Origin: Acidobacteria bacterium AB60
GTDB taxonomy: Bacteria > Acidobacteriota > Terriglobia > Terriglobales > Acidobacteriaceae
Length of the DNA stretch: 64,000 nucleotides
Direction: 5' to 3'
Assembly (NCBI GenBank): GCA_008682415.1
Contig: VANK01000007.1
Coordinates: forward strand, 248,001-312,000
Part shown: in pieces, positions 1 to 64,000 of the stretch
Numbering within the stretch: position 1 is the first letter of the stretch
How the letters are laid out: every line of letters starts with the position of its first letter
Notes under the pieces: model-generated
Told to the model about the DNA's origin: nothing
What the model saw: only the letters and a program-made list of their open reading frames with translations
Database searches by the model: none
Position numbers and translations under genes: made by a program

Positions 1-1002
1 CCCGCGCCCGCCCAGGCGCCCCACCCCGATTCCCCCTTCGACGTCCTCGTCATCGGTGCCGGCCCCACCGGCCTCTCCTGCGCCATTGAAGCCCAGCGCA
101 CCGGCCTGCGCACCGTCCTCGTCGACAAGGGCTGCGTTTGCAACTCCCTCTACCACTACCCCTCGCACATGACGTTCTTCACCACCTCCGAGCTCCTGGA
201 GATCGGCGAGATTCCCTTTCCCAGCCCCAACGCCAAGCCCGGCCGCAACGAAGCCCTGGAGTACTACCGCCACGTCGCCGCCCACTACAAGCTCGACATC
301 CGCCAGTACCATCGCGTCGAACGCGTCAGCGGCGCCGACGGCAGCTTCACCGCCCATCTCGTCGACCGCTTCGGCCGACCCTGCGCCCTCCGCTCCCGCA
401 AGCTCATCGTCTCCACCGGCTACTACGACCTCCCCAATTACCTGGGAATCCCCGGCGAAGACCTCAGCAAGGTGCACCACTACTACGACGACCCCCACCC
501 CTACTACGGAACCGACGTCCTCGTCATCGGCGGCAAAAACTCCGCCGCCATCGCCGCCCTCGAGCTCTGGCGTCACGGCGCGCGCGTCACCCTCGTCCAC
601 CGCGGCCCCGACATCCACCGCCACGTCAAGTACTGGATCAAGCCCGACATCGAAAACCGCATCAAGAACGGCGAAATCCGCGCCTTCTTCAACTCCCGCG
701 TCCTCCACATCACTCCCGACGACGTCACCCTCGAGACCCCCGCCGGACGCGAAACCCTGCCCAACCACTTCGTCTTCGCCCTCACCGGCTACCGCCCCGA
801 CTTCAGCTTCCTTGAAAGCATGGGCGTCCGCTTCGAAGGACCCGACCGCCTCCCCGTCTGCAATCCGGAGACCCTCGAAAGCAACGTCCCCGGCATCTTC
901 CTCGCCGGCGTCATCGTCGCCGGCTCGCGCACCAACGAAATCTTCATTGAAAACGGACGCTTTCACGGCAAGCAAATCGCCCGCGCCCTGACGAGTCCCT
1001 GA
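1..1002 (+). CDS. YpdA-like FAD-dependent thiol/disulfide reductase (5' partial)
   Basis: The reading frame is open from the first base, so the N-terminus is cut by the window edge. The visible part begins just before a Rossmann FAD motif, GAGPTGLSCAIEA, near residue 19, and has a second dinucleotide-binding motif, VIGGKNSAAIAALEL, in the middle, which would bind NAD(P)H. The order of motifs and the C-terminal stretch with VPGIFLAGVIVAGSRTNEIF match the YpdA family, putative bacillithiol-disulfide reductases related to thioredoxin reductase. The CxxC redox pair of thioredoxin reductase is not seen at its usual place; this is normal for YpdA. Whether this organism makes bacillithiol cannot be judged from this window. 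Codons are extremely C-rich, like the next two + strand genes. Confidence 0.8.
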   Translation, partial: PAPAQAPHPDSPFDVLVIGAGPTGLSCAIEAQRTGLRTVLVDKGCVCNSLYHYPSHMTFFTTSELLEIGEIPFPSPNAKPGRNEALEYYRHVAAHYKLDIRQYHRVERVSGADGSFTAHLVDRFGRPCALRSRKLIVSTGYYDLPNYLGIPGEDLSKVHHYYDDPHPYYGTDVLVIGGKNSAAIAALELWRHGARVTLVHRGPDIHRHVKYWIKPDIENRIKNGEIRAFFNSRVLHITPDDVTLETPAGRETLPNHFVFALTGYRPDFSFLESMGVRFEGPDRLPVCNPETLESNVPGIFLAGVIVAGSRTNEIFIENGRFHGKQIARALTSP

Positions 1003-1076
1003 ATACGATCCCGCCTCGCCAGTTATCCGTTACACTGAAGGCATAAAGCCCCTCCAATCCACCCGAGGTTGTTTAA

Positions 1077-2957
1077 ATGCGCTGGTGGCCGCGCTCTATT
1101 CGATGGCAGATGCTTCTCGGACTGGTTCTGCTCGAGACCCTCTCCATCGCCCTCTTCGCCGTGCTGCTCTTCCGCTTCCAGCAGCTCGACGTGCGCCGCC
1201 GCGCGACCGACCGCGTCGCCCACCAGGCCAACTCCCTCGCCGCCCAGGCCCAGGAAGCCCTCCAGCAGGACCGCCTCGACTGGGTCGGCCTCTCCGTCCA
1301 CATCATGGGAGAAGCTCCCAGCGTCGCCTGCGCCCGCATCACTGACCCCGCCGGCAAAGTCCTCTACGTCGGCAAAGGCGAACCCTACCTCTTCCCCCTC
1401 GAGCCCGAAGAAAAGACCCAGATCCAGAAGGTCCACGGCCCCGACCCCCTCGTCTTCGCCTTCGGCAACGATCGCTGGGAAGGCGTCCGCGCCATCACCG
1501 TCAACGGCAATCTCCGCGGCTACGCATGGATCGAGTCCAACAAAAACTGGGACTCTGAGCAGATTGCCGATATGCTCCGCGGCATCAGCATCTTCGCCGG
1601 CGTCTGGATCATCGCCTCCGTCCTTCTCGTCGCCCTCATCTCCCGCGCCATCTCCCGCCCCCTCGCCCTCCTCCACAAGGGCACCCGCGCCCTCATGGCC
1701 AACCCTGAGTCCAGCGACACCTTCCCCCTCCCGGTCATCGTCAACAACGAATTCGGCGATCTCATCGGCGCCTTCAACGGCATGGTCTCCTCCATCCAGG
1801 AGCAGCGCGCCGGCCTCAGTGACACCCTCTCCATCCTCGATTCCATGCTCGCCAACGCGCCCGTCGGCCTGGCCTTCTTCGATCGCCATCTCCGCTTCGT
1901 CCGCGTCAACCAGGTCTTCGCCAACCTCACCGAGATCCCCCTCAGCCGCCAGCTCGGCCGCAGCATCGCCGAACTCTTCCCCCGCTCCGTCGGCGAACCC
2001 CTCGAGCAGGCCCTCGAAGCCGTCTTCGATACCGAGGGCTCCGTGCGCGAGATTGAGCTAAGCGGCACAACCATTGAGACCGGGCACCCCTTTACCTGGC
2101 TGGTCAGCGTCTACCCCATCCGCACCACCACCCAGCAGGTCCGCTGGGCCGGCATCATCGTCCGCGATGTCAGCGAGCGCGCCCGCGCCGAAGAGGCCCT
2201 CCGCCGTACCGAAAAGCTGGCCGCCACCGGCCGCCTCGCCGCCTCCATCGCCCACGAGATCAACAATCCCCTCGAAGCCATCACCAACCTGCTCTTCCTG
2301 CTCCACAACTTCTCCGGCCTCACCGAGCCCGCCCTCCACTACGTCACCATGGCCGAGCACGAGGCCCGCCGCATCACGGAGATCGCCCAGCAGACCCTGC
2401 GCTTCTACCGCCAGTCCACCCAGCCCATCCGCGCCGATATCCCCGACCTCGTCGACTCCGTCCTCGAGCTCTACCGCGGCCGCCTGACCACCCTCGCCGT
2501 CGACGTCCAGCGCCGCTACCGCCCCCACGCAGACCTGCTCTGCTTCGAAGGCGAGATCCGCCAGGTCATCGCCAACCTCATTGGCAATGCCACCGACGCC
2601 ATCTCCCCCACCGGCGGCCGCCTCCTGGTCCGCGTCCGCCCCTCCCGGCGCTGGGACGCCTCCGCCACCCCCGGCATCCGCCTCACCGTAGCCGATACCG
2701 GCTGCGGCATGCCGCCAGACGTCCGCAACCGCATCTTCGAGGCCTTCTTCACCACCAAGGACGCCACCGGCACCGGCCTCGGCCTCTGGGTCAGCCAGGA
2801 GATCATCGTCAAGCACCAGGGCCTCGTCCGCGTCCGCAGCCGCGTCGCCTCCCCGGGCCACCCCTCCGGGACCGTCTTCCACATCTTCCTGCCGGAGAAC
2901 GAGAGCCTCTCCATCCTCCCCATCGACGCCACCAGCGCCGCCCCCGCCCAGATCTAG
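1077..2957 (+). CDS. Membrane sensor histidine kinase (sensor-HAMP-PAS-HisKA-HATPase)
   Basis: This 626-residue protein has a first membrane helix at about residues 11-33, an extracytoplasmic sensor region to about 165, and a second helix at about 170-190, followed by a HAMP linker. A PAS domain spans about 250-365. The phosphoacceptor histidine sits in SIAHEINNPLEAI near residue 393. The ATPase domain shows the N box (NLIGNATDAI), G1 (DTGCGM), F box (FEAFFTTK) and G2 (GTGLGLW). It autophosphorylates in response to an unknown signal. The HEINNPL motif is typical of NtrB/AtoS-like kinases. No response regulator is adjacent, so its partner is unknown. It lies 74 bases after the reductase on the same strand and could be cotranscribed with it. 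Confidence 0.9.
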   Translation: MRWWPRSIRWQMLLGLVLLETLSIALFAVLLFRFQQLDVRRRATDRVAHQANSLAAQAQEALQQDRLDWVGLSVHIMGEAPSVACARITDPAGKVLYVGKGEPYLFPLEPEEKTQIQKVHGPDPLVFAFGNDRWEGVRAITVNGNLRGYAWIESNKNWDSEQIADMLRGISIFAGVWIIASVLLVALISRAISRPLALLHKGTRALMANPESSDTFPLPVIVNNEFGDLIGAFNGMVSSIQEQRAGLSDTLSILDSMLANAPVGLAFFDRHLRFVRVNQVFANLTEIPLSRQLGRSIAELFPRSVGEPLEQALEAVFDTEGSVREIELSGTTIETGHPFTWLVSVYPIRTTTQQVRWAGIIVRDVSERARAEEALRRTEKLAATGRLAASIAHEINNPLEAITNLLFLLHNFSGLTEPALHYVTMAEHEARRITEIAQQTLRFYRQSTQPIRADIPDLVDSVLELYRGRLTTLAVDVQRRYRPHADLLCFEGEIRQVIANLIGNATDAISPTGGRLLVRVRPSRRWDASATPGIRLTVADTGCGMPPDVRNRIFEAFFTTKDATGTGLGLWVSQEIIVKHQGLVRVRSRVASPGHPSGTVFHIFLPENESLSILPIDATSAAPAQI

Positions 2958-3402
2958 GCGAACTCCCGAAGTGGGCGGAGAGAGATTGAAGAAGCTAGCC
3001 GGGCAGCCGGTGCAGGCGCCTCAGAGCGGGTTGCCGACTTTCGAGTACCTTCTGTTACCAGGGAGAGTACGGGATGGTTACTAAAATTCACTGACCCTTC
3101 GTACTGTTGTACTAAAACGCGTCTCGGCAGACACTCATTTCAGAAACAACGCAGATCTGGGGAAAGGAGTTCCCTGGTAGCATGTTTTGCATACCGCCAG
3201 TGAACTCCTCTTTTTTTCCCTCCCGCCTCCCCCTCTGCTAACTACCCCCCTCGCAATCTGCCCCTCGCAACCTGCCCCTCGCCCCTCGCCCCTCGCAACT
3301 CGCAACTCGCAACTCGCAACTCGCAACTCGAGACTCGCAACTCGCAACTCGCAACTCGAGACTCGCAACTCGAAACTCGTCCCTGTTTTATCCTGATCTC
3401 CC
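2958..3402. other. Repeat-bearing intergenic region
   Basis: This 445-base gap holds no convincing gene. Its second half is the heptamer tract listed separately. The rest shows no clear promoter or terminator that I can support. Confidence 0.6.
3250..3379 (+). repeat. Heptamer tandem repeat tract (CTCGCAA unit)
   Basis: The 7-base unit CTCGCAA (phase ACTCGCA) repeats about a dozen times between 3292 and 3379, interrupted at regular points by the variants CTCGAGA and CTCGAAA. It is preceded by decayed copies such as CTCGCCC and CTCGCAACCTGCCC from 3250. The tract sits 20-odd bases before the MFS gene start. A shorter tract of the same unit occurs at 5077-5110. There are no spacers, so this is a simple repeat and not a CRISPR array. 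Such heptamers expand by slippage or are spread by recombination; which applies here is unknown. Confidence 0.9.
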
Positions 3403-4653
3403 ATGCCCACCGCCCTGCAGCCGGCACGCTCCCGTCTCAACCCCGCCGTGGCCACCCTCATCCTGCTGATCTGTCTCAATCTCCTCAACTACATCGATCG
3501 CTACATCCTCCCCGGCGCCCAGTCCCTCGTCCAGAAGGAATACGGCTGGAGCGACCAGCGCATGGGCGCCCTCACCACCGCCCTCTTCTTCGTCTACATG
3601 TTCGCCGCGCCCCTCACCGGGTGGCTCGGCGATCGCTACTCCCGCAAGCCCCTCATCATCGCCGGGGCCGTCCTCTGGAGCCTCGCTACCCTCGCCACCG
3701 CCTGGGTCCATGACTACTGGACCCTTTATCTCCGGCACGCCCTCGTCGGCGTCGGCGAGGCCACCTTCGGCATCTTCGCTCCCGCCGTCCTCTCCGACTT
3801 CTACCCCGAACGCGACCGCAACCGCATCCTGTCCATCTTCTATCTCGCCATCCCCCTGGGAGGCGCCATCGGGTACCTCGCCGGCGGAGAGCTGGGCACC
3901 CTCTACGGTTGGCGCGCGCCCTTCTTCCTCTGCGCCATCCCCGGCCTCCTCGTCGCCGCCCTCTATTGGGTCTTCGGGCACGAACCTGCCCGGGGCTCAG
4001 CCGACCACATCCGGCAAGACGTCCGCCGCGCCACCGTTCTCGGCCTCTTCCGCAACGGAGCCTTCCTCACCGCCACCCTCGGCCTTGCCGCCTGGACCTT
4101 CGCCGTCGGCGGCATCTCCACCTGGGTCCCCACCTTCCTGCACCGCTCCCTCGGCCTCACCGTCGCCCGCTCCAGCTTCGTCGTCAGCGCCATCACCGCC
4201 ATCGACGGCCTCGCCGCCACCGCCATCGGCGGCTGGATCGCCCAGCTATGGCTCCGCACCAACCACCGCGCCCTCTACCTCGTCTCCTTCGCCAGCGTCG
4301 TCCTCACCCTCCCCTTCGGCGCCCTCGTCTTCTTCGGGCCTCCCCGCTGGGCCATCCCCTCCCTCTTCGTCGCCGAGTTCTTCCTCTTCCTCTCCACCGG
4401 ACCCATCAACGCCGCCATCGTCAACTCCGTCTCCTTCCGCGTCCGCGCCACCGCCATCTCCGTCAACCTCTTCTGCATTCACTTCTTCGGCGACACCTTC
4501 TCCCCCCAGATCATCGGCGCCGTCTCCGACCGCACCAACCTCCGCCTCGCCCTCGGCGTCACCCTCATCGCCCTCGTCGTCTCCGCCATCATCCTCGCCG
4601 CCGGCGCCCGCTTCGCCCCACCCCTCGACGAGTCATCCCCCGCCTCCGCTTGA
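3403..4653 (+). CDS. MFS transporter, Spinster-like
   Basis: This 416-residue protein is predicted to have about 12 membrane segments. The first begins with the motif LNLLNYIDRYIL, which is characteristic of the spinster-like and sugar-phosphate/anion branch of the major facilitator superfamily. The conserved loop 2-3 motif GWLGDRYSRKPLI (family form GxLaDrxgrk) follows near residue 68. Substrate cannot be told from sequence; spinster-type bacterial members are mostly uncharacterised. The ATG at 3403 was chosen as the first start before the first helix; no Shine-Dalgarno is visible, since the upstream DNA is the heptamer tract. Codon third positions are overwhelmingly C. Confidence 0.85.
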   Translation: MPTALQPARSRLNPAVATLILLICLNLLNYIDRYILPGAQSLVQKEYGWSDQRMGALTTALFFVYMFAAPLTGWLGDRYSRKPLIIAGAVLWSLATLATAWVHDYWTLYLRHALVGVGEATFGIFAPAVLSDFYPERDRNRILSIFYLAIPLGGAIGYLAGGELGTLYGWRAPFFLCAIPGLLVAALYWVFGHEPARGSADHIRQDVRRATVLGLFRNGAFLTATLGLAAWTFAVGGISTWVPTFLHRSLGLTVARSSFVVSAITAIDGLAATAIGGWIAQLWLRTNHRALYLVSFASVVLTLPFGALVFFGPPRWAIPSLFVAEFFLFLSTGPINAAIVNSVSFRVRATAISVNLFCIHFFGDTFSPQIIGAVSDRTNLRLALGVTLIALVVSAIILAAGARFAPPLDESSPASA

Positions 4654-4655
4654 CC

Positions 4656-4769
4656 GGAGTTGGTGCGAGCCCTCCAAAAAAATCTGAGCGGAGTTGGTGC
4701 GGCCCCTCCAAAAAAACACCTGTCATTCTGAGCGGAGTTGGTGCGCAGCACCAACGCAGTCGAAGAACC
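4656..4769 (+). repeat. Dispersed-type repeat: three GGAGTTGGTGCG units with hairpin
   Basis: GGAGTTGGTGCG occurs at 4656, 4690 and 4734. The first two copies are each followed by a CCCTCCAAAAAAA-like tail, giving two tandem units of about 34 bases. The third is preceded by TGTCATTCTGAGC and followed by its own complement, so GTTGGTGC (4737-4744) and GCACCAAC (4748-4755) form a perfect 8 bp hairpin with a 3-base loop; GCAGTCGAAGAACC follows. The TGTCATTCTGAGC...GAAGAACC frame resembles dispersed intergenic repeats I associate with acidobacterial and other genomes. It starts 3 bases after the MFS stop codon and may act as a transcript end. Confidence 0.75.
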
Positions 4770-5076
4770 CGCAGTTGCTGTTGCCTTTGTCCTCTCTCCC
4801 CCGGGAACCGCGCCCGCGATCGCGGACGCCCCTCGCGAGCTTGCGCCGCCACCTTCAAGGGAAGCATCTCTACCCGCAGGAACGAGATATAACGGCAGGG
4901 AAGTCACTCCATAATGGAGCACTTCAGTCCGAATCACATTCACCAAATATTCGTAGTAATTCGATACCACACGTGCAGTAACTAAGCTGTATCGTCAACA
5001 GTGCAAAGAGTTTCTCACCCGTTAAAGCCGACTTCAAGTCGCGGAGTCTACTGATGGGGGTGCATTCGCACTCTTC

Positions 5077-5110
5077 CTCGCAACTCGCAACTCGCAACTC
5101 GCAACTCGCC
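5077..5110 (+). repeat. Short heptamer repeat tract (CTCGCAA unit)
   Basis: Four near-perfect copies of CTCGCAA lie in a row. This is the same unit as the longer tract at 3250-3379, about 1.7 kb away and in the same orientation. Confidence 0.85.
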
Positions 5111-5291
5111 TCTAACCCCGTGACCGCCAGCACATCCACAGCCTCAAATCCGATCCATACTCTTGCCAGGTTCCAGAGACCGGAGGGAGTCGTGTCCTCT
5201 CCCCGCTTCTGGGACACAAGGGAAACGGAGAGGTACCCCTCCCCCCCCCCGGGATATCCAGGGTTTCGCCTCGGAACGAAAAGGTGATCTG

Positions 5292-5633
5292 ATGGAATCA
5301 ACAAGATACAGGCGCGATGTTCACAATACGTTCGCTTTTGAGGGATATCCCGAAAGTCGGGCCATCAAGGTCTCCCGCTGGGGCCACGCCCTGGCCGTTC
5401 GTCTCCCCGCCGCGCTCGTCAACGACCTCGGCCTCGTCGAAGGCGACGAAATCACACTCGTGCCCCGCCGGCCCGGAACCCTCGACATCGCCTACGCCGA
5501 ACGCCACACCCGCGCCGCCGAGCACCTCCGCGAACGGCAAGAGGAGCCGATCGACTACCTGGAACTCATGGAAATCGTCGAAAGCGTCCGCAGGGAGGCT
5601 CAGAACGGCCCTTTGCCGCCCGATCCGGCTTAA
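5292..5633 (+). CDS. MazE/AbrB-like antitoxin-type protein (orphan)
   Basis: The 113-residue product contains the swapped-hairpin AbrB/MazE DNA-binding core, [18 protein letters not shown] followed by LGLVEGDEI, at about residues 29-56. The C-terminal half is acidic and would be the toxin-binding arm in a MazE-type antitoxin. The ATG at 5292 follows an AAAAGGTG ribosome-binding site. The first 25 residues are not part of the usual fold, whose members normally start close to the KVSRWG motif, so the N-terminus looks extended or rearranged. No toxin gene follows: the next gene is ispG on the other strand, whose stop codon overlaps this one. It may be a relic of a toxin-antitoxin pair or a stand-alone regulator. 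Confidence 0.7.
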
Positions 5634-6871
5634 GCGCCCACCAGTTCCGCGCTCTTCCTTCCGTAGTGGCTCTCCACGTACTTGTCCAGGATGTCCTTGA
5701 ACTCGGCAACAATCGAGTCCCCGCGCAGCGTCGTGTGCAGCTTCCCGTCCACGTACACCGGCGCCACCGGATCCTCGAACGTCCCCGGCAGGCTGATCCC
5801 CAGGTTGGCGTGCTTCGACTCGCCCGGCCCGTTCACCACGCAGCCCATCACCGCCAGCTTCAGCTCCTCCACGCCGGGGTACTGCTTCCGCCACTCCGGC
5901 ATCGACGCCCGCAGGTAGCTCTGGATCTGCTCCGCCAGCTCCTGGAAGTAGGTGCTGGTCGTCCGCCCGCATCCAGGGCAGCTCGTCACCTGCGGCATAA
6001 AGCTACGGATCGAGAGCGACTGCAGAATCTGCTGCGCCGCCTGCACCTCTTCGGTGCGGTCGCCGCCGGGTTTGGGAGTGAGGCTTACGCGGATGGTGTC
6101 GCCAATGCCCGCCAGCAGCAGCGGCGCCAGCCCGGCCGTCGAGGCGATCAGCCCCTTCGCGCCCATGCCCGCCTCGGTCAGTCCCAGGTGCAGGGCATAG
6201 CTGCAGCGCCCCGCCAGGTTGGTGTACACGTCGATCAGGTCGCGCACGCCGGAGACCTTGGCCGACAGGATGATCTGATCCGCCCGCAGCCCGTAGTGCT
6301 CCGCCGCCTTGGCCGAGTCGAGCGCGCTCACCACCATCGCTTCCATCATCACGTCGCGCGCCGGCAGCGGGTCGGCCTTGCGGTTGTTCTCGTCCATCAT
6401 CCGGGTCAGCAGCGCCTGGTCCAGCGAGCCCCAGTTCACGCCGATCCGCACCGGCTTCTGGTTCTCCACCGCGCACTCCACCATGGTGCGGAAGTTGTCG
6501 TCGTTCTTGCGCCCCACCGACACGTTGCCGGGGTTGATGCGGTACTTGGCCAGCGCCCGCGCCGTCGCCGGGTACTTCTTCAGAAGCACGTGCCCGTTGT
6601 AATGAAAATCGCCGACAATGGGAACCGTGATGCCCCGCCTGGCAAGGCCGTCTACGATGTGCGGAACCGCCGCCGCGGCCTCTTCGTTGTTCACCGTCAC
6701 GCGCACGATCTCGGAGCCGGCGAGGGCGAGCGCGGCCACCTGTTCGATGGTCGCCGCCACGTCGGCCGTGTCGGTGTTGGTCATCGACTGCACGACGACC
6801 GGGACTTCCCAGCCCACGCGAACCTGCCCGATCCGGACAGTCGGGGTCTTGCGGCGCTGAATCTCTGGCAT
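5630..6871 (-). CDS. ispG: (E)-4-hydroxy-3-methylbut-2-enyl-diphosphate synthase
   Basis: IspG (GcpE) converts 2-C-methyl-D-erythritol cyclodiphosphate to HMBPP, the penultimate step of the MEP isoprenoid pathway, using a [4Fe-4S] cluster. The 413-residue protein starts with the family signature [22 protein letters not shown]-like region (MTNTDT). The C-terminal cluster motif [10 protein letters not shown] and the [11 protein letters not shown] stretch supply the cysteine ligands. It is the short bacterial form without the extra plant-type domain. The gene stands alone; its last codon overlaps the stop of the MazE-like gene in a tail-to-tail arrangement. Confidence 0.97.
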
Positions 6872-6932
6872 AGAAACCTCATCTCCAGTCTACTAGGAGA
6901 CGGGCAAGTAAAGCATTTCAGGAAGGTTACCC

Positions 6933-7358
6933 GTGGCTAAGGCGAAGAAGGAGGGGGCGCGCAAGCGGTCGCCGATGCAGCCCGCAACCGAGCGCATGCG
7001 CGTGCTGGCCCAAGCCCTGCGTACGGAGCTGGAGCAATGGCCGTCGGTGACGGTCAAACGCTCCTTCGGCATGATGCTCGCCTATCGCGGCAAGACGGTC
7101 TTCTGTGCGCTCCCGGACACAAAGCGCATCTACCACGATGACGCGATCATGCTGAAGTTTGGCGCAGAGAAGCCGGCTCTCGTCCAGCGCATCGAGGCCG
7201 ATCCGCACTTCATCCCGGCTTCTCTGGACACCGGGCGAAATTCGCGGTCTGAGAGCCGCAAATGGCGGTTCTTCCTGTTGCGCGACGATGCGGATGTGCA
7301 TGCGGCCATCGAGTGGCTGGCCGAGGCCTATCAGCTCGCGCGCGGGCGCCGCAGTTGA
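6933..7358 (+). CDS. Small conserved protein, TfoX/luciferase-domain (DUF5519)-like
   Basis: This 141-residue soluble protein has a basic N-terminus and a core reading KRSFGMMLAYRGKTVFCALP. It ends in WRFFLLRDDADVHAAIEWL and an AYQLA helix. The layout (one small alpha-beta domain with a late Trp strand followed by a helix) resembles the TfoX N-terminal/YjbR fold and the luciferase-domain family DUF5519. I cannot decide between them by eye, and no catalytic motif is recognisable. It is divergent from ispG, from which it is separated by about 60 bases that must hold both promoters. Confidence 0.5.
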   Translation: MAKAKKEGARKRSPMQPATERMRVLAQALRTELEQWPSVTVKRSFGMMLAYRGKTVFCALPDTKRIYHDDAIMLKFGAEKPALVQRIEADPHFIPASLDTGRNSRSESRKWRFFLLRDDADVHAAIEWLAEAYQLARGRRS

Positions 7359-7380
7359 GCGCCCGCCTCGCGAGCCCGGC

Positions 7381-7653
7381 TCAGAGATTGGCGGATCGGT
7401 TCCCCGTAATCAGGCGAAGGATGACCGTGAGCACCACGGCGCCAATGACCGCAATGATGATGCTGACGATCATGCCGTGCTGACCGGTCGAGCCAAAACC
7501 GAGGGCGCTGGAGATCCAGCCGCCGATCAGTGCGCCAACCAGACCCACAATCATGTCCATTAGGAAGCCGAAGCCGGAGCCTTTCATGAGCTTCCCTGTG
7601 AGCCATCCGGCGATGACTCCAATGATGATCCACGCAATAATCCCGTGACCCAT
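7381..7653 (-). CDS. GlsB/YeaQ/YmgE-family small membrane protein
   Basis: The 90-residue product has three hydrophobic segments and the family pattern GVIAGWLTGKLMKGSGFGFLMD followed by VGLVGALIGGWI (quoted in parts; key residues Gly-rich). These small transglycosylase-associated/stress-response membrane proteins are often induced by stress; their biochemical role is unknown. The ATG at 7653 was chosen because AGGAGGA lies 7 bases upstream; the longer open frame further upstream lacks family similarity. Confidence 0.88.
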   Translation of the reverse strand: MGHGIIAWIIIGVIAGWLTGKLMKGSGFGFLMDMIVGLVGALIGGWISSALGFGSTGQHGMIVSIIIAVIGAVVLTVILRLITGNRSANL

Positions 7654-7887
7654 GCAGTAGTCCTCCTTTCGGGGTTGGATGCAGAGCGCCGCGCGGCGCG
7701 GAGGGAAGTGTATCGCGAAAGAGTCAGGGGTGCGGTGACAATTCTGAGTCGGGCATCTCTTTTCCGGTTCTCGACTTGGCCAGGCAGATCGGGAGACGCT
7801 CGCCCCCACAACCCAGCCGGGGACTCGTAGTCCATCGCCTGTTCCTGGCCGGGAGGACTCCGTGGTTCTGCGTGATAAAACTGAGCG

Positions 7888-8979
7888 GTGGAACATCTTC
7901 GACGCATGGGAGCATTGCGCCGCAAGCTGGCGCGGGCGGGCCTTTCAGGCCTGCTGGTGACGCACCTTCCCGACGTTCGCTATCTCTGCGGCTTCACCGG
8001 TTCGAGCGCGGCCCTGGCGGTGACGCGGCGCAGCGCGCGGATGTTCACCGACGGACGCTACACCACCCAGGCCGCGGCCGAGGTGAAAGCCGCGCAGGTG
8101 GAGATTGTGGGGCGCGGGCCGGCCATCTCGGCGGTGCAGTGGATGGCTGCGCAAGCGGGCGCGGAGACCGCCGGCTTCGATCCCGCCCGGACGACTGTGG
8201 CCGAGCTCACGCGTTTGAAGGAGGCATTGCCGGCACGGTTGCGCCGCACCTTTCTCACGCCTGTGCCTGCTCCGCTGGTGGAGACGCTTCGCCTGGTGAA
8301 GGACGAAGACGAGCTGCGCATCCTGCGGGAGGCGGCTCTGATGGGGTGCCGCCTGTTCGACCATATGCTGGGGTTCCTTCGCCCGGGCCTGATGGAGGTC
8401 GAGGTGGCCGCGGAACTGGAGCACCAGGCGCGCCTGATGGGCGCGGAAGGCATGTCGTTCGATACCATCGTGGCCTCCGGTCCGCGCTCGGCCCTTCCGC
8501 ACGGCCGGGCGACCGCGGCGCGGTTGCCGCGGCGCGGCTTTCTCACGCTCGACTTCGGTATAATCCACGAGGGTTATTGCTCCGATATGACACGTACCGT
8601 TTACCTTGGCACAGCCAAGCCGAAGGAGCGCCAGGCCTATGAGGCAGTGCTGGCGGCGCAGGAGTCGGCGGTGGCAGCGGTAACGGCCGGGGTGAAATGC
8701 GGAGAGGTGGATGAGGCCGCCCGCGCGGTGCTGCGCGACGCCGGACTGGCCGATGCTTTCACTCATTCCACCGGTCACGGCGTGGGACTGGAGATTCACG
8801 AGGCGCCGCGCGTGGGGGCCGGCCAGGCGACGCGGCTGCAGGCGGGCATGGTGGTGACCATCGAGCCCGGTATTTACCTGGAAGGGGAGTTTGGGATTCG
8901 CATTGAAGATATGGTGGCGGTCACAAGGCACGGAGGGCAGGTGCTGACGCCCTCGCCCAAAGCGTTGATCGAGTTGTGA
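7888..8979 (+). CDS. M24-family Xaa-Pro aminopeptidase/dipeptidase
   Basis: This 363-residue protein has a creatinase-type N-terminal domain (to about residue 130) and a C-terminal pita-bread metallopeptidase domain. The dinuclear-metal ligands are visible in order: LDFGIIHEGYCSDMTRTV (two Asp), then HSTGHGVGLEIHE (His), then TIEPGIYLEGEFGIRIED (two Glu). It would release the N-terminal residue before proline or cleave Xaa-Pro dipeptides in the cytoplasm. The start codon is GTG at 7888; ATG at 7906 is an alternative. It lies just upstream of accB-accC in the same direction, an arrangement seen in other bacteria where pepQ/efp precede accBC, though efp is absent here. Confidence 0.93.
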   Translation: MEHLRRMGALRRKLARAGLSGLLVTHLPDVRYLCGFTGSSAALAVTRRSARMFTDGRYTTQAAAEVKAAQVEIVGRGPAISAVQWMAAQAGAETAGFDPARTTVAELTRLKEALPARLRRTFLTPVPAPLVETLRLVKDEDELRILREAALMGCRLFDHMLGFLRPGLMEVEVAAELEHQARLMGAEGMSFDTIVASGPRSALPHGRATAARLPRRGFLTLDFGIIHEGYCSDMTRTVYLGTAKPKERQAYEAVLAAQESAVAAVTAGVKCGEVDEAARAVLRDAGLADAFTHSTGHGVGLEIHEAPRVGAGQATRLQAGMVVTIEPGIYLEGEFGIRIEDMVAVTRHGGQVLTPSPKALIEL

Positions 8980-9015
8980 CGGGAAGCGCCCGGTAGTGGA
9001 AGGCTAAAGGAACGA

Positions 9016-9522
9016 ATGGAAAATCAAGACATTGAGGATCTGAAGCAGCTGGTTGAGTTTTTGAAGGAGCAGGAGGTCGCGGAGTTCGATCTCGACCGCG
9101 GCGATCTGAAGATCCGGCTGAAGTTCAGTCAGCCCGCGGCGCCGCCGCCCGCCATCACGCAGATTGTTCCGGCGGTTCCGGCCATGGCCGCTGGGCTTCC
9201 GCTGATGGCCCATGCCGCGCCCATGGCGCCCGCGCCCGCTCCCGCAGCGGCGGCTGCTCCGGCGGAAGACCCCGAAGCGAACCTGCATGTGATCAAGTCG
9301 CCCATCGTGGGCACGTTCTACGGGTCGCCCTCTCCCGGCGCCGGCGCGTTTGTCTCCCCCGGCGACCATGTCGAGAAGGGCCAGGTGGTGTGCATCGTAG
9401 AAGCCATGAAGCTGATGAACGAGATTGAGTCGGACGCGGCGGGCGAGATTGTCAAGGTCCTGGTGACGAACGGACAGCCGATCGAGTTTGGACAGCCGCT
9501 GTTCTCAGTAAGAACAGCGTAA
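9016..9522 (+). CDS. accB: Biotin carboxyl carrier protein of acetyl-CoA carboxylase
   Basis: AccB carries the biotin that shuttles CO2 between biotin carboxylase and carboxyltransferase in the first committed step of fatty acid synthesis. The 168-residue protein has an N-terminal helix, an Ala/Pro-rich linker at about residues 40-85, and the biotinyl domain at 90-168. The modified lysine is Lys132 in VEAMKLMNEI. The start at 9016 follows AAAGGAACG. accC follows on the same strand after a 197-base gap that contains a large inverted repeat. Confidence 0.97.
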   Translation: MENQDIEDLKQLVEFLKEQEVAEFDLDRGDLKIRLKFSQPAAPPPAITQIVPAVPAMAAGLPLMAHAAPMAPAPAPAAAAAPAEDPEANLHVIKSPIVGTFYGSPSPGAGAFVSPGDHVEKGQVVCIVEAMKLMNEIESDAAGEIVKVLVTNGQPIEFGQPLFSVRTA

Positions 9523-9525
9523 GAC

Positions 9526-9696
9526 AGCGGAGTTAGCGGTGCTGGCGTCGCTAGCGGAGTTAGCCCGACGCTGCAATGGAGGGTGCGAGAGGTTTTGAAA
9601 AGCCAGATGTTACCAAGAAGTCTCCAATGGCTCGCAGGATTCGCGAGCACCGCTGACTCCGCTAACGCCGCTATCGTCTCCGCTGACTCCGCTAGC
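9526..9696. repeat. Long imperfect inverted repeat between accB and accC
   Basis: The arm AGCGGAGTTAGCGGTG (9526-9541) is matched by CACCGCTGACTCCGCT (9648-9663), and GCTAGCGGAGTTAGC (9550-9564) by GCTGACTCCGCTAGC (9682-9696); each pair differs from perfect complementarity at one position (a G-U in RNA). Further GCTAACGCC and GCTATCGTC units fill the right arm. The core unit GGAGTTAGC recurs on both arms, so the element looks built from a short repeated word, then inverted. It could fold into a long hairpin in the accBC transcript. Confidence 0.8.
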
Positions 9697-9719
9697 CCCG
9701 CTTCCCTTTAAGGACACAA

Positions 9720-11072
9720 ATGCTTCGTAAGGTACTGGTTGCCAATCGCGGCGAGATTGCGCTGCGGGTGATTAACGCATGCAAGGAGATGGGCGTTCGG
9801 ACCGTCGCTGTGTACAGCGAGGCGGATCGCAATTCGCTGCACGTACGTTTTGCCGATGAGGCCATCTGCATTGGGCCGCCGCGCCCCACCGACAGCTATC
9901 TCAACGTGCCCGCGGTGATCTCGGCGGCGGAGATTGCGGACGTGGATGGTATCCATCCCGGATATGGATTGCTGAGCGAGAACGCCAACTTCGCCGAGGT
10001 ATGCCGCGCGTCCAACGTGAAGTTCATCGGGCCTCCGCCCGAGGTGACGCGGCTCATGGGCGAGAAGGAGAAGGCGCGCCAGGCGATGAAGAAGGCCAAG
10101 GTGCCGATCCTGCCCGGGTCGGACGGCGTTCTGGCGAACGAGGAAGAGGCGCTGGAGTGGGCCAAGAAGGTTGGCTACCCCGTGATTCTGAAGGCCAAGG
10201 CAGGCGGCGGCGGGCGCGGTATGCGCATCGTGCGGTCTGCGGAGGAGCTGCCGAACCTCTATCATGCCGCTTCGACCGAGGCAGCCAACGCCTTCGGCAA
10301 CGGCGAGATGTACATGGAGAAGTTCATCGAGCGGCCGCGGCACATCGAATTCCAGGTGCTGGCCGATGAACATGGGAACGTGGCGACCCTGTTCGAGCGC
10401 GAGTGTTCGATCCAGCGGCGCCATCAGAAGCTGATTGAAGAGGCGCCCAGCCTCAAGGTCACGCCCAAGATGCGCGATGAGATTGACAAGACGCTGCGGC
10501 GCTGCCTGACGGAGATCGGCTACCAGAACGCCGGGACGGTCGAGTTCCTGATGGATGAGGACGGGCAGTTGTACTTCATCGAGATGAATACGCGCATCCA
10601 GGTGGAGCACCCGGTGACGGAGTTCATCACCGGCATCGACCTGGTGAAGGCGCAGCTGCTGATCGCCAGCGGCGAGAAGCTCAGCAACATTCTTCCCGCC
10701 AAGCTGGAGATGCGGGGCCATGCCATTGAGTGCCGCATCAACGCCGAAAATCCCGTGAAGTTTACTCCCAGCGCGGGGAAGATTACCGCCTTCAACGTGC
10801 CGGGCGGCAACGGCGTGCGCGTGGACACGGCGCAGTACGCGGAGGGAGTGGTGCCGCCGTACTACGACTCGCTGATTGCCAAGCTGATTGTGCACGGAGC
10901 CACGCGGGCCGAGGCGATTGCCAAGATGGAACGCGCGCTGAGTCAGTTTGTGGTGCAGGGTATTGAGACCTCGATCCCGCTGCACCAGGCGATCTTTGCC
11001 GATGAGCGGTTCCGCGCGGGGGACTTCGATACGAAGTTCATGGAGCGGTTTTTGGCGGAGCGGTCCTCCTAG
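9720..11072 (+). CDS. accC: Biotin carboxylase subunit of acetyl-CoA carboxylase
   Basis: AccC carboxylates the biotin on AccB using ATP and bicarbonate. The 450-residue length is standard. It begins [17 protein letters not shown], carries the ATP-grasp glycine loop [14 protein letters not shown], and has the catalytic region [14 protein letters not shown] with the conserved Arg and Glu residues. The start ATG follows TTTAAGGACACAA. It forms an operon with accB; the carboxyltransferase genes accA and accD are not in the window. Confidence 0.98.
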
Positions 11073-11078
11073 CTGGTT

Positions 11079-11528
11079 TCAAGCCGGTCCAAGAATTTCG
11101 AGCTTCGGGAAGTAAGTTCGATAGCGCGCCACATCCCGGGTGAGCAGGGCCAATTTCCGGACCGCCGCATGAGCCCCGATGTAGAAATCGGGCATCGGTG
11201 TGCTGCGACTGCCGCCGCGCTTGCGATAGCTCAGGAAGCATTTGCCCGCTAGGAATCCGGCATCCCACGGTAGTGGCTCCCTCGCATAGGATGCCGGCGG
11301 CAAGGCCGCGTTGAGTGCCTCAATGCTGGAGAATCCGATCGAAACCTCAGCATAGATGATGGGATTGATGATGAGGGCGCTGCGGTTGGCGCACTCCGCG
11401 ATGGCGTTCGTTGACCAATCTCCCCACGAGGGATCGTTGGTTGCCACGTCGAGCAGGACGTTGCTGTCCACGAGCACGCCAGGGCAGTTGAGCAGCCGGT
11501 TCGTCAGATCGGGAAATACGGTTTTCAC
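11079..11528 (-). CDS. vapC: VapC-type PIN-domain toxin
   Basis: The 149-residue PIN domain would be an RNase, with the acidic metal-binding residues in VDSNVLLDV (first Asp), in the YAEVS segment (Glu), in MPDFYIGAHA (Asp) and in LLTRDVARY (final Asp). All four positions are present, so it looks active. It overlaps the 3' end of the antitoxin gene by 4 bases (translational coupling) and is tail-to-tail with accC, 6 bases away. The first 18 residues precede the PIN fold; a start further inside is possible but the overlap with vapB supports this one. Confidence 0.9.
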   Translation of the reverse strand: MKTVFPDLTNRLLNCPGVLVDSNVLLDVATNDPSWGDWSTNAIAECANRSALIINPIIYAEVSIGFSSIEALNAALPPASYAREPLPWDAGFLAGKCFLSYRKRGGSRSTPMPDFYIGAHAAVRKLALLTRDVARYRTYFPKLEILGPA

Positions 11529-11782
11529 TTCTTCCTTCGGCGTGAGCTGTTCTCGCCACGGGTGAGCGCCATGATCTGTTCGGTAGACATTCCGGCGTCT
11601 GCGGCTCCGCGGAGGGCCGTGAGAGCATGGCGCCCGCGAGCACTCGCTCCGGCGGTTTTCGCTCTGCGAATGCGCGCGTGATCGCCGGCCATTTCGAATT
11701 CAACCTCGGTGTGAGGCAGCAGGCCCAGTCGCGTCCGGATCTCCTGGGGAATGGTCACCTGGCCCTTGCTTGTGATCTGCAC
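11525..11782 (-). CDS. vapB: VapB-type antitoxin with AbrB/SpoVT domain
   Basis: The 85-residue protein opens with the AbrB fold, MQITSKGQVTIPQEIRTRLG (residues 1-20), which binds DNA, and ends in a basic tail that would overlap the VapC-binding region. It neutralises the neighbouring toxin and should repress its own operon. The GTG start at 11782 has AGAAGGAG about 7 bases upstream. A palindrome overlapping the likely -10 region is annotated separately. Confidence 0.9.
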   Translation of the reverse strand: MQITSKGQVTIPQEIRTRLGLLPHTEVEFEMAGDHARIRRAKTAGASARGRHALTALRGAADAGMSTEQIMALTRGENSSRRRKK

Positions 11783-11798
11783 GGTAAGACTCCTTCTG

Positions 11799-11813
11799 GT
11801 AAGAGTATTACCG
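11799..11813 (-). promoter_or_regulatory. Palindrome in vapBC promoter, candidate VapB operator
   Basis: GGTAA (11799-11803) and TTACC (11808-11812) form an inverted repeat about 17 bases upstream of the vapB start, and its - strand contains TAATAC, a possible -10 element, preceded by TTGTCA. A direct copy of GGTAAGA lies at 11783-11789, between the palindrome and the start codon. AbrB-type antitoxins usually autorepress from such sites, so this is a reasonable operator; the assignment is inference. Confidence 0.5.
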
Positions 11814-11914
11814 CTGCCAGGACGTTGACAATACTTCAGGTCCGACTGGCTGGTCGATCCCGTGCGGACGGCATGTAGAATCGCTAGGTTCCTTCATCAA
11901 GGGCTAACGCTTCC

Positions 11915-14302
11915 ATGCTTTTCGAAGTCCTATTTCCCGCAGCAAGGGTACTTACTGGTTCTGCTGTGCTGCTGGCCAGCGCAGCGTCTGTCGCCCAGAA
12001 CGTCGACTGGCCTGCGTACAACGGCGGGCGCGACGGCGATCACTACTCGAAGCTCACGCAGATCAATCGGGGTAACGTGGCGAAGCTCGCCGTCGCCTGG
12101 ACGTACGAGACCGGGGAGAAGGGCGGGATCCAGGCGAACCCGCTGGTGATGGGGGGAGTGCTCTACGCCTATACGCCTTCGCAGAAGGTGGTGGCGCTGG
12201 ATGCGGCGACCGGCCGGGTGAAGTGGACGTTCGACTCGGGGATTCCGGGCGCGCAGCAGCCGGCACGCGGCTTGAACTGGTGGACCGACGGCAAGGAGCG
12301 CCGGCTCTTCGCGGGGGTGATGAACTTCCTTTACTGCCTGGATCCGCAGACGGGCAAGCCCATCGAGTCGTTTGGCGAGAATGGCCGCGTGGACCTGCGC
12401 AAGGGGCTGCGCGAGCCGTACCAGGAGCAGTCGATCGCGCTGACCACGCCGGGTGTGGTGTACAAGGACATGATCATCGTGGGCGGGCGCAATCCGGAGA
12501 CGCACCCCGCGCCGCCCGGGGACATTCGCGCGTTCGACGTGCACAGCGGGCAGGTTCGGTGGGTGTTTCATACGATTCCGCGACCGGGAGAAGAAGGCTA
12601 CGAGACGTGGCCGGCCGACGCGTACAAGACTGCCGGGGCTGCGAACAACTGGGCGGGCATGGCGCTGGATGAGGCGCGGGGAGTCGTGTTTGTGCCGACC
12701 GGCTCGGCGGTGATGGACTTCTACGGGGGCGACCGGGTTGGGGACGATCTTTATGCCAACACGCTGTTGGCGCTCGATGCGAACACGGGCAAGCGGCTGT
12801 GGCACTTCCAGGGAGTGCATCACGATATCTGGGATCGCGACTTTCCGTCGCCGCCGGCGCTGTTCACCCTGGAGCGAGACGGCAAGACGATTGAGGCGCT
12901 GGCGCAGACCAGCAAGCAGGGATTCCTTTATCTCTTCGATCGCGTGACGGGCAAGCCGCTGTATCCGATTCCGGAGCGGCCTTATCCTGCGAGCACCGTG
13001 CCGGGGGAGGTGGCCGCGAAGACGCAGGCGCTGCCGGAGTACCCGGAGCCTTTCGCGCGCCAGCGCCTGACCGCCGACATGCTGACCACGCGCACGCCGG
13101 AGGCGCATGCGTGGGCGGTGAAGGAGTTTGCGAATATGCGCAGCGACGGGCAGTTTTTGCCCTTCGCGCTGGAGAAGCCGACGGTGGTGTTTCCGGGATT
13201 CGACGGGGGCGCGGAGTGGGGTGGTCCGGCCATCGATCCGGTGCACAAGGTGCTGTTTGTGAACGCGAACGAGATGGCGTGGCTGGGCGGGCTGACGCCG
13301 GTGGGGAAGGGAGGCAGTCCCGGAGAACAGGTGTATCGGCAGCAATGCGCGGTTTGTCATGGGCTGGACCGCAGCGGATCTCCGCCTTCGTTTCCGGCGC
13401 TTACGGACGCGAGCGCGCGGCTGGGGGATGCGAAGATTGCGCAGACGGTGCGGCAGGGCATCGGACGGATGCCTTCCTTTCCGAATCTGAACGATCAGCG
13501 GATGAGCGATCTGCTGGGGTTTTTGAGGACGCCGGCGAAGGCGGGGGCGGACAAGAAGGAGATGGCCTCGGACGCGCAGCAGCCCGCTCCTAAAGCGCAC
13601 GAGGAGGACACGGCGGGACGCACGGTCTACGCTCATCAGTGCGCCGTGTGCCACGGGGAGAATCGCGAAGGCATTCCTCCTTCGTTCCCGATGCTGATCG
13701 GGCTGGGCGCGCGGATGTCGGCGGAGCAAACCGCAGAGTTGGTGCACAAGGGGAAGGGCCGCATGCCGCCGCAGCCGGATCTGGTGGGCCCTGAACTCGA
13801 TGCATTGCTGCGCTATCTTGGCGTGGATGCGGCGGAGAACGCGAAGGAGGCCAAGGAGACGGCGGGGCCGCCCGATTACATCTTCACGGGGTACAAGAAG
13901 TTTCTGGATCCGGAGGGCTATCCGGCGTTTCAGCCGCCATGGGGGACGTTGAGCGCGATCGATCTGAAGACCGGGAAGTACCTGTGGAAGATCAACCTGG
14001 GGGAGTATCCGGAGCTGGTGGCGCAGGGCATGAAGAACACCGGGTCAGAGAATTATGGAGGGCCGGTGGTGACGGCGAGTGGGCTACTGTTCATTGGGGC
14101 GACGATGCATGACCGGAAGTTCCGCGCCTTCGATACCACGACGGGCAAGCTGCTGTGGGAGACGGTGCTGCCCTACGCCGGCGTGGCCACGCCGGCCACG
14201 TATATGGTGAACGGTAAGCAGTATGTGGTGATCGCCACGAGTGGTGCGCGGGACAGCAAGACGCCGCAGGGGGGCGCTTACGTGGCCTTCGCGCTACCCT
14301 GA
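11915..14302 (+). CDS. Secreted PQQ-dependent dehydrogenase with two c-type haem sites
   Basis: This 795-residue protein has a signal peptide (about residues 1-28, ending near SVAQN) and an eight-bladed quinoprotein propeller opening DWPAYNGGRDGDHYSKLTQI. Between the main propeller and its last blades lie two cytochrome c motifs: CAVCH at Cys478-Cys481-His482 and CAVCH at Cys576-Cys579-His580. The propeller then resumes near residue 650 with FTGYKKFLDPEGYPAFQPPW and WGTLSAIDL. It would oxidise a sugar or alcohol in the periplasm and pass electrons through the two haems. The domain order matches membrane-associated glucose/quinate-type PQQ enzymes without the N-terminal membrane helices. The haem pair inside the propeller chain is the notable feature. 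Confidence 0.88.
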   Translation: MLFEVLFPAARVLTGSAVLLASAASVAQNVDWPAYNGGRDGDHYSKLTQINRGNVAKLAVAWTYETGEKGGIQANPLVMGGVLYAYTPSQKVVALDAATGRVKWTFDSGIPGAQQPARGLNWWTDGKERRLFAGVMNFLYCLDPQTGKPIESFGENGRVDLRKGLREPYQEQSIALTTPGVVYKDMIIVGGRNPETHPAPPGDIRAFDVHSGQVRWVFHTIPRPGEEGYETWPADAYKTAGAANNWAGMALDEARGVVFVPTGSAVMDFYGGDRVGDDLYANTLLALDANTGKRLWHFQGVHHDIWDRDFPSPPALFTLERDGKTIEALAQTSKQGFLYLFDRVTGKPLYPIPERPYPASTVPGEVAAKTQALPEYPEPFARQRLTADMLTTRTPEAHAWAVKEFANMRSDGQFLPFALEKPTVVFPGFDGGAEWGGPAIDPVHKVLFVNANEMAWLGGLTPVGKGGSPGEQVYRQQCAVCHGLDRSGSPPSFPALTDASARLGDAKIAQTVRQGIGRMPSFPNLNDQRMSDLLGFLRTPAKAGADKKEMASDAQQPAPKAHEEDTAGRTVYAHQCAVCHGENREGIPPSFPMLIGLGARMSAEQTAELVHKGKGRMPPQPDLVGPELDALLRYLGVDAAENAKEAKETAGPPDYIFTGYKKFLDPEGYPAFQPPWGTLSAIDLKTGKYLWKINLGEYPELVAQGMKNTGSENYGGPVVTASGLLFIGATMHDRKFRAFDTTTGKLLWETVLPYAGVATPATYMVNGKQYVVIATSGARDSKTPQGGAYVAFALP

Positions 14303-14350
14303 GCGTGAGAGGGCGAAGGTGCGGCGCATCGGCGCAGCGGCCATAGAATA

Positions 14351-14372
14351 GAGGAGGATCTGAGACCTCCTC
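14351..14372 (+). promoter_or_regulatory. Shine-Dalgarno/anti-Shine-Dalgarno hairpin before xseB
   Basis: GAGGAGG (14351-14357) and CCTCCTC (14366-14372) are perfectly complementary and separated by 8 bases. The second arm touches the xseB ATG at 14373. The only good ribosome-binding site is the first arm, 15 bases from the ATG, so folding would hide it. This could limit translation of xseB or bring the site nearer the start. Confidence 0.55.
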
Positions 14373-14600
14373 ATGGCAACTTTCGAAGAATCGCTCAAGA
14401 AGCTCGAAACCATCGTTGATCAGCTGGAGAAGGGGGACCTTCCTCTGGAGGAGTCGCTCAAGCTCTTTGAAGAGGGCGTGGGCCTGTCCGCCATCTGCAA
14501 GCAAGAGCTGGACAGCGCGGAGGGCAAGGTGCAGATGCTCATCAAGCAGCGCGATGGCTCGTTCAAGACGGAGCCGTTTCCCGGCAAAGACTCGTTTTGA
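14373..14600 (+). CDS. xseB: Exodeoxyribonuclease VII small subunit
   Basis: XseB forms the stalk of exonuclease VII, which degrades single-stranded DNA, together with XseA. The 75-residue protein shows the family core FEESLKKLETIVDQLEKGDL and then PLEESLKLFEEGV, a helical coiled coil, at about residues 4-41. xseA is not in the window. The gene is followed tail-to-tail by a minus-strand gene. Confidence 0.95.
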   Translation: MATFEESLKKLETIVDQLEKGDLPLEESLKLFEEGVGLSAICKQELDSAEGKVQMLIKQRDGSFKTEPFPGKDSF

Positions 14601-14627
14601 GCGGAACGAGAGCTGCGACAGGCGTGT

Positions 14628-15170
14628 TCAGTCTTGTCGCACGGTGACACGGAATCCCAGCTGCTTCCAGAAGTCCTGCACGAGGGCTTTTGCTTCGGCT
14701 TGGGTGCGTTCGGTGGTGCGGAGTTCAATGGCGCTCCCGGAGCCGGCCTGGGGCAGGCGGGCGAAGTCGCGGGGGTCGAGGGCGATGGCCAGGACGCGGT
14801 CGGGCCGATAGGTGCAGGCCGCCAGGTCAGTGATGGAGAGCTGCGTGGTGGGGGTGGCCAGCACGGTGCGGGGAGGCGCCATGCGGTCGAGCAGCCAGAG
14901 GATCTCGAGCTTCGACTCGAGCTCGTCGGGGACGCAGTCGATGGCCAGGTCGGCGGGCCGCACGGCATCCTCGACTGTGGAGACAAACTCGACGCGAGCC
15001 GGGGAGCTGGCCAGGGTGGCTGGTCCGAGCTGCTGTCGGAGGTACTCCTCGGCGTGATGCAGGTTGGCCGGCATCACATCTTCGAGAAGCACGCGGAAGC
15101 CGGCGCGCGCGGCGGCGAGCGCCAGCCAGCGGCCCAGCGGGCCCGCCCCGATGATGGCAACGGTTGTCAA
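14628..15170 (-). CDS. 3-hydroxyacyl-CoA dehydrogenase NAD-binding-domain protein (short)
   Basis: The 180-residue protein is essentially only the Rossmann half of the 3-hydroxyacyl-CoA dehydrogenase family: the NAD motif VAIIGAGPLGRWLALAAARAG at the N-terminus and the segment ADLAIDCVPDELESKLEILW that follows in the family. The C-terminal helical domain that completes the active site in FadB/PaaH (about 100 residues) is missing, so it is probably not a full dehydrogenase. It lies just downstream of a 60-residue ORF on the same strand, probably in one operon. Confidence 0.75.
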   Translation of the reverse strand: MTTVAIIGAGPLGRWLALAAARAGFRVLLEDVMPANLHHAEEYLRQQLGPATLASSPARVEFVSTVEDAVRPADLAIDCVPDELESKLEILWLLDRMAPPRTVLATPTTQLSITDLAACTYRPDRVLAIALDPRDFARLPQAGSGSAIELRTTERTQAEAKALVQDFWKQLGFRVTVRQD

Positions 15171-15212
15171 AGGGAGATCGTGCTCGAACCAATCAGAACG
15201 CGCGGGTGAGGA

Positions 15213-15395
15213 CTACTCTGCCTCGAGCGCGCTGGCGATGTCTTCAACGCTTGGCTTGGAGGCGCGCAGGTGCTCGTGCACGCGGGCGCGTTCTTCTGCC
15301 GAGAGCGTGGGAATGAAGGCCAGCATGCGGCGCAGCGTGACCGAAACATCGTCAATGTAGTTCATCAAGCGAATAGCTTCACCAGATAGAGGCAT
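15213..15395 (-). CDS. Small hypothetical protein (60 aa)
   Basis: I do not recognise this protein. It is a soluble, helical, acidic polypeptide with the segment TLSAEERARVHEHLRASKPS in its middle and ending in SALEAE. A GAGGGAAC ribosome-binding site lies 5-6 bases before the ATG, and its stop is 42 bases before the dehydrogenase-like gene, so the two probably form an operon. Base composition matches the neighbours. Confidence 0.6.
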   Translation of the reverse strand: MPLSGEAIRLMNYIDDVSVTLRRMLAFIPTLSAEERARVHEHLRASKPSVEDIASALEAE

Positions 15396-15581
15396 CTCAG
15401 TTCCCTCGCAGAAAATGTCCAGGCCTCATTGTAGGGGCTGCCCCCGTTTCCGGGAAACCGGCGGGGGTTGAGCGACCGGGAAGGAGGCTGGCGGATGCCT
15501 CGAGACATGGCGTGATTCCGAGCACATCCCGTAGCAAGGGGAGGGCGTAGCATGGCTTTCCCAAACGAGGAGGGTTGTGTC

Positions 15582-15929
15582 ATGAGCGACTTCTGCGCGC
15601 ATTGCGGCGAGCGTCTCGCCGAACCCGCACTCTTCTGTTCCCGCTGCGGCGGGCGGGTCCTTCACCCGCAGGAGCACGCGCATCTCCCGGCAGAGAAGGT
15701 TGCGGTTGGGGGAGCGTTCAGCGGCCTCTATCTCGGATTGATTGCGCTGCCGCTTCTGCTGATCTTTGGAATCATGCTGTGCCTCACGGGCTGGGGGATC
15801 GTCTTCGGACTTCCGGTGATCGTGCTGGCAATTCTCGCGCCGCTTGCGGGCCCGCTCTTCGGACTGGGCGTCGCGAAGGAAGGGCAGGGTGAGGAACCCA
15901 CCGGGGAGGCGGCACCTCCGTTGCGGTAG
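15582..15929 (+). CDS. Zinc-ribbon membrane protein
   Basis: The 115-residue product starts with a zinc ribbon, CAHCGERLAEPALFCSRCGG (two CxxC pairs), within residues 4-24. It then has two hydrophobic segments at about residues 45-95, so the ribbon would face the cytoplasm. The ATG at 15582 was preferred over the one at 15552 because AGGAGGG lies 6 bases before it and the ribbon follows directly. Function unknown. Confidence 0.7.
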   Translation: MSDFCAHCGERLAEPALFCSRCGGRVLHPQEHAHLPAEKVAVGGAFSGLYLGLIALPLLLIFGIMLCLTGWGIVFGLPVIVLAILAPLAGPLFGLGVAKEGQGEEPTGEAAPPLR

Positions 15930-16074
15930 AGGCTATCCCCGTGGCGGGATGGCACTCACTGTGAAGTTGAGCCAGCGAAGAGCCGGCTCCATCATAACTT
16001 TTATCTATCGATGATCAAATAAGAATAAGTTTGCGTTATGCCGTTTCCGAGGTCAGACTGAGATCGAAGGGGGC

Positions 16075-16833
16075 ATGATGACGCAGACCTGGGACCCGCA
16101 ACTCTACGATCGTGAAGGATCCTTTGTTCACAAGCTGGCGGGCGGCGTGGTGGAGTGGCTGGATCCGCAGCGTGGCGAGCGCATACTCGATCTCGGCTGC
16201 GGCGATGGGCAGCTCACGGTGCGGCTGGCTGGAATGGGCGCGCTGGTGACCGGTGTGGATGCATCGGCCGACATGGTTGCCGCGGCGCGAGGGCGTGGGG
16301 TAGCGGCGGAGCATGCGCCTGCTGAGAATCTTCCCTTCGCGGCGGGTTCTTTCGATGCGGTGTTTTCGAATGCGGTGTTGCACTGGGTGCGCGGCCAGGA
16401 CCAGATGATGGCCGAGGTTCGCCGGGTGCTGCGGCCGGGCGGGCGATTTGTCGCGGAGATGGGCGGGCACACGAATGTGGCTGCGATTCACGTCGCACTG
16501 CGGGCCGTGCTGGGCCGTCATGGGTACGGTCATCTGGAAGAGAGCGTGAATTACTATCCCACCCCGACGGCCTACAGGAAGCGCCTGGAAGAAAGCGGTT
16601 TTTTGGTGGAGCGGATCGAGTTGATTCCGCGGCCGACGCCGCTGGGTACGGGAGGAATGGAGGGCTGGCTGTGGACATTCCGGCGCGGGGTGCTGGAGAG
16701 CGTTCCGGAGCCTATCCGTGCTCTGGTGGTCGCGGAGATCTGCGACCTGCTTGCCACCGCTCTTCGCGACGAGCAGGGCAACTGGACGGCCGATTATGTG
16801 CGGCTACGCTTCCTTGCGCGGGTCAGCGCGTGA
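16075..16833 (+). CDS. SAM-dependent methyltransferase, class I
   Basis: The 252-residue protein has motif I ILDLGCGDGQLTVRL at about residue 41 and the acidic loop VTGVDASADM. Motif II is SFDAVFSNAVLHWV near 90, followed by VLRPGGRFVAEMGG. The pattern SNAVLHWV is typical of trans-aconitate 2-methyltransferase (Tam) and related enzymes, but the substrate is not certain. It overlaps the end of the TSUP gene on the other strand by 11 bases. Confidence 0.85.
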   Translation: MMTQTWDPQLYDREGSFVHKLAGGVVEWLDPQRGERILDLGCGDGQLTVRLAGMGALVTGVDASADMVAAARGRGVAAEHAPAENLPFAAGSFDAVFSNAVLHWVRGQDQMMAEVRRVLRPGGRFVAEMGGHTNVAAIHVALRAVLGRHGYGHLEESVNYYPTPTAYRKRLEESGFLVERIELIPRPTPLGTGGMEGWLWTFRRGVLESVPEPIRALVVAEICDLLATALRDEQGNWTADYVRLRFLARVSA

Positions 16834-17179
16834 ACAACATGCGGACGCCGATGACGACGAGCATGACGGCGAAGATACGGCGCAGCCACATCTCGGAGAG
16901 GTGCTGGGCTCCCACTGCTCCGAAGTAGCCGCCCACCACGAAGCCTGCGGCCAGCAAGAGGGCAATGCGCAAGTCGGCATTGCCATGACGGTAATACTCC
17001 AGAAAGGCGAAGATGCCCACGGGCGCGAGCAATGCTCCGAGCGAGGTGCCCTGGGCTTTGGCCTGGTTCATGTGGAAGATCCAGAGGAGCGCCGGAATGA
17101 ACAGCACGCCGCCGCCGATGCCCACGACTCCCGAGACTGCTCCCACCACCACGCCCACCAATAATGCAAGCCAGGTCAT
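16823..17179 (-). CDS. Half-size TSUP (TauE/SafE-like) membrane protein
   Basis: The 118-residue protein has about four membrane segments and the TSUP signature VVGAVSGVVGIGGGVLFIPALL at its N-terminus (key residues G-GxGGGxxxxP). Canonical TSUP permeases are about 250 residues with two copies of this unit, so this is a single repeat that would have to dimerise to make a transporter. Substrates of the family are small organic or sulfur anions. The ATG at 17179 has GGGAGAACG upstream; the longer frame to 17275 is not supported. Confidence 0.85.
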   Translation of the reverse strand: MTWLALLVGVVVGAVSGVVGIGGGVLFIPALLWIFHMNQAKAQGTSLGALLAPVGIFAFLEYYRHGNADLRIALLLAAGFVVGGYFGAVGAQHLSEMWLRRIFAVMLVVIGVRMLFTR

Positions 17180-17275
17180 CTCGTTCTCCCTCGCGTGTTT
17201 TTCCTGTGCTCCCATCAGCCTACACGACGGGAATCGAGCGTCAGAACGAGGCAAGTTTGTGGATGTTAGGCGCAA

Positions 17276-17713
17276 GATAAGTCGGTTTTCTGTAAGAAAT
17301 GCTGAGACTAACTTGCTTTCCTGTTCCGAGTTATGGCATAGTCGGAGGTGCGTAGGAGAAACGCCCGATGGAACGCATGACTCAAATTTCGATGCGTAAG
17401 CTGGGATGGCTCGATAAGGGCCACGTCCCCGGCTCCCGGGCGGATTTCCCCAATCACCAGTAGCCGACCTGGCAGCTTTCTCTTACGCTCATCGCACATT
17501 TTCAATTGACTCGGGGATTCGTCAAGATCCTCGACTTGACTCGTTTCGCTTCAACCGCCCGGGTGGTGGAGAAGACAGTTTCATCGTCCTGTCACGACAA
17601 CCGCTGTCTTCGTTGGTTCCCTCGGGTAACTGTATCGACTAACTCAGACGTATCCTAACTGCCCGTCGAAGTTATCTTCAGCGGAGGACAGGATAAGTGC
17701 GTTCAAAAAAGCG
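17276..17713. other. Intergenic region upstream of the Y-RNA array
   Basis: This 440-base stretch has no convincing gene. It probably holds the promoter for the Y-RNA/rsr locus, but I cannot point to one element with confidence: TATCCT (17651) and GATAAG (17692) are possible -10 sequences. I looked for a sigma-54 site, which drives the RNA-repair operon in Salmonella, and did not find a convincing one. Confidence 0.4.
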
Positions 17714-17875
17714 GCGCCGGTGGCGTATGACGTGAGTTACTTCCACCGCTAACAAACGATGCAGGGGCGCGGAGAGCCCTGCCGGAGCGCTCTTTCGTGG
17801 GGCGGGGGCGTAGTCCCGAAGTGCCAGGCACCACGAAGAAGAGGCTTCGCACTCACGTCGCCGATTCCCCGGCGC
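17714..17875 (+). ncRNA. Y-RNA-like element A
   Basis: Ends pair perfectly: GCGCCGG (17714-17720) with CCGGCGC (17869-17875). After an asymmetric internal loop, GGC (17722-17724) pairs with GCC (17860-17862), and then GACGTGAG (17729-17736) pairs perfectly with CTCACGTC (17852-17859). The 5' word CCGGTGGCG, the inner word TACTTC (17738-17743) and the 3' word TTCCCCGG are shared with two other elements at this locus. Inside are a GCAGGG/CCCTGC hairpin and a TTCGTGG/CCACGAA hairpin; no TTCGA T-loop is present, so this member lacks clear tRNA mimicry. Y RNAs bind the Ro60/Rsr ring through the end stem. Confidence 0.7.
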
Positions 17876-17908
17876 ATGCAGTCTTTGAGCTTGAGTTAGA
17901 CGTCACCC

Positions 17909-18041
17909 TGGCCGGTGGCGCAGGTTGCGGTTACTTCGCCTCATAAGCCGGATGCGCAGGTTCGATTCCTGCCGCGGGCGCAAGCCCGTGTCGTCTAGTG
18001 GGAGGACGCCGTCCAGTCCGCAGTCGCCTTTTCCCCGGCCA
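17909..18041 (+). ncRNA. Y-RNA-like element B with permuted tRNA-like module (YrlA type)
   Basis: Ends pair as TGGCCGG (17909-17915) with CCGGCCA (18035-18041), then GGCG/CGCC (17917-17920, 18025-18028) and TGCGG/CCGCA (17926-17930, 18018-18022). The distal module reads in permuted tRNA order. A T-arm GCAGG-TTCGATT-CCTGC (17956-17972) runs directly into acceptor strand CGCGGGC, a GCAA tetraloop, and acceptor strand GCCCGTG (7 bp, one G-U). Linker TC and a D-arm GTCT-AGTGGGA-GGAC (17993-18007) follow. This is the architecture known for bacterial YrlA RNAs. It lies 36 bases before the following ORF. Confidence 0.85.
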
Positions 18042-18077
18042 TAACCTCCCGGTGTTCCCGGATAGAAAGCAAGCGCC

Positions 18078-18416
18078 ATGGTCAAGTTGAACGTAAAGAA
18101 CGGCACGCCGGTCGGCAACCAGCACCTGTGCCGGCGCTGCACCTGGGGGCAGTTCATGACCGGGTATCGCGAGTCGGAGGTGCTGGTGATCTGCCGGTAC
18201 GCCGAGCCGAACCTTGCGGTGCCCTTTGTGGTGATGAATTGCAGCGAGTTCAGCGACAGGCATCGTCCGACGTGGGAGCAGATGACGAAGCTGGCGATTC
18301 ACGTGGCTCCAAGCCGTGTCTCGAAGCGCACTCCCGGGTTTGCCGCTGCGGGCAATGTGCGGCCAATCCGCGAAGACGAAGACGAGGATGCGGGCGAAGC
18401 GGCCCGCACAGGTTGA
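18078..18416 (+). CDS. Small four-cysteine protein between Y RNAs
   Basis: I do not recognise this 112-residue protein. It has four cysteines, Cys18-x2-Cys21, Cys39 and Cys55, in LCRRCTWGQF, VICRYAEP and NCSEF; these could bind zinc. The N-terminus is basic and the C-terminus strongly acidic (REDEDEDAGE). Codon use resembles neighbours, and the frame runs exactly between Y-RNA B (ends 18041) and Y-RNA C (starts 18429), which supports it as a real gene. The position suggests a role with the Rsr particle, which is inference. The ribosome-binding site is weak. Confidence 0.65.
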   Translation: MVKLNVKNGTPVGNQHLCRRCTWGQFMTGYRESEVLVICRYAEPNLAVPFVVMNCSEFSDRHRPTWEQMTKLAIHVAPSRVSKRTPGFAAAGNVRPIREDEDEDAGEAARTG

Positions 18417-18428
18417 CAGAAACATGCG

Positions 18429-18558
18429 CCTGCCGGTGGCGCAGGGAACGGATACTTCAGCGGTAGAAGACGACCCGTTGGGTCGAGTCGCAGGTTCGAA
18501 TCCTGCCGTCTGGCTTGGGCCAGATGTCAAATGCCGTACCCACCCTTTCCCCGGCAGG
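18429..18558 (+). ncRNA. Y-RNA-like element C with tRNA-like module
   Basis: Ends pair perfectly: CCTGCCGG (18429-18436) with CCGGCAGG (18551-18558), followed by ACGG/CCGT inside. The module has a D-arm-like hairpin CTTC-AGCGGTA-GAAG (18455-18469) and an anticodon-arm-like hairpin CGAC-CCGTTGG-GTCG with a 7-base loop (18471-18485). A perfect T-arm GCAGG-TTCGAAT-CCTGC (18490-18506) joins an acceptor-like stem CGTCTGGC-TTGG-GCCAGATG. No matching 5' acceptor strand precedes the D-arm, so it is not an ordinary tRNA gene. CTTTTCACTTTTC follows, a weak terminator-like tract. It ends 24 bases before the rsr start. Confidence 0.85.
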
Positions 18559-18582
18559 CTTTTCACTTTTCAAGGAGGCGAT

Positions 18583-19938
18583 ATGCGTCTGAACATTCTC
18601 AAGCTGAGTCATCTCGCCAGTCCGCGCACGCATGAGGGAGGGCCGGCTCGCGTGCTCACGGCCGAGCAGGCGCTGCGGCGTTCCGTACTCTCCTGCATGC
18701 TGTGGGAGGACGAGTTCTACGAGGACGGGGTGCAGATCGCGGGCCGCATCCGCGAGCTGGTGCCGCGCGTGGCCGCCGGCAAGGTGGCGGCGCTGGCCAT
18801 CGAGGCCCGCGAGCGGATGAAGCTGCGTCACGTGCCGCTTCTGCTGGTGCGGGAGATGGCGCGCCATCCTTCGCATCGCGCCCTGGTGAGCGAGACGCTG
18901 GCCCGCGTGATCCAACGGGCCGATGAGCTGGCGGAGTTTGTGGCCATCTATTGGGCGGGCGGAAAGCAGCCGCTCTCCGCGCAGGTGAAGAAGGGCCTGG
19001 CGGCGGCATTCTGCAAGTTCGACGAGTATGCTCTGGCGAAGTACGACCGCGCCGGAGTCGTTCGCTTGCGGGACGTGCTGTTCCTCTCGCATGCGCGTCC
19101 CAACGATGCCGCGCAGGCCGATCTGTGGAAGCGGCTGGCGCAGAACGAGCTCACCACGCCCGATACCTGGGAGGTGGCGCTCAGCGCGACTGGACGCAAC
19201 GGCACGGCCAAGCGGGAGGCGTGGGAGCGCCTGCTGGCCGAGCACAAGCTGGGTGCGCTGGCGCTGCTGCGGAACCTGCGGAACATGCGGGAGGCGGGCG
19301 TCAACGAGGAGCTGGTGGTGAGTGCGCTCACGGTTCTCAAGACGGATCGCGTTCTGCCGTTCCGGTTTCTCGCAGCCGCGCGGCACGCGCCGCAGTGGGA
19401 GCCGGCGCTGGAGCAGGCGATGTTCCGTGCGCTTCGGGGCAGTGACGTGCGCCTGGGAGGGCACACGGTCCTGCTGGTTGACGTCTCCGGATCGATGGAG
19501 TCGCCGATCGCGCGCCAGTCGGAGACTCGGCGGGCGGATGCGGCCTGCGGCCTGGCCATACTGCTGCGGGAGGTTGCGGAGAAGGTGACGATCTACACCT
19601 TTTCCGAGACCGCGCGGCTGGTTCCGGCGCGGCGCGGGATGGCTCTCCGCGACGCGATCGAGAAGAGCCAGCCGCACGCGGGAACGTACCTTGGGCTGGC
19701 GCTGCGCCAGGTGGCGGAGGACTGCCGGGGCGGCTACGACCGCCTGGTGGTGATTACTGACGAGCAGTCGCACGATGCGGTTGGCGGCCCCGGTGGGACG
19801 GGGTACATGATCAACGTGGCCAGCAGCCGCAATGGCGTGGGCTACGGAGACTGGACGCACATCGACGGCTGGAGCGAGGCGGTGGTGGATTACATTGCGG
19901 AGCTCGAGCGCGGAGAGGCGCCGATCCGGGCAAACTGA
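18583..19938 (+). CDS. rsr: Ro60 orthologue Rsr (TROVE + vWA domains)
   Basis: Rsr is the bacterial Ro60 RNA-binding ring protein, which binds Y RNAs and misfolded RNA and helps RNA decay or survival under stress. The 451-residue protein has TROVE HEAT-like repeats at about residues 25-290 (start region LTAEQALRRSVLSCMLWEDEFY) and a von Willebrand A domain at about 295-448. The MIDAS motif is LVDVSGSM (Asp300, Ser302, Ser304), followed by AGTYLGLAL and VITDEQSHD. All metal-site residues look intact. It is shorter than Deinococcus Rsr (about 530). The ATG at 18583 was chosen for its AAGGAGG site and the family start; an upstream in-frame extension would run through Y-RNA C. A strong terminator follows. 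Confidence 0.95.
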   Translation: MRLNILKLSHLASPRTHEGGPARVLTAEQALRRSVLSCMLWEDEFYEDGVQIAGRIRELVPRVAAGKVAALAIEARERMKLRHVPLLLVREMARHPSHRALVSETLARVIQRADELAEFVAIYWAGGKQPLSAQVKKGLAAAFCKFDEYALAKYDRAGVVRLRDVLFLSHARPNDAAQADLWKRLAQNELTTPDTWEVALSATGRNGTAKREAWERLLAEHKLGALALLRNLRNMREAGVNEELVVSALTVLKTDRVLPFRFLAAARHAPQWEPALEQAMFRALRGSDVRLGGHTVLLVDVSGSMESPIARQSETRRADAACGLAILLREVAEKVTIYTFSETARLVPARRGMALRDAIEKSQPHAGTYLGLALRQVAEDCRGGYDRLVVITDEQSHDAVGGPGGTGYMINVASSRNGVGYGDWTHIDGWSEAVVDYIAELERGEAPIRAN

Positions 19939-19950
19939 ATGAAACCTGCA

Positions 19951-19986
19951 GGGGAGCCGCGCGATGCGGCTCCCCCTCTTTTTTGG
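19951..19986 (+). terminator. Rho-independent terminator after rsr
   Basis: GGGGAGCCGC (19951-19960) and GCGGCTCCCC (19966-19975) form a perfect 10 bp hairpin with a 5-base loop, followed by CCTCTTTTTT. It lies 13 bases after the rsr stop codon. Confidence 0.95.
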
Positions 19987-20034
19987 ACCGGACTTCGACT
20001 GACGAGGCTCCGACGGACCAGACTCCGACTGGGA

Positions 20035-20763
20035 TCAGGCTCCGACCATCTCACGCTTTTCGCCGGTCGCGGGCGCCGGTTTTTCGGCGGAGAGGACGCC
20101 GGTGCGGAAGAGCAGTCCCGCGACGATGCCGGCGAGGCTGGGAATGATGAGGAAGAGCCAAACCTGGCTCAGAGCCTGTCCGCCGACCAGGAGCGCAGGG
20201 CCGAAGCTCCGCGCCGGATTGACGCTGACGCCGGTGATGCGGATTCCGAAGATGTGGATGACCACCAGGGTGATCCCGATGACCAGGCCGGCAAATCCGG
20301 CAGGCGATGCTTTTTGGGTTGCACCCAGGATGACCACCACGAAGATCAGGGTGGCGAGGAATTCGAAGACAATGGCGGAGGTGAGATCGTAGCCGCCTTG
20401 GTAGCCGGGACCCCAGCCGTTCTGGCCCAGCCCGCTTGCGTGACGGCTGAAGCCGCCGCCCATGCCGTGGGCGATGACCCAGACCGATCCGGCGCCGACG
20501 ATGCCGCCGCAGAACTGCCCGATCCAATAGCCGATCATCTCGCCGGTGGTCATGCGGCCGGCGGTCCATACTCCGAGACTCACCGCGGGATTGATGTGGC
20601 ACCCGGAGATGGGCCCGATTCCGTAGGCTGCGCCGACCAGGGCGAAGCCAAAGGCAAAGGCGATGCCGACGACGCCGACTTTGTCGCCCGCAACCACGGC
20701 CGTTCCACAGCCAAAGAGCACGAGGATGAAGGTGCCCACAAATTCAGCGAAGTACTTGTTCAT
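20035..20763 (-). CDS. aqpZ: Aquaporin Z-like water channel
   Basis: The 242-residue inner-membrane protein has six helices and the two half-helix NPA motifs of the MIP family: SGCHINPAVSLG near residue 60 and GVSVNPARSFGPALL near 180. The Arg after the second NPA and an aromatic/His-type selectivity filter are those of water-selective AqpZ rather than GlpF. An AAAGGAGCT ribosome-binding site precedes the ATG at 20763. Confidence 0.96.
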   Translation of the reverse strand: MNKYFAEFVGTFILVLFGCGTAVVAGDKVGVVGIAFAFGFALVGAAYGIGPISGCHINPAVSLGVWTAGRMTTGEMIGYWIGQFCGGIVGAGSVWVIAHGMGGGFSRHASGLGQNGWGPGYQGGYDLTSAIVFEFLATLIFVVVILGATQKASPAGFAGLVIGITLVVIHIFGIRITGVSVNPARSFGPALLVGGQALSQVWLFLIIPSLAGIVAGLLFRTGVLSAEKPAPATGEKREMVGA

Positions 20764-21033
20764 GACAGCTCCTTTTTTTCAACGTTGCCGGCGCCCCCGC
20801 GCCGGGAAGACAAGTGACTGTGGCCCGCCGAATGTGAGACTTAGGGACCGAAACCAGGGAGGACGAGCCGCAAAGGAAGCCGCCCGGAGTGTGGCAGAGC
20901 CCGCCGCAACAGTCAAGCAAATCCTTCGTCGAATTCCCTAGGGGCCGGATCTCGAAAAAGTGCTGTCACGTATGGACGGGAAACCCATCTAAAGATCTAG
21001 GTCCTGCTCCCCGGAGGCTCGCCCGCTATCCCT

Positions 21034-22233
21034 ATGCATTTGCCGAAGCTTGAACGCCGACCCGAACTCGACGCTCTCCGCGGGCTCTTCCTCGTGTGGA
21101 TGACGATTACGCACCTTCCCACGCGATTCAGCGACTTTGTGAACCAGCCGCTGGGGTTCATCTCGTCGGCGGAGGGTTTTGTCTTCATCTCCGCCCTGCT
21201 GGTGGGACGGCTTTACTTTCGCGATCTGCTGCAGGACCCGGGCGGGGTTCGCGTCAAGCTATGGCGGCGCTCGCTGAAGATCTATGCCTACCACCTGCTC
21301 ATGCTGGCGCTCGCTTTCACCGTGGTGGCGCAGATTGCGATCCACACCCACAAAGCCGCGCTCATGAACCTGCTGAGCTTCTACTTTGCGCACCCGTTTG
21401 TGGCGATTGCGGGATCGGTGCTGCTGCTGTATTGCCCGCCGCTGCTGGATATTCTGCCGATGTACGTCACGTTTCTGGCGTTCACCCCGGTGGTGCTGAC
21501 GGCGGCGGTGCGCTTCGGGTGGAAGTGGATTCTTTTCGCCAGCTGCACGGTGTGGCTTCTGGCCCAGTTTGGTCTGCGCGACGTGGTACACAACTGGATC
21601 GTGCATGTCACCCATCTCGGGATCCCGCTGCAGGAGTCTGGCGCGTTCAATCTTTTCGCGTGGCAGATGGTGTGGACCGCGGGCATGTGGCTGGGGGCCC
21701 GTTCGGCGGTGGCGTCGGTGCCCCTGAATCGCATCCCCGGGTGGCTTGCGGGGGTCTCGGCTGCGGTGTGCGTGTTCTTTATCGGGGTTCGATTCGCCTG
21801 GTTTGGACCGCACTACACGACCCAGGCATTCGGGATGCACCTGGATAAGTGGCAGATCGGCCCGCTGCGGGTGATCAACCTGGTGGCGTTTACGCTGCTT
21901 GTTTACTGGGCGCGCAAGTACATCCTGCGGGTGATCGCGATCGAGCCGTTTCTTACTCTGGGAAAGGCTTCGCTGCGGGTGTTTTGCGCGCATATCGTGT
22001 TCGTGTTTGCGGGGCTCACGATGCTTTACGGGAACTTCAACGCCGACGGGCTGGATCAACTCCACGGCATTCCCGCCATCGCTTTGCTGGCATGCACCTT
22101 CGCTTCGCTGATTTGGCTGGCGTCCAACGAGGTCCGCAGCAAACGGGCCGAAAAGGAGAAGCGCCGGGCCGCGGAAGCCCTGGCCCGCCAGCATGCCGAA
22201 GCGTCTCCTGAACTGGCGCGCACCGGCACCTAG
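21034..22233 (+). CDS. OpgC-like membrane protein (acyltransferase-type)
   Basis: This 399-residue protein has about ten membrane segments. Its N-terminal motif is RRPELDALRGLFLVWMTITH, with the RPELDALRG word typical of OpgC-domain proteins. OpgC succinylates osmoregulated periplasmic glucans in proteobacteria; related acidobacterial proteins are uncharacterised, so the substrate is unknown. The C-terminus is a charged cytoplasmic helix rich in Arg, Lys and Glu. It stands alone, divergent from aqpZ across 270 bases. Confidence 0.8.
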   Translation: MHLPKLERRPELDALRGLFLVWMTITHLPTRFSDFVNQPLGFISSAEGFVFISALLVGRLYFRDLLQDPGGVRVKLWRRSLKIYAYHLLMLALAFTVVAQIAIHTHKAALMNLLSFYFAHPFVAIAGSVLLLYCPPLLDILPMYVTFLAFTPVVLTAAVRFGWKWILFASCTVWLLAQFGLRDVVHNWIVHVTHLGIPLQESGAFNLFAWQMVWTAGMWLGARSAVASVPLNRIPGWLAGVSAAVCVFFIGVRFAWFGPHYTTQAFGMHLDKWQIGPLRVINLVAFTLLVYWARKYILRVIAIEPFLTLGKASLRVFCAHIVFVFAGLTMLYGNFNADGLDQLHGIPAIALLACTFASLIWLASNEVRSKRAEKEKRRAAEALARQHAEASPELARTGT

Positions 22234-22394
22234 GGCACCGGAGGCGCGAAGGAGCGGCCGGACCTGTGCCCGGACGACAGACCTTGAATCGGCGTCGGTA
22301 CGATACTCCTGGGCGCAATGCATGACTTCGTCACTTTTTTGCTTCCCGAGGCGAGGGGCATTGCCGAGAATGGTGGAACCGACCAGGAGGAAGC

Positions 22395-24419
22395 ATGCGC
22401 GCAGGGATCGTCGTACTGTTGGCTGCCATGGGAGTGGGCGCGGCGGCGCAGAACAACCCCGCCTCAAAGAGCGTTGAGAGGGGAGACATGGATCGGAGCG
22501 CGGCTCCGTGCGACAACTTCTACGAGTTCGCCAACGGCACATGGCGCGCCCAGAATCCGATTCCCGCATCGATGCAGCGCTGGAGCCGCCGCTGGCAGGC
22601 GGGCGAGCAAAATAAGGATCGACTGCGCACCATCCTCGATGATCTTTCCTCGTCCGAACATCCCAAGGGAACGCCTGCGCAATTGACGGGGGACTTCTAC
22701 GCCGCGTGCACCAACGTGAAGGCCGTCGATGAGGCTGGCGTCGCGCCGCTGAAGGCCTCACTCGCCGCCATTGACGCCATGCACGATGCTGCCGGGCTGC
22801 AGGAGGAGATTCGGCAACTGCACGCCGTCGGTGTCTTTGTGCCCTTTGGGTTCAATTCGGCGCAGAACCAGCATGACCCTGCCAACATGATTGCCGACGT
22901 GGGGGCGGCCGGCCTGGGGCTGCCCGATCGCGACTACTACCTGAAGCCGGACCAGCGTTTTGCCGACGCGCGCGCGGGATACCTTCAGTACATCGCAAAG
23001 ATCTTTACGCTGGCGGGCTCTCCGGAGGCGGAAGCCAAGTCGGCCGCCACGACGGTGATGGATTTTGAGACGGCGCTGGCCAAGGCTTCCCTCGATAACG
23101 TGGCGCTCCGCGATCCCAGCGCCACCGATCACCTGATGGACTACGCGGGGCTGGAGAAGATGACGCCGCATTTTGACTGGACCGCCTATTTGAAGTCTGC
23201 CGGCGTGGCTGCGGGCGTGGTGAACGTGGATCAGCCGCTGTTTCTGGCTGAGTTCGAGAGGCAGCTTACCAAAACTCCGCTGGCGCAATGGAAGATCTAC
23301 CTCAGGTGGCAGGTCCTCAACAACGCAGCGGATACCTTGTCGCAGCCGTTTGTGGACGCGCATTTCGAGTTCTATCAGAAGCAACTGGCGGGGGTAGGCG
23401 AGCTTAAGCCGCGCGGGACCCGCTGCGCTGAGTTGACCGACGGGCTGCTGGGCGAGGCGCTCGGACAGGAGTATGTGAAGAGATACTTTCCGCCCGAGGC
23501 CAAGGATCGCGCCAAAACCATGGTGAACAACATTCTGGCGGCCATGCATGACACGATCCAGGGGCTCGACTGGATGGCTCCGGCGACCAAACAGAAGGCG
23601 CTCGAGAAGCTCGCGGCGGTGCGGGTGAAAGTTGGCTATCCGGATAAGTGGAAGGACTACTCCAGCGTGAAGATTGAGCGCGGCGACTTCTTCGGCGACA
23701 CGATCGCAGCATCGCGGTTCCTGGTGGCCGACGATCGGGGCAGGATCAACAAGCCGGTGGACCGCAGCCTGTGGGGGATGACGCCGCCGACATCGGACGC
23801 CTACTACAACCCGACGATGAATGAGATCGTGTTTCCGGCCGGAATTCTGCAGCCCCCGGCGTTCAGCCTTCAGAACGTGGACGCGGTCAATTACGGCGCG
23901 ATTGGCGTGGTCATCGGGCACGAGATATCGCATGGATTTGACGACCAGGGAGCGCAGTACAGCGCGAGTGGCGCGCTGGACAACTGGTGGACCGCCGAGG
24001 ACCTCAAGAAGTTCCAGGCCAAGACCGCGTGCGTGGTGAAGCAATTTGATGGTTACCGGATCGATGGCCCTGAGGACATTCACATCAACGGCAAGCTGGT
24101 TCTGGGCGAATCCATCGGCGACCTGGCGGGGCTCAAGATCGCGTACCTGGCGTTCAAGAAGACGCCTCAGGGGCAATCGACCGAGCTGATCGACGGACTG
24201 ACGCCCGATCAGCAGTTCTTCATCGCCTGGGGGCAGTTCCGCGGCGACGAAACGCGGGTTGAGACCCAGAAGATGATGGTGCAGGGCGATCCGCATCCGG
24301 TCGCGAAGTATCGCGTGGTGGGGCCGGTCTCGAACTTCCCGCCGTTTGCCGAAGCGTTCCAGTGCAAGGCCGGAGCAGCGATGGTGCGGCCGGAGTCGGA
24401 GCGCTGCGTGGTCTGGTAA
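22395..24419 (+). CDS. Secreted M13-family (neprilysin/PepO-like) zinc metallopeptidase
   Basis: The 674-residue protein has a signal peptide (cut near AAAQNNP, about residue 21) and then the M13 N-terminal domain starting CDNFYEFANGTW. The catalytic zinc site is VIGHEISHGFDDQGAQ (HExxH) with the third ligand in GESIGDLAGLKIAY. The C-terminal tail ends in CVVW, the CxxW motif typical of the family. The NPTMNEIVFPAGILQPP substrate-binding stretch is also intact. It would cleave oligopeptides in the periplasm or outside the cell. Confidence 0.96.
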   Translation: MRAGIVVLLAAMGVGAAAQNNPASKSVERGDMDRSAAPCDNFYEFANGTWRAQNPIPASMQRWSRRWQAGEQNKDRLRTILDDLSSSEHPKGTPAQLTGDFYAACTNVKAVDEAGVAPLKASLAAIDAMHDAAGLQEEIRQLHAVGVFVPFGFNSAQNQHDPANMIADVGAAGLGLPDRDYYLKPDQRFADARAGYLQYIAKIFTLAGSPEAEAKSAATTVMDFETALAKASLDNVALRDPSATDHLMDYAGLEKMTPHFDWTAYLKSAGVAAGVVNVDQPLFLAEFERQLTKTPLAQWKIYLRWQVLNNAADTLSQPFVDAHFEFYQKQLAGVGELKPRGTRCAELTDGLLGEALGQEYVKRYFPPEAKDRAKTMVNNILAAMHDTIQGLDWMAPATKQKALEKLAAVRVKVGYPDKWKDYSSVKIERGDFFGDTIAASRFLVADDRGRINKPVDRSLWGMTPPTSDAYYNPTMNEIVFPAGILQPPAFSLQNVDAVNYGAIGVVIGHEISHGFDDQGAQYSASGALDNWWTAEDLKKFQAKTACVVKQFDGYRIDGPEDIHINGKLVLGESIGDLAGLKIAYLAFKKTPQGQSTELIDGLTPDQQFFIAWGQFRGDETRVETQKMMVQGDPHPVAKYRVVGPVSNFPPFAEAFQCKAGAAMVRPESERCVVW

Positions 24420-24606
24420 CGGCACCTATCACGGCGCGGAGGAGGCCGGCGACAGGACCGCGTAGAACCAGCAACTTCCGGGCTGTTCGGCATGCCATTT
24501 TCACGGAAACTTTGCAATTTATTTGCCTCCATGAATTACTCTGTTCACGATTCCAGGCGGCCATCGCATCCCCGAAATTCAACGGCCGCCGGGCGAGGCA
24601 GACCGG

Positions 24607-25305
24607 TTGAGCCAATCTATTTTCGTTCTGGAAGACGATCCGGACATTTCGCGGCTGGTGCAGCATCATCTTGAAGCGGCAGGATTTACGGTCAAACCCT
24701 ACCTGACTCCCGCGAATATCATTCCCGACGCCGAACGCCAGCCACCGGCGGTCTTCCTGCTCGATATCATGGTCCCCGGCGGTGACGGACTCGACGTGTG
24801 CCGGCGTCTTCGTGCGAACGCGGCGCTCTCGACGATTCCGATCATCTTTCTGACCGCCCGCGCCACGGAGAACGATCGCGTGTTGGGACTCGAGCTGGGC
24901 GCAGACGACTACATCACCAAGCCCTTCGCCACGCGCGAGCTGGTGGCCCGGGTCAAGGCGGTCCTAAGGCGGTTTGAGCGGCCCACCTCACCCTCGGTGA
25001 TTCGTTTCGAAGAGGTGGTGATTGATGCCAACGCCATGCAGCTCACGGTGCGCGGCGAGCTGACGACGACCACCGCCACGGAGTTCCGCCTGCTGGACTA
25101 TCTCGCCCGCCATCCTGGACGCGTTTACAGCCGCGACCATCTTCTGGACGCCGTGTGGGGCGACGCGCGCTTCGTGACGCCGCGCTCTGTGGACGTTTAC
25201 GTGCGCCGCATCCGGGAGAAGATTGAGATTGACCCGGAGAACCCGCGGTACCTGAAGACCGTGCGGGGAGCCGGATATAGGTTCGAGATCCCCAAAGGCG
25301 AGTGA
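24607..25305 (+). CDS. OmpR/PhoB-family response regulator
   Basis: The 232-residue protein has a receiver domain (about 1-120) with acidic pocket LEDDPD, phosphoacceptor Asp in FLLDIMVPGGDG and switch Lys in DDYITKPF. The C-terminal winged helix (about 135-230) has RRIREKIEIDPENPRYLKTV, the usual recognition segment of OmpR/PhoB proteins. The start codon is TTG at 24607. The histidine kinase gene 150 bases downstream is its obvious partner. The pair looks like PhoB/PhoR, and a pstS gene occurs 8 kb away, but phosphate control is not shown by the sequence. Confidence 0.92.
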   Translation: MSQSIFVLEDDPDISRLVQHHLEAAGFTVKPYLTPANIIPDAERQPPAVFLLDIMVPGGDGLDVCRRLRANAALSTIPIIFLTARATENDRVLGLELGADDYITKPFATRELVARVKAVLRRFERPTSPSVIRFEEVVIDANAMQLTVRGELTTTTATEFRLLDYLARHPGRVYSRDHLLDAVWGDARFVTPRSVDVYVRRIREKIEIDPENPRYLKTVRGAGYRFEIPKGE

Positions 25306-25458
25306 GCCGGCGTACTCGGGGCGCACGGCCGATCGGACTCCAGCATCCTCATTTCACGAGCTGATTGCTGAAGCCAGAGCCTGCCTCTGAGTTCAGCCCG
25401 ATTTCGAGTCGGAGGATGAGTTCCCGCCAATTCCGGATTCCTGAAGGAGAGCGCTCCG

Positions 25459-26841
25459 GTGACCCGCAAAGTTTTCACAAAGCTGCTGGGACTGTTCGTC
25501 CTGCTGCTGGTGTTTCACACCGCGGTCATGGAGATCGTGTTTCGGCAGTTCATGCAGTCTTCGCCCGGCGGCTCTCTGAACAGCTTTGGCCGCGAAGCGC
25601 TCCTTTCCGGGCTGATCGCGCTGGTAGTGGCTATTCCGGTTGCGGCCTGGGCAGCGGTGCGCATCATGAATCGCCTGGACCTGGTGGTGACGTTTGCGCG
25701 TCGGATTGCGGACGGCGACCTGAGCGCGCGGCTGGACCAGACCAGCCACGACGAGCTCTCCGCCATGGAGGCCGCGCTCAACCAGACCGCCGAGCGTCTG
25801 GGCCAGAGCTTTGCCGAGATCGAGAGCCGGCGCCAGGAACTGGCGGCAATGCTCGATTCCATGCAGGAAGCTGTGGTGGCGGTTACGGTCGACGGACAGG
25901 TGGCGTGGTCGAACACCGTGATGCAGCGCATGGCCGGAACGCAAATCCGGGTGGGCCGTCCGCTGGCTCATTCGGTGCGCGATCCCGACTTGCTGGCCTG
26001 CGTGAAAGGAGCGCTGGAGCAGGGCGCGGTGCGATCCGGGCGCGCCAGCACGCTCGCCCCGGGCCGTATCTTCGATATCAGCGCCGCGCCTCTGCCGGCG
26101 GGCGGTGCTCTGGCGGTGCTTCACGATGTGACCCGGATTGAGATCGCCGAGCGCTCCCGCCGCGATTTCATCGCCAACGTCAGCCACGAACTGCGGACTC
26201 CGCTGACTTCGATCCAGGGATATGTCGAGACCCTGATGGAAGACACGGGCGCCAGCCCCGATACCACGCGCGAGTTCCTTGGAATCATTCAGAAGAGCGC
26301 GCGGCGCATGAACCGTCTCACGGAGGATCTGCTCGCACTGGCCGGGGTCGAGAGCCCCGATTACAAGCTCGCGCGGCAACCCATTCGCGCCAGCGACCTG
26401 CTTGAAGACGCGACCGAGTCACTGGGGGGGATTGTGGGCGATTCCGGGATGGAGCTGGACCGAGCCCAGGCGCCGGACGCGTTCGTGCTGGCGGATCCCG
26501 ACGCGATGAACCAGGTCTTCGGGAACCTGATTGAGAATGCCACGAAGTACGGAAAGTCCGGCGGCCGCATCCGGCTCGGCGCGCAGCTCGGGGAAGAGTA
26601 CGTGGAGTTCTATGTCCAGGACTTTGGGCCGGGCATTGCGTCCGAGCATCTCGGCCGGATCTTCGAGCGCTTTTATCGCGTGGACAAGGCTCGTTCCCGA
26701 GAGTCTGGCGGGACCGGTCTGGGATTGGCCATTGTGAAGCACATCGTGCAGGCCCATGGCGGCCGGGTGCGCGCCGAGAGCGAACTGGGCGGGGGCTCTA
26801 CCTTCTTCTTTACACTGCCTTTAGCGCCCACCTCCGCCTGA
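25459..26841 (+). CDS. PhoR-type membrane sensor histidine kinase
   Basis: The 460-residue kinase has two membrane helices (about 10-30 and 50-72), a HAMP linker, a PAS-like domain (about 120-220) and the catalytic core. The phosphoacceptor motif is FIANVSHELRTPLTSIQGY near residue 240. The ATPase boxes are NLIENATKYG, DFGPGIASEHLGRIFERFYR and GGTGLGLAIVKHI. This is the HPK1 class that pairs with OmpR-type regulators such as the gene just upstream. Start GTG at 25459 has AAGGAGAGC upstream. Confidence 0.92.
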   Translation: MTRKVFTKLLGLFVLLLVFHTAVMEIVFRQFMQSSPGGSLNSFGREALLSGLIALVVAIPVAAWAAVRIMNRLDLVVTFARRIADGDLSARLDQTSHDELSAMEAALNQTAERLGQSFAEIESRRQELAAMLDSMQEAVVAVTVDGQVAWSNTVMQRMAGTQIRVGRPLAHSVRDPDLLACVKGALEQGAVRSGRASTLAPGRIFDISAAPLPAGGALAVLHDVTRIEIAERSRRDFIANVSHELRTPLTSIQGYVETLMEDTGASPDTTREFLGIIQKSARRMNRLTEDLLALAGVESPDYKLARQPIRASDLLEDATESLGGIVGDSGMELDRAQAPDAFVLADPDAMNQVFGNLIENATKYGKSGGRIRLGAQLGEEYVEFYVQDFGPGIASEHLGRIFERFYRVDKARSRESGGTGLGLAIVKHIVQAHGGRVRAESELGGGSTFFFTLPLAPTSA

Positions 26842-27167
26842 TCACCTTTCGCTCTTCTTGTCCAGCAACTGCGTCGAATGCTCGCCTTGAAAGTGTGACC
26901 CAAGTCACCTATTCGGGGTATGTCGCAGCCCGTCTGCATTGATTAACGTTGCTTCATCCCGGTGATTCACTCTCACCAGTACGACTCGGTTTGGGGTGCT
27001 GAAGAGTGAAAACGGCCTAGGACGCAAGACCGGGAGGCACCATTATCTCTAGACCCTATGCCGCGGGCCGGGGAACTCGGAAGCTCCGGTCCTAACTTAG
27101 ATCACCCCATAGCCGCGCGGCGTTCACTCGCCGCGCGCTCTATTCGCAAGTCAACGAGAGGCACACG
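26842..27167. other. Possible structured leader upstream of a 61-aa ORF
   Basis: The gap contains GGGGTG (26993-26998 region) complementary to CACCCC (about 27103-27108). Between them lie GGTGC/GCACC and a GGGCCGG/CCGGTCC hairpin. GCGCGGCG (27115-27122) and CGCCGCGC (27129-27136) form a perfect 8 bp hairpin 32 bases before the next start. It may be a structured RNA; I could not match it to a riboswitch class. Confidence 0.35.
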
Positions 27168-27353
27168 ATGCATGTTCCTGCCCTGATTGAACGCGTTATG
27201 GTTCGCCGCCGAAGCGGCATCTTCCTGGTCACGCGCGTCGATCATCAGCGCCAGGTGGCGAGCGTCATTCCCCTCAATGGTTTCGATCCCGCCATCGAAG
27301 TTCCTTTCACGGAACTGCTGCCCTGCGCCGCGGAACACGAAAAGACCGCCTGA
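27168..27353 (+). CDS. Small hypothetical protein (61 aa)
   Basis: I do not recognise this protein. It is predicted to be beta-rich and soluble, with the strand-like stretches RRSGIFLVTRVD and RQVASVIPL and a C-terminal acidic tail. ACGAGAGG lies before the ATG. The upstream structured region and the codon use make it a plausible real gene; it is divergent in position from the lipase, with a tail-to-tail gap of 26 bases. Confidence 0.55.
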   Translation: MHVPALIERVMVRRRSGIFLVTRVDHQRQVASVIPLNGFDPAIEVPFTELLPCAAEHEKTA

Positions 27354-27379
27354 TCCTCCTCTGGCGAGGGCGCCCTCTC

Positions 27380-28216
27380 TCATCCGTTCAGGCACTTCGC
27401 ATCGATCGGATACTTCGCTTCCTGTCCAATCAGCTTTGCCAACATGTGGAAGTACGACAGGATGGAGTGCTCGCATCCCAGCTCGAACTTCAGTTCCGGC
27501 GGAGGCACCAGCTCCGTCTCGTCTCCCACATGGAAGTAGAACAGCGGCGGCGGCGTCTTGGGCACGATGTCCAGCCGGTTCGCCACCCGGAACGCATCCT
27601 GTACCACGTGGTTGAACAGGTTGTGGAAGCTCAGGTCTCCAACCCTGGGGCTGGCGAGCGTGTACAACGTGACGGGGAACCGGGTGTTTACCGCCATGTC
27701 CAGGGCCAGCAGCGTGGCCAAGGCCGCGCCCAGGCTATGGCCGCTGATGGTGATCTTCGCGGAGGCCGCAAGCAGCGCCACGACGTCATCCATGAAGGTA
27801 CCGGAAGGCCCGGGGGTGAGCGAGAACGACAGGTACATGTCAGTGAAGCCGTCCTCGGTCAGGCCTGATCCTTGAACACGGGGAAAGGGCCGGGGAAGAA
27901 ACTTGAAGTCCTGCAGCCACTCCCACACGCCCTCCGTTCCGCGAATCGCGATGACGACATCGAGCGGGTCGGCGTCATTCTGCGCGATGATGCCGATGGT
28001 CGTGCAACCCTTTGCCCGCGCCGGGTTGATATCGGTGGCGAGGTCGTTCGCGTAGATCGTCTTTTGCACGGTGTAGCTCTTGCCGGGAATCACGGGGGCT
28101 CCGGAGCCGGTCACTACGGCTCGTCCGTTCAGATCGGTAGTGGCGGAAATCTTGTTCCAGTTCTCGTAGACAAACTCCACAAACAGACCTGCATTGATCG
28201 CAGACTGAACGTTCAC
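27380..28216 (-). CDS. Class 3 lipase family protein
   Basis: The 278-residue alpha/beta-hydrolase has the nucleophile elbow ITISGHSLGAALATLLALD (GHSLG, Ser near residue 148) typical of fungal-type class 3 lipases (Lipase_3). The oxyanion region IAIRGTEGVWEWLQDF lies before it. The acid residue is probably in NRLDIVPK and the His near the C-terminus (GCEHSILSYFHM). No signal peptide is seen, so it may be cytoplasmic. The GTG start at 28216 has AGGAG upstream. Confidence 0.9.
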   Translation of the reverse strand: MNVQSAINAGLFVEFVYENWNKISATTDLNGRAVVTGSGAPVIPGKSYTVQKTIYANDLATDINPARAKGCTTIGIIAQNDADPLDVVIAIRGTEGVWEWLQDFKFLPRPFPRVQGSGLTEDGFTDMYLSFSLTPGPSGTFMDDVVALLAASAKITISGHSLGAALATLLALDMAVNTRFPVTLYTLASPRVGDLSFHNLFNHVVQDAFRVANRLDIVPKTPPPLFYFHVGDETELVPPPELKFELGCEHSILSYFHMLAKLIGQEAKYPIDAKCLNG

Positions 28217-28340
28217 GGGGGATTCTCCTGCCTGGATTGAGGAACAAGACTATTGGGATACAGGGAAGGGGATCGTTGCAAGATTTTTCTTCGGCGAATC
28301 GGGCGCCGGCTATTCCGGGGCGATCCGGCGAGGTTCTACA

Positions 28341-28715
28341 ATGCAGGCGGCCCCTTCCATGAATAAGCGTCCCTATGAAGTCACCGTCGTCAGCTGGATA
28401 CTGATCGTTGTCGGCGTTGCCAGCATCGCCATGAATGCTTCAGCGCTGTTGCCTCCGCAGGCGTTCCAGGCCGGCAATCTTGCCATCCTGGGCGTGCGGC
28501 TGCTGGGGATTCTCTGCGCGATCTACATGCTGCGGCGGCGGAACTGGGCTCGCTGGACAGCTCTTGCGTGGATTGCCTTTCACGCGGTGATCGGGTTTCT
28601 CAATTCGGTGGGACAAGGGATCATTCATGCCCTGATCTTTGGTCTCATCGGCCTGGCTCTGCTTCGGTCCGATGTTGGGGCATGGTTCCGCGGGCGCCCG
28701 GCCGATGCAGTCTAG
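28341..28715 (+). CDS. Small four-helix membrane protein, hypothetical
   Basis: The 124-residue protein has four membrane segments (about residues 15-35, 45-65, 75-92 and 95-112). Positive residues (MLRRRNWARW) lie in the loop between the second and third. I do not recognise a named family. ATG at 28359 (MNKRPYEV) is an alternative start. Its stop overlaps the stop of the TetR gene on the other strand by 4 bases. Confidence 0.6.
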   Translation: MQAAPSMNKRPYEVTVVSWILIVVGVASIAMNASALLPPQAFQAGNLAILGVRLLGILCAIYMLRRRNWARWTALAWIAFHAVIGFLNSVGQGIIHALIFGLIGLALLRSDVGAWFRGRPADAV

Positions 28716-29362
28716 GAAGGCGTGGTGCTGGGCAGAGACGCGCATGCCCTCAGGTAGGAGCACACGAATAAGACGAGTTCATCGCGCAGTTCCTGGACGT
28801 CCTTATCGCGGGCGCCTGACTCGAGCAAGCGCCGGCTGACTCCCGACATGGCTCCCTGAAGGATGGAAGCTACGACGCGCGGATCCCTCGCGAGCGGCTC
28901 GCGCGCGGACTCCAGCATGGACAGGATGGCCCTGTTCGCCCGCGCTTCCAGGGTGTGCATCAGCCGCGCCCCCTCCACGTCCGAGGCGATCGAATAGAGC
29001 GCCACGCTGCGGGTTCCATCGCGCATCTTGGCTTCAAGAAAGCCGCGGATCAGGGCCTCGCCCATGGCTTCCAGCGGGCGGCCTTCCTGCTCCTTGCAAA
29101 CGCGCTCAATGGCGTCGAGGATCGTATCGAAGTGCCTTCGCAGCACAGCCTGCAAGAGCGATCTCTTATTGGGGAAGTACTGGTAGAGCGTGCCGACCGA
29201 TACGCCTGCCCGCTGTGCAACCCGGGTCGTCGTCAGCCGTTCCTTTCCCAAGTCCAGCAAAACCTGAAGAGTCGCTTCCAGGATGGCGTCCACGCTGGCG
29301 GCGGAACGCGCCTGTACCGGCATTTTGCGCGGGGTTAGTGCTCCTGCGGAACGTTCTAGCAA
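28712..29362 (-). CDS. TetR-family transcriptional regulator
   Basis: The 216-residue protein has a TetR helix-turn-helix at about residues 25-70, ATLQVLLDLGKERLTTTRVAQ followed by AGVSVGTLYQYFPNKRSLL (quoted in parts). The ligand-binding helical domain follows. The start is TTG at 29362 with CAGGAG 7 bases upstream; ATG at 29323 is an alternative. It is divergent from the aldo/keto reductase 71 bases away and probably controls it, responding to an unknown small molecule. Confidence 0.88.
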   Translation of the reverse strand: MLERSAGALTPRKMPVQARSAASVDAILEATLQVLLDLGKERLTTTRVAQRAGVSVGTLYQYFPNKRSLLQAVLRRHFDTILDAIERVCKEQEGRPLEAMGEALIRGFLEAKMRDGTRSVALYSIASDVEGARLMHTLEARANRAILSMLESAREPLARDPRVVASILQGAMSGVSRRLLESGARDKDVQELRDELVLFVCSYLRACASLPSTTPS

Positions 29363-29433
29363 ATGCGAACTCCTGACCGGAAGCTTCCTTCATCAAACCA
29401 CCGAAGCTCGATTTCAGGCTACAGGAGCGAGAA

Positions 29434-30315
29434 GTGACCACCCAAATATCGCGCATCTCCGAATTTACCTTTCCTGGCACCACACTTACTGTCAACCGTA
29501 TGGGTTATGGGGCGATGCAATTGGCCGGCCCGCACGTCTTTGGTCCGCCGCGCGACCCGGATGAGGCCGTTGCGGTTCTCCGGGAGGCGATTGCCTCGGG
29601 CGTGAATCACATCGATACGAGTGACTTCTATGGACCCCATGTCACCAACCAGATCATCAAGCGCGCTCTGTTTCCTTATCCCGCGGACCTTGTGATTGTC
29701 ACCAAGGTGGGAGCGCGGCGCGGTTCCGATGCGTCCTGGATTCCCGCGCTCGAGCGTCAGCAATTGATTGATGCGGTTCATGACAACCTCCGCAATCTGG
29801 GGCTCGATGCTCTCGAGGTGGTCAACCTGCGCGTCGGCGGCATCAGCAGTCCGACAGAGACTCCCATTGCAGAACAAGTCACCGTGCTTGCTGAACTGCA
29901 GCAACAGGGGCTGATTCGCCACATCGGGCTCAGCAATGTGACGCCGCGGCAGCTGGCCGAAGCTCAAGGCATCGCGCCGATCGTCGGGATCCAGAACATG
30001 TACAACGTTGCGCATCGCGACGATGATGCGTTCATCGACGACCTCGCAACACAAGGCATCGCGTACGTGCCGTTCTTCCCGCTGGGCGGGTTCACGCCTC
30101 TGCAGTCTTCGGAACTCAACGCGGTGGCGGACTCGTTAGGGGCCACTCCCATGCAGATAGCGCTCGCGTGGCTGCTGCGCCGTTCCCCGAACGTGCTTCT
30201 CATTCCCGGGACGTCGTCCCGCGCACACCTGCGCGAGAATCTGCAGGCGGCCTCCCTGGAACTGACGCCGGATGTGCTCGATGAACTGGATGCGATTGGG
30301 AAATCTTCCCGGTAA
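29434..30315 (+). CDS. Aldo/keto reductase
   Basis: The 293-residue TIM-barrel oxidoreductase has the catalytic Asp-Tyr pair in HIDTSDFYGPH (Asp and Tyr of the tetrad), Lys in VIVTKVGARR, and the NADPH-binding stretch LLIPGTSSRAHLREN near the C-terminus. It would reduce carbonyls with NADPH in the cytoplasm. The usual active-site His is replaced: the VVNLRV segment has Asn/Arg where LVHHPD-like words occur. The GTG start at 29434 has AGGAGCG upstream. A hairpin terminator follows. The divergent TetR gene likely regulates it. Confidence 0.9.
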   Translation: MTTQISRISEFTFPGTTLTVNRMGYGAMQLAGPHVFGPPRDPDEAVAVLREAIASGVNHIDTSDFYGPHVTNQIIKRALFPYPADLVIVTKVGARRGSDASWIPALERQQLIDAVHDNLRNLGLDALEVVNLRVGGISSPTETPIAEQVTVLAELQQQGLIRHIGLSNVTPRQLAEAQGIAPIVGIQNMYNVAHRDDDAFIDDLATQGIAYVPFFPLGGFTPLQSSELNAVADSLGATPMQIALAWLLRRSPNVLLIPGTSSRAHLRENLQAASLELTPDVLDELDAIGKSSR

Positions 30316-30336
30316 CGAAGAGCCCGCCAAAAGCCC

Positions 30337-30368
30337 GCAGGCGTGGCCATAAGCCACGCCTGCTTCTG
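30337..30368. terminator. Strong hairpin between convergent genes
   Basis: GCAGGCGTGGC (30337-30347) and GCCACGCCTGC (30353-30363) form a perfect 11 bp stem with a CATAA loop between the aldo/keto reductase and the phosphoesterase genes. The T tract is weak (TTCTGCATT) on the + strand; on the - strand GCGGGCTTTT follows. It may serve both genes. Confidence 0.75.
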
Positions 30369-30387
30369 CATTGGGACCTGTGCCGGT

Positions 30388-31839
30388 CTACAGCACCAGG
30401 TAGAAGACGCTCTGTTCATTCAGCGCAGTCCCGTTGCTGGCCTGGTCGAAGATGGTGATGGTGTGGAGGCCGGGCGACAGGTTGTAGTACAGGTCTACGC
30501 TTGCCCCGGCATAGGTGCCCAGCTTCACTCCGTTGTCCCAGACCTGCAAGTCGGCGATTCCGACGGGCTCGGTGGCGTGCGCCACCAGGTGAACGGTCTG
30601 CGTTCCAAAGAATTGATTTGGAGCGGGGGAGAGAATCTGCACGCCTCCGGCCTGTGCCGCCACGGTATAACTGACGGGCGTGGCATGGATGATGTGGTAA
30701 GCGGAGTCAAGATCGAGAACCCACGTCAGGTGCGGGCCGGGAGCAAGGTTATACACCTGATCGATGGGATCGCCGTAGTATCCCAGCTTGACGCCGTTGT
30801 CCCAGACCTGCGTCTGTGTTACCGCTTGGTTCTCATGCACGCTAGCCGTCACGTGGACGGGGCCGTTGATGACCTGTCCGTTGCCGGGACTTGTGATCGC
30901 GATGTTCTGCGTCGCGATTGTGGGCTCCGTGCTGGTGTCGAAGAAGTCTGCCATCGGCGTGGCATTTTGCGCGGCTCCCGGGCACGTGGTGAGGCCCATG
31001 GCGGCGCATACCGTCTTTAGCACGTTCTCGCTGTGATAGGTGATGGCCGATTGATAGCCTGGCCTGACCCGCGGCCCGATCACGAGAGTGGCAACGCGGC
31101 CGCCACAACCGAGAGTCGTGGTCGCGGAACAGCGAGCGTCGCCGGCCAGGTTCCCCTCATCCCAAATGACAAAGAGGATGCCGTCGCCTCCCGGCTGAAA
31201 CTCGGGTCGCGCCAGGATGGCTGGCAGATTGAGCTGTAGCCACTGATCGGCGGACTGCAGCGTCCCATTGTGCGCATCCTCATCGGCGTCGGGCGTGATG
31301 TAGACGAGGTTCGGCGTGACGCCCGCCGCGAAGTCTGCCTCGATTTGCCCGTAGGGCATGCTCTTCCAGTCCTGGCCGGTGCCGGGGCAAGCGTCGGTGA
31401 AATCGATCAGTGGGTTGTGGCGGCGATAGTAGGCGTTATTGGGGCCGCCATACAGTCCCTGAAAGCCTGCGAATGGCAGGTTCTCCTGGTAGGAGCGCCA
31501 GTCATAGCCCTTCTTCAAGAGCTCGCGAACAATGTTGTCCTGTGGGTGCTGGCATGAGACGGTGTCATTGTTCGGCTCCACGGGAGCGCCGGCGACGTAC
31601 CACATCAACGCGGGAAGGGAACTGTGCTGCTCGGCGTAGAACTGTGTGGCTAGTCCGTAGCGCTGAATGAGGGAGTTGTAGTACGGCATCTGCGGGTTGC
31701 CGACGACTTCTTCGTAGCTATGATTCTCTTCCGCGACGATCCAGACGTGCGACGAGGCGGGTACGGTTTGTGCGATCGAAATGCTGGAGATCAGCAGGCA
31801 GAGAGTGAAACAGACGAGTGGCAGACGTAGTAAGCGCAT
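30388..31839 (-). CDS. Secreted phosphoesterase (acid phosphatase/phospholipase C-like) with two Ig-like repeats
   Basis: The 483-residue protein has a signal peptide (to about residue 23) and a phosphoesterase-family catalytic domain to about 310, with HVWIVAEENHSYEEVVGN at its start, FYAEQHSSLPALMWYVAG, and FVIWDEGN with metal-binding Asp/Glu. The C-terminal 170 residues are two repeats, each with a QVWDNGVKLG word (near 345 and 430), a beta-sandwich that may bind a surface or polymer. It would release phosphate from esters outside the cytoplasm. Confidence 0.85.
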   Translation of the reverse strand: MRLLRLPLVCFTLCLLISSISIAQTVPASSHVWIVAEENHSYEEVVGNPQMPYYNSLIQRYGLATQFYAEQHSSLPALMWYVAGAPVEPNNDTVSCQHPQDNIVRELLKKGYDWRSYQENLPFAGFQGLYGGPNNAYYRRHNPLIDFTDACPGTGQDWKSMPYGQIEADFAAGVTPNLVYITPDADEDAHNGTLQSADQWLQLNLPAILARPEFQPGGDGILFVIWDEGNLAGDARCSATTTLGCGGRVATLVIGPRVRPGYQSAITYHSENVLKTVCAAMGLTTCPGAAQNATPMADFFDTSTEPTIATQNIAITSPGNGQVINGPVHVTASVHENQAVTQTQVWDNGVKLGYYGDPIDQVYNLAPGPHLTWVLDLDSAYHIIHATPVSYTVAAQAGGVQILSPAPNQFFGTQTVHLVAHATEPVGIADLQVWDNGVKLGTYAGASVDLYYNLSPGLHTITIFDQASNGTALNEQSVFYLVL

Positions 31840-32026
31840 AAATGGCCCTATCCATCCAATGAAGGAATTTACGTTCTAAGCGTGCGATCTTGGCACCAGG
31901 TATACAGGCGTAGCTCCCTGCGACCCAGTTAAGTTTGAGTGAATCTTTCGTACGCCGGCGGGTTATGATGACCGCGGCCCTGTGCCTGGGTATGAAGGGC
32001 ACATTTTGGGTCTCATCGAGGCGCCT

Positions 32027-32572
32027 ATGCGATTCCGATTGAATTTGCTAGCAGCTCCGTTCGTGATGGCATGCGTTACGGCGACGGCCGTAGCGCAAGA
32101 TGGCCCAAGCGCAGATCGGCTCATCGGCGCCTGGCGGCTGGTTTCGGTAGAGACCCTCCGCCCCAACGGGGAAGTCATTTATCCCATCTATGGGAAACAC
32201 CCGCAGGGGCTGCTTATCTACGATCGCTCCGGCTGGATGAGCGTGACCATCATCTCCGATCCGCAGTCGGAAGTTCCCCGGACCGACTCGCGCCAGGGAT
32301 TTCTTGAGGCTCCGGCCGCCGAAAAGCTGGCCGCAGCCGATGCTTTTTACTCCTATTACGGCACCTGGACGGTCGATCCCTCCGGTGCAGCGGTGGTACA
32401 CCACATTCAGCAGTCGATGCTTCCCGGCGAGCGCGGAGAAGATGCATCGCGCAAACTGACTCTTGATGGCGACAGGCTCATTCTAATCGCCAGCATGAAG
32501 GAAATGGGCGAGGCGCACCAACGGCGTCTCACATGGCAACGCATCTCTGCTGAAACGAAACCAGGGAACTGA
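32027..32572 (+). CDS. Secreted lipocalin-like domain protein
   Basis: The 181-residue protein has a signal peptide (MRFRLNLLAAPFVMACVTATA, first 24 residues, quoted in part) and a lipocalin-like beta-barrel. Its opening word is LIGAWRLVSVETL, followed by PQGLLIYDRSGWMSVTI and WTVDPSGAAVVHHIQ, the profile of lipocalin-like family 5. Such proteins bind small hydrophobic molecules; no ligand can be named. The ATG at 32027 was chosen over the GTG at 31982 because the signal peptide begins there. Confidence 0.82.
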   Translation: MRFRLNLLAAPFVMACVTATAVAQDGPSADRLIGAWRLVSVETLRPNGEVIYPIYGKHPQGLLIYDRSGWMSVTIISDPQSEVPRTDSRQGFLEAPAAEKLAAADAFYSYYGTWTVDPSGAAVVHHIQQSMLPGERGEDASRKLTLDGDRLILIASMKEMGEAHQRRLTWQRISAETKPGN

Positions 32573-32647
32573 GAGAGAGCTCAACGCCGAAACCGCTCTT
32601 TCCGGAGATTCCGCGCATAGAATGGAAACGTTCTCACAGAGGTGACC

Positions 32648-34726
32648 ATGGCTGCTTTCCCGGTTGGACGGCGTGTATCTCTCGCAACGATTCTCCTGTT
32701 TGTCTTCGCTCTCACTCTCGACGCGCAACAGCAGCGTCCGCCCGCCGTTCCCCTGGTCGCGCACGATCCCTACTTCAGCATCTGGTCCGACGCAGACCGC
32801 CTAACCGATAAGGAGACGGTGCATTGGACGGGCCACCGTCAGCCCATCGCAGGGGTTGTTCGGATTGACGGCAAGCCCTATCGCTTCATGGGAGCAGAGC
32901 CCCGCGATGTTCCGGCCATGGATCAGCTCAGTCTGCGGGTCACGCCCACCCATACGATCTACGAATTTCAGGCGGCGGGTGTCCGTTTGACCGCCACCTT
33001 TTTCACGCCCGCGCTTCCCAGGGACTTCGACATCCTCTCGCGGCCCGTCACGTATCTCACCCTCACCGCATCGGGAGAGCCGGGACACGAGGTCTCGGCG
33101 CTTATCGATGTTGATCCAATCATTGCTGTCGACACCGCCGATCAGCCGGTGACGTGGGGACGCTCGCGTGCGGGAGCTCTGACCGTGCTGAACGTCGGCT
33201 CGCGTGATCAGCGCGCCGTGGGACGCCCGGGGGACGACGTGCGTATCGACTGGGGCTACTTCCATCTCGCCGTCCCGGATAGCGAATCCGCGCAGGTCTC
33301 CGCCTCTCATGGGGCGCTCCTGTCGTTCGTGACCAATGGGACTCTGCCGGCTTCCGACGACATGGAGATGCCGCTCATGCCTCGCCGGGACGCGGCGCAC
33401 CTTGCCGTGGCCCTGCCGCTGGGGAAAACCAGCGCCACACCGAGTACGCGCCACGTCCTGCTCGCCTATACCGAGGACGAATCCATCGAATACCTGGGGC
33501 GCCGTCTCCATCCTTACTGGCAACGGAACGGGCAGACCGTCGACGACATGCTTTCGCAGGCCGAGAATGAGCTCTCCAGCCTCGAGCAGCGGGCCGCGCG
33601 CCTCGACCAGGAGCTCACCGCCGACCTTGAGAAGGTGGGCGGCCCAGCGTACGCGGAGCTCGCGGTTCTGGCCTATCGCCAGACCCTCGCGGCCCACGGC
33701 TTCGCCGCGGACGTCGATGGCACTCCGCTGCTTTTCCCCAAGGAGAACTTCTCGAACGGATGCATCTCGACCGTCGACGTCCTCTACCCCTCCGCGCCCT
33801 TCTTCCTCTTCTTCAATCCCGAGCTGCTTCAGGCTCAGCTCAAGCCCGTCCTTGAATATGCGTCTCTCCCGCGCTGGAAGTGGCCTTTCGCCCCTCACGA
33901 CCTGGGCACCTACCCGGTAGCCGATGGTCAGGTGTACGGCGGAGGCGAACGTACGGAAGAAGACCAGATGCCTGTGGAAGAGAGCGGCAATCTGCTCATC
34001 ATTGTGGACGCGATGGAGCGGGCGCTGGGCAATTGGGACTTCGCCCGCCAGTACTGGCCGCAGTTCGACAAGTGGGCAAAATATCTCCGCGAGAAGGGCT
34101 TAGACCCCGCGAACCAGCTGTCGACGGATGACTTTGCCGGACACCTCGCCCATAACGCCAACCTCTCGATCAAGGCCATCGAAGGACTAGCGGCATACGC
34201 GGACATGGCGCGCAACCTTGGCAAGACGGATGTCGCCTCCGACTACGAGCGCCTGGCCCATGACATGGCCGCCAAATGGGAGCCGATGGCAAAAGAGGGC
34301 GACCACTTCAAGCTGGCTTTCGATCGTTCGAACACCTGGAGCCAGAAGTACAACATTGTCTGGGACCAGATCCTCGGATTCGGGCTTTTCCCGGCCAGTA
34401 TCCGTCAGACCGAGATCGCCTTCTATCTCAAGCACCTGAACCGGTTTGGCCTGCCCCTGGATAACCGCAAGGACTACACGAAGCTGGACTGGGAGATCTG
34501 GACGGCGACCCTCGCCGACAATTCCGCGGACTGGAATGCTTTTCTAGAGCCGATCGGCCACTGGATCAACGAGTCGCCTACCCGTGTGCCGCTCACCGAC
34601 TGGTACGACACGAAAACCGGCGCACAAATCGGGTTCCAGGCGCGGTCGGTTGTCGGGGGTGTTTACATCAAGGCCCTGGCTGACAAATCCCTCGCCCAAA
34701 AGTGGAGGGCTCGTCAAGACCGTTAG
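32648..34726 (+). CDS. Secreted GtaA-like protein (DUF5127-DUF4965-DUF1793)
   Basis: This 692-residue protein has a signal peptide (cut near LDAQQQRP, about residue 27) and the three domains of glutaminase A-like proteins: an N-terminal beta domain opening VPLVAHDPYFSIWS, a middle domain, and a C-terminal (alpha/alpha)6 barrel with YPSAPFFLFFNP, DLGTYPVADGQVYGGG and EESGNLLIIVDAM. The end VVGGVYIKALAD is standard. Fungal members were reported as glutaminases, but the toroid fold is also that of glycoside hydrolases, so activity is uncertain. ATG at 32648 was preferred to GTG at 32642 for its AGAGGTG spacing. Confidence 0.85.
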   Translation: MAAFPVGRRVSLATILLFVFALTLDAQQQRPPAVPLVAHDPYFSIWSDADRLTDKETVHWTGHRQPIAGVVRIDGKPYRFMGAEPRDVPAMDQLSLRVTPTHTIYEFQAAGVRLTATFFTPALPRDFDILSRPVTYLTLTASGEPGHEVSALIDVDPIIAVDTADQPVTWGRSRAGALTVLNVGSRDQRAVGRPGDDVRIDWGYFHLAVPDSESAQVSASHGALLSFVTNGTLPASDDMEMPLMPRRDAAHLAVALPLGKTSATPSTRHVLLAYTEDESIEYLGRRLHPYWQRNGQTVDDMLSQAENELSSLEQRAARLDQELTADLEKVGGPAYAELAVLAYRQTLAAHGFAADVDGTPLLFPKENFSNGCISTVDVLYPSAPFFLFFNPELLQAQLKPVLEYASLPRWKWPFAPHDLGTYPVADGQVYGGGERTEEDQMPVEESGNLLIIVDAMERALGNWDFARQYWPQFDKWAKYLREKGLDPANQLSTDDFAGHLAHNANLSIKAIEGLAAYADMARNLGKTDVASDYERLAHDMAAKWEPMAKEGDHFKLAFDRSNTWSQKYNIVWDQILGFGLFPASIRQTEIAFYLKHLNRFGLPLDNRKDYTKLDWEIWTATLADNSADWNAFLEPIGHWINESPTRVPLTDWYDTKTGAQIGFQARSVVGGVYIKALADKSLAQKWRARQDR

Positions 34727-34841
34727 TCAATTTCTTCCGTTCGCCGAGGAGATGTGCGGGGAAAATCCAGAACTATTCAAACGCCCGTAACATTGGACCC
34801 AGAGAATCGATTCCGGCAGCAAAACTGCTTTGGAGCGTAAC

Positions 34842-35840
34842 GTGAAGAAGACAAGTATCGTGCTTGGTTTGTTGATGTTGGCTGTTGGATTTGCCCAGGC
34901 TCAGAAGTTGACGGGAGCGGGAGCGACCTTCCCCAATCCGATCTACGCCAAGTGGTTTCAGGAGTACAGCCAGGCCCACCCAGGTGTTGAAGTGAACTAT
35001 CAGTCGGTGGGCTCCGGGGCCGGTATCACCCAGGTCACCAAGGGCCTGGTGGATTTCGGCGCCTCTGACATGCCGATGACCGACCAGGCGCTCGAGTCTT
35101 CCCCGATCAAGCTTGTCCATATCCCGACAGTGATGGGGGCGGTGGTGCCCGTGTACAACGTTCCCGGCGTCACCGACATCAAGTTCTCTCCGGACGTCCT
35201 CGCCGATGTCTACCTGGGGAAGATCGCGACGTGGAGCGACCCCAAGATCGCCAAGGACAATCCCGGCGTGAAGCTACCTGACCAGAAGATCATCGTGGTT
35301 CATCGCTCGGATGGTTCCGGCACTTCGTTTATCTGGACCGACTACCTGAGCAAGGTCAGCCATGAGTGGAACGACGGCCCGGGCAAGGGCACCTCGATCA
35401 ACTGGCCTGTCGGTGTGGGCGGCAAGGGGAACGAAGGGGTGGCGGGGCTCGTGCGCCAGCTTCCGGGAGCCATTGGATACGTCGAGCTCATCTACGCGCT
35501 GCAGAACCACATCACCTTCGGCGAAGTCCGCAACGCCTCCGGCAAGTGGGTGAAGGCCTCCATCGAGGGCGTCACGGCCGCGGCATCCACTGCCAAGATT
35601 CCTGCCGACTATCGCGTCTCCATCACCAACGCACCCGGCGACAACTCCTATCCGATCTCCAGCTTTACGTACCTGCTCATTCCCACCAAGTCGACCGACT
35701 CCAACAAGGGCAAGGTGCTCAAGGATATGCTGAGCTGGATTGTGAAGTCCGGCGAGGAGCAGGCTTCGCAGCTCTCCTTCGCCCCTCTGCCGCAGGCACT
35801 GCAGGACAAGGTCCTCAAAACCGTTTACTCCTTGCAGTAA
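34842..35840 (+). CDS. pstS: Periplasmic phosphate-binding protein
   Basis: PstS captures phosphate for the PstCAB importer. The 332-residue protein has a signal peptide (to about residue 18, GFAQAQ) and starts KLTGAGATFPNPIYAKW. It contains YQSVGSGAGITQ and VVHRSDGSGTSFIWTDYL, the loops that bind phosphate through serine, threonine and arginine/aspartate. The GTG at 34842 was chosen for GGAG 6 bases upstream. No pstCAB genes follow: the next gene is on the other strand, and a terminator closes the unit. Confidence 0.95.
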   Translation: MKKTSIVLGLLMLAVGFAQAQKLTGAGATFPNPIYAKWFQEYSQAHPGVEVNYQSVGSGAGITQVTKGLVDFGASDMPMTDQALESSPIKLVHIPTVMGAVVPVYNVPGVTDIKFSPDVLADVYLGKIATWSDPKIAKDNPGVKLPDQKIIVVHRSDGSGTSFIWTDYLSKVSHEWNDGPGKGTSINWPVGVGGKGNEGVAGLVRQLPGAIGYVELIYALQNHITFGEVRNASGKWVKASIEGVTAAASTAKIPADYRVSITNAPGDNSYPISSFTYLLIPTKSTDSNKGKVLKDMLSWIVKSGEEQASQLSFAPLPQALQDKVLKTVYSLQ

Positions 35841-35871
35841 CCGGGGAGCTGAGTTTGGAACCAGAACCAGG

Positions 35872-35903
35872 GCCCGGCGGGAAAAGCCGGGCTCTTTTCT
35901 TTT
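35872..35903 (+). terminator. Rho-independent terminator after pstS
   Basis: GCCCGGC (35872-35878) pairs with GCCGGGC (35886-35892), followed by TCTTTTCTTTT, 31 bases after the pstS stop. Confidence 0.93.
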
Positions 35904-35944
35904 GTCGGACGGAATGACGAGTTGAACGCGGATCGCGGACAGCA

Positions 35945-38572
35945 TTACTCCGCGCGCAGAGTCTCCACCGGGTTCACTTGCGCCGCACGCATGGCGGGAA
36001 ACGCCGCCGCGGCTGCGATGACCAGCAGCATCGTGCCTCCTACCGCGCCGGCCGTGAGCGGATCAAACGCCTTCACGCCGTAGAGGAACGATCGCACCGC
36101 GGCACCCGCGGCCCAGGCGGCCGCCACTCCAGGGGCAAGGCCCAGCAGGGCCATGATTCCGGCCTGTTGCATCACCAGGCCCGCGGCCTTGGATCGCGTG
36201 GATCCGAGAGCCATGCGGATCCCGATCTCCCTGCGCCGCAGGGCTACCGAGTACGCCAGCACGCCGTAGATTCCCACCGCCGATAACACCAGCGCGACGA
36301 GACCAAATCCTGAAACCAGGCGCAACGCCAGGCGCCGCTCTCCCAGCGACTGAGCGACCCCTTCCTCCATGGGCCGCAGACTCATCTCCACCATGGATGG
36401 CGCCTCTTTCTGGATGGCGCTGCGCAGCTCCGAAGCAAGAGTCGCCGGAGGCAGCGAAGATCGCACCGCGTACTGCGCTGCCATGCTGAAGACCATGCCC
36501 AGTAGTGATCCCGCGGGAAGCTGTCGGTAATCGAGATAGACCATCGGCTCAAAAGGCGCTCCCAGATCATTGCCTTGGATTTCGTTTTCCACGACACCGA
36601 TGACGGTCATGGGCTGGAGGAAGGGGAGATCGTCGTCCTTGTCGCCGGGATTGCGATGGAATCGCAGTGTCGAGCCGACCGGCTCCCGCTGGTCCAGGAA
36701 CGACTTCACGAATGCCTCATTGACCAGCACGCCGATGGACGAACTTGTCTCGTCCGCGGCCTGGAAGCCGCGCCCACGCAGCAGACGGATTCCGCTCGTC
36801 TGCACGAAGTTGGTGCTTACCATGCTGTAGAACGCAGAATCGCCCTGGTGAAACGCACGCCCGTCCACCTCCGTTGTTCCATTCAGGGCCACGTTGTAGT
36901 TGGAAAAGGGGACTTCGGTCTGCATCGTCGCCGACTGCACGCCTGGAAGCGTCGCGAACCTTTCCAGCAAGCGAGTCTCGATGTTCCGCGAGAGATCCGG
37001 ATCCTGGTTTTGCTTCTCCGGCATCAGCACCAGGGTGGTGACGCCGTGCGGATCGAAGCCGAGGCGCACGTTCTCGAGCGCCTGCAGAGTCCGCACAAAC
37101 AATCCGCTGACGGCGAGCAGCACGCACGTCAAGGCGACCTGCAGGGCGACCAGCATTCCGGGCAGCCGCGACCTGCGCGTCACGTTCTTCGCATTGGAGC
37201 GGCCGGCGGTCTGGCGCCGGATCGTCAGGAGCGGGGCCAGAGATGCGGCAATGCCCACCGCGATGGCGAGCGCACCCGCACAACACAACACGATAGGATG
37301 CAGCGCCAGTTCGTCGAAACGCGCGTACTCATGCCCGTAAGCATGCCGCACCAGCGCGATCGCCGCATAGGACAGGCCTCCTCCGAGCACCGCGCCTGCT
37401 ACCGAAACCAGGACGCTTTCTGTCACGAGTTGTTGCAGCAGCCGCGCGAAGCTGGCGCCCAACGCGAGGCGCGTCGCCATCTCCGGCATCCGGCTGGCGG
37501 CGCGTCCAATCTGCAGGTTTGCGGCATTCGCGCATGCAATGAGCAGCAGGACGCCCACGCCCCCCAGCAGTGCGAAGAGCGGCCGCTGCAGATCTCCGAC
37601 TACGAGTTCCCGGTAAGAACGTATTCTCAGGTGTCGATACTGCTCGCCGTATTTGCGATCCACATACGAGAAGACCCTCTGCGCGTCAGCCAGCCCCTGC
37701 TCCTCGCTTACGTCCCGCCGGAGACGCGCAATGACCAAGGCCGACTCGATCTTGAAATCGTCTTCCCCTGAGGCATTGACGTGAATGGGAAGATAGACCA
37801 CCGGGGCGCCGGTCCCTTGCGGGACATGAAAACCGAGGGGTAGCACGCCAATCACGGTCCGGGTCTCATCCCCGATCTTGATAGAGGAACCCACGGCATG
37901 CGGGTCTCCGTGCAGCCGTTCTTGCCAGAACTCGTAGCTCACGTCGACGCCGCGTTCCGTGCCTGCTGTGCTGATCAAACTCCCTAATTTCGCGTGAATT
38001 TCAAGCACTGGAAAGAAGTCCTGCGTTACCTCCGTCAGAAGGGTGATGCGCGTTCCGTCGGGCGCGGTCACGGGTCGAATCATGGTGTTGTAGCCGCTTA
38101 CGCCGGCAAACGCGTGGGTGCCGCGGCGCAGCTCATCAAAGACCCGGTATGACAACGCTCGCGGGGACGCGGACGTTCCCTCGGCGCGGTCCTCGCCGTA
38201 GAGTTGCACCAACTCGTCGGCATGTGGGAGCGCCAGGGGTCTCACCAGGATCGAGTCCACCATCGCCAACATGGTGGTGACGCATCCCAGGCCCAACATC
38301 AGGGTGCAAAGCAGCGTGACGGTATACCCGGGCGCGCCGATCAAGCCGCGCAGAGCATAACGCAGGTCCTGCAGAAGGCGCTCAATCCAGATCCCTCCCC
38401 AGATGGCGCGCGACCGCTCCGCCGCAAGCAGCACGTTGCCGAACTTCTTACGGGCGGCGTGCTGTGCCTCCTCCGGTGTCATGCCGGCATCGATGTTCTC
38501 CTGCGTCTCCATTGCAATGTGTGTCTCAAACTCCTGCAGCAGCAGATTTCTGCGCCGGGTCCACCTGAACAT
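35945..38572 (-). CDS. ADOP-family duplicated MacB/FtsX-type permease
   Basis: The 875-residue inner-membrane protein has a short cytoplasmic N-terminal domain (MTPEEAQHAARKKFGN) and two FtsX/MacB permease units. Each has one helix, a large periplasmic MacB_PCD-type domain and three more helices; the second unit ends with RREIGIRMALGSTRSKAAGL. This is the acidobacterial duplicated orphan permease family, which lacks an adjacent ATPase gene, so its energy source and substrate are unknown. It starts 15 bases after the PadR stop with AAGGAG upstream, so the two are cotranscribed. Confidence 0.92.
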   Translation of the reverse strand: MFRWTRRRNLLLQEFETHIAMETQENIDAGMTPEEAQHAARKKFGNVLLAAERSRAIWGGIWIERLLQDLRYALRGLIGAPGYTVTLLCTLMLGLGCVTTMLAMVDSILVRPLALPHADELVQLYGEDRAEGTSASPRALSYRVFDELRRGTHAFAGVSGYNTMIRPVTAPDGTRITLLTEVTQDFFPVLEIHAKLGSLISTAGTERGVDVSYEFWQERLHGDPHAVGSSIKIGDETRTVIGVLPLGFHVPQGTGAPVVYLPIHVNASGEDDFKIESALVIARLRRDVSEEQGLADAQRVFSYVDRKYGEQYRHLRIRSYRELVVGDLQRPLFALLGGVGVLLLIACANAANLQIGRAASRMPEMATRLALGASFARLLQQLVTESVLVSVAGAVLGGGLSYAAIALVRHAYGHEYARFDELALHPIVLCCAGALAIAVGIAASLAPLLTIRRQTAGRSNAKNVTRRSRLPGMLVALQVALTCVLLAVSGLFVRTLQALENVRLGFDPHGVTTLVLMPEKQNQDPDLSRNIETRLLERFATLPGVQSATMQTEVPFSNYNVALNGTTEVDGRAFHQGDSAFYSMVSTNFVQTSGIRLLRGRGFQAADETSSSIGVLVNEAFVKSFLDQREPVGSTLRFHRNPGDKDDDLPFLQPMTVIGVVENEIQGNDLGAPFEPMVYLDYRQLPAGSLLGMVFSMAAQYAVRSSLPPATLASELRSAIQKEAPSMVEMSLRPMEEGVAQSLGERRLALRLVSGFGLVALVLSAVGIYGVLAYSVALRRREIGIRMALGSTRSKAAGLVMQQAGIMALLGLAPGVAAAWAAGAAVRSFLYGVKAFDPLTAGAVGGTMLLVIAAAAAFPAMRAAQVNPVETLRAE

Positions 38573-38587
38573 CGTCCACTCCTTCGC

Positions 38588-38950
38588 CTACGAGTTCTCT
38601 TCCGCCGGTGGTGACAGGATTCGCGCGATTGCGCGCGACAGCTTTTGCCATTTACTGGCCTCCGCCGAGAGTCTCCTGCGTCCCTTTGCGGTCAGCCGGT
38701 AAAACCGTGCTCTGCGATTGTTTTCGGAGACGCCGTCTTCGGCGGCGATCATCCCCAGCTTGAGGAGCCGCTGCAGGGCCGGATACAGCGAGCCGTGGCC
38801 CACCTGCAGCACCTCGTCGGATCGTCGCTCGATGGAACACGCAATGGCGTGCCCGTGCGCCCTCCCGAACGCCAGAGTCTGCAGGATCAGCATGTCCAGC
38901 GTTCCCTGCATCAGTTCCAGTTGGTCGTCAGCGCCCTCTCTAGTCGACAT
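38588..38950 (-). CDS. PadR-family transcriptional regulator (acidobacterial type)
   Basis: The 120-residue winged-helix protein reads [40 protein letters not shown] (in parts) and [15 protein letters not shown], the PadR signature, and ends in a C-terminal dimer helix. It pairs with the ADOP permease gene downstream, an arrangement common in Acidobacteria, and probably represses this operon. The ATG at 38950 overlaps a 14 bp palindrome arm, and the longer upstream frame is not family-like. Confidence 0.93.
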
Positions 38951-38989
38951 TCGACCAGACGCTACTCCCTCTTCTGGTCGAATGTCAAG
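38946..38989 (-). promoter_or_regulatory. Perfect 14 bp inverted repeat over padR start; candidate operator and promoter
   Basis: GACATTCGACCAGA (38946-38959) and TCTGGTCGAATGTC (38973-38986) are perfect complements separated by 13 bases. Read on the - strand, TTGACA, a consensus -35 element, straddles the outer arm (38983-38988), and the second arm contains the padR ATG. Any -10 would fall in the spacer (TAGCGT), so the transcript would have almost no leader. Binding of the PadR dimer here would block its own transcription; this is inference. Confidence 0.7.
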
Positions 38990-39106
38990 GGGAGCTTCGG
39001 GGGACGGGCGCCCGTCCCCTGGCGTTGGGGGGATCGGCATCTTCGCTTCCAGGAAGCGTGCTCCGAACCGATGGCTGAAGGGGTCCTCAGAAAGCTTGAT
39101 CGAGTT

Positions 39107-40105
39107 CTAGGAGCGCCACCACTCCGACCGCAGTTCTTCGCCTTTCACTACTTCGGTAGGAGCCCCTGGGGTCGGAGACCAGAGTTGCAGTCGCTGCTCG
39201 GTCCAGATCTTTTCAATGGGCTGCGTCCAGTAGTGAAGAGCGAGGTCGAACAGACCCCAGTGGATTGGCATGAGCAGACCGTGCCCGCCGAGCGCTCGAA
39301 AGCTGCGCACCGCGCCTTCGGGGCCCATATGAATGTCTGCCCAGAGTGGATCGGAGGCGCCGATCTCGAGCATAGTCAGGTCGAACGGCCCGAACTGTTC
39401 TCCGATGTCGCGGAAGCCAGGCCATTCTCCGGAGTCGGCGCCGTAATAGAGACGGTGCTTCGGCCCCAGAAAAGCGAACGAGGCCCACAGCGTCTGAAAT
39501 CGATTGAATAGGCTTCGGCCTGAGAAGTGCCGTGCGGGCAATGCCATAACGCGGACGGAACCCACCTCAACGGCATCCATCCAGTTCAATTCCCGACATT
39601 GTGCCGGGGGAACTCCGAACTGATGGAGAAGCGCGGCCACGCCGAGCGGCGTGATCCATTGCGCCTGGCTCAAGGAAGACAGCCCGGCCAGGGTGCGGAT
39701 GGTGTTTGCGCCAAGGTGATCGTAGTGATCGTGCGACACCACTACGGCATCCATCTCGGGTATCCGATCCAGAGGCAGCGGCGCCGCGAAGAACCGCCGG
39801 GGGCCGCTCCAGGATGTGGGAGACGCACGCTCATCCCATACCGGATCGATCAGGATGCGCACGCCATCGATCTCCACGATCGACGTAGCGTGCCCCATCC
39901 ATGTGATTCGCAAGCCGCTGGCGGGCGGTTTCGAATAAAGAGAGGCGTCTGTCTGAAACGGGCCTGGTGGGCTTTTCGGCGAGCGCGCCTTAGCCCCGAG
40001 GAAGAAGCGAGGCCCCACTTTGAAGATGGTGGAAAAGCCGCCGACCGAGGTCGGCACAGGATTGAGAAACTGGCGCCCGCGACGCTGTGCAGGTTTGAGC
40101 AGCAT
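39107..40105 (-). CDS. MBL-fold metallo-hydrolase (NAPE-PLD/UlaG-like)
   Basis: The 332-residue protein has the metallo-beta-lactamase motif VVSHDHYDHLGANT (HxHxDH), preceded by WMGHATSIVEIDGVRILIDPVW and followed by ALPARHFSGRSLFNR and YYGADSGEW. The late MPIHWGLFDLALH supplies the last His. The layout matches NAPE-hydrolysing phospholipase D-like and UlaG-like proteins; a phosphodiester substrate is likely but not proven. ATG at 40105 is used; TTG at 40126 is an alternative start. Confidence 0.88.
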   Translation of the reverse strand: MLLKPAQRRGRQFLNPVPTSVGGFSTIFKVGPRFFLGAKARSPKSPPGPFQTDASLYSKPPASGLRITWMGHATSIVEIDGVRILIDPVWDERASPTSWSGPRRFFAAPLPLDRIPEMDAVVVSHDHYDHLGANTIRTLAGLSSLSQAQWITPLGVAALLHQFGVPPAQCRELNWMDAVEVGSVRVMALPARHFSGRSLFNRFQTLWASFAFLGPKHRLYYGADSGEWPGFRDIGEQFGPFDLTMLEIGASDPLWADIHMGPEGAVRSFRALGGHGLLMPIHWGLFDLALHYWTQPIEKIWTEQRLQLWSPTPGAPTEVVKGEELRSEWWRS

Positions 40106-40126
40106 GTTCGTTTGATGATGGATCAA

Positions 40127-40518
40127 CAGGGACGATTTTAATCATCAGATCCGGCCGGGAGTTGTTGTCGTCAGCCTTGGGGTACAGAGGACTGCTGAGA
40201 CACTAAGAATCTTGTTGTGCGTTACAGGAAAGAGAAGATTGTCTCCGAAGAAGCGTAAGTTCGGCTGTTCCTTTTGAGACGGCCGGTCGCCTTGGCGCCA
40301 TTTATCCTCCGGATCGGATACGAGCTTCGCTATAATGTCCACATTTCAGCGTAGTTATCCGGGCCTTGCTCGGGACGTGATCCCAGAGATGGGAGAGGCG
40401 ACCGGCAACGAGCTTTCAAGCGGGCAGTTGGACCTCGCTGCCCATCTGGGATATTCGGGGAGAAATGTCTTTCTGAGGGAATAGTCTTAGCTCACTACCA
40501 CGAGTGAAAAGGAGAAGA
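40127..40518 (+). other. Promoter and structured leader of the next gene
   Basis: A perfect -10 word TATAAT is at 40331-40336, with no good -35. The following 175-base leader can fold: TCCCAGAGATGGG (from about 40382) pairs with CCCATCTGGGA (about 40441), enclosing GGGCAG/CTGCCC. AAAAGGAGAAG then precedes the start at 40519. It may be a regulatory leader; no known class is recognised. Confidence 0.4.
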
Positions 40519-41091
40519 ATGCGGAAGACCTTTGTGTATTCGTGTTTCCTCGCTGCGTCGTGCGGCTTGCTGCCGGTTCTCGCAACCTCTCAGGAACTGG
40601 TGCACGCCTTCACTGGTACGATAAGTTCCGCCAACAGCGGCTCCAAAACCATCACTGTATTCCGCGACGGCGGCGCCCAGGGGACCTTCGACGAAGTCAC
40701 AGCCGGCAAAACACGCTATGCCTTCGACAAGAAGCTGGCATCTCAGAGCGTGAGTGCGAACTCGTTCAACGAGCAGGGCGCTTATGCCGTCATCTTCTAT
40801 ATCGGAATGATTGAAAATCCGACCGTCGTCGCCGTGAAGCCCCTCGGGAAGGGGCCGTTTGCGTCGTTTGACGGAACCGTGACGAGCTTCAACGGGCACG
40901 ATCATACGATCGCGATCACCGATCAGTCCGGGGCCGCCAAGACATTCAAGATGAACGCCAATACTGTGGCTGAAGGTCCGATGGGAGCGGTGGAGGGATT
41001 CAAGCTGCAGGCCAATAAGGGCGACCGCGTGCGCATCGTGAGCGACTCCGAGGAGGGCTCGCCGACCGCACTCTTCATCAAGGACCTGTGA
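40519..41091 (+). CDS. Secreted hypothetical protein
   Basis: This 190-residue protein has a signal peptide (to about residue 25, ATSQE) and a beta-rich mature part that repeats a theme: FTGTISSANSGSKTITV near 32 and FDGTVTSFNGHDHTIAI near 120, suggesting two related beta domains. I do not recognise the family. It may be an extracytoplasmic binding protein. The ATG at 40519 follows AAGGAGAAG. Confidence 0.75.
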   Translation: MRKTFVYSCFLAASCGLLPVLATSQELVHAFTGTISSANSGSKTITVFRDGGAQGTFDEVTAGKTRYAFDKKLASQSVSANSFNEQGAYAVIFYIGMIENPTVVAVKPLGKGPFASFDGTVTSFNGHDHTIAITDQSGAAKTFKMNANTVAEGPMGAVEGFKLQANKGDRVRIVSDSEEGSPTALFIKDL

Positions 41092-41142
41092 TGATCTGCT
41101 CTTTACGAGCCCGCGGCCGCTTCCATCGGGCTACGGGCTCGC

Positions 41143-42735
41143 TTAGTGCTGCGACACGGTGAAAGCGTACAAAGAATCGCCCGCTCCGACAACCAGGTAT
41201 TGTCTGCCATCCAATTCGTACGACATGGGGCCGTTCGTGACTGAGGACGTGAGCCGCGCGTGCCAGAGCGGCTTGCCTGCCTCGGGATCGAACGCGATGA
41301 CATTGCCCGAGGGGTCTCCGGTAAACAACAAGTTGCCGGCTGTGGTCAGGACGCCCGAGATGGAGTCGCTCTCCTCCGGGTAAATGTGGCGCCAGCGAAT
41401 CTTGCCGGTCTTCGGGTCAAGCGCCACCAGGGCGGATTGGGCCCACACGGGACTGTCGCGCCCGCCATATCCCTCCGGGTGTTCGCTGGTATCGGTGAGG
41501 TAATACACGCTGTAGGAGGGAGAGCTGCTCACGTAGAAGAGCCCTGTTTGTGGATCGAAGCTGGGCGGCGGCCAGTTCGTGGCACCCCCGGAGGCGGGAT
41601 TCACCAGCACGCCGTCGGTCTTGGGCTCCTTGGCCGGATCGGGTATCGGTTGGCCCTGTGCGTTCACGCCTTTTGACCAGTTGAGCTCCGGATCGAATGG
41701 GGCGGTCACCAGTTGCTTGCCGGTGGTTCGGTCCAGCACAAAGAAATAGCCGTTGCGCGCTGCCTGCGCCAGAAGCTTACGCGGCTTACCCTCAATGTCT
41801 GCGTCGAAGAGGACCGGCGTCTCGACGTTGTCCCAGTCGTGGGTGTCGTGGGGCGACGGCTGAAAATACCACACCAGTTTCCCGGTGTCCGGATTGAGAG
41901 CCACAATCGAGCAGGTGTATAAGTTATCGCCCTTGCGGCTCTGCGGTGCGTGCACCGGATTGGGATTTCCGGTGCCCCAATAGAGCAGGTTCAACTCCGC
42001 ATCGTAGGTGCCGCTGAGCCACGTCATGCCCCCGCCATGTTCCATGGACTGGGCGTCCGGCCATGTCTCGGCGCCGGGTTCTCCCGGACGCGGCTCCGTA
42101 TTGAAGTGCCATTGCACCTTGCCGGTCTCGGGATCCCGCGCTTCCAGATAGCCGGGATCGTCCAGCGAATCGCCACCCACGCCTACCAGGACATGATTGT
42201 TGATGACCAGCGGAGCCGGTGTGGAGAAATACTCCAGGTTGAGATCGGCGATCTCGACTGCCCATCTGAATTTCCCGGTCTTCCTGTCGAGCGATACCAG
42301 GTGGTTGTCGGGCGTTTCAAAGAACAGCCAATCGTGGTAGATGCCGACGCCGCGGTTTCCTATATGGATTCCGCCCTTTGTCTCCCACTTGTAGTGCCAG
42401 ATCTCCTGGCCGGTGCGTGCGTCCACCGCCCAGGCGTTGTCCGGAACCGTGAAGTACAGAATGCCATCGACCTCAAGCGGCGTTGATTTGATCTGCGGGC
42501 CGAAGGGCATGGCGCCCGGGCCTGTTTCGATGTGATAGATCCAGGCGAGGCGCAGGTCGCGCACGTTTTTCTGATCGATCTGCGTCAGGGGGCTGAAACG
42601 CTTCCCGGAGTAATCTCCGTTATAAGTGGGCCAACTGCCCGGGACCGGCTTGGCGATTGCGGCAGGGTCGAGTCCCTGCGCGGGCATGCCAACAGGCAAG
42701 AGAAATATGAGCCACGCCGCGGCTTTCAGATTCAC
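41143..42735 (-). CDS. PQQ-dependent dehydrogenase (quinoprotein), secreted
   Basis: The 530-residue propeller protein has a signal peptide (to about residue 19) and the opening SWPTYNGDYSGKRFSPLTQI, followed by repeated WAVDARTGQEIW, SLDRKTGKFRW, EARDPETGKVQW and ALDPKTGKIRW blades. These tryptophan-docking repeats are those of PQQ methanol/ethanol dehydrogenases. No CxxCH is present, so electrons must pass to a partner: the dihaem cytochrome gene immediately upstream, whose stop overlaps this start by 4 bases. Substrate alcohol unknown. Confidence 0.9.
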   Translation of the reverse strand: MNLKAAAWLIFLLPVGMPAQGLDPAAIAKPVPGSWPTYNGDYSGKRFSPLTQIDQKNVRDLRLAWIYHIETGPGAMPFGPQIKSTPLEVDGILYFTVPDNAWAVDARTGQEIWHYKWETKGGIHIGNRGVGIYHDWLFFETPDNHLVSLDRKTGKFRWAVEIADLNLEYFSTPAPLVINNHVLVGVGGDSLDDPGYLEARDPETGKVQWHFNTEPRPGEPGAETWPDAQSMEHGGGMTWLSGTYDAELNLLYWGTGNPNPVHAPQSRKGDNLYTCSIVALNPDTGKLVWYFQPSPHDTHDWDNVETPVLFDADIEGKPRKLLAQAARNGYFFVLDRTTGKQLVTAPFDPELNWSKGVNAQGQPIPDPAKEPKTDGVLVNPASGGATNWPPPSFDPQTGLFYVSSSPSYSVYYLTDTSEHPEGYGGRDSPVWAQSALVALDPKTGKIRWRHIYPEESDSISGVLTTAGNLLFTGDPSGNVIAFDPEAGKPLWHARLTSSVTNGPMSYELDGRQYLVVGAGDSLYAFTVSQH

Positions 42736-43685
42736 TTGAGAGTCTCCAGATAGGCAAGAATATTGTGCATGTCGGCATCAGAGTATTGACGCAGCAGCTT
42801 CAGGTGTTGTGCGAGCGGATCATGCACCTCAACCTGTATGCCGGGGACGTCCTCATAGACCCAGGACCGCTGCTCGCCTCCCTCGTCCCGCAGCCCCACG
42901 CTGAAATCGTCGATGTGGGTCAGGGTTCCCGTGAAGACTTTGCCGGAGGGTAGCGTCACAGTGACATGCTTCAGCGCCCTTGGATCCGGGGGCGGAAACA
43001 TCCCGTACGGGTTGTTAGCGGGATAGAGGAACCGCCCTTCGAGCGCAACAGGGTCGAATCGGGTAGCGATGTGGGCCAAGTCTCCGGAGGGCGAGTGGCA
43101 TTCCGCGCAATGAGACTGAAAGTACGCCTGTCCGACTCGAGGATCGCCGGTGACGATGTTCTGGATGGTGTACTCCATGCGATTCGCGGCTGCCTGGGTA
43201 CGACCCAGAAGGAATTGCGCGATATCGTGCACCTGGCTCTCGCCCAGGTTGGGGAAGGGGGGCATCCCTTTTTCCGGGCGACCGTTGTGGATGACGGCGG
43301 CAATCTCCTTCCCGGTGCCCTGGTCGTGCAGCACCATCGTCGAGCGAACCAAGTTGGGACCCTGGGCGCCGCCAGTCGCGGTTGTGCCATGGCAAAAGCC
43401 GCAGGTGGCCACGAACGTCTTTTGGCCGCGCGCCACTGCTGCCGGGTCGGGAGGGGCGCCCAGGGCCAAGAATCCACGGAGCATCTCTCGCACCTGGTCG
43501 GGCATTCCGGGGTTTTCAGCGCCGTTCGGCGGCGCTGCAGGTTCGCCAGTCGGTGGCTTGTTCTCTTGAGTGCCGGTGGGCCGGTCCTGGGACGGCTGAG
43601 CCGTGGAATGTTCCTGTTCCTGCGCCTCGAGACCCAGAAGCGTAACGGCTGCCAGCAGGCAAAGTGCCCATGTACGAAGGTTCAT
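42732..43685 (-). CDS. Secreted dihaem cytochrome c
   Basis: The 317-residue protein has a signal peptide (to about residue 21), a Pro/Glu/Gln-rich linker, and two haem-binding sites: CGFCHGTTATGG near residue 95 and CAECHSPSGD near 193. It is probably the electron acceptor of the PQQ dehydrogenase encoded just downstream (4-base overlap). The C-terminal region (about 235-317) is a separate small domain with KVFTGTLTHIDDFSVGLRD, common in acidobacterial c-type cytochromes. Confidence 0.9.
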   Translation of the reverse strand: MNLRTWALCLLAAVTLLGLEAQEQEHSTAQPSQDRPTGTQENKPPTGEPAAPPNGAENPGMPDQVREMLRGFLALGAPPDPAAVARGQKTFVATCGFCHGTTATGGAQGPNLVRSTMVLHDQGTGKEIAAVIHNGRPEKGMPPFPNLGESQVHDIAQFLLGRTQAAANRMEYTIQNIVTGDPRVGQAYFQSHCAECHSPSGDLAHIATRFDPVALEGRFLYPANNPYGMFPPPDPRALKHVTVTLPSGKVFTGTLTHIDDFSVGLRDEGGEQRSWVYEDVPGIQVEVHDPLAQHLKLLRQYSDADMHNILAYLETLK

Positions 43686-43912
43686 GTTGGTGTTCTGTCA
43701 TCCCCAGGGATTGGTCACGCGATGGTCTCCCGCGAACGTCTGTCGCCGGGAGCCGGCCTCGATTACCATGCCTGCGCGATTGTTCTGCGATTATCCAATG
43801 CGCGCCAGAGAGATGGGAAGGAAATTGTGGTGAACGGTGTTGGTTGACTCACCTCATCCCGCATCTGGCCTGGAATTCCGCATCTAAGATTCTTAAGGCT
43901 TGGGGTACTCGC

Positions 43913-45736
43913 ATGGATGGGTCTTCGGCGCGGTTGCTCTCGCGGCTCTGGTTCTTGACGATTGCGGCGGCGGCTATCGCCGTTCTTTACGCCGCTAAGG
44001 TGCTGTTCCTGCCGCTCGCGTTCGCAGTCCTCTTCGCGTTTCTGCTTTCTCCCGTGGTGGCTGCGTTGGAGCGCCTGAGGCTACCGCGAACGCTTGCTTC
44101 CGTCCTCGTCATCCTCAGCTTTGCGACGCTCGTGGGTGTTGGCGCCTGGACCCTGTTTACCCAGTTGGTCTCCGTGGCCAACGACCTGCCTACTTACCGC
44201 AGCAATATCGAAGAGAAGATGGCAGCCATTCACAGTCCGAGTGACTCGGCATTCAGCCGTGCCCGTCGGGAAGTGGAAAAGCTGAGTGACCAGCTTGGCA
44301 TCGTCAATGCAAGCCCCTCTCCGGAAGCGCAGAGCAACGACAAGGGGGCAAGGAAACCTCTCGGGGCCAGTCCGCAGCACCCGATTCAAGTGCGCGACGT
44401 CTCCCGGAATGACGGCAGATTGGATCACCTGTCGGGCGTGTTGGAACCGCTGACGACGGCTGCCCTGAGTGCCGTCTTCACCTTCTTTGTGTTGTTACAG
44501 AGGGAGGATCTGCGCAACCGGCTGATCCGCCTGAGCGGCGATCGCAATCTGACCATGATCACGCAGGCGATGCACGATGCCAGCCGCAGGATCAGCCGGT
44601 ACTTCAGCCTGCAGCTCTCAGTAAACGTGGTTTACGGCCTCACGTTCGCCGCCGCCCTCTACTTCATTGGACTTCCTCACGCGTTGCTGTTCGGGACGCT
44701 CGCGGGATTGTGCCGCTTCATCCCATACATCGGGCCGCCCGTGGCGGCGCTCATGCCCACGGTGCTGTCTCTGGCCGTATTTCCGGGGTGGAGCAGGGGA
44801 CTGCTGATCCTGGGAATATTCGCGATCCTGGAGGTGATAACGGCGAACTATGTCGAGCCGCGAATTTACGGACGACACACCGGACTATCCGCCCTGGCCA
44901 TTCTTGTCGCCGCCGCCTTCTGGACACTGCTTTGGGGGCCAGTGGGCCTGGTGCTGAGCGTGCCATTGACCGTATGCCTTGTGGTGATGGGCCGCCACGT
45001 GCCCTCGCTCGAGTTTCTGGCGGTGATGCTGGGAGACAAGCCGGCCATTCCGACCTGGATGTGTTTCTATCAGCGGCTGCTGGCGCGGGATGAGCGCGAA
45101 GCGAGCGAGATCCTTGACAAGGCGCTGAAGGAGCGGACCCTGGCGGAGGCATATGACTCCGTGATGATTCCGGCCTTAGCCCTCGCGGAGGAGGATCGGA
45201 TGCACGGGGAGTTGGACGAGGGCACAACGCAATTTGTGCATCGGGCGGTCCAGGACCTGATCGAGGAGCAGACGTTCGGCGAAGGCGCGGAAGAGGAGAA
45301 GTCGGTCCGGCCGTTGCGCGTCATGTGCGTGCCCGTGCTCGACAAGGTGGATGAACTGGCCGCGATGATGCTGGCGCAGACTCTGGAGAACGGGAAGGTG
45401 CACGCCTTCGCTGTCCCCCCGCGTCGCCTGGGAGAGATGATGAACGCCGTGACCGTGGAGGGGCCGGACGTGGTATTTCTGACAGCCCTGCCGCCGGTGG
45501 GAATTGGGCGTTTACAAAGGCTCTATCGCGGCTTGCGCATGCGAAGCCCCAAAGTGAAGGTGATGATCGGGATCTGGAATTATCCGAGCGACGCTCGCGC
45601 CGCTGCTGAAGAGATCGCCGGGGGCGAAGATCTTCAAGTCCTCACGCGACTTTCCGACGCCGCGGCGGAAGTGCGGCAGATCGCGGGTGGAGACGCGGCG
45701 CCCCTCCACAGTGCGATGGCTCGAAGCGTCGCCTGA
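43913..45736 (+). CDS. AI-2E-family transporter with extra C-terminal domain
   Basis: This 607-residue protein has an N-terminal AI-2E/PerM-type transporter of about 360 residues: helices at about 13-60, the loop SNIEEKMAAIHSP, and the late helices YIGPPVAALMPTVLSLAVF and NYVEPRIYGRHTGLSALAIL. These are family signatures. The remaining 230 residues are soluble, with a Rossmann-like stretch VRPLRVMCVPVLDKVDELAA and GPDVVFLTALPPVGI, resembling a B12-binding-type or receiver-like fold. AI-2 export is an annotation habit; the substrate is unknown. ATG at 43913 precedes the first helix. Confidence 0.8.
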   Translation: MDGSSARLLSRLWFLTIAAAAIAVLYAAKVLFLPLAFAVLFAFLLSPVVAALERLRLPRTLASVLVILSFATLVGVGAWTLFTQLVSVANDLPTYRSNIEEKMAAIHSPSDSAFSRARREVEKLSDQLGIVNASPSPEAQSNDKGARKPLGASPQHPIQVRDVSRNDGRLDHLSGVLEPLTTAALSAVFTFFVLLQREDLRNRLIRLSGDRNLTMITQAMHDASRRISRYFSLQLSVNVVYGLTFAAALYFIGLPHALLFGTLAGLCRFIPYIGPPVAALMPTVLSLAVFPGWSRGLLILGIFAILEVITANYVEPRIYGRHTGLSALAILVAAAFWTLLWGPVGLVLSVPLTVCLVVMGRHVPSLEFLAVMLGDKPAIPTWMCFYQRLLARDEREASEILDKALKERTLAEAYDSVMIPALALAEEDRMHGELDEGTTQFVHRAVQDLIEEQTFGEGAEEEKSVRPLRVMCVPVLDKVDELAAMMLAQTLENGKVHAFAVPPRRLGEMMNAVTVEGPDVVFLTALPPVGIGRLQRLYRGLRMRSPKVKVMIGIWNYPSDARAAAEEIAGGEDLQVLTRLSDAAAEVRQIAGGDAAPLHSAMARSVA

Positions 45737-45878
45737 TAGCGACTGCCAGCACCCGGAAGTCGCGAAGCCTCCCTGGTAATCAATAGCCGATGAAGTTTCT
45801 GCGTCTCGGGGCGGAATAAATCTCCACGTTCGGCGGTTTACCAACCAGGGGGCCCTGGGTGCGTTCGATCCATGCCGA

Positions 45879-46079
45879 TTATTGCGGAGTGATAATGCCG
45901 CCCAGTGCGTGCCGTCGGGGTAGCACGATCCCTCGATGATCCACCTCCATCGGTCCCCGCTCTGGTCGATTAGGCACTCCGAGCTCGGCTCGGTCCATTG
46001 TCGCCCCGCCGCAAGCAGGGCACCAGTCCGTAGTAACGTCCGCGATTACCGCATGGCACTGCCGGCAAACCCGTTCCAT
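45879..46079 (-). CDS. Small zinc-ribbon protein
   Basis: The 66-residue ORF has CRQCHAVIADVTTDWCPACG (two CxxC pairs 14 residues apart) at residues 5-24, a plausible zinc ribbon, then a basic tail. No strong ribosome-binding site is visible, so the gene is uncertain. It is divergent from the DUF4149 gene. Confidence 0.5.
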   Translation of the reverse strand: MERVCRQCHAVIADVTTDWCPACGGATMDRAELGVPNRPERGPMEVDHRGIVLPRRHALGGIITPQ

Positions 46080-46143
46080 GGCTTCAGATTATCCGATCGC
46101 ACCTTTCCGATGAAATCCGCGCATCGCCTTGTATGCTGGCCTT

Positions 46144-46635
46144 ATGAAGACCCTTCTCCGCACGTTGCTTTACCTCGCGCTCATTGTCTGGCTGGGCGCG
46201 GAGGTCTTCTTTCCGGTAGTCGCCGCAATTACGTTCGGGACTCTGCAAGCCCAGACGCATGCGGCAGGAGCGATCGTAGGCGAGCTGCTGCGCATCCTGC
46301 ATTCGATGGGTCTGATCGCGGGAGTCGTTCTGCTGGCACTGCTTGCGCTGGCGCCCGCCTGGAACATCTACAAGTCCAAAGCCGTGCTCCCTCCCATGAT
46401 TCTGGTTCTGTTTATGCTGATTGGCACGGCGTATTCGCAGTACGTTATCATCCCGGCGATGGAGCGGGACCGGATTGCCGCCGGAGGCGCCATCGATACG
46501 GCTGATCGCAGCAATCCGCAAACCGCCGATTTCAATCGTCTTCACTCCCGCAGCACTAACGTGGAGGGAGCAGTGATCGTACTAGGCCTTGCCACCGTTG
46601 TCTTCGTTGCCCGGGCGGAATCTGATCGCAGCTAA
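46144..46635 (+). CDS. DUF4149-like membrane protein
   Basis: The 163-residue protein has four membrane segments, with AEVFFPVVAAITFG after the first and LHSMGLIAGVVLLALLAL next. The conserved loop FNRLHSRSTNVEGAVIVLGL near residue 138 is characteristic of the DUF4149 family. Function unknown. ATG at 46144 (MKTLLRTLLY) is taken in place of the upstream ATG at 46129. Confidence 0.75.
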   Translation: MKTLLRTLLYLALIVWLGAEVFFPVVAAITFGTLQAQTHAAGAIVGELLRILHSMGLIAGVVLLALLALAPAWNIYKSKAVLPPMILVLFMLIGTAYSQYVIIPAMERDRIAAGGAIDTADRSNPQTADFNRLHSRSTNVEGAVIVLGLATVVFVARAESDRS

Positions 46636-46700
46636 GCGCCAGGACAGGTCGCGGGGCGCGAGGAATTCAGGGTGGTCCAACGCCCCGCCAGGAGGTCGCC

Positions 46701-47321
46701 ATGGGACGAGAAGCCGAATGTGCCTGTGACTGGAATGGAAAGCAAGTCGAGGTGCGAGCGCTGATTGAACCGCCAGATCTGATTCTGCGCGGTGGCTTCC
46801 GGCAGCGGCTGCCCCTTGCGGAGTTGGAGAACGTCTCCGCAGACGGCGACCAACTGCGCTTCCGCTACCGCGGAGAAACCGTCGCGCTCGTCCTCGGGAC
46901 GGCCATGGTCGCGCGCTGGCTTAAGTCGCTCACCGCGCCTCCTCCCACGCTTGCCAAAAAAATGGGAATCTCGGCGAAGACGGCGATCCGCATCTTTGGG
47001 TCCATGGACGATCCTGCATTGACGGAAGCGGTGTCGGCTGCGGCCTCTACCTCCGCACGGCCGCCTGACCTGATCCTCGCGCGCGTGAATATTCCCGCCG
47101 AACTCGAAAGCGCACTTGAATGTGCGGCGGAGCAGATAGAGGCGGGCGTGCCAATCTGGTTCATCTATCCCAAGGGCAAAGGGAGTGCGCTGGGCGAGAA
47201 CCAGATCCGTGCGAAGGCGCTGGCCGCCGGGATGGTCGATACCAAGGTTGCCGCTGTTTCGGCGACATTGACAGCATTGCGATTCGTGAAGAGGAAGCAG
47301 CCAGCCGGTAATCTTGGCTGA
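46701..47321 (+). CDS. DUF3052-like C-terminal domain protein, hypothetical
   Basis: The 206-residue protein has an N-terminal domain I do not recognise (with GGFRQRLPLAELENVSADGD) and a C-terminal half, about 90-206, with PIWFIYPKGKGSALGENQIR and LAAGMVDTKVAAVSATLTAL. The latter matches the pattern of the DUF3052 family, whose members are uncharacterised. The start has AGGAGG 6 bases upstream. Not obviously linked to its neighbours. Confidence 0.65.
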   Translation: MGREAECACDWNGKQVEVRALIEPPDLILRGGFRQRLPLAELENVSADGDQLRFRYRGETVALVLGTAMVARWLKSLTAPPPTLAKKMGISAKTAIRIFGSMDDPALTEAVSAAASTSARPPDLILARVNIPAELESALECAAEQIEAGVPIWFIYPKGKGSALGENQIRAKALAAGMVDTKVAAVSATLTALRFVKRKQPAGNLG

Positions 47322-47359
47322 GCCCGCTCATCAAGACCAACAGATCGAGGACATACGTT

Positions 47360-49261
47360 ATGGGTCAAGAGACATCCGAAAGCGCTTGCGAGAATCCCGG
47401 GCGTGTTATTTCCGATACATTGAGGAGGAGTTCGCGTCGGCACACGTCGTTTTCAACCCTCCTTTGCGGCATGTCTCTCGCGATGTTCGTGGGCTGTGGG
47501 AGCCTCTCCCTTGCAGCCCAGCAAGCCGCGGCCATGGCAGGGCACGATATGAGCGGGATGCAACCGGTCCCCGCGCCGGAACAGCTTCCTGTTCCCATCA
47601 AAATGACTGGAATCGGCAATAGTCACATCGCTATCAAGGCGACGCCGGAGGCCCAGGCCTGGTTCGATCAGGGGCTGAGTCTGCTGCACGATTTCTGGGA
47701 ATACGAATCGGCAAAGGCCTTCGAACAGGCGATTCGGGTGGATCCGAAGTGCGCAATGTGCTGGTGGGGACTGTCGCGGGCGGAGTCCTTCCGCGGGGAG
47801 GAGACCAAGCCCTATGCGGACAAGGCCCTGGATCAGGCCGTGAAGCTCGAGAATGAGGGCAGCGAGACAGACAAGCTTTACATCGACGCCGCCAAAGCCG
47901 AGCACGACGGCGGCGGCAAGCGCTCGGACGCGGCGACCGGAATCTATCGCAAGCTGGTGAGCGACGATCCGCATGATCTGCAGGCGCGCATCTTTCTCGC
48001 CGAGTCGTTGTGCGAAGGGTACGACAAGAACGGCGAGCCCAAGCCCGGGCAGAAAGAGTGCATCCAGATTCTCGAGGGTGTGCTCAAAGACGAGCCCAAC
48101 GACTCCGCGGCGAACCACTATTGGATTCACGCCATCGAGGCAGGCAATCATCCCGAACGCGCCCTCAACAGTGCGGCGCTCCTGGCTAGCCTGTCGCCTA
48201 CCTCTGGCCACATGGTCCACATGCCCGGGCATATTTACTTCCGAATCGGCGATTACGCAACGGCTGAGCACTGGTTCGCCGAATCGACCGCGGCCGATGA
48301 ACGCTACATGCGTGATCAGCATGTCACCGTTGATGACGACTGGAATTACATTCACAACCTGATGTACGCGATCGCGAACCTTATGGAGCAGGGGAAGCTT
48401 GCCGATGCGAACGCCTTGAGCGATCACGCGCGCCAGGGCAGAGGCCAGCTTTCCACCTCTCTCTACATCTGGTCGGCCCGCGATCAGATGACCCGGGTCA
48501 ATCATCGGCTTCCGGTTGCGCTGCGCCTGGGCGACTGGGATGCGGTGCTCCGGATGACTGAACAGGCCAGCTTTGACCGGGACAATACGCAAAATCTGCG
48601 CGCCCTCACCAGTGAGTTAGCCGACTATGCGCGGGGAATGAAGGCGCTGGATTCCGGAGATCTAGCAGCGGCGCAAGCAGCGTCCGACAGAATGGATGCC
48701 ACACTCTGGAGGTTGCAGCAGCGCGCCGCCGACGACAAGGCCGATAAGGAAGAGCAGGAGAACGACAAGGATTCCAAGAGCAAAGACAAGACGCCGACCG
48801 AAGAACTGATGCCGGATGCGCTGCCCGATCCGCTGGTGAAAGGGCTAAGCGTGCAATCCCTGGAACTGCGCGCGGGCATCCTTGTGGCGCAGGGCAAGCT
48901 GGCGGAGGGGAAGAAGTTGTACGCGACTGCTCAGGCCGAGGAGAAGCGCCTCGGCTACCATGAGCCGCCCATGTATATCCGGCCGGTGGGCGAAACCGAA
49001 GCAGCCGCCCTGATCAAGGCAAAGGACTATGCCGGTGCTGCTGCGGCCTATGAACGAGCCTTGGCCGAGCGCCCCAACTCCGGCTTCGCCCTGTATGGCC
49101 TGGCACGAGTCAAAGAGATGCAAAAGGATGAATCAGGCGCGCGCGAAGCCTATGCTGCGTTTCTGAAAGCTTGGTCGCATGCTGATACCGACCTGACGGA
49201 GATGGCGCACGCTCGCCAGTTCACAGGAGCTAGTGTTCAGGCTGTGGGATCGACGAGATGA
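47360..49261 (+). CDS. Secreted TPR-repeat protein
   Basis: The 633-residue protein has a delayed hydrophobic stretch (about residues 31-55, SFSTLLCGMSLAMFVGCGSL), so it may be a secreted or lipid-anchored protein with an N-terminal extension, or start further in. The rest is made of tetratricopeptide-type helical repeats, for example WEYESAKAFEQAIRVDPKCAMCWWGLSRA near 112-140 (in parts) and NSGFALYGLARVKEMQKDES near 585. Such proteins assemble complexes; no partner is evident. Conserved word MPGHIYFRIGDYATAEHWF is typical of a widespread uncharacterised TPR family. Confidence 0.78.
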   Translation: MGQETSESACENPGRVISDTLRRSSRRHTSFSTLLCGMSLAMFVGCGSLSLAAQQAAAMAGHDMSGMQPVPAPEQLPVPIKMTGIGNSHIAIKATPEAQAWFDQGLSLLHDFWEYESAKAFEQAIRVDPKCAMCWWGLSRAESFRGEETKPYADKALDQAVKLENEGSETDKLYIDAAKAEHDGGGKRSDAATGIYRKLVSDDPHDLQARIFLAESLCEGYDKNGEPKPGQKECIQILEGVLKDEPNDSAANHYWIHAIEAGNHPERALNSAALLASLSPTSGHMVHMPGHIYFRIGDYATAEHWFAESTAADERYMRDQHVTVDDDWNYIHNLMYAIANLMEQGKLADANALSDHARQGRGQLSTSLYIWSARDQMTRVNHRLPVALRLGDWDAVLRMTEQASFDRDNTQNLRALTSELADYARGMKALDSGDLAAAQAASDRMDATLWRLQQRAADDKADKEEQENDKDSKSKDKTPTEELMPDALPDPLVKGLSVQSLELRAGILVAQGKLAEGKKLYATAQAEEKRLGYHEPPMYIRPVGETEAAALIKAKDYAGAAAAYERALAERPNSGFALYGLARVKEMQKDESGAREAYAAFLKAWSHADTDLTEMAHARQFTGASVQAVGSTR

Positions 49262-49289
49262 GTTGTATCTCCCTTGGGGAGCCGAGCGT

Positions 49290-50108
49290 CTAAAGCAGCT
49301 TTCTGTAGAGCCCCGGGGTCGTTCGCATTCTTGACCGGAATGCATTGGTAAAGTGGCTCTGGCTCGAAAATCCAAGACGATGTGTTATCTCTGCCAGGGA
49401 GAGCTGGCGGTCTTTCAGCAGCCGGCATGCCGCCGTAATTCGATAGCGCTGAACGTAAGTCCACGGCGCCATCCCGGTCGTGGTTCGTAGACGCTGTGCA
49501 AACTCCTGCGGACCCAACCCCGCGCAACCAGCCAGCTGCAGCACGTCAAAGCCGGATTCCATGCGCTCATCGATGAATGTGTGGAGCCGTCGCATTTGCG
49601 CAGCGGATAAGCGGCTTGAGGATATCGGGCGCGCTCGCTCGCGGCTGTGCTTCCGCAAGACATAGCCTGCGAGAAACGTCGCCACTGCATCCAGATAAAG
49701 CGCGCCCCGTTCCCTGACTGTAGAGAACTCCGGCAGAAGCGTCTCGCCAACGGACTCGAGCAGGGCGTCACGGCCTCGGCTCAGCGGCAGGACTTCGAAT
49801 CTTCCCCGCAAGCTGAGCTCCTCTGCTGTTTCTTCCAGCAGCGCCTGCGACAGCAGGAACACAACCACGCGCGAGCCCGGCCCCCACCCGGCGGAATGAC
49901 TCTGGTGCGGGGCATAGATATTGATCTCAACGGGGTCAGCCTTTGCCACAACCGGGGCCAGAAAACGAATAGAAACCTGCAGCTCGGCGTGGCTGTGTTC
50001 GGGCAGATGAGCGGCTACCGGACCACCACGCATCAGCTCCAGGCGCCTCGTTCGAATGCGCGTCTCCCGCGTGGGCGTCCAGCATTTCTGTGCCGTCCCG
50101 TCTTCCAC
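49290..50108 (-). CDS. AraC-family transcriptional regulator
   Basis: The 272-residue protein has an N-terminal effector domain of the cupin type (HAELQVSIRFLAP) and a C-terminal AraC double helix-turn-helix: DVLQLAGCAGLGPQEFAQRL near 190 and SLAEITHRLGFSSQSHFTNAF near 235. The GTG at 50108 is chosen because AGGAGGA lies 7 bases upstream; the open frame runs on to 50267 but would overlap the start of the divergent flavodoxin gene. It probably regulates that gene. Confidence 0.85.
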   Translation of the reverse strand: MEDGTAQKCWTPTRETRIRTRRLELMRGGPVAAHLPEHSHAELQVSIRFLAPVVAKADPVEINIYAPHQSHSAGWGPGSRVVVFLLSQALLEETAEELSLRGRFEVLPLSRGRDALLESVGETLLPEFSTVRERGALYLDAVATFLAGYVLRKHSRERARPISSSRLSAAQMRRLHTFIDERMESGFDVLQLAGCAGLGPQEFAQRLRTTTGMAPWTYVQRYRITAACRLLKDRQLSLAEITHRLGFSSQSHFTNAFRSRMRTTPGLYRKLL

Positions 50109-50265
50109 CTGAGCGTCCTCCTGAGGATTTTGCAAGCAGAACCAGATTTGCAATACAGATGGCGGGAGCCTTGGATAGGCTCCCCATGATGTCTCATGGC
50201 GCTCAGTTCCTCGCCTTTCTGCATGATACTGAGACTGACTCTGCTCCCCCCTCAGGAGGCCTTGC

Positions 50266-50937
50266 ATGACCCGTTTGATGGTTGTCTATCAATCTGAACG
50301 TGGCCACACCGCGAAATTAGCGGAAGGCGTCGCCGCAGGCGCGCGCAGCGTGCCCGGAGTCGAATGCCAATCGTGCGCCCTCAGTTGGGACGACGTGACC
50401 AAGGGCCGCTTTGCCAATGACAAGCTCTTCCAGGCGTTGGATGAGTGCGACGCAATCGTCTTTGGTTGCGCCACTTACATGGGCAGCGGCTCGGCGCTGT
50501 TCAAGGCATTCCTGGAGGCAGCCTTCCGCCCCTCATGGCTCGAACAGCGCTGGAAAGACAAGATCGCGGCTGGGTTCACCAATTCCGCGTCCCAGAGCGG
50601 AGACAAACTCTCAACCTTGTTTCAGCTCGCGGTCTTCGCCATGCAGATGAGCATGATCTGGGTCGGCGTGGGCGATCTACCCGGTAACAATTGGAGTGGG
50701 GGGTCACGCAACGACCTGAACCGGCTGGGAAGCTGGATGGGCATCATGGGTCAGAGCAACGCGGACGAAGACGGCCCCAGTGTTGGGGATATCGACACCG
50801 CATATCGTCTGGGTGCCCGGGTCGCGTCTATCGGGCGCCGCTTCAAAGAGGGAACACCCTTCCAAACCGACCGCATAAGCGAGCCAGAATTTCGCCGAAA
50901 GAACGTCGAGCGTTCCAAAGCCGTCCATCAAGGTTGA
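50266..50937 (+). CDS. Flavodoxin/WrbA-like NAD(P)H oxidoreductase family protein
   Basis: The 223-residue protein is flavodoxin-like. It starts TRLMVVYQSERGHTAKLAEGV (an FMN-phosphate loop with SERGHT in place of the usual SxTGNT), has VFGCATYMGSGSALFKAFLE near 68, and GFTNSASQSGDKLSTLFQL near 106, the WrbA-type FMN-binding loops. It may be a quinone reductase. AGGAGG precedes the ATG. It is divergent from the AraC regulator gene. Confidence 0.85.
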   Translation: MTRLMVVYQSERGHTAKLAEGVAAGARSVPGVECQSCALSWDDVTKGRFANDKLFQALDECDAIVFGCATYMGSGSALFKAFLEAAFRPSWLEQRWKDKIAAGFTNSASQSGDKLSTLFQLAVFAMQMSMIWVGVGDLPGNNWSGGSRNDLNRLGSWMGIMGQSNADEDGPSVGDIDTAYRLGARVASIGRRFKEGTPFQTDRISEPEFRRKNVERSKAVHQG

Positions 50938-51087
50938 CGGCCGGGTCGACCGGCTCACTGCGTCTCATCTTGTGGAACGCGACGAACCTCCGCATCGCGT
51001 TTAGCCCGCTTCGACTACTCTTTGGTGCTATTGCGGCTGCCCCTCTTTTGGGACATAATCGCTCCAAATATCTTTTGACCAAAGCCT

Positions 51088-52782
51088 GTGCCTGCCCGTA
51101 ACCACAAACTGGTGCGCTGGAGCGCCCTCACTTCCGCCGCCATCGTGCTCCTGATGTGTGGGCTGGCAGTGTACTTTTGCCAACAATTCTTCCAGGACAC
51201 CCGTTGGGTTACCCACTCAACAGCGGTCATTGGGGAGATCAGGGCTACTCGCGCACAGATCGACAGAATTCTCGCCGCTCCTGCGGGCCAGCCACCGGTC
51301 AGCATCGCTGTCGTGCTCGATCAGTTCGATCGCGCCGCCCAGATGACGCGCGACAATGCTCTGGAACAGCAGAGCTGCCAGGATTTCCGCCGCCTGCTGA
51401 GCAAGGTAAATGGGCGCGATCCCCAGGCCGACCTGGCCAACCTTCAGGGTGCGCACGCAATTTTAGGGAACATGCAGGCTGAGGAGTACCGGCTCCTCAC
51501 GGTTCGGACACGAACCCAGGCCGAGGCCTCTCGCGATGCCGCCCTGGCAGTCTCCGCTCTGTGCGGAGCTCTGATCTGCCTCGGCATCATCATGACTCTT
51601 GCCGCCCGGCGCGAGTTCCGCCTTCGGGCGAAGGCCGAAAAAGCGCTCCAGGCCGACAAGGACGAGCTCACTCGCTATGCGCGGGAACTGGCTCTGGTTT
51701 CAGCAGGCAGTGAACTCCTGCAGGCCGCCCAGGACGAGAAACAACTCACCCGCGCGGTCGCCCAGATTTTGGGCGAAATGCTTCCGGAGGCAAGCGGCTA
51801 CTTTGCGCTCTTGAGCCCATCTAAAGACATCGTCGAGATCTGTGAATCGTGGGGCGACAACCCGGTCCCGAACGCATTTCCTCCCTCGGCCTGCGTGGCT
51901 CTCCAGCTTGGTCGCAAGGTTCATCGCAGCGAATCGCTTGTTCATATTCCCTGCAAGCATGTAAACCCCGACGCGGACAGCATCTGCATGCCCCTGCGCA
52001 GCCCCACCGGATTTCTCGGGGTCATTCATGTGGAAAGCGCGAATCCGATCGCTACCAAGCGGGCCGATTCGATAGCGCTGTTCACGGCGCAGATCACCCT
52101 CGCGCTCACCAACCTGCGCATGCGGGATGCGCTCCGCAGCCAGTCGGTGCGCGACCCGTTGACCGGGCTTTTCAATCGCCGCTACTTCGATGAGACGCTG
52201 CAGCGAGAACTCGCAGCCTACAGGCGGGGCGGGGCATCGCTGTGCGTTCTAATGCTCGATCTGGACCATTTCAAACGAGTCAACGACACCTTTGGACACG
52301 CCGCCGGGGACGATGCGCTACGCGCGCTGGGGCGGCTGATGCGTTCCACCTTCCGCGAGAGTGACGTGATCTGTCGCTACGGGGGAGAGGAATTCGCGGT
52401 CATCCTGATGAACGCGGACCTGGAGAGCGCCTTTGCCAAGGCCGAGATGTTCCGCAGCGCCGTGGAGCGTATCGATATTAGTTCCCAGGGCCGCGATCTG
52501 GGGCGCATGACGACATCAGTGGGCGTCGCCTGCTGCAGCGAATTCGATGATGCCGCCAAGCTGGTGCATGCGGCCGATGCGGCCCTCTACCAGGCGAAGC
52601 GGAGAGGCCGCAACGGCACCTGCGTCTGCAGTCTGGAGTCCGGCGCGCTTCCCGCTATTCAGCCTTCCCTCGCCCTCGAAACGCATTGGCCGAACACGGA
52701 TACCGCGCTCAACAGCGAGCGCGCCCATCGCACGACGTCGCGCATTCTGCCCATCAGCGCTCCGCCCACACGACCTGTGTAG
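51088..52782 (+). CDS. Diguanylate cyclase with membrane sensor and GAF domain
   Basis: The 564-residue protein has two membrane helices (about 11-33 and 150-172), a sensor loop between, a GAF-like domain (about 200-345) and a GGDEF domain (about 355-520). The active site is RYGGEEFAVIL (GGEEF, functional) and a product-inhibition I-site RESD lies exactly 5 residues before it. It would make c-di-GMP from two GTP. No c-di-GMP receptor is adjacent. Start GTG at 51088. Confidence 0.93.
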   Translation: MPARNHKLVRWSALTSAAIVLLMCGLAVYFCQQFFQDTRWVTHSTAVIGEIRATRAQIDRILAAPAGQPPVSIAVVLDQFDRAAQMTRDNALEQQSCQDFRRLLSKVNGRDPQADLANLQGAHAILGNMQAEEYRLLTVRTRTQAEASRDAALAVSALCGALICLGIIMTLAARREFRLRAKAEKALQADKDELTRYARELALVSAGSELLQAAQDEKQLTRAVAQILGEMLPEASGYFALLSPSKDIVEICESWGDNPVPNAFPPSACVALQLGRKVHRSESLVHIPCKHVNPDADSICMPLRSPTGFLGVIHVESANPIATKRADSIALFTAQITLALTNLRMRDALRSQSVRDPLTGLFNRRYFDETLQRELAAYRRGGASLCVLMLDLDHFKRVNDTFGHAAGDDALRALGRLMRSTFRESDVICRYGGEEFAVILMNADLESAFAKAEMFRSAVERIDISSQGRDLGRMTTSVGVACCSEFDDAAKLVHAADAALYQAKRRGRNGTCVCSLESGALPAIQPSLALETHWPNTDTALNSERAHRTTSRILPISAPPTRPV

Positions 52783-52816
52783 ACTGCGCGTGGTCTTGAG
52801 TTGTACTCGAGCCAGA

Positions 52817-53113
52817 TCACTTCTGGTGCGACAGGAACGCTTCCGCCAGGGCTGCCCATTCGTCCTCGAGCGTCGGACGGTGAAAATCGCGGCCGGACCT
52901 TCGATACCAATAATCGGCGTTCCAGTCCGCGCCCTCCTTGCGATGCAGATAGGCGTGGACGGCCATTCCCTCCGTTGTCTCGAGCGCGTCAACCAGGCCG
53001 TGAGCCCTCTGCCAATCGCCTTTCGCATCCCACCAGAGTGCCTCCAGCGGCGGCCGGAGCTCCGCAGGAGGATGGTCGTTGCTCAGCGATCTTCGGAACT
53101 CGCCTAAGTTCAT
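52817..53113 (-). CDS. Small conserved hypothetical protein (98 aa)
   Basis: The 98-residue protein reads LEALWWDAKGDWQRAHGLVD and HAYLHRKEGADWNADYWYRR, words I associate with a widespread family of small proteins of unknown function. Histidine and aromatic residues are conserved in this stretch. It is tail-to-tail with the diguanylate cyclase gene and divergent from the M23 peptidase gene. Confidence 0.75.
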   Translation of the reverse strand: MNLGEFRRSLSNDHPPAELRPPLEALWWDAKGDWQRAHGLVDALETTEGMAVHAYLHRKEGADWNADYWYRRSGRDFHRPTLEDEWAALAEAFLSHQK

Positions 53114-53214
53114 CGTCTCCTCTGACCTCCCGTCGGATGCCCGTCATCGTCTCGATGTTAGCGCAGCTGATTCGTCCGCGCATGCGGCAGCCTGCTGACG
53201 GCTAGAATTCTGTT

Positions 53215-54582
53215 GTGCGCGACTTTAGATTCTCCTCTACCTTGCTTCCGTTGATTCCGTGTATCGCCCTCGTCGGGTGCGGCGGTAAGCCGTCGATCGA
53301 TGTGCCAGTTTCCCTGACGACCATCGGACAGGCCACTCCCGTCGCCGTGACAGTGCACGAGACCCACGGTGTCAAAAAGGCGACCGCGATGCTGGAACAG
53401 AACGGAACCCAGTACCCTGTGTGGCAGACGGGCGAGGCCAAGGGCCCCGACGCAACGTTCAAGTTCACCGTGGGGGCCAGGACCACCCCACAGTTAAAGG
53501 ACGGAAAGGCGCGGCTGATTATCGAGGCGACCGGGGGCGGATTCATGGGCGGAACCGCGCAATTAGAGCGCGATGTTACCGTGGCAACCCAGCCGCCCCA
53601 GGTAAGCGCCGACTCCGATCAACACTACCTCTATCTGGGGATGGCTGACCTGGCCACGATGAACGTGACTGGATCGTATACGGCGGCGGGTGTGCGCGTC
53701 GGCGATCAGACCTTTCGTGCGTGGCCCATGCCCGGCGGCAAGCCGGGACTCTTCTCGCTCTTTGCCTTCGCCTGGAACATGCCTCAGGGGACCACGCCGC
53801 TGGTCTTCGCGTCGAATGGCGCCGGCAACGATGTGACCACGCCGCTTACCGTCATCTTTCCCAAGAAAGAGCAGCCCGTCTACACGCAGCACACCATACA
53901 GGTGTCAGATCAATTCATGCAAAAGGTGCTCGGCGAGCTTGATCCCAACGGAACGGGCGATCCGGTGGCCCGCTTCGTCAGAATCAACAGCGAGATGCGC
54001 AAGGCCAACAACAAGACCCTCGCCGATCTCCGGCTCAAATCCGCTGATCATTTCCTGTGGTCGCAGCCGTTCACCCGCCAGAGCCATTCCGCGGCAGAGG
54101 CTACCTTCGCCGATGTCCGCAGCTACATCTACCACGGGCAGAAGATCGATCAACAGGTGCATCTGGGATATGACCTGGCTGTGACCCAGCACGTCGGGGT
54201 CGAAGCTTCCAATGATGGCCGTGTCGTGTGGGCCGCGCCGCTCGGGATCTACGGCAACTGCATCGTGGTCGACCACGGCTATGGGCTGCAGACGATCTAT
54301 GGCCATCTGAGCCGCATCGACGTGCACGAAGGCGACATGGTGAAGCGTGGCGGTGTCATGGGCCTGAGCGGCATGACGGGCATGGCCGGCGGAGATCACG
54401 TCCACTTCGCCATGCAACTGGACGGCGTGCAGATCGATCCCAAGGAGTGGTGGGATCCGCACTGGATCAAGGATCACGTCGCGCGGCGTGTGGACCTGCC
54501 CGGCTTTACGGAACAGGCCGCGGCTCCTGCGGGCGAGTCGCCAAAACGGCACAGCGCCGGGAAGCATAGCCACCACCGATAG
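53215..54582 (+). CDS. M23-family peptidoglycan metallopeptidase, lipoprotein
   Basis: The 455-residue protein has a lipobox (ALVGC, Cys22), beta-rich N-terminal domains and a C-terminal LytM domain at about 300-420. The zinc ligands are visible as HLGYDLAVTQ (HxxxD) and GGDHVHFAM (HxH), with NCIVVDHGYGLQTIYGHLS between. It would cut peptidoglycan cross-links or act as an adaptor for amidases; both metal motifs are intact, so it is probably active. Basic His/Arg-rich tail. GTG start at 53215. Confidence 0.9.
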   Translation: MRDFRFSSTLLPLIPCIALVGCGGKPSIDVPVSLTTIGQATPVAVTVHETHGVKKATAMLEQNGTQYPVWQTGEAKGPDATFKFTVGARTTPQLKDGKARLIIEATGGGFMGGTAQLERDVTVATQPPQVSADSDQHYLYLGMADLATMNVTGSYTAAGVRVGDQTFRAWPMPGGKPGLFSLFAFAWNMPQGTTPLVFASNGAGNDVTTPLTVIFPKKEQPVYTQHTIQVSDQFMQKVLGELDPNGTGDPVARFVRINSEMRKANNKTLADLRLKSADHFLWSQPFTRQSHSAAEATFADVRSYIYHGQKIDQQVHLGYDLAVTQHVGVEASNDGRVVWAAPLGIYGNCIVVDHGYGLQTIYGHLSRIDVHEGDMVKRGGVMGLSGMTGMAGGDHVHFAMQLDGVQIDPKEWWDPHWIKDHVARRVDLPGFTEQAAAPAGESPKRHSAGKHSHHR

Positions 54583-54604
54583 ATCCCGCTGGTGGTGATG
54601 CGGC

Positions 54605-56326
54605 CTAGCTCCCGGTCTTCTTCTCGATCTTGGCCCAGGTGTCTTTCAGTGGCAGCGTGCGATTGAAAACCAGCGCGCCTTCCGTACTGTGGATGTCAGC
54701 CGTGAAGTAGCCTACTCGCTCAAACTGGAAAGGTGCGCCGGGCTGGGCTGAGGCCAGCGAAGGCTCAAGCTTCGCATCCGAAATTATTTCGAGCGAGTTG
54801 GGATTGAGATTATCCAGGAAGCTGCCGCCTTCCGCGCAGTCGTTGGGATCGGGCTTGGCGAAGAGCTTCTCGTAGAGCCGCACCTCGGCCGTCAGTGCGT
54901 GCGCCGTCGACACCCAGTGAATCGTCGACTTCACCTTGCGTCCATCAGGCGAGTTGCCGCCGCGGCTCGCCGGGTCATAGGTGCAGTGCACTTCCACCAC
55001 GTTCCCTTCCGAATCTTTCACCACGGTCTGGGCCGTGATGAAGTACGCGTTCCGCAGGCGAACCTCCTTGCCGGGCGAGAGACGATAGTACTTCGGCGGT
55101 GGCACTTCCCGGAAATCGTCCTGCTCGATGTAGATCTCGCGGGAGAACGGCACCTGCCGGGTGCCCGCCTCGAGGTCCTCCGGGTTGTTGGCCACCTCCA
55201 TGTGTTCGGTCTGGCCTTCCGGATAATTTGTAATTACAACCTTCAGCGGGCGCAGGACGGCCATCGCGCGCAGGGCGCGGTGATTCAGATCGTCGCGCTG
55301 GAAGTGCTCCAGCATCTCGATGTCCACAATGCCGTTGGTCCGGGAGACCCCCGCCTGCGCCACGAAAGCGCGTATTGCCTCTGGCGTGAAGCCACGACGG
55401 CGCAGACCCGACAGGGTCGGCATGCGCGGATCATCCCATCCACTTACGCGGCCCTCCTGCACCAGTTGCAGAAGCTTGCGCTTGCTGAGCAGCGTGTAGG
55501 TGATCGAGAGCCGATCAAATTCGATCTGCTGGGAAGGGAAGATGCCCAGGTTTTCGATGAACCAGCGGTAAAGCGGCTGATGGTCGGCAAACTCGAGGGA
55601 GCACATGGAGTGCGTCACGTTCTCGATCGAATCCGACTGCCCGTGCGCATAATCGTACATCGGGTAGATGCACCAGTCGTCGCCCGTGCGGTGATGGGTC
55701 GCGTGCAGGATCCGGTACATGACCGGATCGCGCATGTTCAGGTTGGGCGAAGACATGTCGATCTTCGCGCGCAGCACGCGGCTGCCGTCGGGAAACTCGC
55801 CTGCCCTCATCCGTTGAAACAGGTCCAGGTTCTCTTCGACGGGACGATCCCGGTACGGAGAGTTCCTGCCCGGCTCGGTCAGCGTTCCGCGATGCTGACG
55901 AATCTCCTCGGCGCTCAGGTCATCCACGTAAGCCTTGCCGTCCCGGATAAGCTTGAGCGCCCACTCGTACAGTTGGCCAAAGTAATCGGAGGCATAGCAA
56001 AGGCGCTCCCAGTCAAAACCAAGCCAATGCACGTCGCGCTGGATAGAGTCGACGTACTCCTGCTCCTCCTTCTCCGGATTCGTATCGTCGAAGCGCAGGT
56101 TGGTCTTGCCGCCGAAATCGTCCGCCAGCCCGAAGTCGATGCAGATCGCCTTCGCATGGCCAATATGGAGATAGCCATTGGGCTCAGGCGGAAACCGCGT
56201 CTGAATCACAGCGTCGCCAAATTTGCGCGTCGCGGCATCTTCAGCAATCTGCTCGCGGAGAAAGTTTGAGGCGGGACGCGGCTCGGAACTGGGGGTCTCG
56301 GGTGCTGCGGTGTTGCTGTTCGTCAT
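54605..56326 (-). CDS. glnS: Glutaminyl-tRNA synthetase
   Basis: GlnRS charges tRNA-Gln. The 573-residue class I synthetase has the HIGH motif in [17 protein letters not shown] at about residue 52 and the KMSKS-type motif [10 protein letters not shown]. The C-terminal beta-barrel anticodon-binding part includes [20 protein letters not shown] and [10 protein letters not shown]-like stretches. Length and motifs separate it from GltX. A direct glnS in bacteria reflects acquisition from eukaryotes in the distant past (known for the family). Confidence 0.97.
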
Positions 56327-56471
56327 TGCAGGTCCTTCAGAGAGGCGAAAAAGAACGCACTGCCTAAGATATTTCTGGAATATCCAAGTTTATCGCACTG
56401 GATACAAGTGCTGCGCCTCAAGCGGCGGACCCGCAGAGACTATATCCAAAACGCGGACACGTGCCGCCGGG

Positions 56472-57152
56472 TCAGAGCTGGTCAATTACGTCGCGGAAGT
56501 CCCACACGCCGGAGTGCTGCTTCGAAAGCCACTCCGCCGCTCGCACCGCGCCCAGCGCGAATCCCCGCCGGCTGCTAGCATCGTGGCGCAGTTCGATCAC
56601 ATCCACGTCGCTCTCGGCCTTCACGATATGCTCGCCCTTGGCATCGCCCACCCGATGCGACGTGACTTCCACGTGCGTGCCCGGACGGGCGCGCTCAACG
56701 ATCTCCTTCAATGTGAGCGCGGTTCCCGAGGGAGCGTCCACCTTCGTCGTATGATGGGTTTCCGTCACCGAAAAGGCATATCCGTCGAGCTTGGCCAGTT
56801 CGGCGGTCAGCCGAAAAAGCTTCTGGACTCCGATGGAGAAGTTGCTGGAATAGAGCATGGCACCCCCGCGACGCTCGGCAATCGCCTTCATCGCGTCCAG
56901 ATGCTTGTACCACCCGGTAGTGCCTACGACGATCTTGCAGCCCAGGGCGAGCACGGCCCGCATATTCTCTACCGCAGCCTCGGGAGCCGTGAAGTCGATT
57001 ACCACGTCCACGCCGGCCAGGGTGGGAGCCGTGAGGGCAGAAGCCCCCTTGTTCTCGAAGATGTCGAGAGCGCGCACTCCGTGGCCGCGTTCGGCGGCTA
57101 TGTTCGCCACCAGCGAGCCGGTCTTGCCCTTGCCGAGAACCAGAATCGTCAT
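56472..57152 (-). CDS. dapB: 4-hydroxy-tetrahydrodipicolinate reductase
   Basis: DapB reduces the product of DapA in lysine/diaminopimelate synthesis. The 226-residue protein has MTILVLGKGKTGSLVA at the N-terminus (NAD(P)-binding), VVGTTGWYKH, and the family signature SVTETHHTTKVDAPSGTAL (ETHHxxKxDAPSGTA). It is slightly shorter than usual (240-270). The ATG at 57152 is where the GxGxxG strand begins. It is the last gene of the asd-lysC group, with a DUF3237-like gene between. Confidence 0.93.
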   Translation of the reverse strand: MTILVLGKGKTGSLVANIAAERGHGVRALDIFENKGASALTAPTLAGVDVVIDFTAPEAAVENMRAVLALGCKIVVGTTGWYKHLDAMKAIAERRGGAMLYSSNFSIGVQKLFRLTAELAKLDGYAFSVTETHHTTKVDAPSGTALTLKEIVERARPGTHVEVTSHRVGDAKGEHIVKAESDVDVIELRHDASSRRGFALGAVRAAEWLSKQHSGVWDFRDVIDQL

Positions 57153-57162
57153 TCCCAAATCC

Positions 57163-57711
57163 TTAGTGAGAGGGAGCTTGCGTGCTAGGAGGTGCCGCAC
57201 CCACAGCGTGATAAAAGCGGATGCGCACAGCCGGCTTGCCTTCTACGGTCGCCCCTTCCAGAGTTCCCACGTACACTCCGCCGTTCAGCCAATCATACTT
57301 CCCCTTGGGCGCTTCAAAGACCGGGGACGTCAGGATCTCGCCGCGCTTGCCGTCTGAACTCGTGCACTGCGTGCCGCTATTGCGAACGTTGATGATCACG
57401 CCGTCCTCGGTCTGGATCATATAGTCGGCATGAATCGTGAAACAGCCGCCCGGATTGGCCAACTGCCAGTCCCAGCCGCCGGGAAGAATGTGCCCCTTGA
57501 GCCGCGGTCCCGCAAAAGTTCCGCCGGTGATCGGCACAATGTTCCGCTTGCCCTGCGGGGTCTCGCCAACGGGTTGCGATGCCCCCAGCGTCACAAGCTC
57601 CTCGTATACAAACTCAAGCTTCGGCGCCGACGCATCCGCCTGTGCAGCGGATTGCCCGTAGAGCGGCGCCGTCATCAAGGCAATCGCAAAGATGTGGGCC
57701 GTCTTCCGCAT
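57163..57711 (-). CDS. Secreted DUF3237-family protein
   Basis: The 182-residue protein has a signal peptide (MRKTAHIFAIALMTAPLYG, first 19 residues) and a beta-barrel domain with FVYEELVTLGASQPVGETPQG, IVPITGGTFAGPRLKGHILPGG and DWQLANPGGCFTIHADYMIQ (in parts), the DUF3237 signature. Function unknown. It sits between lysC and dapB, 10 bases before dapB, although a periplasmic protein has no known part in lysine synthesis. The start is uncertain: ATG at 57711 or 57723. Confidence 0.8.
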   Translation of the reverse strand: MRKTAHIFAIALMTAPLYGQSAAQADASAPKLEFVYEELVTLGASQPVGETPQGKRNIVPITGGTFAGPRLKGHILPGGWDWQLANPGGCFTIHADYMIQTEDGVIINVRNSGTQCTSSDGKRGEILTSPVFEAPKGKYDWLNGGVYVGTLEGATVEGKPAVRIRFYHAVGAAPPSTQAPSH

Positions 57712-57748
57712 GGCCTCCCGCATAACTGAACAGGCTAATAGCCAACAG

Positions 57749-59167
57749 CTAAGAGCTGACGGCTGCCTTTCTAGCTTCCACGTCGAAGATAGTGGGATCC
57801 GGGTCTTGAAAGAACGCCGCGTGCAGCGAGCGCACCGCCTCGTCCGCGTCTTCTTCGTCAATCATGAAGCTCATGTTGATCTCACTCGCGCCCTGCGAGA
57901 TCATCCGCACGTTGATGTGGCGGACGGCGGTGAAGACCTGCGCCGCCATCCCGTTCTGGCCGCGGATATCTTCGCCCACCAGACACACCAGCGCCTTTTT
58001 GCCCTCGTACTTCACGTCCGCCAGCTTGCTCAAATCGGCCGCAATCGCCGGCAGCTTGTCATTGGAATCCACCGTGAGCGACACCGAAACTTCGCTGGTC
58101 GAGACCATGTCCACCGGGCACTGGTGCTTGTCGAAGATGTCGAAGATAGCCTTGAGATAGCCGTGCGTCATCAGCATGCGGCTCGCCACCACATCGATAA
58201 TGCTGAGCTTCTTCTTCACCGCAATTGACTTGAACGGGCTCTTGCAGTGCGGTGCCAGCGAGATGATGCGTGTTCCTTCGTTGCTGGGATTCTTGCTGTT
58301 CAACACCAGCACAGGGATGTTCTTCTTGACCGCCGGCAGGATCGTTGCCGGGTGCAGAACCTTGGCTCCGAAATAGGCCAGTTCGGCGGCTTCCTCAAAG
58401 CTGATCACCTTCACGCGTAGCGCGTCAGGGCAGACGCGCGGGTCGCTCGTCATGATCCCGTCCACGTCTGTCCAGATCTCGATGGCCTCTGCGTGCATGG
58501 CCCCGCCAATCAGGGCCCCGGTGAAGTCCGAGCCGCCTCTGCCAAGCGTGGTGGTAATACCGGCTTCGTTCGATGCAATGAAGCCGCCGAGCACCGGGAC
58601 CTTGCCTTCGTTCACGAGCGGGCGAATCTTCTCCTCCGCGCGTTTCTCGATAGCGGTATCGATCGGTGTCGCTTTCTGGAAGTGGGAGTCGGTAACGATC
58701 ACGTCGCGTGCATCCACGTGCGCTGCGTTGATTCCTCGCTCCTGGAACGCCGCGGCAATCATGCGGCTCGACAGGCGCTCACCGTAACTCACAATCAGGT
58801 CGGAGATGCGCGGCGTGAGCTCCAGAATCGCCGCCAGGCCGCGCAGAATCTCGTCAAGCTGATCGAATTTCTGGTCGATCCAGTTGATCAGCTCTACGGC
58901 GCTGGCCCTCTCCTTCACCAGAGCCGCTGCCGTATCGCGGTGGCGCGAACGCAGGCGGGAACTGAGGGCCAGTGCCCCGGTTCGGTCGCCGGCTGCCGCG
59001 CAAGTCCCGCAGCGCAGAAGCTGGTCCGTGACCTTGGCCATGGCGCTCACCACCACCACCGGCGATTTCCCCGCGGAGACGCGGCCAGCCACAATCGAGG
59101 CCGTCCGTGCAATGGCGGTTTGATCCTCCACTGAGGTTCCGCCAAACTTCATGACCACCAGGCTCAT
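57749..59167 (-). CDS. lysC: Aspartate kinase
   Basis: LysC phosphorylates aspartate, the first step toward lysine, threonine, methionine and DAP. The 472-residue monofunctional enzyme has VVMKFGGTSVED at the N-terminus, the catalytic loop GRGGSDFTGALIGGA, and two C-terminal ACT domains (about 320-460) that sense end products. The ATG at 59167 is used; a GTG at 59197 just after asd would add 10 residues. It lies in the asd-lysC operon. Confidence 0.96.
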   Translation of the reverse strand: MSLVVMKFGGTSVEDQTAIARTASIVAGRVSAGKSPVVVVSAMAKVTDQLLRCGTCAAAGDRTGALALSSRLRSRHRDTAAALVKERASAVELINWIDQKFDQLDEILRGLAAILELTPRISDLIVSYGERLSSRMIAAAFQERGINAAHVDARDVIVTDSHFQKATPIDTAIEKRAEEKIRPLVNEGKVPVLGGFIASNEAGITTTLGRGGSDFTGALIGGAMHAEAIEIWTDVDGIMTSDPRVCPDALRVKVISFEEAAELAYFGAKVLHPATILPAVKKNIPVLVLNSKNPSNEGTRIISLAPHCKSPFKSIAVKKKLSIIDVVASRMLMTHGYLKAIFDIFDKHQCPVDMVSTSEVSVSLTVDSNDKLPAIAADLSKLADVKYEGKKALVCLVGEDIRGQNGMAAQVFTAVRHINVRMISQGASEINMSFMIDEEDADEAVRSLHAAFFQDPDPTIFDVEARKAAVSS

Positions 59168-59200
59168 GCGATCGATCTCATTCTTAGGTTCATCCACGGG

Positions 59201-60277
59201 TCAGCCGCGCGAAGCCACAGCACTGACCGGCTCGAGCTTCCCGAGGCTGGCAAGCAGCTCCGCGTTCAGGATGGCAGCGCCGGCGGCGCCGCGAATGGTG
59301 TTGTGCGAGAGCACCGAAAACTTCCAATCGAGCAGGCCGCACGGACGCAGGCGGCCCACGGTGACCGCCATGCCGCGGCCGCGATTCCGGTCCAACCGTG
59401 GCTGCGGACGGTCCTCCTGCGGGGCGAACTCGACCGGCTGCTCCGGCGCCATGGGCAGATGCTGTCCGGCCAGCGGGCGAAACTCCGTCCACGCCTCTAG
59501 AATTTGCTCCCGCGTAGCCGGCTTGCCCAGCTTGATGCTCATGCTTACGGTGTGGCCGTCGACGACCGGAACCCGGTTGCAACTCGCGCTCATGCGCGCC
59601 GGCAACGGCTTCACGGCGTGCCCCTCCAGAGTGCCCAGCAGCTTGAGAAGCTCCTCTTCCATCTTCTCTTCTTCTTTGGCAATGTAGGGAACCACATTGT
59701 CCATAATGTCCATCGAAGCCACACCGGGATAGCCGGCTCCGGAGATGGCCTGCATCGACGTCGCAAAGATCTGCTCGACCCCGAAGCGCTCCACCAGCGG
59801 CTTCAACGCAAGCACCGGCCCCATTACCGTGCAGTTGGAATTGGTCACCATGTATCCGCCCGACTCCTTGCGCCAGGGCTGCTCCTCGATCATGTGCAGG
59901 TGATCGGCATTCACCTCGGGAATTACCAGGGGGACATTCGGAGCCATGCGGAACGCGCTGGAATTAGATACCACCGCACAGCCGGCCGCCGCAAACCTGG
60001 GCTCCATCTCGCGCGCAATTCCCGCATCCACGCTGGCGAAGATAATCTTCGGCGCGCCCTCCGGCTCCGCAGGCGAAACCGTCATCCGCGCAATGCGCTC
60101 GGGCAGCGGCGTGTCCAGGCGCCACTTGGCTGCTTCTCCATAGGTTTTGCCGCTCGACCGGTCGCTGGCCGCCAGCCACGCGACCTCGAACCACGGGTGG
60201 TTCTCAAGCAGCTGAATGAATCGTTGCCCGACCATGCCGGTCGCGCCTAGAATGCCGATGGGATGTTTGGTTTGCAT
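59201..60277 (-). CDS. asd: Aspartate-semialdehyde dehydrogenase
   Basis: Asd reduces aspartyl phosphate, the product of the neighbouring LysC, to the semialdehyde. The 358-residue protein has HPIGILGATGMVGQRFIQLL, the active-site MVTNSNCTVMGPVLALKPL (Cys), and RVPVVDGHTVSMSIKLGKPA, with the later His. The insertion pattern is that of the archaeal/fungal-type branch. It is the first gene of the asd-lysC group. Confidence 0.96.
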   Translation of the reverse strand: MQTKHPIGILGATGMVGQRFIQLLENHPWFEVAWLAASDRSSGKTYGEAAKWRLDTPLPERIARMTVSPAEPEGAPKIIFASVDAGIAREMEPRFAAAGCAVVSNSSAFRMAPNVPLVIPEVNADHLHMIEEQPWRKESGGYMVTNSNCTVMGPVLALKPLVERFGVEQIFATSMQAISGAGYPGVASMDIMDNVVPYIAKEEEKMEEELLKLLGTLEGHAVKPLPARMSASCNRVPVVDGHTVSMSIKLGKPATREQILEAWTEFRPLAGQHLPMAPEQPVEFAPQEDRPQPRLDRNRGRGMAVTVGRLRPCGLLDWKFSVLSHNTIRGAAGAAILNAELLASLGKLEPVSAVASRG

Positions 60278-60520
60278 GACGTTGTGAACATTCCAGTGTA
60301 CTAGAGACCGGGATCAGAGATGAGTCGTCATTGCTCAACCCGCCGGTTAGAGAAAAGGCTCTTCTCTTCAGTCCTTCGCTCCGACGCCGGTTCAGGTCCG
60401 AGACCTGAGGTCCCGGGCTAGCGTTTGCGAAAAACTTGCCAGGGCAGGGAACTGGAATTGGGGCTCGACCATCCACGCAAGGAACACCGATCCGCGCCTC
60501 GTTCCTCCCGAATGTCGAAG

Positions 60521-60823
60521 TTACAGCGGCCATGCCGGAACCGAGCAGTGCTCTCCCGTCACGGTCGTCCACTCCCGCACATACCAACGCTTCACCAGGC
60601 CGTGCAGCACATAGGGGTCGTTCCGGGCAAAGCTCTCCGCCACCGCGGGGGAGTCGCCGCGGAAGAGCAAGATCGCCGTATCCACGGGATCCGCAAGAGC
60701 TCCGCCCAACTCCAGCTCTCCGCGGTCGCAGGACTCCCACGCCAGGGCAAGATGCCGGCTCCGGAACTCGGCCCGTCGCTGCAGGTAATCGTCCGCCAGT
60801 TGGTAGAACAGCAGATAGTGCAT
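60521..60823 (-). CDS. YciI-like protein
   Basis: The 100-residue protein has the YciI fold pattern: YLLFYQLADDYLQRRAEFRS with a conserved His (RHLALAW), a G-rich strand (LELGGALADP) and RNDPYVLHGLVKRWYVREW with Asp-Pro. Members resemble dehydrochlorinase-like or muconolactone-type small enzymes, mostly unknown. ATG at 60823 follows GGAGAGCG. It is downstream of the isocitrate dehydrogenase gene. Confidence 0.85.
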   Translation of the reverse strand: MHYLLFYQLADDYLQRRAEFRSRHLALAWESCDRGELELGGALADPVDTAILLFRGDSPAVAESFARNDPYVLHGLVKRWYVREWTTVTGEHCSVPAWPL

Positions 60824-60853
60824 CGCGCTCTCCATATGTTCGGAGAAGACAGC

Positions 60854-61867
60854 TTACCCCATCGCCGCCAATACGGCATCGGCAAACTGGGTTGTCCCGC
60901 AGTTCCCGCCTACGTCGCGCGTCAGGCACTTACGCTCCGAGTACACCTGCTCCAGGGCCTTCTGCACGCGGTCGGCTGCCGCCTCTTCGTCCAGGTGGCG
61001 CAGCATCAGAATTGCCGATTGCAGCAGCGCCGTCGGATTGGCGATATCCTTTCCCGCGATATCCGGCGCTGACCCGTGCACGGCCTCGAAGATCGCGCAG
61101 TCCGCTCCCAGATTGGCTCCTGGCACCAGTCCCAGGCCGCCCACAAAGGCCGCGCAGAGATCGCTCACGATATCCCCGTAAAGGTTCTCCAGCAGCAGCG
61201 TGTCGTATTGGTACGGATTCATTACTAGCTGCATGCAGGTGTTGTCGATGATGTGTTCTCCGTAGAAGACCTCCGGAAAACCTTCGGACACTTTCCGCGC
61301 GCACCGCAGGAACAATCCGTCGCTGAGCTTCATGATGTTCGCTTTGTGCACCGAGTGGATCTTCTTGCGGCCATGCTTGCGGGCGTACTCGAAAGCAAAC
61401 TTGGCGATGCGCGTTGATCCTTTCTCCGTGATCACCTTGATGCTCTCCACCACGCCCGGAACCACCTCGTGCTCCAGGCCTACGTACTCGCCTTCCGTGT
61501 TCTCGCGCACGATGATCAGGTCCACGCCGGGCCACTTCGTCTCCAGGCCGGGTAGATTCTTGATCGGCCTGAAGTTCGCAAACAGGTCGAACCGCTTGCG
61601 CAGGGTCACATTGATGCTCTTGAACCCGCCCCCGATCGGAGTCGTCACCGGGCCCTTGAGCGCCACCTTGTTGTGCTCGATTGATTCATACAGAGCGTTG
61701 GGAATGTACTCGCCGAAGATCTCAAATGCCTCGGCTCCGGCAGCGTGCCGGTCCCAGTCAAATTTCACGCCGGTGGCTTCAAGGATGCGGACCACCGCCT
61801 GCGTAACCTCCGGGCCGATGCCATCGCCGGGAATCAACGTGACTTTATGAGTAGTTTGATTGCTCAT
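60854..61867 (-). CDS. NAD-dependent isocitrate dehydrogenase
   Basis: The 337-residue protein belongs to the isocitrate/isopropylmalate dehydrogenase family: VTLIPGDGIGPEVTQAVVRI at the start, SINVTLRKRFDLFANFRPI (substrate loop), RENTEGEYVGLEHEV, and VHGSAPDIAGKDIANPTALL (cofactor loop with residues of the NAD type). It would feed 2-oxoglutarate to the TCA cycle and glutamate/proline pool. It overlaps the proC stop by one base (TAATG), so they are translationally coupled. Confidence 0.9.
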   Translation of the reverse strand: MSNQTTHKVTLIPGDGIGPEVTQAVVRILEATGVKFDWDRHAAGAEAFEIFGEYIPNALYESIEHNKVALKGPVTTPIGGGFKSINVTLRKRFDLFANFRPIKNLPGLETKWPGVDLIIVRENTEGEYVGLEHEVVPGVVESIKVITEKGSTRIAKFAFEYARKHGRKKIHSVHKANIMKLSDGLFLRCARKVSEGFPEVFYGEHIIDNTCMQLVMNPYQYDTLLLENLYGDIVSDLCAAFVGGLGLVPGANLGADCAIFEAVHGSAPDIAGKDIANPTALLQSAILMLRHLDEEAAADRVQKALEQVYSERKCLTRDVGGNCGTTQFADAVLAAMG

Positions 61868-62655
61868 TATTCTCCTGTGGTTTGAGATCTCTGATGGACG
61901 CGGAGCATCACTTCATCCAGCGCGTCGTGAATCCTGTGGAATAGGCCTTGTGACTCCAGGTGCCTGAGGATCTGCTCGTTCAGGCCGCCCGGCGTGGCGT
62001 GCGCGGTGGCCATCGCGCGAAAACCCAGCCCGGGTGCATGAGCGGCTGCCTCCTGGAGCGACGGCAACATGCGGCTCACATAATCGCGTGCCGGGTGTGC
62101 GGAGAGCCCGCGCTGGACCAGCCACGATGTCACGCTGTCGGCAAAGGCAAAATACGAGGCGACCACCGACGAGGCGGCGCCGATTGCGTTGATCTGTTCT
62201 TCCGTTTCCACTGCGAAAGCCGGCCCCACCCGCTCAAACAATCCCATCGCCGCCTCATCGGCCGGGTAAACCGCGGTCGGACTCTGCAATTGCGCTGCAG
62301 ATGGCAACGGGACAGCCCGCGCGATCTTCACCGAGGGAGCTGCCAGCCCGCGCAGCCTTTCCACCGTGAAAGTTGCTACCACGCTGATAACGTGGTGTGA
62401 TTCCCTGAACCTCAGTTCTCGCAGGACACTCTCGGCAACCTGGGGCCGGACCGCCAGCACCGCCATCTCGCACCGGTCGAGCACCTCCTGGTTCGAGCCG
62501 GCGACCACGACCTCTGGAAATCGTGCCGCTAGCCCGGATGCCGCGGCCGGATTACGAGGCGAAAGCACAATTTCGGATGGAGGGTCGGTCGAAGCACGCA
62601 ACCCCGCCACCATGGCGGATGCTATCGAGCCGACTCCGACAAAACCCAGTCTCAT
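61867..62655 (-). CDS. proC: Pyrroline-5-carboxylate reductase family protein
   Basis: The 262-residue NAD(P)-binding protein opens MRLGFVGVGSIASAMVAGL, has ILAVRPQVAESVL-like AVLAVRPQVAESVLREL, and carries a C-terminal domain with FAFADSVTSWLVQRGLSAHP and ATPGGLNEQILRHLE, the P5CR dimer/active-site region. Some signature positions differ from typical ProC (usually VLAVKPQ, with a threonine/serine-rich end), so it may be a paralogue. The stop overlaps the start of the isocitrate dehydrogenase gene. Confidence 0.85.
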   Translation of the reverse strand: MRLGFVGVGSIASAMVAGLRASTDPPSEIVLSPRNPAAASGLAARFPEVVVAGSNQEVLDRCEMAVLAVRPQVAESVLRELRFRESHHVISVVATFTVERLRGLAAPSVKIARAVPLPSAAQLQSPTAVYPADEAAMGLFERVGPAFAVETEEQINAIGAASSVVASYFAFADSVTSWLVQRGLSAHPARDYVSRMLPSLQEAAAHAPGLGFRAMATAHATPGGLNEQILRHLESQGLFHRIHDALDEVMLRVHQRSQTTGE

Positions 62656-62701
62656 GCCAACTTCCTCGTATATGAGAGTCGTTTCCCATCTAAACTGGGA
62701 C

Positions 62702-63184
62702 TCAAGCGGAAGGCGCCTTACCCTTCCCCACCCGGCCCTCCAAAAGCCCTTCCAGCTCTTCCTTGAACTCCCGCACGTCTTTGAAGTCCCGATACACGCT
62801 CGCGAACCGGATATACGCCACCGTGTCGATTCCCTTCAAATGATCCATGATGAGCTCGCCGATCTGGCGGGTCGTCCGTTCGCGCTCCGGAGCGTCCACC
62901 AGGTACGTCTCCGTGGCGTCGACGATCTCCTCCAGCTTGCTTGAGGCAACCGGACGCTTTTCGCAGGCTCGCAGGAGTCCACTGAGCACCTTCTGGCGGT
63001 CGAACCGCTCCCGGCGCCCATCTTTCTTCACAACCATGTAGGGAATCTCATCGATCCGCTCGTACGTGGTAAACCGCCGGTTGCAGCGCTCGCACTCCCG
63101 TCGGCGGCGAATCGAATCGGCTTCCTTGCTCTCGCGCGAATCCACCACGCGATCCTGCGCAAATCCACAATAGGGGCATTTCAT
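62702..63184 (-). CDS. nrdR: Transcriptional repressor NrdR
   Basis: NrdR represses ribonucleotide reductase genes by sensing ATP/dATP. The 160-residue protein has a zinc ribbon MKCPYCGFAQDRVVDSRESK and CERCNRRFTTYERID (four cysteines), then an ATP-cone domain (about 50-140, FDRQKVLSGLLRACEKRPVA). No nrd gene is in the window. Confidence 0.97.
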   Translation of the reverse strand: MKCPYCGFAQDRVVDSRESKEADSIRRRRECERCNRRFTTYERIDEIPYMVVKKDGRRERFDRQKVLSGLLRACEKRPVASSKLEEIVDATETYLVDAPERERTTRQIGELIMDHLKGIDTVAYIRFASVYRDFKDVREFKEELEGLLEGRVGKGKAPSA

Positions 63185-63655
63185 TCAAGATCGATTGTAA
63201 AAGCAGCCGCGGAGAATTCGAGTTTCGCGCAGCTCCCGCCTTTAGCGGGCCCCAAATTGTCATTCAAACCTTTGTTTATCAATCATCTACCACAGAAATC
63301 TCTCGCTCTCTCCACGCCCGCTCACGATCCCCGACGGAAGTTTTCCATCTCCGCGGGAGGCTTTGAAACGAACCGCCGCGTCTTGCCACTATCACCGTGG
63401 TCGGCCGTCGCCGTGAACGCGGAATTGTGCTCGTGCCGCGGCGACCTGATCCGCCGGACCCCGACGTAGTCCGGTCGGCCCAAACGCATGGCACGTCCGT
63501 GTAGTTGAAAAGGCTGGCCTCACCGGTCTATTGTTGTCATATTGCGGGATTTTGGCGGTTCCGGGGTTTCCGGTCCGTCCCCGTCGTATTGTTTCTGTAT
63601 TCACCTTGAATTAGCGCAGCATCCAACCTGAGTAGCAATATTGGAGATCGGCATC
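63185..63655. other. Intergenic region between nrdR and hfq
   Basis: This 470-base gap holds both divergent promoters and a leader for hfq. CCGGAC/GTCCGG (about 63453-63473) can form a hairpin about 180 bases before hfq. I find no tRNA or known riboswitch and cannot place the promoters with confidence. Confidence 0.4.
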
Positions 63656-64000
63656 ATGGAAAACAAGCCGGCACAAAATATTCAGGACACTTTCCTGAAT
63701 ACGGTTCGGAAGGACAAAACCCCCATCACCATCTATTTGGTCAGTGGTGTCAAACTGACGGGTAAAATCCGTTCCTTTGATAAGTACTCTGTCCTCCTCG
63801 AAAACAATAGCCAGGAGCAGCTGATATTCAAGCACGCGATATCGACTGTGGTCAGCAACCGAAGCGTCCTGCACGGGGAGCATCGGGCGCCTGGCATGCA
63901 CACCGGACTCGGCCCCGCTCCCGTGAGCGTTTCCTCGACGCAGCCCGCAACCGGGACCGGCGGCGACGGCGCACGCGGAGCAGTCTCGATTGGAAGCTGA
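63656..64000 (+). CDS. hfq: RNA chaperone Hfq with long C-terminal tail
   Basis: Hfq is a ring-shaped Sm-like RNA chaperone that pairs small RNAs with mRNAs. The 114-residue protein starts [20 protein letters not shown], has the Sm1 motif [21 protein letters not shown] and the Sm2 motif [10 protein letters not shown] (KHAIST), and then a 45-residue flexible tail rich in Pro, Gly, Ser and Thr, which could bind or release RNA. The ATG at 63656 is used with GGAGATCGG upstream. The stop TGA is the last codon of the window. Confidence 0.96.

Follow-up and report, generated by a model that had tools for sequence, protein, structure and literature searches.

What is the row of structured elements that precedes an rsr gene, encoding the bacterial orthologue of the RNA-handling protein Ro60, and are these one RNA repeated or several different RNAs? 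The question is raised by a locus in the soil bacterium Acidobacteria bacterium AB60 (Acidobacteriaceae; assembly GCA_008682415.1, contig VANK01000007.1, positions 248,001 to 312,000), within a stretch of 64,000 nucleotides that we term the window and in whose coordinates all positions are given. A first-pass annotation of the sequence described three Y RNA-like elements on the + strand, with paired ends of 7-8 bp and shared sequence words, directly upstream of a TROVE-vWA gene with its own terminator. We find that this observation is correct but incomplete, as there is a fourth element.

Four elements with a common handle precede rsr

The TROVE-vWA gene lies at 18583-19938 (+) and encodes 451 amino acids. 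The protein matches PF05731 (TROVE) with 50.3 bits against a cut-off of 23, and PF25045 (vWA_Ro60) with 29.1 bits against a cut-off of 27.7, and it matches the TROVE proteins 9kop and 9l5y of the PDB with E = 9e-30. Residues D300, S302, S304, T368 and D393, the metal site of the vWA domain, are invariant in an alignment of 14 rows. The gene is followed by a terminator-like hairpin at 19951-19975, which with its T run extends to 19983.

The three elements first described are E1 at 17714-17875 and E2 at 17909-18041, each with a perfect end stem of 7 bp, and E3, with 8 bp over 18429-18558 and 9 bp if taken as 18428-18559. All three contain CCGGTGGCG, TACTTC and TTCCCCGG. A finder built from these features returns exactly these three on the + strand of the window and one hit on the - strand (13934-14144), while 20 Markov-1 random windows of the same size gave 6 hits in all on both strands. 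The finder was made after the elements had been seen, so that this is not an independent test. More independent is its behavior in 80 named related loci, where of 194 hits 192 lie upstream of the TROVE gene on its strand, with 1 in or after the gene and 1 on the other strand. Moreover, the inner helix, which the finder does not use, is complementary within elements (mean score 15.3) but not between them (mean 10.0, with 10.4 the highest of 50 permutations; 195 elements). Folding of the single sequences alone gives only weak support, with z = -1.95, -1.83 and -3.30 for E1, E2 and E3 respectively.

The fourth element, E0, lies at 17556-17628 (+). It was found as a match of 26.3 bits (E = 0.0027 over 772 kb) to R1, a model built from rows that include E2, and its fold has z = -1.92. 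Three is the commonest number of such elements in relatives, and so the suggestion in the annotation that three is more than the known arrangements is not supported; of 68 loci with at least 1500 nt upstream, 20 have three, 26 have four or more (up to seven) and 22 have one or two.

Compensatory change in the end stems had been named in advance as a test of the annotation, and it does not refute it. In 42 rows of the class of E2, 8 of 10 outer-helix pairs change on both sides, and the end stems of the other classes also covary. The interpretation in the annotation is thus supported in part: that this is an rsr locus with Y RNA-like elements holds, the count was incomplete and is not exceptional, and a role of the shared words as an Rsr-binding loop remains an inference.

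Presence of the RNAs tracks that of rsr. R1 has matches in 73 of 398 genomes of the family and TROVE in 82 of 398, with both in 66. Sixteen TROVE-positive genomes lack an R1 hit, although 12 of these have only partial TROVE matches, and 7 R1-positive genomes lack TROVE.

Between E2 and E3, at 18078-18416 (+), there is a conserved open reading frame for a 112-amino acid protein with four cysteines, of which C18, C21 and C39 are invariant and C55 nearly so in 24 rows. It was found by tblastn in 37 of 80 loci. It belongs to no Pfam or NCBIfam family, and family and PDB searches gave nothing convincing; one of 24 members had a weak NCBIfam match to a cysteine-cluster family (E = 0.0044). An AlphaFold model had a mean pLDDT of only 49.5. 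A tight link to rsr is weakened by the finding that 13 of 68 genomes that have the protein lack TROVE.

Each element carries a different module

All four elements share a handle, comprising an outer helix of 7-10 bp with a bulged U before two constant G-C pairs, an internal loop, an inner helix, and then UACUUC or a near variant. Beyond this they differ. E0 (class M, 73 nt) is essentially handle only, with a small loop and no tRNA-like module. In an alignment of 27 sequences, 13 of 17 predicted pairs are changed on both sides in at least one sequence. E1 (class L, 162 nt) carries a conserved module that is not tRNA-like and has no T arm. It has a conserved GGGGC-GUA-GYCCC hairpin followed by GA and a CACAAGG-like stretch inside a covarying stem, and in 23 sequences 19 of 33 predicted pairs have changes on both sides.

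E2 (class P1, 133 nt) is a circularly permuted tRNA mimic with all four arms. The tRNA order is entered at about position 29 in the anticodon stem and left at position 28, and the acceptor stem is closed by a short loop, GCAA in E2, so that there is no CCA end. The upper anticodon arm, CGC-CTCATAA-GCC, lies at 17937-17949 (tRNA positions 29-41), with the 7-nt anticodon-type loop CUCAUAA; in E2 itself 2 of its 3 stem pairs are standard. The T arm GCAGGTTCGATTCCTGC lies at 17956-17972 (tRNA positions 49-65) and the D arm GTCTAGTGGGAGGAC at 17993-18007. E2 matches R1 with 121.2 bits, although it is one of the rows from which R1 was built. In the 42 rows of class P1, 95.7% of cells are paired, against 40.6-48.3% when slid, and 31 of 36 pairs have changes on both sides, including 3 of 3 in the upper and 2 of 2 in the split lower anticodon stem. 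In 28 rows the elbow positions U8, A14, G18, U55, C56, G57, A58 and C61 are invariant, and U54 and G19 are at least 90% conserved (in our assignment of tRNA numbering). U33 is present in 39 of 41 P1 loops and a purine at 37 in 40 of 41.

ARAGORN calls no tRNA gene in the window. When P1 elements were rejoined by one fixed rule, however, 22 of 23 were called tRNA, compared with 21 of 460 with shuffled parts and 0 of 23 in the wrong order, although 10 of the 23 are also called without rejoining. The rule was applied only to elements that pass a strict parse, which E2 does not because one stem pair is C-C; a freer scan over entry and exit points called 67 of 108, E2 among them. E2 as a recent copy of a host tRNA is not supported. 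Against 32 distinct host tRNAs (from 30 of the 50 tRNA matches in the genome) its best alignment score is 31.5, where pairs of host tRNAs with different anticodons average 30.7, though the lack of CCA lowers the score of rejoined E2. We claim no amino acid identity for the anticodon-like loops, which vary (Asn-, Met-, Val-, Asp-, Thr-, Ser-, Lys-type and others). In a possible U36-A37 bias, U36 occurs in 27 of 41 P1 loops and 19 of 26 viral ones, against 11 of 32 host tRNAs, but the rows are related and this is a lead only.

E3 (132 nt) is a degenerate member of class D, whose canonical members carry a tRNA order entered in the D-loop. Its module begins with the D-loop half GGTAGA, followed by an anticodon-type stem with a 3-nt loop, the T arm and a closed acceptor stem, but the D stem of its relatives is not kept. 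We therefore rejected E3 itself as a well-formed D-loop-opened tRNA. It matches the class model R2 with 93.3 bits, being one of the rows from which R2 was built, and the Rfam tRNA model RF00005 in part. In 17 rows of class D, 21 of 32 pairs have changes on both sides, yet the D stem never does, so that covariation does not prove the opening in the D-loop. Of canonical class D elements that parsed, 7 of 10 were called tRNA after rejoining (shuffled 2 of 500, wrong order 0 of 10), while 0 of 10 derived class D elements, E3 included, were called. As to a possible class D in viruses, R2 gave 22 matches in 50 sources, at least one of them, at 3684-3820 of the source numbered L248 (56.4 bits), without an R1 match at E up to 1e-6. 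For all classes, pair counts were made on alignments fitted to the model, and the rows are related.

Relation to known Y RNAs and permuted tRNAs

The closest known RNA is the bacterial Y RNA YrlA (Rfam RF02553; Salmonella YrlA structure PDB 6CU1), which is likewise encoded beside rsr with a long stem of paired ends and a circularly permuted tRNA-like domain (PMC8394870, PMC11472068) in the order T arm, closed hairpin, D arm. E2 and the 42 rows of its class have the permuted D, T and acceptor arms in this order, whereas E3 has no D stem and E0 and E1 have no tRNA-like module. Class P2 relatives have the order without the anticodon hairpin (37 of 150 bacterial rows parse in this way). E2 differs in adding an anticodon arm to the D, T and acceptor arms described for YrlA (PMC8394870), and its T stem begins at position 48 of 133, compared with position 31 of 114 in RF02553. 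That model scores E2 at only 22.4 bits against a gathering score of 69, and does not reach this score anywhere in 15000-23000 of the window or in 13 bacterial and 15 viral related loci. Such RNAs can thus be missed by Rfam's YrlA model, and can be annotated as tRNAs, as in phage Gurke. A literature search showed no report of an anticodon-bearing or D-loop-opened Y RNA, a result that is provisional with respect to the key YrlA papers (Chen 2014, Wang 2018) and does not cover Chen 2013, Sim 2018 and Sim 2020.

The Deinococcus Rsr-Y RNA-PNPase complex (RYPER) has Rsr with a Y RNA tether. A Deinococcus gobiensis plasmid rsr locus has an RNA upstream of rsr that matches R1 at 99.2 bits and, by eye, a class M-like element before it. 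The window has four RNAs of four classes, two of them without any tRNA part, and the genome has a PNPase gene (one match over the cut-off, 983.6 bits). The Salmonella rsr-yrlBA-rtcBA RNA repair operon has rsr with more than one Yrl RNA (PMC7790460). In the window the Y RNAs lie before rsr, with the four-cysteine open reading frame between them, and we found no RtcB match in the genome, in a search that gave matches in 9 of 14 control genomes; an RNA repair role through RtcB in this organism was therefore rejected. Permuted tRNA genes of algae and archaea also have the 3' half of a tRNA before its 5' half. At this locus the acceptor ends are fused by a loop and the ends of the permuted molecule are the putative Rsr handle, so no ordinary tRNA would be expected to arise. 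The unusual aspects of the locus are the anticodon arm, the second permutation and the set of different modules, the first two of which had not been noted in the first-pass annotation.

A set of exchangeable modules for Rsr?

We interpret the locus, with reasonable confidence, as an Rsr operon that encodes a set of at least four Y RNAs in front of rsr. The common handle, the class-specific modules and the permuted tRNA order are shown by the comparison of sequences. What the RNAs do is inferred, in the absence of expression or binding data: that they are cut out of one long transcript as stable species, given gaps of 11-85 nt and the lack of a sigma-70-like promoter on this strand in 17150-20100; that Rsr binds each through the handle; and that each module recruits a different partner, for example PNPase as in Deinococcus, or proteins that bind the tRNA elbow or the anticodon loop. 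Rsr would then be switched between partners by exchanging Y RNAs, a step for which there is no direct evidence. E3 ends 23 nt before the rsr start codon, so Rsr binding or excision there may also control rsr translation.

Other explanations are possible, though we consider each less likely. P1 RNA might be a decoy, presenting a complete tRNA surface with an anticodon loop but no CCA end, so that anticodon nucleases or other tRNA-attacking factors bind or cut it in place of real tRNAs and Rsr holds and clears the product. The loop signature with variable positions 34-35, the occurrence of the same class in viral contigs and a phage, and an RtcB-like gene in the retrieved flank of 10 of 80 related loci (two of them partial matches) are consistent with this tentative view. 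It draws also on Hughes et al., but the same paper detected no fragments of Salmonella YrlA, the genome of AB60 has no RtcB match, and classes M and L have no tRNA part. About equally doubtful is passive inheritance, in which the modules are remnants of tRNA genes that gave rise to Y RNAs by permutation and the anticodon loop merely stabilizes its hairpin. Some alphaproteobacterial acceptor loops begin with ACCA or TCCA (in the loci numbered L127, L128, L130 and L133), and other elements have lost arms, yet U33 and purine 37 are kept while positions 34-35 vary across phyla, and the stems are kept by compensatory change.

It is still less likely that the elements are mainly cis-acting structures in the rsr mRNA leader through which Rsr controls its own synthesis. 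The last element ends within 100 nt of the rsr match in 43 of 74 loci, and the array is co-directional without an obvious separate promoter, but there are up to seven elements per locus and many lie far upstream of rsr. Finally, E3 matches RF00005 at 31.1 bits, above the gathering score of 29, and is the weakest of the 50 tRNA matches in the genome, which might suggest chance or tRNA pseudogenes near a TROVE gene. This is refuted by the covariation in all classes, the 192:1:1 bias of strand and position, and TROVE in 66 of 73 R1-positive genomes.

A bolder reading is possible, though less likely than not. Rsr in Acidobacteriaceae would work with an exchangeable set of Y RNAs whose modules arose as separate circular permutations of a tRNA, one opened in the anticodon stem and one in the D-loop, together with modules that are not tRNA-like. 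P1 RNA would then be a complete tRNA surface with a working anticodon loop, used to capture proteins acting on anticodon loops (nucleases, repair or modification enzymes) and bring them to Rsr.

If the RNAs are made and bind Rsr, the locus gives a ready comparison system for the open question of what the module of a Y RNA does, since one protein, one handle and four modules in one operon allow each module to be deleted or swapped. The anticodon-bearing class would extend tRNA mimicry by Y RNAs from three arms to a whole tRNA, and two permutation points would make Y RNAs a natural case of repeated circular permutation of one fold.

Organization of the rsr locus

The window lies within a genome of 6.65 Mb. 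On the + strand we find, in order, four predicted Y RNA elements interrupted by an open reading frame and followed by the gene for the Ro60 orthologue Rsr, that is E0 (17556-17628), E1 (17714-17875), E2 (17909-18041), the ORF (18078-18416), E3 (18428-18559) and rsr (18583-19938), with a terminator-like hairpin at 19951-19975. The product of rsr contains a TROVE domain and a Ro60-type vWA domain, and matches two solved TROVE proteins with E = 9e-30. The residues of the vWA metal site are retained in 14 of 14 aligned sequences. This is the only TROVE match in the genome.

The shared words and paired ends that the first-pass annotation described in three elements are exact, and its observation holds. 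Folding of single sequences is not convincing on its own, giving z values of -1.95, -1.83 and -3.30, but comparison is. We searched 80 loci (the best 80 of 134 found) with a finder for the common handle of the elements, built from its paired ends and constant words. This gave 192 hits upstream of the gene on its own strand, one in or after the gene and one on the other strand. The inner helix is not used by the finder, yet is complementary within elements and not between them, with scores of 15.3 against 10.0 for 195 elements from the 72 of 81 loci (window included) that passed the filter. The rows are related, with only identical sequences having been removed. Within the window a single hit lies outside the array, at 13934-14144 on the - strand, and is probably due to chance. 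One tRNA-Cys(GCA) of the host begins with GCACCGGTGGCGAAG, which is close to the CCGGTGGCG word of the handle.

We next asked how many elements are typical of such loci. Taking the finder hits together with the best 150 matches of R1 (the model built for the class of E2), 74 of 80 loci have at least one element. Of the 68 loci with at least 1500 nt upstream, nine have one, 13 two, 20 three, 15 four, nine five, one six and one seven. The full list of 279 R1 matches in 80 sources at E up to 0.01 adds some, with loci L070 and L099 having seven each and the window four. The last element ends within 100 nt of the rsr match in 43 of 74 loci. The first-pass annotation had considered three Y RNAs to be exceptional, and since this does not hold within this group its interpretation is only partly supported.

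The ORF located between E2 and E3 encodes a small conserved protein with four cysteines, found in 37 of 80 loci (24 sequences were aligned). Searches with the window's copy returned no Pfam or NCBIfam family. It occurs in 68 of 398 genomes of the family, 55 of them with TROVE and 13 without. There are genomes with a match to the ORF but to neither TROVE nor R1 (for example G098, G150 and G168), so that its connection to Rsr is loose.

Element classes and tRNA-like modules

The four elements fall into different classes. Class M (E0, about 73 nt) comprises the handle and a small loop, and in 27 rows 13 of 17 predicted pairs show changes on both sides. Class L (E1, about 160 nt) has 23 rows, with both-side changes in 19 of 33 predicted pairs, and a conserved GGGGC-GUA-GYCCC hairpin, GA and a CACAAGG-like stretch inside a covarying stem. 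No Rfam family matched E1 at E up to 1. For class P1 (E2), the R1 model and a realignment of 42 rows give 95.7% of cells paired, compared with 40.6-48.3% when the partners are slid, and 31 of 36 pairs have both-side changes. None of 500 shuffles reached any of the five measures, although that alignment was fitted to the structure, which favors it. For class D (E3), 17 rows give 92.8% of cells paired (37.7-44.9% when slid) and both-side changes in 21 of 32 pairs, but none of these lies in the D stem, which is nearly constant and is not formed in E3 itself. A smaller class with a T arm but no D stem was also seen.

The order of parts in P1 is that of a permuted tRNA. Reading along the RNA there are three bases of the anticodon stem, a 7-nt loop, the 3' strand of that stem, a short variable stretch, the T arm, an acceptor stem of about 7 bp closed by a short loop, two bases, the D arm, one base, and finally two bases that close the anticodon stem. 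The upper part of the anticodon stem (three of three pairs) and its split lower part (two of two) both exhibit compensatory change. When rejoined in tRNA order by one fixed rule, 22 of 23 elements that pass a strict parse are called as tRNA by ARAGORN, compared with 21 of 460 with shuffled parts, 0 of 23 in the wrong order and 10 of 23 without rejoining. E2 does not pass that parse, because one of its three upper stem pairs is C-C. A freer scan over entry and exit points called 67 of 108 elements having a T arm and an acceptor-like hairpin, with E2 among them (Met, CAT, being among its readings).

The loop has U33 in 39 of 41 cases and a purine at position 37 in 40 of 41, while positions 34-35 are variable. 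In viral contigs 26 of 89 R1 matches parse as P1, with U33 in 23 of 26. Most P1 anticodon-type loops in the alignments A5 and A11 have U36-A37, the sequence of tRNAs that carry t6A37, but as the rows are related this is no more than a lead. In the P1-like elements of four alphaproteobacterial loci (L127, L128, L130 and L133) the loop closing the acceptor stem begins with ACCA or TCCA, as if the CCA end of an ancestral tRNA had been fused to its 5' end.

Of 39 elements inspected, ten canonical class D elements parsed. These begin the module with GGTAGAGC or a near variant, corresponding to the second half of the D-loop and D stem, and end it with TAGCTCAG or a near variant, corresponding to the first half. 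After rejoining, seven of ten are called as tRNA, against 2 of 500 when shuffled and 0 of 10 in the wrong order; three more that look canonical (in loci L069, L077 and L080) did not parse and are outside these counts. Of ten derived members, including E3, none is called (4 of 500 when shuffled). By the score of R2 (the class D model) and by eye, class D occurs also in the alphaproteobacterial loci L127 and L133, and L120, a MAG labeled Clostridiales, contains a degenerate candidate.

Linkage to rsr in genomes and viruses

Among 398 genomes of the family TROVE occurs in 82, and an R1 match (E up to 1e-4, with stricter filters) in 73, with 66 having both. Seven genomes have R1 alone (G010, G037, G082, G152, G197, G280 and G324). 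In G324 a Y RNA match at 2800-2913 of locus L173 lies next to the four-cysteine ORF, with no TROVE match in that genome. Sixteen genomes have TROVE alone, of which twelve have only partial matches of the gene, and the remaining four (G051, G070, G119 and G126) a full match. The finder shows a small T-arm element for G070 and G119, but none for G051 and G126, whose contigs are cut near rsr. In loci L061-L065 (genomes G040, G048, G135, G141 and G069) there are only partial TROVE matches and no R1 match in the stretch examined, and it is possible that rsr and the Y RNAs are lost together. In the sample of the phylum 12 of 297 genomes have R1 at E up to 1e-8, six of them outside the family.

Such arrays are also found in viral contigs, where 68 of 80 loci were searched. 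Brevundimonas phage Gurke (locus L304) has six R1 matches before its TROVE gene, and one weak partial match after it at an annotated tRNA. The best of the six, at 3769-3904, contains an annotated tRNA-Ser (3769-3843), and phage TROVE loci may hold more tRNAs misannotated in this way.

Relation to known Y RNAs and proposed mechanism

The location of the elements and their end stem are those of bacterial Y RNAs, while their expression and their binding by Rsr are inferred. E2 has the order of YrlA, whose circular permutation relative to tRNA is already known (PMC11472068). However, it fails to reach the gathering score of RF02553 (22.4 against 69), and has an additional anticodon arm in comparison with the three-armed description of YrlA (PMC8394870). 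E3 matches the tRNA family in part, with a score of 31.1 against a gathering score of 29. We therefore regard the elements as a variant of the bacterial Y RNAs, provisionally distinguished by the anticodon arm and the opening in the D-loop.

In Deinococcus a Y RNA tethers Rsr to PNPase, and YrlA is modified by tRNA enzymes (PMC8394870 and PMC4726728). PNPase is encoded in the present genome, whereas a search of the genome for RtcB found none. Our comparisons show that the elements have a common handle and distinct modules, that they are codirectional with and linked to rsr, and that there is a tRNA-like order of parts. Beyond this we can only infer a mechanism, in which the RNAs would be excised from one transcript, bind Rsr by means of the handle and recruit different partners through their modules, and in which the element next to rsr may also act in cis.
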